The position numbers were made by a program, and so were the translations under genes. Below the pieces are notes generated by a model. It was not told where the DNA came from, searched no databases, and was given only the letters and a program-made list of their open reading frames with translations. Below, in pieces: positions 1 through 25,248 of a stretch of 25,248 bases of DNA. The number at the start of each line of letters is the position of its first letter. Position 1 is the stretch's first letter. Source of the stretch: a virus. The stretch covers positions 1 to 25,248 of the IMG/VR virus record IMGVR_UViG_3300002835_001005. One strand, 5' to 3'.

Positions 1-779
1 TGAATGGCGGATCTGGATATACTGGAACGGCTCCAGTAGTAACATTACGAGGAAGCGATGCCGTCGGAACCACAACATATACTCAAACGTTGACAGCTAC
101 AGTTGTAGGCGGAGTTATTACTGGAGTTATACACAGCCTCACTTTAGCTAACTGGCCAAAAGGATTGCAGGTTGCATCTGTAGAAGTTACTCATGCTACA
201 GGCACTGGCGCAATTGTTGTTCCGGTCATTGCACCACGTTTAGGATATGGTCATATCCCAGCTGCTGTTATGCCATCTTGGTATGCTGGTGTATCTGTTG
301 ATTTGCCTGATGGTATCAGCTCAGATAACTTTTATACTCCATATCGTCAAGTTTCGATTGTTCGCAATCCGAACACAACGGCTACAACTGCAAATGCATT
401 GCGATCACTTACTTTACCAACTGGTCATAGTGTTCCTTCTATTACTGACGCTAATGCTTTGATAACTGATGCCAGTGGAGTACCATTTGCAGTTGCTGAT
501 GCAGTTGTTGGAAATACTTTATATTTCCACCAAAATTACACTTCAGGCTTTAAAGAACTAGCTGCAAGCACTACTTTCCGTTTATCAACCACAGGATCTA
601 CCAATTATACATACACCGCGGTTAATGCTTCAGAATGTACATCAAACTTTAATGGCATTACTGGTGGAGATGGTATATTTGCACGTACCGTTGGAGAAGT
701 TGTATTTGTTGAGAATCGCAAAAAAATTACACGTAGTGCTGGTCAAACTGAAAAAATCAAAATAATCATTCAATTCTAA
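1..779 (+). CDS. Baseplate wedge protein, T4 gp8-like (5' partial)
   Basis: The reading frame is open to the left edge of the window, so only the C-terminal ~258 residues are present and the true start lies upstream; an in-frame TTG at position 90 is not a credible start. The segment carries a run like the T4 gp8 family: a glycine-rich GYGHIP stretch, then PSWYAGVSVDLP, then a YRQVSIVRNP stretch, the pattern seen where gp8 proteins have a DFRQVGLI-like strand. In T4, gp8 is a dimeric wedge component joining gp10, gp7 and gp6. The stop overlaps the next start (TAATG), so the two are probably translationally coupled. The family call rests on motif recall, not alignment; the alternative is another baseplate protein of similar fold. 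Confidence 0.7.
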   Translation, partial: NGGSGYTGTAPVVTLRGSDAVGTTTYTQTLTATVVGGVITGVIHSLTLANWPKGLQVASVEVTHATGTGAIVVPVIAPRLGYGHIPAAVMPSWYAGVSVDLPDGISSDNFYTPYRQVSIVRNPNTTATTANALRSLTLPTGHSVPSITDANALITDASGVPFAVADAVVGNTLYFHQNYTSGFKELAASTTFRLSTTGSTNYTYTAVNASECTSNFNGITGGDGIFARTVGEVVFVENRKKITRSAGQTEKIKIIIQF

Positions 780-3700
780 TGCCAATTACAACAGACAACA
801 ATATATACCGCGATGATTTTACGGCTTCGAATGTAGATGCAAAAAATTATTTGCGTATCTTGTTTAAAGCAGGATACAGTGTTCAGGTTCGTGAATTGAA
901 TCAGATGCAGAGCATACTGCAAAACCAAATCAATAAATTTGGTCTGAGCGTATGGAAGGATGGAGCTGCAGTTATTGGTGGCAGTTGTACATATGACCAA
1001 ACCATTCAATACATTGATGCTACGGTTACTGGTACTAATGTATCAACCGCAATCCTTGCATCAACTAACATACTCCCTTTTAATGGATTAGCTGCAAGTA
1101 TATTGGGTGTAAAAAGTTTAGGCGTAAGCGGTGCATACCGCATATTCTTAAGATACAATAATAGCGCAACCGGTGGTGTAGTTGCAGCATACTCTATCAG
1201 CAATGCTTTAAGCACAAACAATGCATTGAATGTTGCTGTGACAGCAACCGGTTATGCAGCTGGCATATTTCTTTCAAAAGGAGTATTCTTCACAAAAGGA
1301 AGTTTTGTTGCAACTGATGCACAAAGTGTTTTCTTTACGCTAGATACTAAAGATGCTAGTGTAAACGGTAAAGCTTACCTTTACGTAGCTGAAACATTTG
1401 TTGACTATACAACTGATGCATCATTAACAGACAATGCAAATGGTACTCCCAATTATAATGCTCCTGGCGCTGATCGTTATGCTGTAGATTTGACATTAAC
1501 CTTTGAAGCGGACGGGAGTGCAGCCAACACATCAGATAAAATTTCTCTGTTGACAGTTGTTAATAGCGTACCTGCGGTAGCAATGCGCGATCGTTATAGC
1601 GATCTAGACCGTCAACTTGCACAACGCACATATGAAGAAAGCGGAAGTTATACACTCAATCCGTTTAGGGCTCACATTCGCGAATTGTATAACAATGGCA
1701 GCAACTATGGCCGTTATGTTAGCTCTGAATTGGATAAAGCTGGTTATAGTATTAGTGCAGGCGACTTGCCAGCTAGCATAGCTGACGCACAAACGCGCTA
1801 CAGCTTGGGTATTGATCCGTCGGTTGCCTATGTGTATGGCTACCGCGTTGCACCACTCGACAAGAACGAATTGAATGCTCCCAAGGCACGCACACTTTCA
1901 CCATTGACACCAGCCAATACATATGCGAATATTGGAAACTATGTGATTGGATCTTTTGAGTCTGGTTCATACTTGCCCATCATCACAGAGATCAGTAGTA
2001 CATACAGAGTTGGACTAACTAAAACATATGATGGATCACTCACAAGCACTGTCACGTCAATTTCGCTACCCAACACAACTGGCATAACAGTTGGTATGAC
2101 TATGTATGGATCAACTTCTGGTCCGATGACAACCGGAGTTGTAATTACATCAGTTGGTGCAAATACTATTGGATTTACATCAACGGCTATTACAATTACT
2201 AACAATGAAGTATTAAATTTTGTAGCCGGAACAACCAAAATTAAAGCCGTTGAAGTTGAAGGCGCATCAACATATCGCTTGTATCTTTATGACACCATCA
2301 TAACTGCAACTGGAGGATTTAATTTGACTGATATTACACGAGTATGGAATACTGGTAGCACAGCTGTTAAATTTACGGTTGCAACTGGAGGAGCACTCGC
2401 CTTTGCTAGCAATGATACTGCAGTATTCAAATTGCCGTTTGATGCAGTAAGTAGGCTGACTAATATCCAATACAACATCCTGCATACTAGCAGCCCGGTA
2501 CCAAGCCCCAATACTAGTGTTACCCAAATTACAGTGGATTGCAGTGGTGGTCGTGTATTTTCGGATACTAGCCCAGGCGGTATAATCTTTTTTGTTAATG
2601 GAGTTAGAAAAACAGATTTTACTACAAGCGAGCAGCCTGGACAAGTTTTAACATTAAGTTGGACTAGCGGGGCGTTGACCGGAGCAAACTATACTGTTAT
2701 TGCACCTGTTACTGTTGGTATTCTTTCTGAGGGTGGCGCAGGCACAATAACAAAGACACTCACAGCAGATAATCAAACAATGACTGCAACTAACGCGCAA
2801 ACGGTATTTACTCTTTCTAAAGCAGAAGTATTTGCATTAACAAAAATAACTATTGGCACTGCCCCCGTATTTGTCCCACCTCTTACTGACTGGGTTATCA
2901 GTGATGATGGGCAACGTGATAATTACTTTACAAACGTTAAGGTTAAATATATTGGTAAGAAAAACTTAGACGGACTAAGTATAAAATTCGAGTATACCTA
3001 TTTCCTGCGGTCGTCATATACCACCGTGTGTGCTGCGGTCAACAGCTATTTACCAAATTCAACAAATCAAACACTAGGGTTAACATATTCAACCATACCA
3101 TCATACAAAGGAGTACGCCTTGCTGATTGTATTGATTTCCGCCCCGTGATACTTACAGGTAGCACTGGTGTTGTAGATGTATTAAATCCTTATAGTAGCA
3201 TAAGTGCGGCTGCTCAATTTTATTTGCCTAGAATTGACAAAGTGTGTGTCGATTATAATGGAAACTTTGAAATTACACAAGGGAATGCGGAATTGAATCC
3301 GCGTGTTCCTGAGACACCGCCCAAGTCGATGGCTCTATATACATTAGCGGTTCCAGCATATACACACAATGCTACTGATATTGTTTCAACATATATTGAT
3401 AACCGCCGCTATACTATGCGAGACATTGGCGGATTGGAAAGCCGCATTAAGAATATCGAATACTACACTACACTATCATTGCTTGAAAAATCAGCAAATG
3501 ATAAGCCAATTTTTGATAGCACTGGCAGCCGCTTTAAGAATGGTATATTGGTAGATTCATTCTACAATAACAATACTGCAAACATTGGCAGTGAAGCTTA
3601 CGCGGCCTCAATTGACATTACAAAAGGTATACTATACCCACAGTATTCTTCTCGTCGCTTTGACTTCAAAAAAGTTGACAACACACTATCTTCAATTAAG

Positions 3701-6088
3701 ATTAACAGCAATACTGCTACTTTAGCATATTCCGAAACTCCACTAATCTCTCAATCATATGCTACTGAATATGAAAGTGTAAATCCATATGATCTTGCAT
3801 CCTTTGTTGGTAATGTTACACTAACACCCGGTTCCGACGAATGGAAGGAAGTAACAAATACTACGGTGTATGCCGCGCTCAATACTGCAAATTATGATAC
3901 AGTAAAAGATACTGCAGTGTTGGGTACAATATGGAATGAATGGACTACAAATTGGACCGGTTCTACAGTCACACGGAGTGCTCCGCATGTGGTAAGTGCT
4001 CCTGACGGTGTGATGCGTCAAGCTGTTATAACTACTGAAACAGGTAGACAATCAAGAGTTGGATTGCAAACACAATTAAACTTTACCGATATTACACAAA
4101 ATAATGGTGAACGAGTAGTTGATGTTACTTTTATTCCATTTATTCGTTCGCGTAAAGTTTATTTTAGCGCAACTGGGCTTAAGCCAAATACAAAGGTATA
4201 TCCATTCTTTGACGGCATTGATATAAGTGCATACTCAATGCAATTGGATAGCATCGTTGATTATAAAAATAGTGCTGAAGTAAAAACTTATAACGGTATC
4301 AGTCCAGCCAATACAGCGCTTTCAACAATTGGTATTGTCACTTCAGCGCTGATAACAAATGTTGCTGGTGAAATTAAAGGAGTGTTTCTTATTCCCAACA
4401 ATGAAGTTTATAAGTTTAGGACTGGTTCACGCTCATTCCGTTTAGCTGATAGTTCGCGTAACCTACCTAGCGAAATCACGACATATGCAGATTCAAATTA
4501 TGCTGCAAATGGATTAACTCAAACGAACGAAACACTAATAACAAGTACTCGTATTCCTCAATTATCTCAAACAAGAGTTGACCAATCGGGAGCTGTTAGT
4601 AGAGTTACTAAAGTACAGTATGTAGATCCACTTGCGCAAAGTTTCATGATTGGTGACATTGAAACTGGTGCTTTTGTTACAAGCCTTGACCTGTATTTCC
4701 AAAGCACCAGCGCTACTTTGCCAGTCACCGTTGAAATTGTCACAGTTGAAAATGGTACGCCTACACAAAAAGTAGTACCATTCTCACAGGTATCGCTCAA
4801 TCCTTATACAATTGACGGAAGCGGCGCATATACAACTACACGGGTTGTTCAAATCAGTCAAAATGGTAGCGCAGCTACACGATTCACGTTTAGCGATCCT
4901 GTGTATCTAAAAGCTGGAGCTGAATATGCAATTGTTGTAAAATCAAATGATCCTGCATACCGCATATATGTTGCGCGCGTCGGTGGAACTGACCTTGCTA
5001 CATCTCAAAAGATTACAAAGAATGTATATGCTGGTGTTATGTTTATGAGTCAAAATGCTAGTACATGGACTCCAGATCAAACACGAGACTTTAAGTTTGT
5101 GCTTAATCGCGCAGCGTTTGTTGGTTCAGGTTCACTGCAATTTAAACCGACATTCTCTACTGGTGTTGAAAGTGTAACAATTAGCGCGGGTGGTAGCGGC
5201 TTTACTCAAGCGGGAGCAAGCATGACTTTTGCTGCACCGTCAACTGTAAAACCGGGTGATATAGCTGCAACAGGTGTGCCAACAGTTGATATATTAACAG
5301 GATCAATTGTCAGCGTAAGAGTGACCAACGCTGGCAACGGTTATGCATATAATGAAAGTCCGACGCTAACATTTGCTAACACAGGTACAACACCCGTGGC
5401 TCCAACGGCAACAGCTAACCTACTGAATGTTCCAGTTACTACATTCAATTTAGCTCAAGAGAATATAACTGTTGAAGGCACTGGTATAACCAACACACTT
5501 CGCCTTGATAATTTAACGCCAATCATAATTAGTCCTAATGAAAATTACGACTTAAAAACTGCTTTTTCGGTGGATCTTTCAACTGCACCAAACACAAGTA
5601 TGACAACGGTGCTGTCAACTAGAAGTGATTATGTAAGTCCAGTGATTGATTTGGACCGTGTATCATTGCTTACTGTTAAGAATGAAATCAATGCATTGGC
5701 TGACAACGATACAACCGAAACGACAGCCGACAAAGGAGCTGCAACTTCTCGTTACGTAACAAAAACAGTAAATCTTAACAATCCAGCTGATCAGTTAAAT
5801 ATTTACATCAATGCAAATCGCCCAACCGCAGCTGCAAAAATTACACTATATGCAAAATTAGCATATGATGGCGCAAGTGCAACTCCGACAAGCTGGGTTA
5901 AGATATCACCAGTGAATGCAATTCCTGTGTCGAGCAACTCTGAAGAATACGCTGAAGCAGAATATACACTGTCAAGTCCAGCAAATGATTTTATTAGCTT
6001 TACCATTAAAATTGTGTTTTCATCGGACAACCTGTATGATGTTCCATCTATACGCGATTTCCGCGCTATTGCTACAACTGGTGTATGA
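779..6088 (+). CDS. Large DUF4815-type virion structural protein (baseplate/tail fibre)
   Basis: A protein of 1769 residues. Its N-terminus (NIYRDDFTASNVDAKNYLRI, then VQVRELNQMQSILQNQI) is the hallmark start of DUF4815 proteins of marine T4-like phages. A later segment around residues 1280-1345 (DPLAQSFMIGDIETGAFVTS, followed by a VTVEIVTVENGTP stretch) is also typical of these large virion proteins. Between lie many beta-rich, Thr/Ser/Asn-rich stretches, including an inserted Ig-like segment at about residues 420-480 (TTGITVGMTMYG). Position after a gp8-like gene suggests a baseplate-attached or proximal-fibre role, perhaps replacing T4 gp10. The start overlaps the upstream stop by one base (TAATG); the stop overlaps the next start (ATGA). 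There is no Shine-Dalgarno, in line with coupled translation. The exact location in the virion is inferred. Confidence 0.8.
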   Translation: MPITTDNNIYRDDFTASNVDAKNYLRILFKAGYSVQVRELNQMQSILQNQINKFGLSVWKDGAAVIGGSCTYDQTIQYIDATVTGTNVSTAILASTNILPFNGLAASILGVKSLGVSGAYRIFLRYNNSATGGVVAAYSISNALSTNNALNVAVTATGYAAGIFLSKGVFFTKGSFVATDAQSVFFTLDTKDASVNGKAYLYVAETFVDYTTDASLTDNANGTPNYNAPGADRYAVDLTLTFEADGSAANTSDKISLLTVVNSVPAVAMRDRYSDLDRQLAQRTYEESGSYTLNPFRAHIRELYNNGSNYGRYVSSELDKAGYSISAGDLPASIADAQTRYSLGIDPSVAYVYGYRVAPLDKNELNAPKARTLSPLTPANTYANIGNYVIGSFESGSYLPIITEISSTYRVGLTKTYDGSLTSTVTSISLPNTTGITVGMTMYGSTSGPMTTGVVITSVGANTIGFTSTAITITNNEVLNFVAGTTKIKAVEVEGASTYRLYLYDTIITATGGFNLTDITRVWNTGSTAVKFTVATGGALAFASNDTAVFKLPFDAVSRLTNIQYNILHTSSPVPSPNTSVTQITVDCSGGRVFSDTSPGGIIFFVNGVRKTDFTTSEQPGQVLTLSWTSGALTGANYTVIAPVTVGILSEGGAGTITKTLTADNQTMTATNAQTVFTLSKAEVFALTKITIGTAPVFVPPLTDWVISDDGQRDNYFTNVKVKYIGKKNLDGLSIKFEYTYFLRSSYTTVCAAVNSYLPNSTNQTLGLTYSTIPSYKGVRLADCIDFRPVILTGSTGVVDVLNPYSSISAAAQFYLPRIDKVCVDYNGNFEITQGNAELNPRVPETPPKSMALYTLAVPAYTHNATDIVSTYIDNRRYTMRDIGGLESRIKNIEYYTTLSLLEKSANDKPIFDSTGSRFKNGILVDSFYNNNTANIGSEAYAASIDITKGILYPQYSSRRFDFKKVDNTLSSIKINSNTATLAYSETPLISQSYATEYESVNPYDLASFVGNVTLTPGSDEWKEVTNTTVYAALNTANYDTVKDTAVLGTIWNEWTTNWTGSTVTRSAPHVVSAPDGVMRQAVITTETGRQSRVGLQTQLNFTDITQNNGERVVDVTFIPFIRSRKVYFSATGLKPNTKVYPFFDGIDISAYSMQLDSIVDYKNSAEVKTYNGISPANTALSTIGIVTSALITNVAGEIKGVFLIPNNEVYKFRTGSRSFRLADSSRNLPSEITTYADSNYAANGLTQTNETLITSTRIPQLSQTRVDQSGAVSRVTKVQYVDPLAQSFMIGDIETGAFVTSLDLYFQSTSATLPVTVEIVTVENGTPTQKVVPFSQVSLNPYTIDGSGAYTTTRVVQISQNGSAATRFTFSDPVYLKAGAEYAIVVKSNDPAYRIYVARVGGTDLATSQKITKNVYAGVMFMSQNASTWTPDQTRDFKFVLNRAAFVGSGSLQFKPTFSTGVESVTISAGGSGFTQAGASMTFAAPSTVKPGDIAATGVPTVDILTGSIVSVRVTNAGNGYAYNESPTLTFANTGTTPVAPTATANLLNVPVTTFNLAQENITVEGTGITNTLRLDNLTPIIISPNENYDLKTAFSVDLSTAPNTSMTTVLSTRSDYVSPVIDLDRVSLLTVKNEINALADNDTTETTADKGAATSRYVTKTVNLNNPADQLNIYINANRPTAAAKITLYAKLAYDGASATPTSWVKISPVNAIPVSSNSEEYAEAEYTLSSPANDFISFTIKIVFSSDNLYDVPSIRDFRAIATTGV

Positions 6089-6312
6089 AGATAAAAGTAA
6101 AAGATAGTACGGCATTAGAGCGCGATGTAGGTAGCAATGCTATCATCAATGTTGATGGCTCTGCATATGCGGCTGTGCTTGCTAAGCGTAAAGCAACTGC
6201 TGAAGCACGAATTAAGGTAAATGCTCTTGAAGAAGAAGTATCACATCTTAAAGAATCACAACGCCAATTGCAAGAAACTGTAAATAAACTAATAAGTCTC
6301 CTAGATAAATAA
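6085..6312 (+). CDS. Small coiled-coil virion-associated protein
   Basis: A 75-residue protein linked to the DUF4815 gene by an ATGA overlap. Residues ~5-35 (ALERDVGSNAIINVDGSAYA) match a short motif recurring in small proteins of marine T4-like phages, where an R-D...AIINTD-Y pattern is followed by a coiled coil. Residues ~40-75 form a heptad-like amphipathic helix (ALEEEVSHLKESQRQLQETV) expected to be a dimeric or trimeric coiled coil. It may act as a trimerisation or connector peptide between the baseplate protein and the fibre encoded next. The function is not established. The stop codon lies inside a TATAAATA-like box (GATAAATA) preceding the next gene. Confidence 0.7.
   Translation: MKIKVKDSTALERDVGSNAIINVDGSAYAAVLAKRKATAEARIKVNALEEEVSHLKESQRQLQETVNKLISLLDK
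6304..6311 (+). promoter_or_regulatory. Late-promoter-like box GATAAATA (one mismatch)
   Basis: GATAAATA differs from the T4 late consensus TATAAATA only at its first base. It ends six bases before the ATG at 6318, the same spacing as the exact copies elsewhere in the window. It overlaps the stop codon of the coiled-coil gene. Candidate only, supported by spacing. Confidence 0.45.
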
Positions 6313-6317
6313 CAACA

Positions 6318-7685
6318 ATGGAATCTTCTGAATACAATCTATTTTCAAGCATCTCAACCAACGGTGTTACTGTTGCCGATACATTCAACACGTGGCGCAA
6401 AAGCACAAATGGTATTATTCAAAAACTTACCGTTGAAGCTGGCAGTCCTACATGGGATACCTCTGGAAAATTAGTCATTGGTAGTATTGTAGCTGACACT
6501 GGTAGTGCTATAGTTGATGTAGGAGTAGCAAGCACTGGAAGCCGTGCCGCAATCTTAAATCTAGGGAGTGCTTCAAATGTTAATAGCGTTGTAATTAATC
6601 GTGCTAGCGGAACAAACGGAAGCTTTAGCGTTACAAATAATGGAACGGGATTGTTTAGCTTAAGCCAAGACGGTGCGGGTGCTATAAGCATATTGACAAG
6701 TGCAACCGAAAGAGTGCGAATATTGTCTGGCGGAAATGTTGGCATAGGCACCGCTACACCTGATTCATTGCTACATGTAAATGGTGGTAATTTTAAAGTT
6801 AGCGGAACAATCACAAGCGGAGCAATTAGTAGCAGCGGCACCATTGGTGGAACTAATATCACTGCATCAGGATTTCTTAATGCCGCTACACTTGGAATAG
6901 GAAACAGCAACACGGCATTTACTGTTAGTGCTCTTGGTGCTATTGTAGGAACGGCACTAAATGCTGGTGCTGGAGCAATTTCTACAACAGGTGCATTAAA
7001 TGCTGGCACACTTAATGTTGGCACAGTACCGCAATTTACTGTTAGTGCTCTTGGTGCTATTGTAGGAACGGCACTAAATGCTGGTGCTGGAGCAATTGTT
7101 ACAACCGGTGCAATATCAGGTGGTGGTTTAAAATCTACAAAAAATTCACAAACTGGATATGGTGATGCAGCTTTAATTAGTGAAAGTGCAAGCGGAGATG
7201 CTGGCATAACATTGCATTGTTTCGGAGCAAATGCGGTGTATCTCAAATGCGCACGAGACGCTATAAGCGGTTATGCAGCTGGCAGTTTACATATAATAAC
7301 TCATGTTGGAACCACATCGTATGCTAATATTATAGTTAATCAACTTGATGCAAAAGGCGACATCGTTGCTTATAGTACATCCGACCGCAAGTATAAAGAC
7401 AACATAGTAAACATTACAAATCCATTGGACAAAGTGTCTCGTATAAATGGTGTGTCCTTTGACTGGAATAACCAACAGTCTGCATTCTCTGGTCATGACA
7501 TTGGTGTAATTGCTCAAGAAGTTGAAGCTGTATTGCCTGAGATTGTAGCTACGCGCGAAGATGGAAGTAAGGCTGTTAAGTATGATAGGATTGTAGCACT
7601 TCTCATTGAATGCGTTAAAGAACTTAAGGTTAGCAACGAGCAGTTGCATGCTGAAGTAGACGCATTAAAACTTCTTGTTAAATGA
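6318..7685 (+). CDS. Tail fibre with C-terminal S74 intramolecular chaperone
   Basis: A protein of 455 residues. The C-terminal ~101 residues are a Peptidase_S74 domain: it opens at Ser355 in TSDRKYKDNI, then shows GVSFDW, IGVIAQEVEAVLPEIV, VKYDRIVALLIE and a final coiled coil. In this family the domain trimerises the fibre and then cleaves itself off before the conserved Ser using a Ser/Lys pair; Ser355 and the nearby lysines (K358, K360) are present. The middle is Gly/Ala/Ser/Thr-rich fibre sequence, with a GNVGIGTATPDSLLHV segment typical of such fibres (about residues 138-153) and a duplicated block at about 200-260. The start at 6318 has no Shine-Dalgarno but sits six bases after a GATAAATA box. 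It probably forms a distal fibre or receptor-binding trimer. Confidence 0.88.
   Translation: MESSEYNLFSSISTNGVTVADTFNTWRKSTNGIIQKLTVEAGSPTWDTSGKLVIGSIVADTGSAIVDVGVASTGSRAAILNLGSASNVNSVVINRASGTNGSFSVTNNGTGLFSLSQDGAGAISILTSATERVRILSGGNVGIGTATPDSLLHVNGGNFKVSGTITSGAISSSGTIGGTNITASGFLNAATLGIGNSNTAFTVSALGAIVGTALNAGAGAISTTGALNAGTLNVGTVPQFTVSALGAIVGTALNAGAGAIVTTGAISGGGLKSTKNSQTGYGDAALISESASGDAGITLHCFGANAVYLKCARDAISGYAAGSLHIITHVGTTSYANIIVNQLDAKGDIVAYSTSDRKYKDNIVNITNPLDKVSRINGVSFDWNNQQSAFSGHDIGVIAQEVEAVLPEIVATREDGSKAVKYDRIVALLIECVKELKVSNEQLHAEVDALKLLVK
6917..6980 (+). repeat. Direct repeat copy 1 (64 bp, perfect) inside the S74 fibre
   Basis: This 64-base block recurs without mismatch at 7034-7097, an in-frame offset of 117 bases (39 codons). 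It encodes FTVSALGAIVGTALNAGAGA. It is a recent tandem duplication of a fibre shaft segment that lengthens the shaft by 39 residues. Confidence 0.95.
7034..7097 (+). repeat. Direct repeat copy 2 (64 bp, perfect) inside the S74 fibre
   Basis: Second copy of the block at 6917-6980, identical over 64 bases and in the same frame. The flanks differ: TLGIGNSNTA before copy 1 and NVGTVPQ before copy 2. Homologous recombination between the copies would shorten the fibre by exactly 39 residues. Confidence 0.95.
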
Positions 7686-7697
7686 TACCTTTAATAT

Positions 7698-8252
7698 ATG
7701 TCAAAACTTCAATCATCGGGTTTAATATCTTTAGGCAACCTTGCCGACGAATATATAGTATCAAAATCTAATGTCAGCTTCAATGCATTTCATAAAGTAG
7801 CTCCTGGTACAAGCTTAGGACCAGTAAATGGTGTAGTTAAAAGTATAGCAAATAATGCTGCTGTTCCTGCAAGTGGGCAAATACGGTTAAGTAATTTTTA
7901 TGGGTCTGGCTGGTATTACAAAAGAGTTTATTTTCTGTTAACATCCGCAACGGTATTAAGTTCAACCGCTGGTACATATAACAGTAACGGTACAATTAGA
8001 GTTTATGTTGATGGCTCAAGTTCTAATTATACCGTAAGCGTAACAGGCCGAGCTGGTCAAACATTATCTCAAAACGGATTTGACGGCTCAGTATACGCAC
8101 AATTTGATGGATTGGCTGGAGATGTGGCATATACAATAACCGTAACAGATAATCTTTTCGGGACAACTTATACCTTTACCGCAAACATTTCAAAAGGCGG
8201 CACTAGCACCGTAACTGGCTATGCCACAACAACATGGCATAATGTCGGATAA
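7698..8252 (+). CDS. Small beta-rich tail/fibre-associated protein
   Basis: A 184-residue protein. The first ~70 residues follow a pattern common in T4-like phage virion proteins: SSGLISLGNLADEY near the start and SGQIRLSNFYGSG near residue 65, matching the recurring phage motif G-x-I-S-x-S-x-I ... P-I-S-x-S-x-F-Y-G. The rest (residues ~75-184) is predicted all-beta: YKRVYFLLTSATVLSSTAG, then IRVYVDGSSSNYTVSVTG and a YTITVTDNLFG strand, resembling one or two Ig-like or fibronectin-like repeats. No signal peptide or membrane segment is seen. Lying between an S74 fibre and the cargo block, it is probably a minor tail or fibre-tip protein; no specific function can be given. Confidence 0.7.
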   Translation: MSKLQSSGLISLGNLADEYIVSKSNVSFNAFHKVAPGTSLGPVNGVVKSIANNAAVPASGQIRLSNFYGSGWYYKRVYFLLTSATVLSSTAGTYNSNGTIRVYVDGSSSNYTVSVTGRAGQTLSQNGFDGSVYAQFDGLAGDVAYTITVTDNLFGTTYTFTANISKGGTSTVTGYATTTWHNVG

Positions 8253-8264
8253 ATTAAAAAGAGT

Positions 8265-8981
8265 ATGAATACACCATTTTTAGAAATTTTCAAAAAAGAT
8301 ATATGTAATGGGCCTGTGTGTATTACTTATAAAGAACGAGAAGATGTTGTATATACTAAGTTTTTTTACAAAGTAGAAGATGTAGATTTTTATGATACAA
8401 CTAATGATGTTTTTCATCTTGTTTCACATATAGATAATAAAACAAAAACCATTAAAGGTTGTGATATTATCAAGTTTGAATCGCTAAAAGAAGATGACAC
8501 TTTTGATGTTAAAAAATATTTCTTAGATAAAGCAGAAAAAATAAAAGCAGATTATAAAGAAATATTAAATTTTGATTATTCCGATTCATTTAATAATTTT
8601 AATGATTACTTTTTTAATGAAAACGTAAGTTTAAATGATCTTAAGATGGTGTGTATGCTTGGCTTACCATCATTTGATAGTCTTGAAAGTGGCGGTGAAG
8701 ATACCTTGATTAGAATAAAAGAAGTATGGAAAGCTCAAATTGAATTGCATAAAGTTGAAATTTTAAAATATCTTAAAAGTGAAATTGATTTGCCTGATTC
8801 TTCATATGATGCAGATACAGTTAAAGAAATTATGAATTTGATCACAGAATTTAATCCTTCATCAACATTAAATTCTATAAAGTCCAAAGAAGAATTGTTT
8901 GAATATTGGCCTAGTATACTATTACCTGCGCCAGATTTTATAAATGAAATACATACATTATATGCAACACGCAACATATAA
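8265..8981 (+). CDS. Unrecognised AT-rich protein at the head of the cargo block
   Basis: A 238-residue acidic and lysine-rich protein, not recognised. It is predicted to start with a beta region (residues ~1-80, e.g. VYTKFFYKVEDVDFYDTTND) and continue as alpha-helical (residues ~85-238, e.g. KKYFLDKAEKIKADYKEIL). There is no signal peptide, membrane segment, nucleotide-binding loop or metal motif. It marks the boundary where base composition drops from the virion genes into AT-rich cargo. A weak purine-rich stretch (AAAAAGAG) precedes the ATG. Its position just after the fibre genes would fit a fibre assembly factor, and its position at the head of the sugar block would fit an accessory of that block. 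Neither can be shown. Confidence 0.6.
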   Translation: MNTPFLEIFKKDICNGPVCITYKEREDVVYTKFFYKVEDVDFYDTTNDVFHLVSHIDNKTKTIKGCDIIKFESLKEDDTFDVKKYFLDKAEKIKADYKEILNFDYSDSFNNFNDYFFNENVSLNDLKMVCMLGLPSFDSLESGGEDTLIRIKEVWKAQIELHKVEILKYLKSEIDLPDSSYDADTVKEIMNLITEFNPSSTLNSIKSKEELFEYWPSILLPAPDFINEIHTLYATRNI

Positions 8982-9007
8982 TGAAAATCTCATTTATTAA
9001 TTTTCAT
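8981..9007 (+). other. 8-bp inverted repeat embedding the GT29-like start codon
   Basis: ATGAAAAT at 8981-8988 and ATTTTCAT at 9000-9007 are perfectly complementary around an 11-base spacer. The 3' arm contains the first two bases of the ATG at 9006, so a folded mRNA would mask that start. No U-tract follows, so it is not a classical terminator. An AT-only 8-bp stem is weak and could arise by chance. Confidence 0.4.
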
Positions 9008-9713
9008 GTTAAAAAAAATATGTATCATAGGTAATGGTGTAGGTTCTATTAGAAAAGAAAACGGAAAATTTGTTGATTCATGCGATGAAGTAGTAAGAAT
9101 CAAAAATTTTGAAACACGAGGATTTGAAAAATATATTGGAAGTAAAACAACAATATATTCAAGTAAATGGTTTGCATGGTTTGATCGTAAGATTCGCAAT
9201 AAGCCATTAAAATTTACTTTTTTAGATGAAGTTCATACATTAATGTTTATGTTTCCAAATGAATTCATTAAAGAAGATCCTAATAATAACTTTAATGCAT
9301 ACACTCTTTTATACAAACAGCTTCAGCTTAAAAATGAATTGCCTCCAATACCCAATAAAAATTGGAAAGGTCATATTGAATGTTTAAATATGTTTGGTGT
9401 TGAAAAAAAGAAAGCTATACACTTTTCTTTAAATGATGTTGAACAATTATGCATAAACATATTAAAAATACATAATAAAAACTATGTTCGATCTTTAAAA
9501 AAAATTATAGAGCCAACGTGCGGGATACGCACTGTTTTTAAAATTTTACAAATCTATCCAGATGCAGAAATATTTTTAACAGGATTTGATTGTTTTCAAA
9601 GCGGCTGGTATTGGGATCAAAGTCATAAAATCAAAGCTGTTCATTATTATTTAGACGAATTGCTTTATTTTGGCCAACTCAAAAAAATGGAAAATGTTAC
9701 TTTTTTAGATTAA
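9006..9713 (+). CDS. GT29 (sialyltransferase)-like glycosyltransferase, first copy
   Basis: A 235-residue protein. Residues 5-50 resemble the sialyl motif L of family GT29: CIIGNG near residue 6, VDSCDEVVRIKNF at 23-35, and GFEKYIGSKTTI at 39-50. Residues 170-195 resemble motif S: PTCGIRT followed by a helix and then FLTGFD. His213 and Glu218 in AVHYYLDELLYF fit the HxxxxE end motif carrying the GT29 catalytic base. It should transfer a sugar, possibly a nonulosonic acid, from a CMP-activated donor, but the donor cannot be told from sequence. There is no signal peptide, so it is cytoplasmic. Its stop overlaps the next start (TAATG), linking it to a GT-B-like transferase. The alternative is a GT42-like or uncharacterised bacterial relative. 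The fold call is fairly secure; the chemistry is inferred. Confidence 0.72.
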   Translation: MLKKICIIGNGVGSIRKENGKFVDSCDEVVRIKNFETRGFEKYIGSKTTIYSSKWFAWFDRKIRNKPLKFTFLDEVHTLMFMFPNEFIKEDPNNNFNAYTLLYKQLQLKNELPPIPNKNWKGHIECLNMFGVEKKKAIHFSLNDVEQLCINILKIHNKNYVRSLKKIIEPTCGIRTVFKILQIYPDAEIFLTGFDCFQSGWYWDQSHKIKAVHYYLDELLYFGQLKKMENVTFLD

Positions 9714-10663
9714 TGCTAAGTACTATTTTAAACAAAAGCATTGCATTTTTGTGTGATGAATCTCTACCAAATTATTTAGATAACCCTCAAAGATATGACT
9801 ACTTAAAAGGTAAGCATAGCGCAACCGGTTACTATTATTGGATATTAAAAAATTTTGGTTTTCATAATGTATCGTTAGTATCAGCTGATGATTGTTTAGA
9901 TCATTATGATGCTGTGGTATTTCATTATGATAATCATGATTGCATAGACATCAACAAAAAGTATAAGACGCTTCAAATCGTTACCGACCGCCCACAATTA
10001 CCAGGAGTTGACTTGTATGCAGCATGCAATTTGTCTTCATTCAAACCCATTCTGAATCTAGACATAATAAAAAGCACTGGAATTGGTCTTAAACATGTTT
10101 TGTGTGGTCCGCTAACATACATACATTATCCAATGGCATTAAATTACACCAAATGTAAAGCAAGTTGGCCACCCAAAGTTTTTCATTATACTGGAAGAAA
10201 GACCACACTTATAGATGAAATATACAGTGATTCCTTTGTAGATCACATGAAAAACAAAGGAGTGAATTTGCGATTTGATTTTGAAAATGATCATAACTCT
10301 GGAGATGAAGATGTTTATTTTTGTGTGCGCAAGAGAACTACTTATTTTTCATTGAAAAGCAAAGGTAATAATGTAGATACAAAATTAGGTCAAAAGACAG
10401 CTAACCGATTGTATCAAGCATGGAAAATGGGTACGCCTCTCATTATAAATGGGAATAGCGCAATGGGTTCTATATACAAAAACGAAAACGACTTCCTATT
10501 AGCTGATAATGTAGAACAGTTTGAATATCAATGTTTAAGATTATTGCATCATAAAGAGTTGTTTGATGCTATGATTGCTAATGGAAATATAAGAAAAGAC
10601 GAACATACAAACAGTCAAATTGTAAAACAATTCATTGAAGCTTTTCAAATACTTTTTAAATGA
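9713..10663 (+). CDS. GT-B-fold glycosyltransferase-like protein
   Basis: A 316-residue protein. The C-terminal third reads like the donor-binding half of a GT-B enzyme: KTANRLYQAWKMGTPLII at 228-245, a small loop with a serine (NGNSAMGS, 246-253), ENDFLLADNVEQFE at 258-271, then a helix LLHHKELFDAMIANGN. This is the usual order in GT1/GT4-type proteins, in which a selected sugar nucleotide is held by the loop after a GTP(L/V)I strand. The first half has alternating strands and helices with a possible acceptor pocket (LVSADDCLDHYDAVVFHYD). It lacks an obvious E-x7-E motif, so the exact family is open. It overlaps the GT29-like gene by one base. There is no membrane segment. Probably a cytoplasmic sugar transferase of the cargo pathway. 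Confidence 0.62.
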   Translation: MLSTILNKSIAFLCDESLPNYLDNPQRYDYLKGKHSATGYYYWILKNFGFHNVSLVSADDCLDHYDAVVFHYDNHDCIDINKKYKTLQIVTDRPQLPGVDLYAACNLSSFKPILNLDIIKSTGIGLKHVLCGPLTYIHYPMALNYTKCKASWPPKVFHYTGRKTTLIDEIYSDSFVDHMKNKGVNLRFDFENDHNSGDEDVYFCVRKRTTYFSLKSKGNNVDTKLGQKTANRLYQAWKMGTPLIINGNSAMGSIYKNENDFLLADNVEQFEYQCLRLLHHKELFDAMIANGNIRKDEHTNSQIVKQFIEAFQILFK

Positions 10664-10683
10664 AACGGAATATATAATATAAT

Positions 10684-11571
10684 ATGAATGGTGAGTATCA
10701 CATCAATAAAAGAAATGAGCGATATTATGTTAACAGCTTAAAGGATAGTTTTTTATATAAACTGCAAGGATTAACCACAATTGAGTTGAGCGTCACTGAG
10801 TTGTGTACACGCAAATGTTCATTTTGCCCTCGCGGTGATTCTACGGTTTACCCAAATCAAAAGCTATTCATGAGCTCGGAAACCATTACAAACATTGCAA
10901 ATAAATGTTTAGCTGAAGGCTTTGAAGGCGATTTTCATATCTCAGGTTTTGGTGAATCATTCACGCATCCAAAGTTTCTTGAATTGACTTCTACACTAAG
11001 AGACACATTACCAAACAATCATTTGGTATTGACAACCAATGGTGACTTTTTAAATGATAAAACAATCAATGAAATAATCAAAAGAAACTTTAACAAGGTT
11101 ATTGTTAGTTGTTACGACGGCGCTGAAAGAAAAAAACATTTTACATTGTTGTTTGAAAAGAATGGTTTTCATAATTATGATATAAGAGAATTGTGGTTTA
11201 ACCCAGAGGAAACTACTGAAGATCTTATGAATCGCAATAACTTTAACAATCGCTCAGGTTCAGTAAATGTTGATTCTCAAAAAGAAAATCTTAACATCAA
11301 TTCTCCATGTTACTTGCCTTTTTACAAAGTTATTATTGATTGGAATGGAAATGCTTTATTGTGTTGTAATGATTGGAAAAAAGCTCATAAAGGATTGGGT
11401 AATATCAATACTCATTCGTTAAGTGATATTTGGTATGGTGAAGAATTGGTTAAGGTCCGTGCACAATTAGCAAACGGCAAACGTGTTGGGCCGGCGTGCG
11501 CAAACTGTAATATCAAAGGAACCTTAATTGGGAAAGAAAGCGTAAATTTACTATCGGATAAAGAGTTATGA
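10684..11571 (+). CDS. Radical SAM/SPASM-domain protein
   Basis: A 295-residue protein. C41, C45 and C48 in ELCTRKCSFCPR form the CxxxCxxC motif that binds the radical-SAM [4Fe-4S] cluster. GFGES at 88-92 matches the GGE-type SAM-binding strand, and VLTTNG at 115-120 is the usual next strand. The C-terminal part is a SPASM-like cluster domain: C209, C227/C228 in the stretch IIDWNGNALLCCND, then DIWYGEELVKVR and C272/C275 in GPACANC. Such enzymes use SAM to make a 5'-deoxyadenosyl radical for hard chemistry on peptides or sugars. No peptide precursor gene is visible nearby. It overlaps the next gene by ATGA, suggesting a shared pathway. The substrate is unknown; a modified sugar is a guess from the neighbouring transferases. 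Confidence 0.85.
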   Translation: MNGEYHINKRNERYYVNSLKDSFLYKLQGLTTIELSVTELCTRKCSFCPRGDSTVYPNQKLFMSSETITNIANKCLAEGFEGDFHISGFGESFTHPKFLELTSTLRDTLPNNHLVLTTNGDFLNDKTINEIIKRNFNKVIVSCYDGAERKKHFTLLFEKNGFHNYDIRELWFNPEETTEDLMNRNNFNNRSGSVNVDSQKENLNINSPCYLPFYKVIIDWNGNALLCCNDWKKAHKGLGNINTHSLSDIWYGEELVKVRAQLANGKRVGPACANCNIKGTLIGKESVNLLSDKEL

Positions 11572-12263
11572 TAAACGCCCATGAATATAAATGTTTTGTT
11601 GTTCAACCAAATAGGTATTTTAAATCTCTTAAGGAACAAATTAATAATGATACTTTCTATGTACATGGAGGAGGTTGGAAATTAAAAGATGAATCTCAAT
11701 ACAATTCTTCAAATAATTTATGGCGGCTTCCTCCGTTTACATATAAACTTATTAAAAAAAATCAAACAATAATTGGGGTTTTTCCTCCAGACAGATTTGA
11801 TTATCTTAAAAATGTTAAAAAATATACAATAATTGAAAATCCCGTAGACCGGGTTTATCAATGTTTTTGGTATATGCAGCATCAAATTGGAAGTAAAAAA
11901 CTCAATAAATGCGATAAAATATATGAAGAATATAATGGTGATTTAGATTCATTTATTGATATGTATATTAAAAATCCAGATAATGTAACTCTCACCGCCC
12001 ATTGTAAAAATGTCATATATGAAACACAGTATGACGCATTAAATCAATTTAAGGATTTGTCTCAATTCCAATTTGTTGGTACTGTTGAAAAGTTAAAAAA
12101 ATCAATTGACATAGTCAATGCTGGTTTTAATTTAAACTTAATATATGATGAAAAAATGAAAGCAAAAAAATTGGATTGTTTTAATCATCGGCGAGATGAA
12201 TTGGAAAAAGTATTATCACATCAATTAGAATCTTACCATTTTTATAACGATAACATTGATTAA
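11568..12263 (+). CDS. Sulfotransferase-like protein with altered PAPS-site residues
   Basis: A 231-residue protein. YTIIENPVDRVYQCFWYM at about 86-103 resembles the central RNPxDR-(V/L)xSxY helix of carbohydrate sulfotransferases (PF03567-like). FQFVGTVEKLKKSIDIVNAG at about 167-186 resembles the family's FVGxxE-(K/L)xxDxxxIxxxLG stretch. Two key elements look changed: the first Arg of the RNP motif is Glu90, and the N-terminal phosphosulfate loop (KxGS/T-type) is replaced by VVQPNRYFKSLKEQ. So the fold is likely, while PAPS-dependent sulfation is uncertain. It overlaps the radical SAM gene by ATGA and precedes the amidotransferase-like gene by eight bases. It is very AT-rich. The alternative is a sulfotransferase-fold protein with a new ligand. 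Confidence 0.55.
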   Translation: MINAHEYKCFVVQPNRYFKSLKEQINNDTFYVHGGGWKLKDESQYNSSNNLWRLPPFTYKLIKKNQTIIGVFPPDRFDYLKNVKKYTIIENPVDRVYQCFWYMQHQIGSKKLNKCDKIYEEYNGDLDSFIDMYIKNPDNVTLTAHCKNVIYETQYDALNQFKDLSQFQFVGTVEKLKKSIDIVNAGFNLNLIYDEKMKAKKLDCFNHRRDELEKVLSHQLESYHFYNDNID

Positions 12264-12271
12264 ATCATAAT

Positions 12272-13561
12272 ATGTCTAGTTTTATATTTACTGATAAAGA
12301 TTTAAATGTAGAAAATTTAAATTTTTTCTCCGCCAAAAGAGGACCGGATATTACAAATATATGTACGGTAAATGGATTTAATATGATACATAATTTATTG
12401 GATGTATCAAAAAAATGTATAACTCAACCAATAAATCATAATAATATAACTGTTTTATTTGATGGTCAAATTTATAGTCCTACTTCGGACGATCAGACAT
12501 CACTGGTAATATCTTTATATGAAAAGTATGGAAAGACTTTCGTTGAAAATATAAACGGCGAATATGCAATAATGCTTATGGATAAAACCAATGAAGTTAT
12601 TTATCTATATAGCGATATTTTTTCAACTAAACCGTTATTTTATAGTATAGAAAATGGAAATGTTGGAATTGCCACGTATGCGTCTGAATTAAAACTTTTG
12701 GGTTTTGCTAATCCAATTAGAGTAAAAGATTCTTCTTTTATAGAATTAAAGTTAAATGACTTATCAATAAAAGAATATAGCCATAGCAAATTTAACTTAA
12801 AAGAATATAAAACTACATACGATGATTGTATCGCTGCTTTAGAAAATGCTATAAAAATACGATGCAATGAAAAATGTGCAATACCATTAAGTTCAGGTCA
12901 TGATAGTGGAGCAATTTTTCAATGGTTTTTGTTAAATAATAAAAAAGAAAACTGTTTTTATTACGTCAAAAACAATAGAGAAAATGAAATTGTAATGGAC
13001 GACAGACTTAAAAAGTGTGAAGACCAAAACATGTCGTATAAAATTATTGACTATTACAAAAATAAAAGTGTTAATGATTTGATAGAATTTAAAAACATTT
13101 CAAACAATATGGAAGATTTTGAAAATTATAAACATGATGTTGTAGTTTTTATGCTTTCTAAATTGGTATCTGTTATTAAAAAAGATGGGTATGATGTTAT
13201 TATTTCAGGAAGTGGTGCTGATGCAATAATGTCAAATGATAAAAAAGATGGCGTGTATTTTTATAATTTACAAAAACCATTTCATTTTTATTCTTACATT
13301 ACTCAGCATTTTTGCAATGAATTTGAATATATAGTTGGTGCATATGGAGTGCAATTAAGATATCCATTTTTAGATAAAATTTTTGTTCAGGAATTTTTAA
13401 ATTTATCTCCTGAGCTAAAAACTCAAAAATATAAATCAGTTATAACGGAATATTTACATATTAATAACTTGATTACTAACAGTAAAAAAGTAGGAATGAG
13501 TTGTTCGCATAACGTTTATACTGAAATAGAACAAAATTTTATTTTACCGCAACATGAATAG
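12272..13561 (+). CDS. Asparagine-synthase-like protein lacking the glutaminase cysteine
   Basis: A 429-residue protein with the two-domain layout of AsnB-type enzymes. The N-terminal part keeps landmarks of the class II glutamine amidotransferase fold: RGPD at 23-26, QP at 52-53, VLFDGQIYS at 61-69, NGEYAIMLMD at 95-104 and SDIFSTKPLFY at 114-124. It begins MSSFIF and has no Cys2 and only a short region before RGPD, so glutamine hydrolysis is not expected. The synthase part has a PP-loop LSSGHDSGAIF (206-216), GSGADAI (313-319, where AsnB has GxGADE) and YGVQLRYPFLDK (358-369). It may make an amide with free ammonia or another amine, or adenylate a carboxyl group, for example on a sugar acid. 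Very AT-rich. It overlaps the next gene by eight bases. The substrate is unknown. Confidence 0.72.
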   Translation: MSSFIFTDKDLNVENLNFFSAKRGPDITNICTVNGFNMIHNLLDVSKKCITQPINHNNITVLFDGQIYSPTSDDQTSLVISLYEKYGKTFVENINGEYAIMLMDKTNEVIYLYSDIFSTKPLFYSIENGNVGIATYASELKLLGFANPIRVKDSSFIELKLNDLSIKEYSHSKFNLKEYKTTYDDCIAALENAIKIRCNEKCAIPLSSGHDSGAIFQWFLLNNKKENCFYYVKNNRENEIVMDDRLKKCEDQNMSYKIIDYYKNKSVNDLIEFKNISNNMEDFENYKHDVVVFMLSKLVSVIKKDGYDVIISGSGADAIMSNDKKDGVYFYNLQKPFHFYSYITQHFCNEFEYIVGAYGVQLRYPFLDKIFVQEFLNLSPELKTQKYKSVITEYLHINNLITNSKKVGMSCSHNVYTEIEQNFILPQHE

Positions 13562-14105
13562 CCGCATATGTATTGTTGCAAAAGGCAGTTCACTGTTATC
13601 TCATAAAATAGGTTCTCTTATAGATTCACATGACATTATTATAAGAGTTAATCATTTACCAAATGACAACAACCATGATGTCATTGGACTTAAGACGCAT
13701 ATCTTTTCAACACAGTCTCCTGATAAATTATCTAATCATATTGACGAGTTAAAAAACTTAGACATTTGGATATCTTCAGATGATGCTGAATGCTATGAAC
13801 AGTTTAATTTAATTTTAAAAATGATAAATGAAAATGAAATGTCTTACATTAAAAAGTATTTTGGTAATGTTGCAAATTTAAACAATTCATATATGCCAGA
13901 TGCTGGAATCAGTTCTATATTGTTAGCGTTATTGAGATATCCTTCTCATAAGATAAATGTATGTGGATTTGACTTGTATGAAAATGGTAATATAAGTATT
14001 GATAATGTTAAAAAAGATTCTAGTAATTTTACAACTCCAGTTTTTCAACAAGTTCTTTATTATAAAACTTTAATTAAATCTGGTACTATTACCCAATTAT
14101 ATTAA
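13554..14105 (+). CDS. Second, divergent GT29-like protein with substituted catalytic residues
   Basis: A 183-residue protein. It follows the same plan as the protein at 9006-9713: CIVAKGSSLL at 6-15, IDSHDIIIRVNH at 23-34, DVIGLKTHIFSTQ at 42-54, PDAGISSILLAL at 115-126, INVCGFDLYENG at 134-145, and a terminal helix QQVLYYKTLIKSG. It is about 50 residues shorter, missing much of the central segment. Aligned by eye on the terminal helix, the His213/Glu218 positions of the first copy fall at Thr160 or Thr161 and Gln165 or Gln166 here, so catalysis by the usual GT29 base is doubtful. It could be a partner subunit, a lectin-like binder or an enzyme with altered chemistry. Its start lies inside the end of the asparagine-synthase-like gene. 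Confidence 0.65.
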   Translation: MNSRICIVAKGSSLLSHKIGSLIDSHDIIIRVNHLPNDNNHDVIGLKTHIFSTQSPDKLSNHIDELKNLDIWISSDDAECYEQFNLILKMINENEMSYIKKYFGNVANLNNSYMPDAGISSILLALLRYPSHKINVCGFDLYENGNISIDNVKKDSSNFTTPVFQQVLYYKTLIKSGTITQLY

Positions 14106-14108
14106 AAT

Positions 14109-14786
14109 ATGAACATACACATCGGATATGACGACTCACAGGACATTGCATATCAAGTATGCAAACATTCCATCATTAAGAATAGCAGTTCTAATGCTAT
14201 CGCCATAAGTAAAATTAACTCTGATACTATAGTTGGCTATGACCGCCCATGCGATCCGCTTGCATCAACTCCTTTCACATATGCACGCTTTTATGTGCCA
14301 TTCATAAATGATTACAAAGGATGGAGTATATTTTGTGACAGCGACTTTTTATTCCTAGAAGATATTCAAAAGCTAATAGATCAATGCGATCCTCAATATG
14401 CAGTGCAAGTTGTAAAGCATGACTATACTCCATGCAATGCTGTAAAGATGAATGATAAACCTCAAAGTGTTTATCCTAGGAAAAATTGGAGTAGCTTGAT
14501 CTTATGGAACAATACTCACCCTAAAAATAAAATTCTTGATGGTGATTTGCTAAACTCTGCGAGTGCTAGTTTCTTACATCGATTCCAATGGTTAGACGAC
14601 TCTGACATTGGTGAAATTTCATATGAGTGGAATTGGCTAGTCGGCTGGTATACCGAAACATCTGAAAAGAAACCAAAGGCATTACATTTTACTGAAGGCG
14701 GCCCTTGGCTTGGTATAAAATCTGACCTTAAGTATGATGCAGAATGGTGTGCCTATTCTGCATCATTGCAAGACACTTTAAAATAA
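14109..14786 (+). CDS. GT-A-fold glycosyltransferase, GT8-like
   Basis: A 225-residue protein. MNIHIGYDDSQDIAYQVCKH at the start is a typical first strand and helix for nucleotide-sugar binding. FTYARFYVPF at 56-65 precedes WSIFCDSDFLFLEDI at 72-86, in which D77-S-D79 is the DxD motif that holds the metal and nucleotide sugar. HFTEGGPWLG at 193-202 resembles the C-terminal HFxGxxKPW motif of GT8 enzymes. Similar small GT-A proteins occur in many myovirus genomes. The predicted reaction is sugar transfer from a UDP- or GDP-sugar to a protein or glycan. Its base composition is closer to the virion genes than to its AT-rich left neighbours, so it may have a separate origin. It lies three bases after the previous stop. 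Confidence 0.78.
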   Translation: MNIHIGYDDSQDIAYQVCKHSIIKNSSSNAIAISKINSDTIVGYDRPCDPLASTPFTYARFYVPFINDYKGWSIFCDSDFLFLEDIQKLIDQCDPQYAVQVVKHDYTPCNAVKMNDKPQSVYPRKNWSSLILWNNTHPKNKILDGDLLNSASASFLHRFQWLDDSDIGEISYEWNWLVGWYTETSEKKPKALHFTEGGPWLGIKSDLKYDAEWCAYSASLQDTLK

Positions 14787-14800
14787 GAATAGTCCTCTGT

Positions 14801-14808
14801 TATAAATA
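14801..14808 (+). promoter_or_regulatory. T4-type late promoter TATAAATA
   Basis: An exact TATAAATA in the gap after the GT8-like gene, ending six bases before the ATG at 14815. In T4-like phages this octamer is the -10 element read by the gp55/gp33 late sigma system. At the usual distance, transcription would begin at or next to the start codon. Confidence 0.75.
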
Positions 14809-14814
14809 CAGAAT

Positions 14815-15429
14815 ATGGCAATGTATGCAGACTTATATGCGGATCAAGGGTCAAATTTTTCTACAGTTGTTAATGTAGGAAGTGGTGATGCATTTGATGT
14901 AAATCTTACTGGTTATACTGCGCGTGGCAAGATTCGTAAATCTTACACCAGCAGTACGTCATATGATTTTGTTGTGGCTATACCACAACCAACAACTGGA
15001 CAACTGCAGCTGTCATTGGATTCTGCTACAACAGCGGCTATAAAACCCGGCCGTTACTTGTATGATGTAGAAATAACGCAAACATCAACTGGTAAAGTTA
15101 CAAGAGTGGTTGAAGGCCAAATTGATTTTAATGCTGGCGCCAGCAGCAATCTTTTCAATGCGCAAATATTTACAGTAACTGCGTCCTACGCTCTTAAAGT
15201 AACAGACAATACTGTGCTATGTAATTGTGTAAATAATGCTATAAGTATTACTCTTCCATCTGCAGCAGCAGCACCCAACAAAATTTTCATAATAAAGAAA
15301 ATTGATGCTACCGCAAATGTGGTAACAATAGTTGGTACTGTTGATGCCACCGTTAATCCAACAATACTTACGCAATGGCAAACAGTAAAAGTTCAAAGTA
15401 ATGGAGTTAATTGGTACAACATATCATAA
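14815..15429 (+). CDS. Small virion structural protein of the fibre module
   Basis: A 204-residue protein. MAMYADLYADQGSNFSTVVN and LTGYTARGKIRKSYTSS match a family of T4-like phage proteins with a DQG-S-x-F-S-x-x-V start and an LTGYTARGQ(M/I)RKSY stretch. Residues ~1-110 form one beta domain; residues ~115-204 form a second (VTDNTVLCNCVNNAISITLP, then IIKKIDATANVVTIVG and NGVNWYNIS), resembling the small beta-repeat at the end of many fibre proteins. Two in-frame ATGs exist, at 14815 and 14821. The first is preferred because it lies exactly six bases after TATAAATA, as at other genes here, and because the decayed copy at 19681 keeps the same ATGGCA. The stop overlaps the next start (TAATG). 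Confidence 0.75.
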   Translation: MAMYADLYADQGSNFSTVVNVGSGDAFDVNLTGYTARGKIRKSYTSSTSYDFVVAIPQPTTGQLQLSLDSATTAAIKPGRYLYDVEITQTSTGKVTRVVEGQIDFNAGASSNLFNAQIFTVTASYALKVTDNTVLCNCVNNAISITLPSAAAAPNKIFIIKKIDATANVVTIVGTVDATVNPTILTQWQTVKVQSNGVNWYNIS

Positions 15430-21853: not shown

Positions 21854-23797
21854 ATGTCTTATACCATTGCAACTACAACATCAGGAGTAAGCCTAACAAC
21901 ATCTGATATAGCAAGTTCAGCTGCTCCATTTAAGACTGCATTAGGCTTAGGTAATGTTAACAATACAACTGATGCCAACAAACCAGTCAGCACAGCACAG
22001 CAAGCTGCATTAGATCTTAAGGCGAGCAAAGCATTGATAAGTGAGCTACTTTATTCTCCAGCTTCACTCGACTATGCATTTGCTGATGATAAAGCATTCA
22101 CGCGCAACAACTTGCTTACAAATGGTTTTTTGCTAACTGCTCGCAAAGGGCCTAGCCTAAAATATACACGAGCAACAGGTGCTACAACATTTGATGCCGA
22201 TGGTCTAGTTAAATACTCTCCTGAGAATCTTTTAAATTTTAGCGAGTCCTTTGCGACTAGCGGCGGAACCAATAACAATTGGGCTGATACCAACTTCACC
22301 CGAGCTATTAATTTGGCAGATCCTATTGGTGGATTTACTGCCATTAGGTTTACCGCAAACGCAAATAATGCAACCGTCATTTCTAGTGCAGCTATTGGAT
22401 CATCTGATTTGCGAACATTTTCATTCTGGATGCGACGAGTGACTGGGTCAGGCACGGTTAGTTACACCATTGATGGTGGTGCTACATATACAGCCATCAC
22501 TCCCTTAACAACAAGTTGGACTAGGTTTTCATATACAGCAACTGCCGATCATCATGTTGGATTTAAAGTAAATACTAATGCTGATGCTATTGAAATATGG
22601 GGCGCACAACTTGAACGCTCGCTGGTTGCACGCCAATACTTGTCTACGACATCAAGTGTTGTGTATGGCCCTCGTTTTTGGCATGACCCAAGTGACTTAA
22701 CTAGTCGTGGATTGCTGTTGGAAACCGCATCTACCAATATATGTTGGCCGTCAAATATATTTGGTTCGTGGACTCTTCTTGCATCAACATTAAGCGCATC
22801 AAACACGAGTGCTACTCTTGATCCAGCTGGAACAAACACCGCAGACATCATATTGGAAACCGCTACTACCGATACGCATAGTGTTCAACTTAATATAGCT
22901 GGCTCAAGCATTGCCAACGCTACACGATATACATTCTCATGTTTTGTAAAACCAAACGGACGAACGTTTTGCGCATTAAGCGCGTTCCCGGGAAGCGCAA
23001 ACGGAGCATCTGGGCGATGTGTGTTTAGTTTGTCAGGAGCAGGCAGCATCATTACTGGATTCACTCCATCTGATGCTACTCCAACAATTGTGGCTTTTCC
23101 CAATGGATGGTACCGTGTTTCAATGTCTACAACCGCTACAACAAGTGCTGGCACAAGTGGTGTTGTTGATATTACAATAGGAGCAGACAGCAGCTGTGGA
23201 AGTTACCTTGGTGACGCCACCAAAGGCTTATATGTATATGGCGCACAAGTTGAAGCGGGCTTGAGAGCAAGTACATATATTCCAACTTATACTAGTACCG
23301 TTGAACGTGCTAAAGCAGACTGCCGACTTGGAGGCAATGACTTTGCCAGCATATACAATGAAAGTGAAGGAACGATTAAATTGACAGTTAGGCCTCTTGA
23401 TCCGACAGTCACAACATTAGGATTGTTTGGTATTGAAACTAATAGCAGACCAGATGCCAATCTATCAATTAGTACAAATGGAGTTAGTCAATTTAGTATT
23501 ACTTTGGGAAAAAATTCAAGCCCTGCTTTTACAGTAGCTACATATAGTACACCATGGAGCCTAGGTAGTGCAAAAGCTGTTGCTTTTGCTTATAAGAGTG
23601 GCAATTCCAATGCCGCATTTGATGGTGTGTCACAAACGGCTGTTAGTACAATTTTACTAAGCGCGCCAATGGTAAGAATGGCATTAGGTGCAAATGGCCT
23701 CACCAGTGGCCCACAAAGCGGAAGTGGTATTTTCTCAAGACTTACAATATACAAAAGCAGACTATCAAACGAGTATCTTAAAATTGCAACATCATGA
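21854..23797 (+). CDS. Carbohydrate-binding tail fibre, paralog 2
   Basis: A 647-residue protein. LGNVNNTTDANKPVSTAQQA (from residue ~32) is nearly the same as the motif in the fibre at 15429-16424. YTRATGATTF (~103-112) and SPENLLNFSESF introduce a beta jelly-roll module; GAQLERSLVARQYLSTTSSV (~249-268) closes it, almost matching the first paralog. A second module runs to GAQVEAGLRASTYIPTYTST (~461-480). The C-terminal ~150 residues (EGTIKLTVRPLD onward) look like a concanavalin-type lectin domain. Likely a homotrimeric receptor-binding fibre for surface glycans. A promoter box lies upstream with AGGA three bases before the ATG. The stop overlaps the next start (ATGA). Confidence 0.8.
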   Translation: MSYTIATTTSGVSLTTSDIASSAAPFKTALGLGNVNNTTDANKPVSTAQQAALDLKASKALISELLYSPASLDYAFADDKAFTRNNLLTNGFLLTARKGPSLKYTRATGATTFDADGLVKYSPENLLNFSESFATSGGTNNNWADTNFTRAINLADPIGGFTAIRFTANANNATVISSAAIGSSDLRTFSFWMRRVTGSGTVSYTIDGGATYTAITPLTTSWTRFSYTATADHHVGFKVNTNADAIEIWGAQLERSLVARQYLSTTSSVVYGPRFWHDPSDLTSRGLLLETASTNICWPSNIFGSWTLLASTLSASNTSATLDPAGTNTADIILETATTDTHSVQLNIAGSSIANATRYTFSCFVKPNGRTFCALSAFPGSANGASGRCVFSLSGAGSIITGFTPSDATPTIVAFPNGWYRVSMSTTATTSAGTSGVVDITIGADSSCGSYLGDATKGLYVYGAQVEAGLRASTYIPTYTSTVERAKADCRLGGNDFASIYNESEGTIKLTVRPLDPTVTTLGLFGIETNSRPDANLSISTNGVSQFSITLGKNSSPAFTVATYSTPWSLGSAKAVAFAYKSGNSNAAFDGVSQTAVSTILLSAPMVRMALGANGLTSGPQSGSGIFSRLTIYKSRLSNEYLKIATS

Positions 23798-24174
23798 TTG
23801 ACTATCTATTAAAATTCCCAGACAGAGAAACCGCAAATCAATACGGATTAAGCGCAGGCTATACATCCTTAGATGGAGAAGGATTTGCCATTACATCTAC
23901 ATCCAGTGATGATTATGCATTGTGCGTAATCGGCGAACACTATGCGCCTACTGGAGAAAAGATAACTACAGACGATGGAATAGAATATGACGAAACCGCT
24001 AGTGATGGAGCATGCTGGATACTATTTAGAGATCTTGCAGACAAGACTACTCCAGAATCAATAGTTCCTTACGTTGTATGGAGCAGCAACATGACAACTG
24101 GAGAAGGTGATGAATTGCAGACAGTTGTGCGCCCCACAAATGACCCGGCTGTTCCCAACCGCTTTTGGGCTTAA
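23794..24174 (+). CDS. Small conserved protein coupled to the fibre gene
   Basis: A 126-residue acidic protein starting inside the previous stop (ATGA). MIDYLLKFPDRETANQYGLS at the start and DPAVPNRFWA at the end match a recurring small protein found directly downstream of fibre genes in phages and prophages (pattern YLLRFPD ... APTG ... NPxRVWA). In the middle, IGEHYAPTGEKITTDDGIEY is also part of that pattern. No enzyme motif is visible. Tight coupling to the fibre suggests a dedicated chaperone or a tip protein, but this is inferred. Its stop codon overlaps, base by base, the stop of the reverse-strand gene that follows. Confidence 0.72.
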   Translation: MIDYLLKFPDRETANQYGLSAGYTSLDGEGFAITSTSSDDYALCVIGEHYAPTGEKITTDDGIEYDETASDGACWILFRDLADKTTPESIVPYVVWSSNMTTGEGDELQTVVRPTNDPAVPNRFWA

Positions 24175-24347
24175 GCTAATCGCACTTCTTCAAGTTCAGC
24201 TCGTGTCATATGGAATTTTCCACGATTTGCACTAAAGAAAACTTTATCTCCTTCAACTCTGTAAACCGTAATATAGTCAACGATTCCAATCTTTAGGTTT
24301 TCCAATTCTTCCTTAAATGCGCTCTTGATATAGATTTGTTCATTCAT
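24171..24347 (-). CDS. Small reverse-strand protein of unknown function
   Basis: A 58-residue protein, MNEQIYIKSAFKEELENLKI at the start and GKFHMTRAELEEVRLA at the end, with a short beta hairpin between (VYRVEGDKVFFSANRG). It is the only convincing gene on the reverse strand of this window. The ATG at 24347 is chosen; an in-frame TTG at 24365 would add six residues but is less likely. It is convergent with the preceding gene, the two stops sharing TTAA at 24171-24174, and divergent from the holin-like gene. TATATAAAC lies just upstream on its strand, a possible promoter. The strand switch suggests expression at another stage, for example early. It has no recognised family; a small regulator is one guess. 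Confidence 0.6.
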   Translation of the reverse strand: MNEQIYIKSAFKEELENLKIGIVDYITVYRVEGDKVFFSANRGKFHMTRAELEEVRLA

Positions 24348-24377
24348 ATAGTTTATATATATCAACTTTCAGCAAAT

Positions 24378-24385
24378 TATAAATA
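24378..24385 (+). promoter_or_regulatory. T4-type late promoter TATAAATA for the lysis genes
   Basis: An exact TATAAATA, six bases before the ATG at 24392, in the short divergent gap after the reverse-strand gene. Late control fits a holin. Confidence 0.75.
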
Positions 24386-24391
24386 AACACA

Positions 24392-24712
24392 ATGGATGCA
24401 GAGAAATCAATGGTAAAAGAGTTTTTAGATGGCGGCTGGCTTATTCCATTGTTAGGAGCGGCAGGGATGCTAGCACGTCTGATTTCGACAAATACGCCTG
24501 TGCCTGTGTTGGAACAGGTTAAGAAAGTATTTGTTGCTGCGCTGGCAAGTGGTATTGCATGGTTTTTATTGGAGCAAACAGATATAGGAAGTCTATATAA
24601 AGCAATTACTTATGGAGTCATAGGCGTAATTAGTCCTGAAATTATAGCAGGTTTGGTAAGCATTGGAAAAAAATTTGCGGCCAAACCAGAATCATTCTTA
24701 CCTCGCAAATGA
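24392..24712 (+). CDS. Holin-like membrane protein
   Basis: A 106-residue protein with three likely membrane segments: about 14-31 (GGWLIPLLGAAGMLARLI), 43-61 (KVFVAALASGIAWFLLE) and 73-92 (ITYGVIGVISPEIIAGLVSI). The N-terminus is short and charged, and the C-terminal tail is basic (KKFAAKPESFLPRK), as in many holins. The G-W-L-x-P-L-x-G-A-x-G-x-x-A-R-L start resembles the LydA/phage_holin_3 type. It would sit in the inner membrane and release the endolysin at the end of infection; no endolysin lies in this window. It is driven by TATAAATA and joined to the next gene by an ATGA overlap, suggesting a lysis pair. Confidence 0.72.
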   Translation: MDAEKSMVKEFLDGGWLIPLLGAAGMLARLISTNTPVPVLEQVKKVFVAALASGIAWFLLEQTDIGSLYKAITYGVIGVISPEIIAGLVSIGKKFAAKPESFLPRK

Positions 24713-24915
24713 ATACTCATCGAGTTGCCGTCGCATCATTAGTCTGTATAGTTTTAGCTTTCATCATTAAAGGCTATTACATATTGCAACAAGTTGCAGC
24801 TGCAAATCAAACAGCGTTTGATTGTGAAGTGGAAACACTCAAACAGTTTTTATATTTGTTTAGTGTATTTGTAGCTGTAATAGTATGGCCGTTCGTTTTT
24901 AAAATTAAAGTATAA
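24709..24915 (+). CDS. Small two-segment membrane protein, possible lysis accessory
   Basis: A 68-residue protein with two hydrophobic segments: about 7-24 (VASLVCIVLAFIIKGYYI) and 47-65 (FLYLFSVFVAVIVWPFVFK). A short polar loop with a single cysteine (FDCEVETLKQ) lies between. It overlaps the holin-like gene by ATGA. It could be an antiholin, a second holin or an unrelated small membrane protein. It does not look like a spanin, since it lacks both a lipobox and a long coiled coil. No family is recognised. Its stop codon lies inside the next TATAAATA box. Confidence 0.65.
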   Translation: MNTHRVAVASLVCIVLAFIIKGYYILQQVAAANQTAFDCEVETLKQFLYLFSVFVAVIVWPFVFKIKV

Positions 24916-24918
24916 ATA
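24911..24918 (+). promoter_or_regulatory. T4-type late promoter TATAAATA overlapping a stop codon
   Basis: An exact TATAAATA six bases before the ATG at 24925. It includes the TAA stop (24913-24915) of the small membrane protein gene. Confidence 0.75.
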
Positions 24919-24924
24919 TAACAT

Positions 24925-25197
24925 ATGAGTATTCCAAGTGTAAGTAATGCAAGAGTTTTTGATAGTGCAATGACATATGAAGTTCCAGCTTATACCAGTG
25001 GCTATCATGTTAGTACAAGTCATGCTAGTAAATTTTTCAAAGGGCTTTTAATTAGCACGGATGGCAACCTTAAGATTATGGGTTGTGATGGCGTTGAAGT
25101 TACCTTCGCTGTGACCGCTGGGTTGTATCCATTTGCTGGCATGAAGCTGGGTACTGCTGCCACATCACCTGCTACGGTTGCTGTAATACTATACTAA
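24925..25197 (+). CDS. Small beta-structured virion-type protein
   Basis: A 90-residue protein. MSIPSVSNARVFDSAMTYEV opens it, followed by LLISTDGNLKIMGCDGVEVT and FAVTAGLYPFAGMKLGTAAT, ending in TVAVILY. This plan (ISxxGxLxVxxxDGxxVTF, then VxAGxxPxxxxxVxxTGTTA, then a short hydrophobic end such as VALY) is shared by small phage spike-base or structural proteins. No signal peptide. The exact TATAAATA-N6-ATG layout suggests late expression, as for virion proteins. It lies just after the lysis-type genes. The location in the particle is unknown. Confidence 0.7.
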   Translation: MSIPSVSNARVFDSAMTYEVPAYTSGYHVSTSHASKFFKGLLISTDGNLKIMGCDGVEVTFAVTAGLYPFAGMKLGTAATSPATVAVILY

Positions 25198-25203
25198 TTG
25201 CAT

Positions 25204-25248
25204 ATGTTAGGCATAGGAATCAACCTTTGGGGTAATATAAAAGACCCA
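25204..25248 (+). CDS. Start of another small protein (3' partial)
   Basis: An open frame of 15 codons beginning MLGIGINLWGNI and running off the window. It begins seven bases after the previous stop. A MLGIGL-type start is often seen in short phage virion proteins that follow genes like the one before it. There is too little sequence for a firm call. Confidence 0.45.
   Translation, partial: MLGIGINLWGNIKDP

Follow-up and report, generated by a model that had tools for sequence, protein, structure and literature searches.

A candidate glycan-remodelling cassette between the tail-fibre genes of an uncultured T4-like phage

What could a run of sugar-related and radical enzymes be doing between the tail-fibre genes of a T4-like phage? 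The question is raised by a T4-like phage record of 25,248 nt (analysed over its whole length and hereafter called the window), in which a cassette of eight genes at positions 8265-14786 sits between tail-fibre genes. Glycosyltransferases near the fibres of abundant aquatic phages usually receive a passing remark. In pelagimyophages, cassettes of glycosyltransferases and radical SAM enzymes have been described within a hypervariable host recognition cluster downstream of VrlC, the published view being a change of the host O-chain (PMC7029224).

The block, its flanks and its promoters

Upstream of the block the window encodes, in order, a baseplate protein, VrlC, a protein of 75 aa, a fibre of S74 type and a protein of 184 aa; downstream come an L-shaped fibre assembly protein and then more fibres and adhesin-like proteins. 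Virion genes (VrlC, S74-type fibre, L-shaped fibre assembly protein) thus flank the block, as the preliminary description of this DNA had it. The eight consecutive genes were likewise recovered as adjacent open reading frames, all on the + strand, with intergenic gaps of -8 to +24 nt. The features discussed below are the following:

779..6088, + strand: baseplate protein VrlC, the landmark on the upstream side of the host recognition cluster (phrog_358 2e-303; tblastn to HTVC008M VrlC)
6318..7685, + strand: fibre with a C-terminal S74-type chaperone region (many PHROG tail-fibre matches, best 1e-37)
7698..8252, + strand: small 184-aa protein, spacer between fibre and block (96% nucleotide identity to relative L001)
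8265..8981, + strand: gene A, N-terminal WYL/Sm-like barrel and C-terminal domain with a W..I..L..E and YWP.LLLPAPDF motif
9006..9713, + strand: gene B, GT29 sialyltransferase-like (PF00777 8e-8, 32.5 bits for a cut-off of 23)
9713..10663, + strand: gene C, GT-B transferase (PF13524 3e-7)
10684..11571, + strand: gene D, radical SAM enzyme of BtrN (Twitch) type (radical SAM and SPASM matches; profile A4 to BtrN 7e-30)
11568..12263, + strand: gene E, no family detected (profile, isolate-phage and model searches)
12272..13561, + strand: gene F, asparagine-synthase-like (TIGR01536 1e-24; GATase_7 and asparagine synthase matches)
13554..14105, + strand: gene G, GT29-like (PF00777 2e-8, 34.2 bits for a cut-off of 23)
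14109..14786, + strand: gene H, GT8-like transferase with DxD (CDSDF; phrog_28018 5e-50)
14801..14808, + strand: late promoter box of T4 type (TATAAATA), lying 14 nt upstream of the start codon of the first gene past the block
14815..15429, + strand: that first gene, L-shaped tail fibre assembly-like protein (phrog_3304 2e-25)
15411..16424, + strand: putative distal fibre J (60% nucleotide identity to L001, for 91% in the backbone)
16810..19161, + strand: repeat protein L of BspA/LRR look, putative adhesin (phrog_22899 6e-66; 65% nucleotide identity to L001)

The top bit score of the window VrlC among the isolate matches listed was with VrlC of Pelagibacter phage HTVC008M (32.7% identity), and a megablast of the window against isolate phages gave no match. 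The 184-aa protein had no Pfam or PHROG match, and the neck gene gp14, before which host recognition clusters end, was not recognised in the window record, which stops at 25248. A cyanophage origin was considered and not retained, the psbA/psbD family being absent from eight related records (possibly fragments). Protein L contains BspA-like units (SLTSVPLFNTASVTTM), shows a strong AT skew and varies among close relatives.

The block lies immediately downstream of VrlC among fibres, with a variable content that includes glycosyltransferases and radical SAM, and it belongs to the host recognition cluster type already published, in a distinct composition. It shares with the clusters of pelagimyophages and cyanomyophages their hypervariability, their place downstream of VrlC in aquatic T4-like phages, their fibres, and several glycosyltransferases (GT8 being common) together with radical SAM. 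By contrast, its eight genes sit in one compact run directly behind the first fibre, and its GT29 proteins, BtrN-type assignment, gene A and Cys-less asparagine-synthase-like protein go unmentioned in the consulted part of the cluster's description (PMC7029224).

The block was rightly described as AT-richer than its flanking virion genes: its G+C content is 29.2%, against 40.4% on each flank, and the early single-row counts (12/60 and 31/60) were exact. The same difference was observed in L001, L007, L009, L069 and L092. AT-richness as a general mark of such cassettes was rejected, the difference being small or absent in most other loci.

Five T4-type late promoter boxes occur on the + strand of the window and none on the - strand, for about 2.3 expected per strand, and other fibre-region genes are also preceded by one. 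No box was found inside the block or in the 8 kb upstream of it, and in L001 and L007, too, the block is followed by this late box. The simplest reading of this layout is that the block is probably co-transcribed with the upstream late fibre operon. The boxes stand at a near-fixed 13-16 nt before an ATG (window 14801, 24378 and 24911; L001 14421; L007 12867; L015 5175 and 23803; L069; L092), a spacing with which transcription would begin on the start codon or right beside it, so that late mRNAs are possibly leaderless.

Enzyme families of the block

The two GT29-like proteins first proposed both belong to the family by their PF00777 matches, but not with equal catalytic credentials. Gene B, whose profile (A2) matches sialyltransferase structures at 2e-9, keeps the L motif shared by GT29 sialyltransferases and plant GT29-like proteins, as well as the VS motif HxxxxE (as HYYLDE), whereas G carries TPVFQQ in place of the latter, without the catalytic His. 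Gene G is therefore best described as a GT29 relative, not necessarily active as a transferase. Compared with GT29 sialyltransferases, the window proteins are short and soluble; plant GT29-like members have been proposed to transfer Kdo-like sugars (PMC5811610). Five tandem GT29 genes were observed within one phage contig (L030, 9639-13126).

The GT-B assignment of gene C was confirmed, with relatives in four other phage lineages (27-99% identity). An LPS-operon home for its cellular relatives was not retained: the sole bacterial contig (L023) places the gene beside a 2OG oxygenase, with no clear LPS operon. Gene H is labelled GT8-like only, because its match to PF01501 (3e-4, 20.7 bits) falls below the cut-off of 24.3 even though the DxD is present; its homologue in Synechococcus phage S-SCSM2R is 48% identical. 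A search of 50,697 isolate phage records found no relatives of genes A, B and C, and cultured phages have thus not shown the cassette.

Gene D had been announced as a radical SAM/SPASM protein, of which the radical SAM part stands. Its closest solved structure is BtrN (7e-30), followed by NifB at 2e-6, a gap of 23 orders of magnitude in E-value, and the BtrN match extends over nearly the whole length, including the auxiliary cluster domain with its four Cys. BtrN oxidises the aminocyclitol alcohol 2-deoxy-scyllo-inosamine, with four Cys holding the auxiliary cluster (PMC9012708), and itself belongs to a bacterial antibiotic pathway, butirosin biosynthesis. As counted from the alignment, C209, C227, C272 and C275 of the window protein repeat the 18/45/3 spacing of BtrN (169, 187, 232 and 235), which indicates that the auxiliary domain is Twitch rather than full SPASM. 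Among 83 gene D homologues, all carry the CxxxCxxC radical SAM motif and an auxiliary spacing of 18/44-47/3, and 70 have an Arg at the position equivalent to BtrN Arg152, as counted from the same alignment. Two bacterial homologues, in two different genomes (L202, 4646-7336; L203, 7604-10368), lie within a three-gene set of GFO_IDH_MocA oxidoreductase, radical SAM and TauE permease.

For gene E, the suggestion of a sulfotransferase was abandoned: no Pfam match was obtained even at E<=10, PF00685 and PF03567 included, while a known phage sulfotransferase used as positive control matched PF03567 at 4e-12. No isolate-phage relative of E was found, and its single-sequence structure model (pLDDT 39) was unusable. 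The asparagine-synthase-like identity of gene F was upheld, its PP-loop S-G-x-D-S being intact (SSGHDS), with the exception of the glutaminase site, where Cys2 is replaced by Ser (MSSF in the window; homologues keep the Cys as MCSF in L009 and MCSI in L030). Because the catalytic Cys is replaced while the PP-loop is intact, and by analogy with the AsnB family, the donor is likely ammonia or an amine, rather than glutamine. No membrane-spanning stretch was predicted in any block protein, and all of the enzymes look cytosolic.

Such a set could also act elsewhere than on surface sugars. T4-like phages glycosylate DNA, and the transferases might do likewise; alternatively, the radical SAM and asparagine-synthase-like proteins might make a peptide natural product, since RiPP pathways include radical SAM/SPASM enzymes and lasso-type ligases, and a weak NF033535 match was obtained (3e-10). 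We consider either outcome very improbable: no DNA glucosyltransferase family was matched and no precursor-peptide candidate was seen, the block has a fibre location, and the nearest solved structure to D is BtrN and not a peptide maturase.

Recurrence, exchange and the junction gene

A profile scan with gene D alone retrieved 485 viral stretches, and many of the retained loci carry GT29 and H-type GT8 genes within ~10 kb of D. After collapsing at 70% D identity, GT29 was present in 11 of 28 radical SAM groups, H-type GT8 in 12 and both in 10, nearly all of them retrieved by radical SAM alone and the groups being not fully independent. As a control, 80 loci were fetched through VrlC and scored with improved profiles: among the 33 that came from other phages and had 5 kb or more of downstream sequence, none had GT29 or H-type GT8, and one had a D relative. 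Fisher tests between the groups, which are not fully independent, and these control loci gave 5e-5 for GT29 and 2e-5 for H-type GT8. This neighbourhood check bears out the conserved co-occurrence expected of a sugar-modifying cassette beside fibre genes; that the cassette may decorate fibres or block superinfection, as first suggested, would be compatible with it. The impression that no described phage system carries such a set must be narrowed, since VrlC-downstream cassettes with glycosyltransferases and radical SAM are published (PMC7029224); the recurring core of GT29, BtrN-like radical SAM and GT8 in uncultured viruses is new here. Our literature search returned nothing useful on GT29 with radical SAM in phages, or on glycosylated virions.

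Other sugar genes accompany the core. An SDR is a recurrent neighbour of D (36 loci), KdsA (DAHP_synth_1 8e-72) occurs within the same islands in four groups, and L069 carries a KdsB-type cytidylyltransferase (CTP_transf_3 2e-38) with an HAD phosphatase; these KdsA/KdsB-type neighbours would suit a GT29 using CMP-Kdo-like donors. A class I/II aminotransferase is present in L001, L005 and L007, which are relatives of the window, in L026 and L069, and in the cultured phages S-SCSM2R and CPt10. In L097 (6373-11900) and similar loci, a single run after a 2,099-aa protein comprises a KdsA-like protein with an extra C-terminal part, a cupin, GT29, BtrN-like radical SAM, SDR and H-type GT8. S-SCSM2R (PQ898602) has, besides its H homologue, a D homologue beside the aminotransferase, KdsA and KdsB, but its genes are scattered over distant islands and the two regions examined hold no GT29. 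Campylobacter phage CPt10 (FN667789) has a D homologue (27%), several radical SAM genes, and aminotransferase-like and amidinotransferase genes near baseplate genes, but no GT29 or GT8-like neighbours were detected in this island.

Comparison with close relatives reveals how the block changes. The contig L002/L003 is a near-identical sister of the window, and L001 a relative at ~91% nucleotide identity. Nucleotide identity of the window to L001 is 87-96% in the backbone, 75% in gene B, 97-98.5% in G and H, and 60-65% in the fibres further downstream, J and L; L001 lacks E and F and has an aminotransferase and another GT29 instead. The changing parts are the enzymes and the putative adhesins, and near-identical phages swap the cassette along with the distal fibres. 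One could see the cassette as hitch-hiking cargo, collected with other surface-polysaccharide genes by a hypervariable insertion hotspot and with little selected function in the phage, as the differing gene content of near-identical phages and the strong AT bias relative to the flanks (window, L001, L069, L092) would suggest. We regard this as rather improbable, given that frames are open, gaps short and catalytic motifs kept across lineages, and that the same three families are found jointly again and again.

Gene A had been counted within the sugar block; the seven-gene remainder is indeed contiguous, but A itself is fibre-linked, and neither Pfam nor fold searches matched it to a known enzyme family or to a recognisable sugar enzyme. 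In its model, a WYL/Sm-like barrel (residues 1-75) is followed by a helical C-terminal domain. By structure comparison, residues 1-78 matched WYL/Sm barrels (Z up to 9.1), the match list barely covering the C-terminal part; as modelled, this is a common small barrel, uninformative on function. The eight loci in which the C-terminal domain was detected (window, L001, L005, L007, L009, L020, L021 and L030) all have sugar or radical SAM genes within the next two genes after A, and in most a gene of the fibre region immediately precedes A; a search with a broader alignment added no further members. Because this domain is present in eight sugar-bearing loci and absent from the 33 control VrlC loci (phages other than the window's own), gene A marks the point at which fibre genes meet sugar genes. 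The L021 version of the domain matched Phage_tail_APC (PF16778) at 0.0022 (18.3 bits, cut-off 26.6) and the window gene A had no PF16778 match, which suggests a distant, weak likeness to phage tail assembly chaperone domains. In L021 (9809-20505), gene A precedes a run of radical SAM genes together with a GT2-like gene and proteins that look, by eye, like a tryptophan halogenase and sugar epimerases.

Host glycan or virion as the putative target

The junction gene brings the virion itself into consideration, with enzymes that would glycosylate fibre or baseplate proteins and a gene A that would couple fibre assembly to them, tuning receptor binding or virion stability. Several observations point this way: the block lies in line with fibre genes without a late promoter of its own, gene A of L030 has a late box 11 nt upstream, the enzymes look cytosolic, and the chaperone-like domain sits at the fibre/sugar junction. 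The chaperone match is, however, under the Pfam cut-off, and related sets lie away from fibres elsewhere (in L065-type loci, radical SAM and SDR are next to replication genes and GT29 is elsewhere). Virion glycosylation is accordingly a serious but less probable alternative. Its more specific form, in which A is an adaptor coupling tail-fibre assembly to a dedicated phage glycosylation that attaches the phages' own radical-modified sugar to their fibres, strikes us as unlikely.

We favour, at somewhat less than even chances, a late, exchangeable cassette that remodels a glycan, most likely on the host surface, and we infer its substrates, acceptor and purpose from the observed families, motifs, co-occurrence, mosaic exchange and promoter layout. 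In such a cassette, which would continue the late operon of the upstream fibre genes, D is predicted by analogy with BtrN to oxidise a hydroxyl of a sugar or cyclitol, the next step in relatives being presumably taken by a PLP aminotransferase or SDR. B would transfer a keto-sugar of the Kdo or sialic type, activated with CMP; further sugars would be added by C and H, and F would add an amide from ammonia or an amine, not from glutamine. The likeliest acceptor would be a host surface glycan (LPS core or O-chain), altered late in infection, and the altered glycan may keep progeny and competitors from adsorbing to the doomed cell or its debris. We propose that the cassette recombines with the distal adhesins because selection acts jointly on genes that bind the receptor and genes that change it.

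The company of BtrN-type D and a GFO_IDH_MocA dehydrogenase in bacteria counts for sugar remodelling, and the lack of membrane-spanning stretches, reminiscent of cytosolic LPS-core enzymes, for a host glycan; the lack of both membrane proteins and flippase or polymerase genes in the block suits the host-surface and virion readings alike. Against host-surface remodelling, late expression is poor timing for superinfection exclusion, the tail-chaperone-like gene A found only beside sugar blocks points to a link with the virion, and the aminotransferase of the relatives is of class I/II, not of the DegT type usual for sugars. Function within this radical SAM subfamily is moreover hard to predict from similarity (PMC6231123), which weighs against this explanation too.

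The defined core of GT29, BtrN-type radical SAM and GT8-like proteins, with its fibre-linked marker protein, constitutes a testable unit. Such a core should make one specific sugar, whose acceptor, virion or host, is open to direct enquiry.
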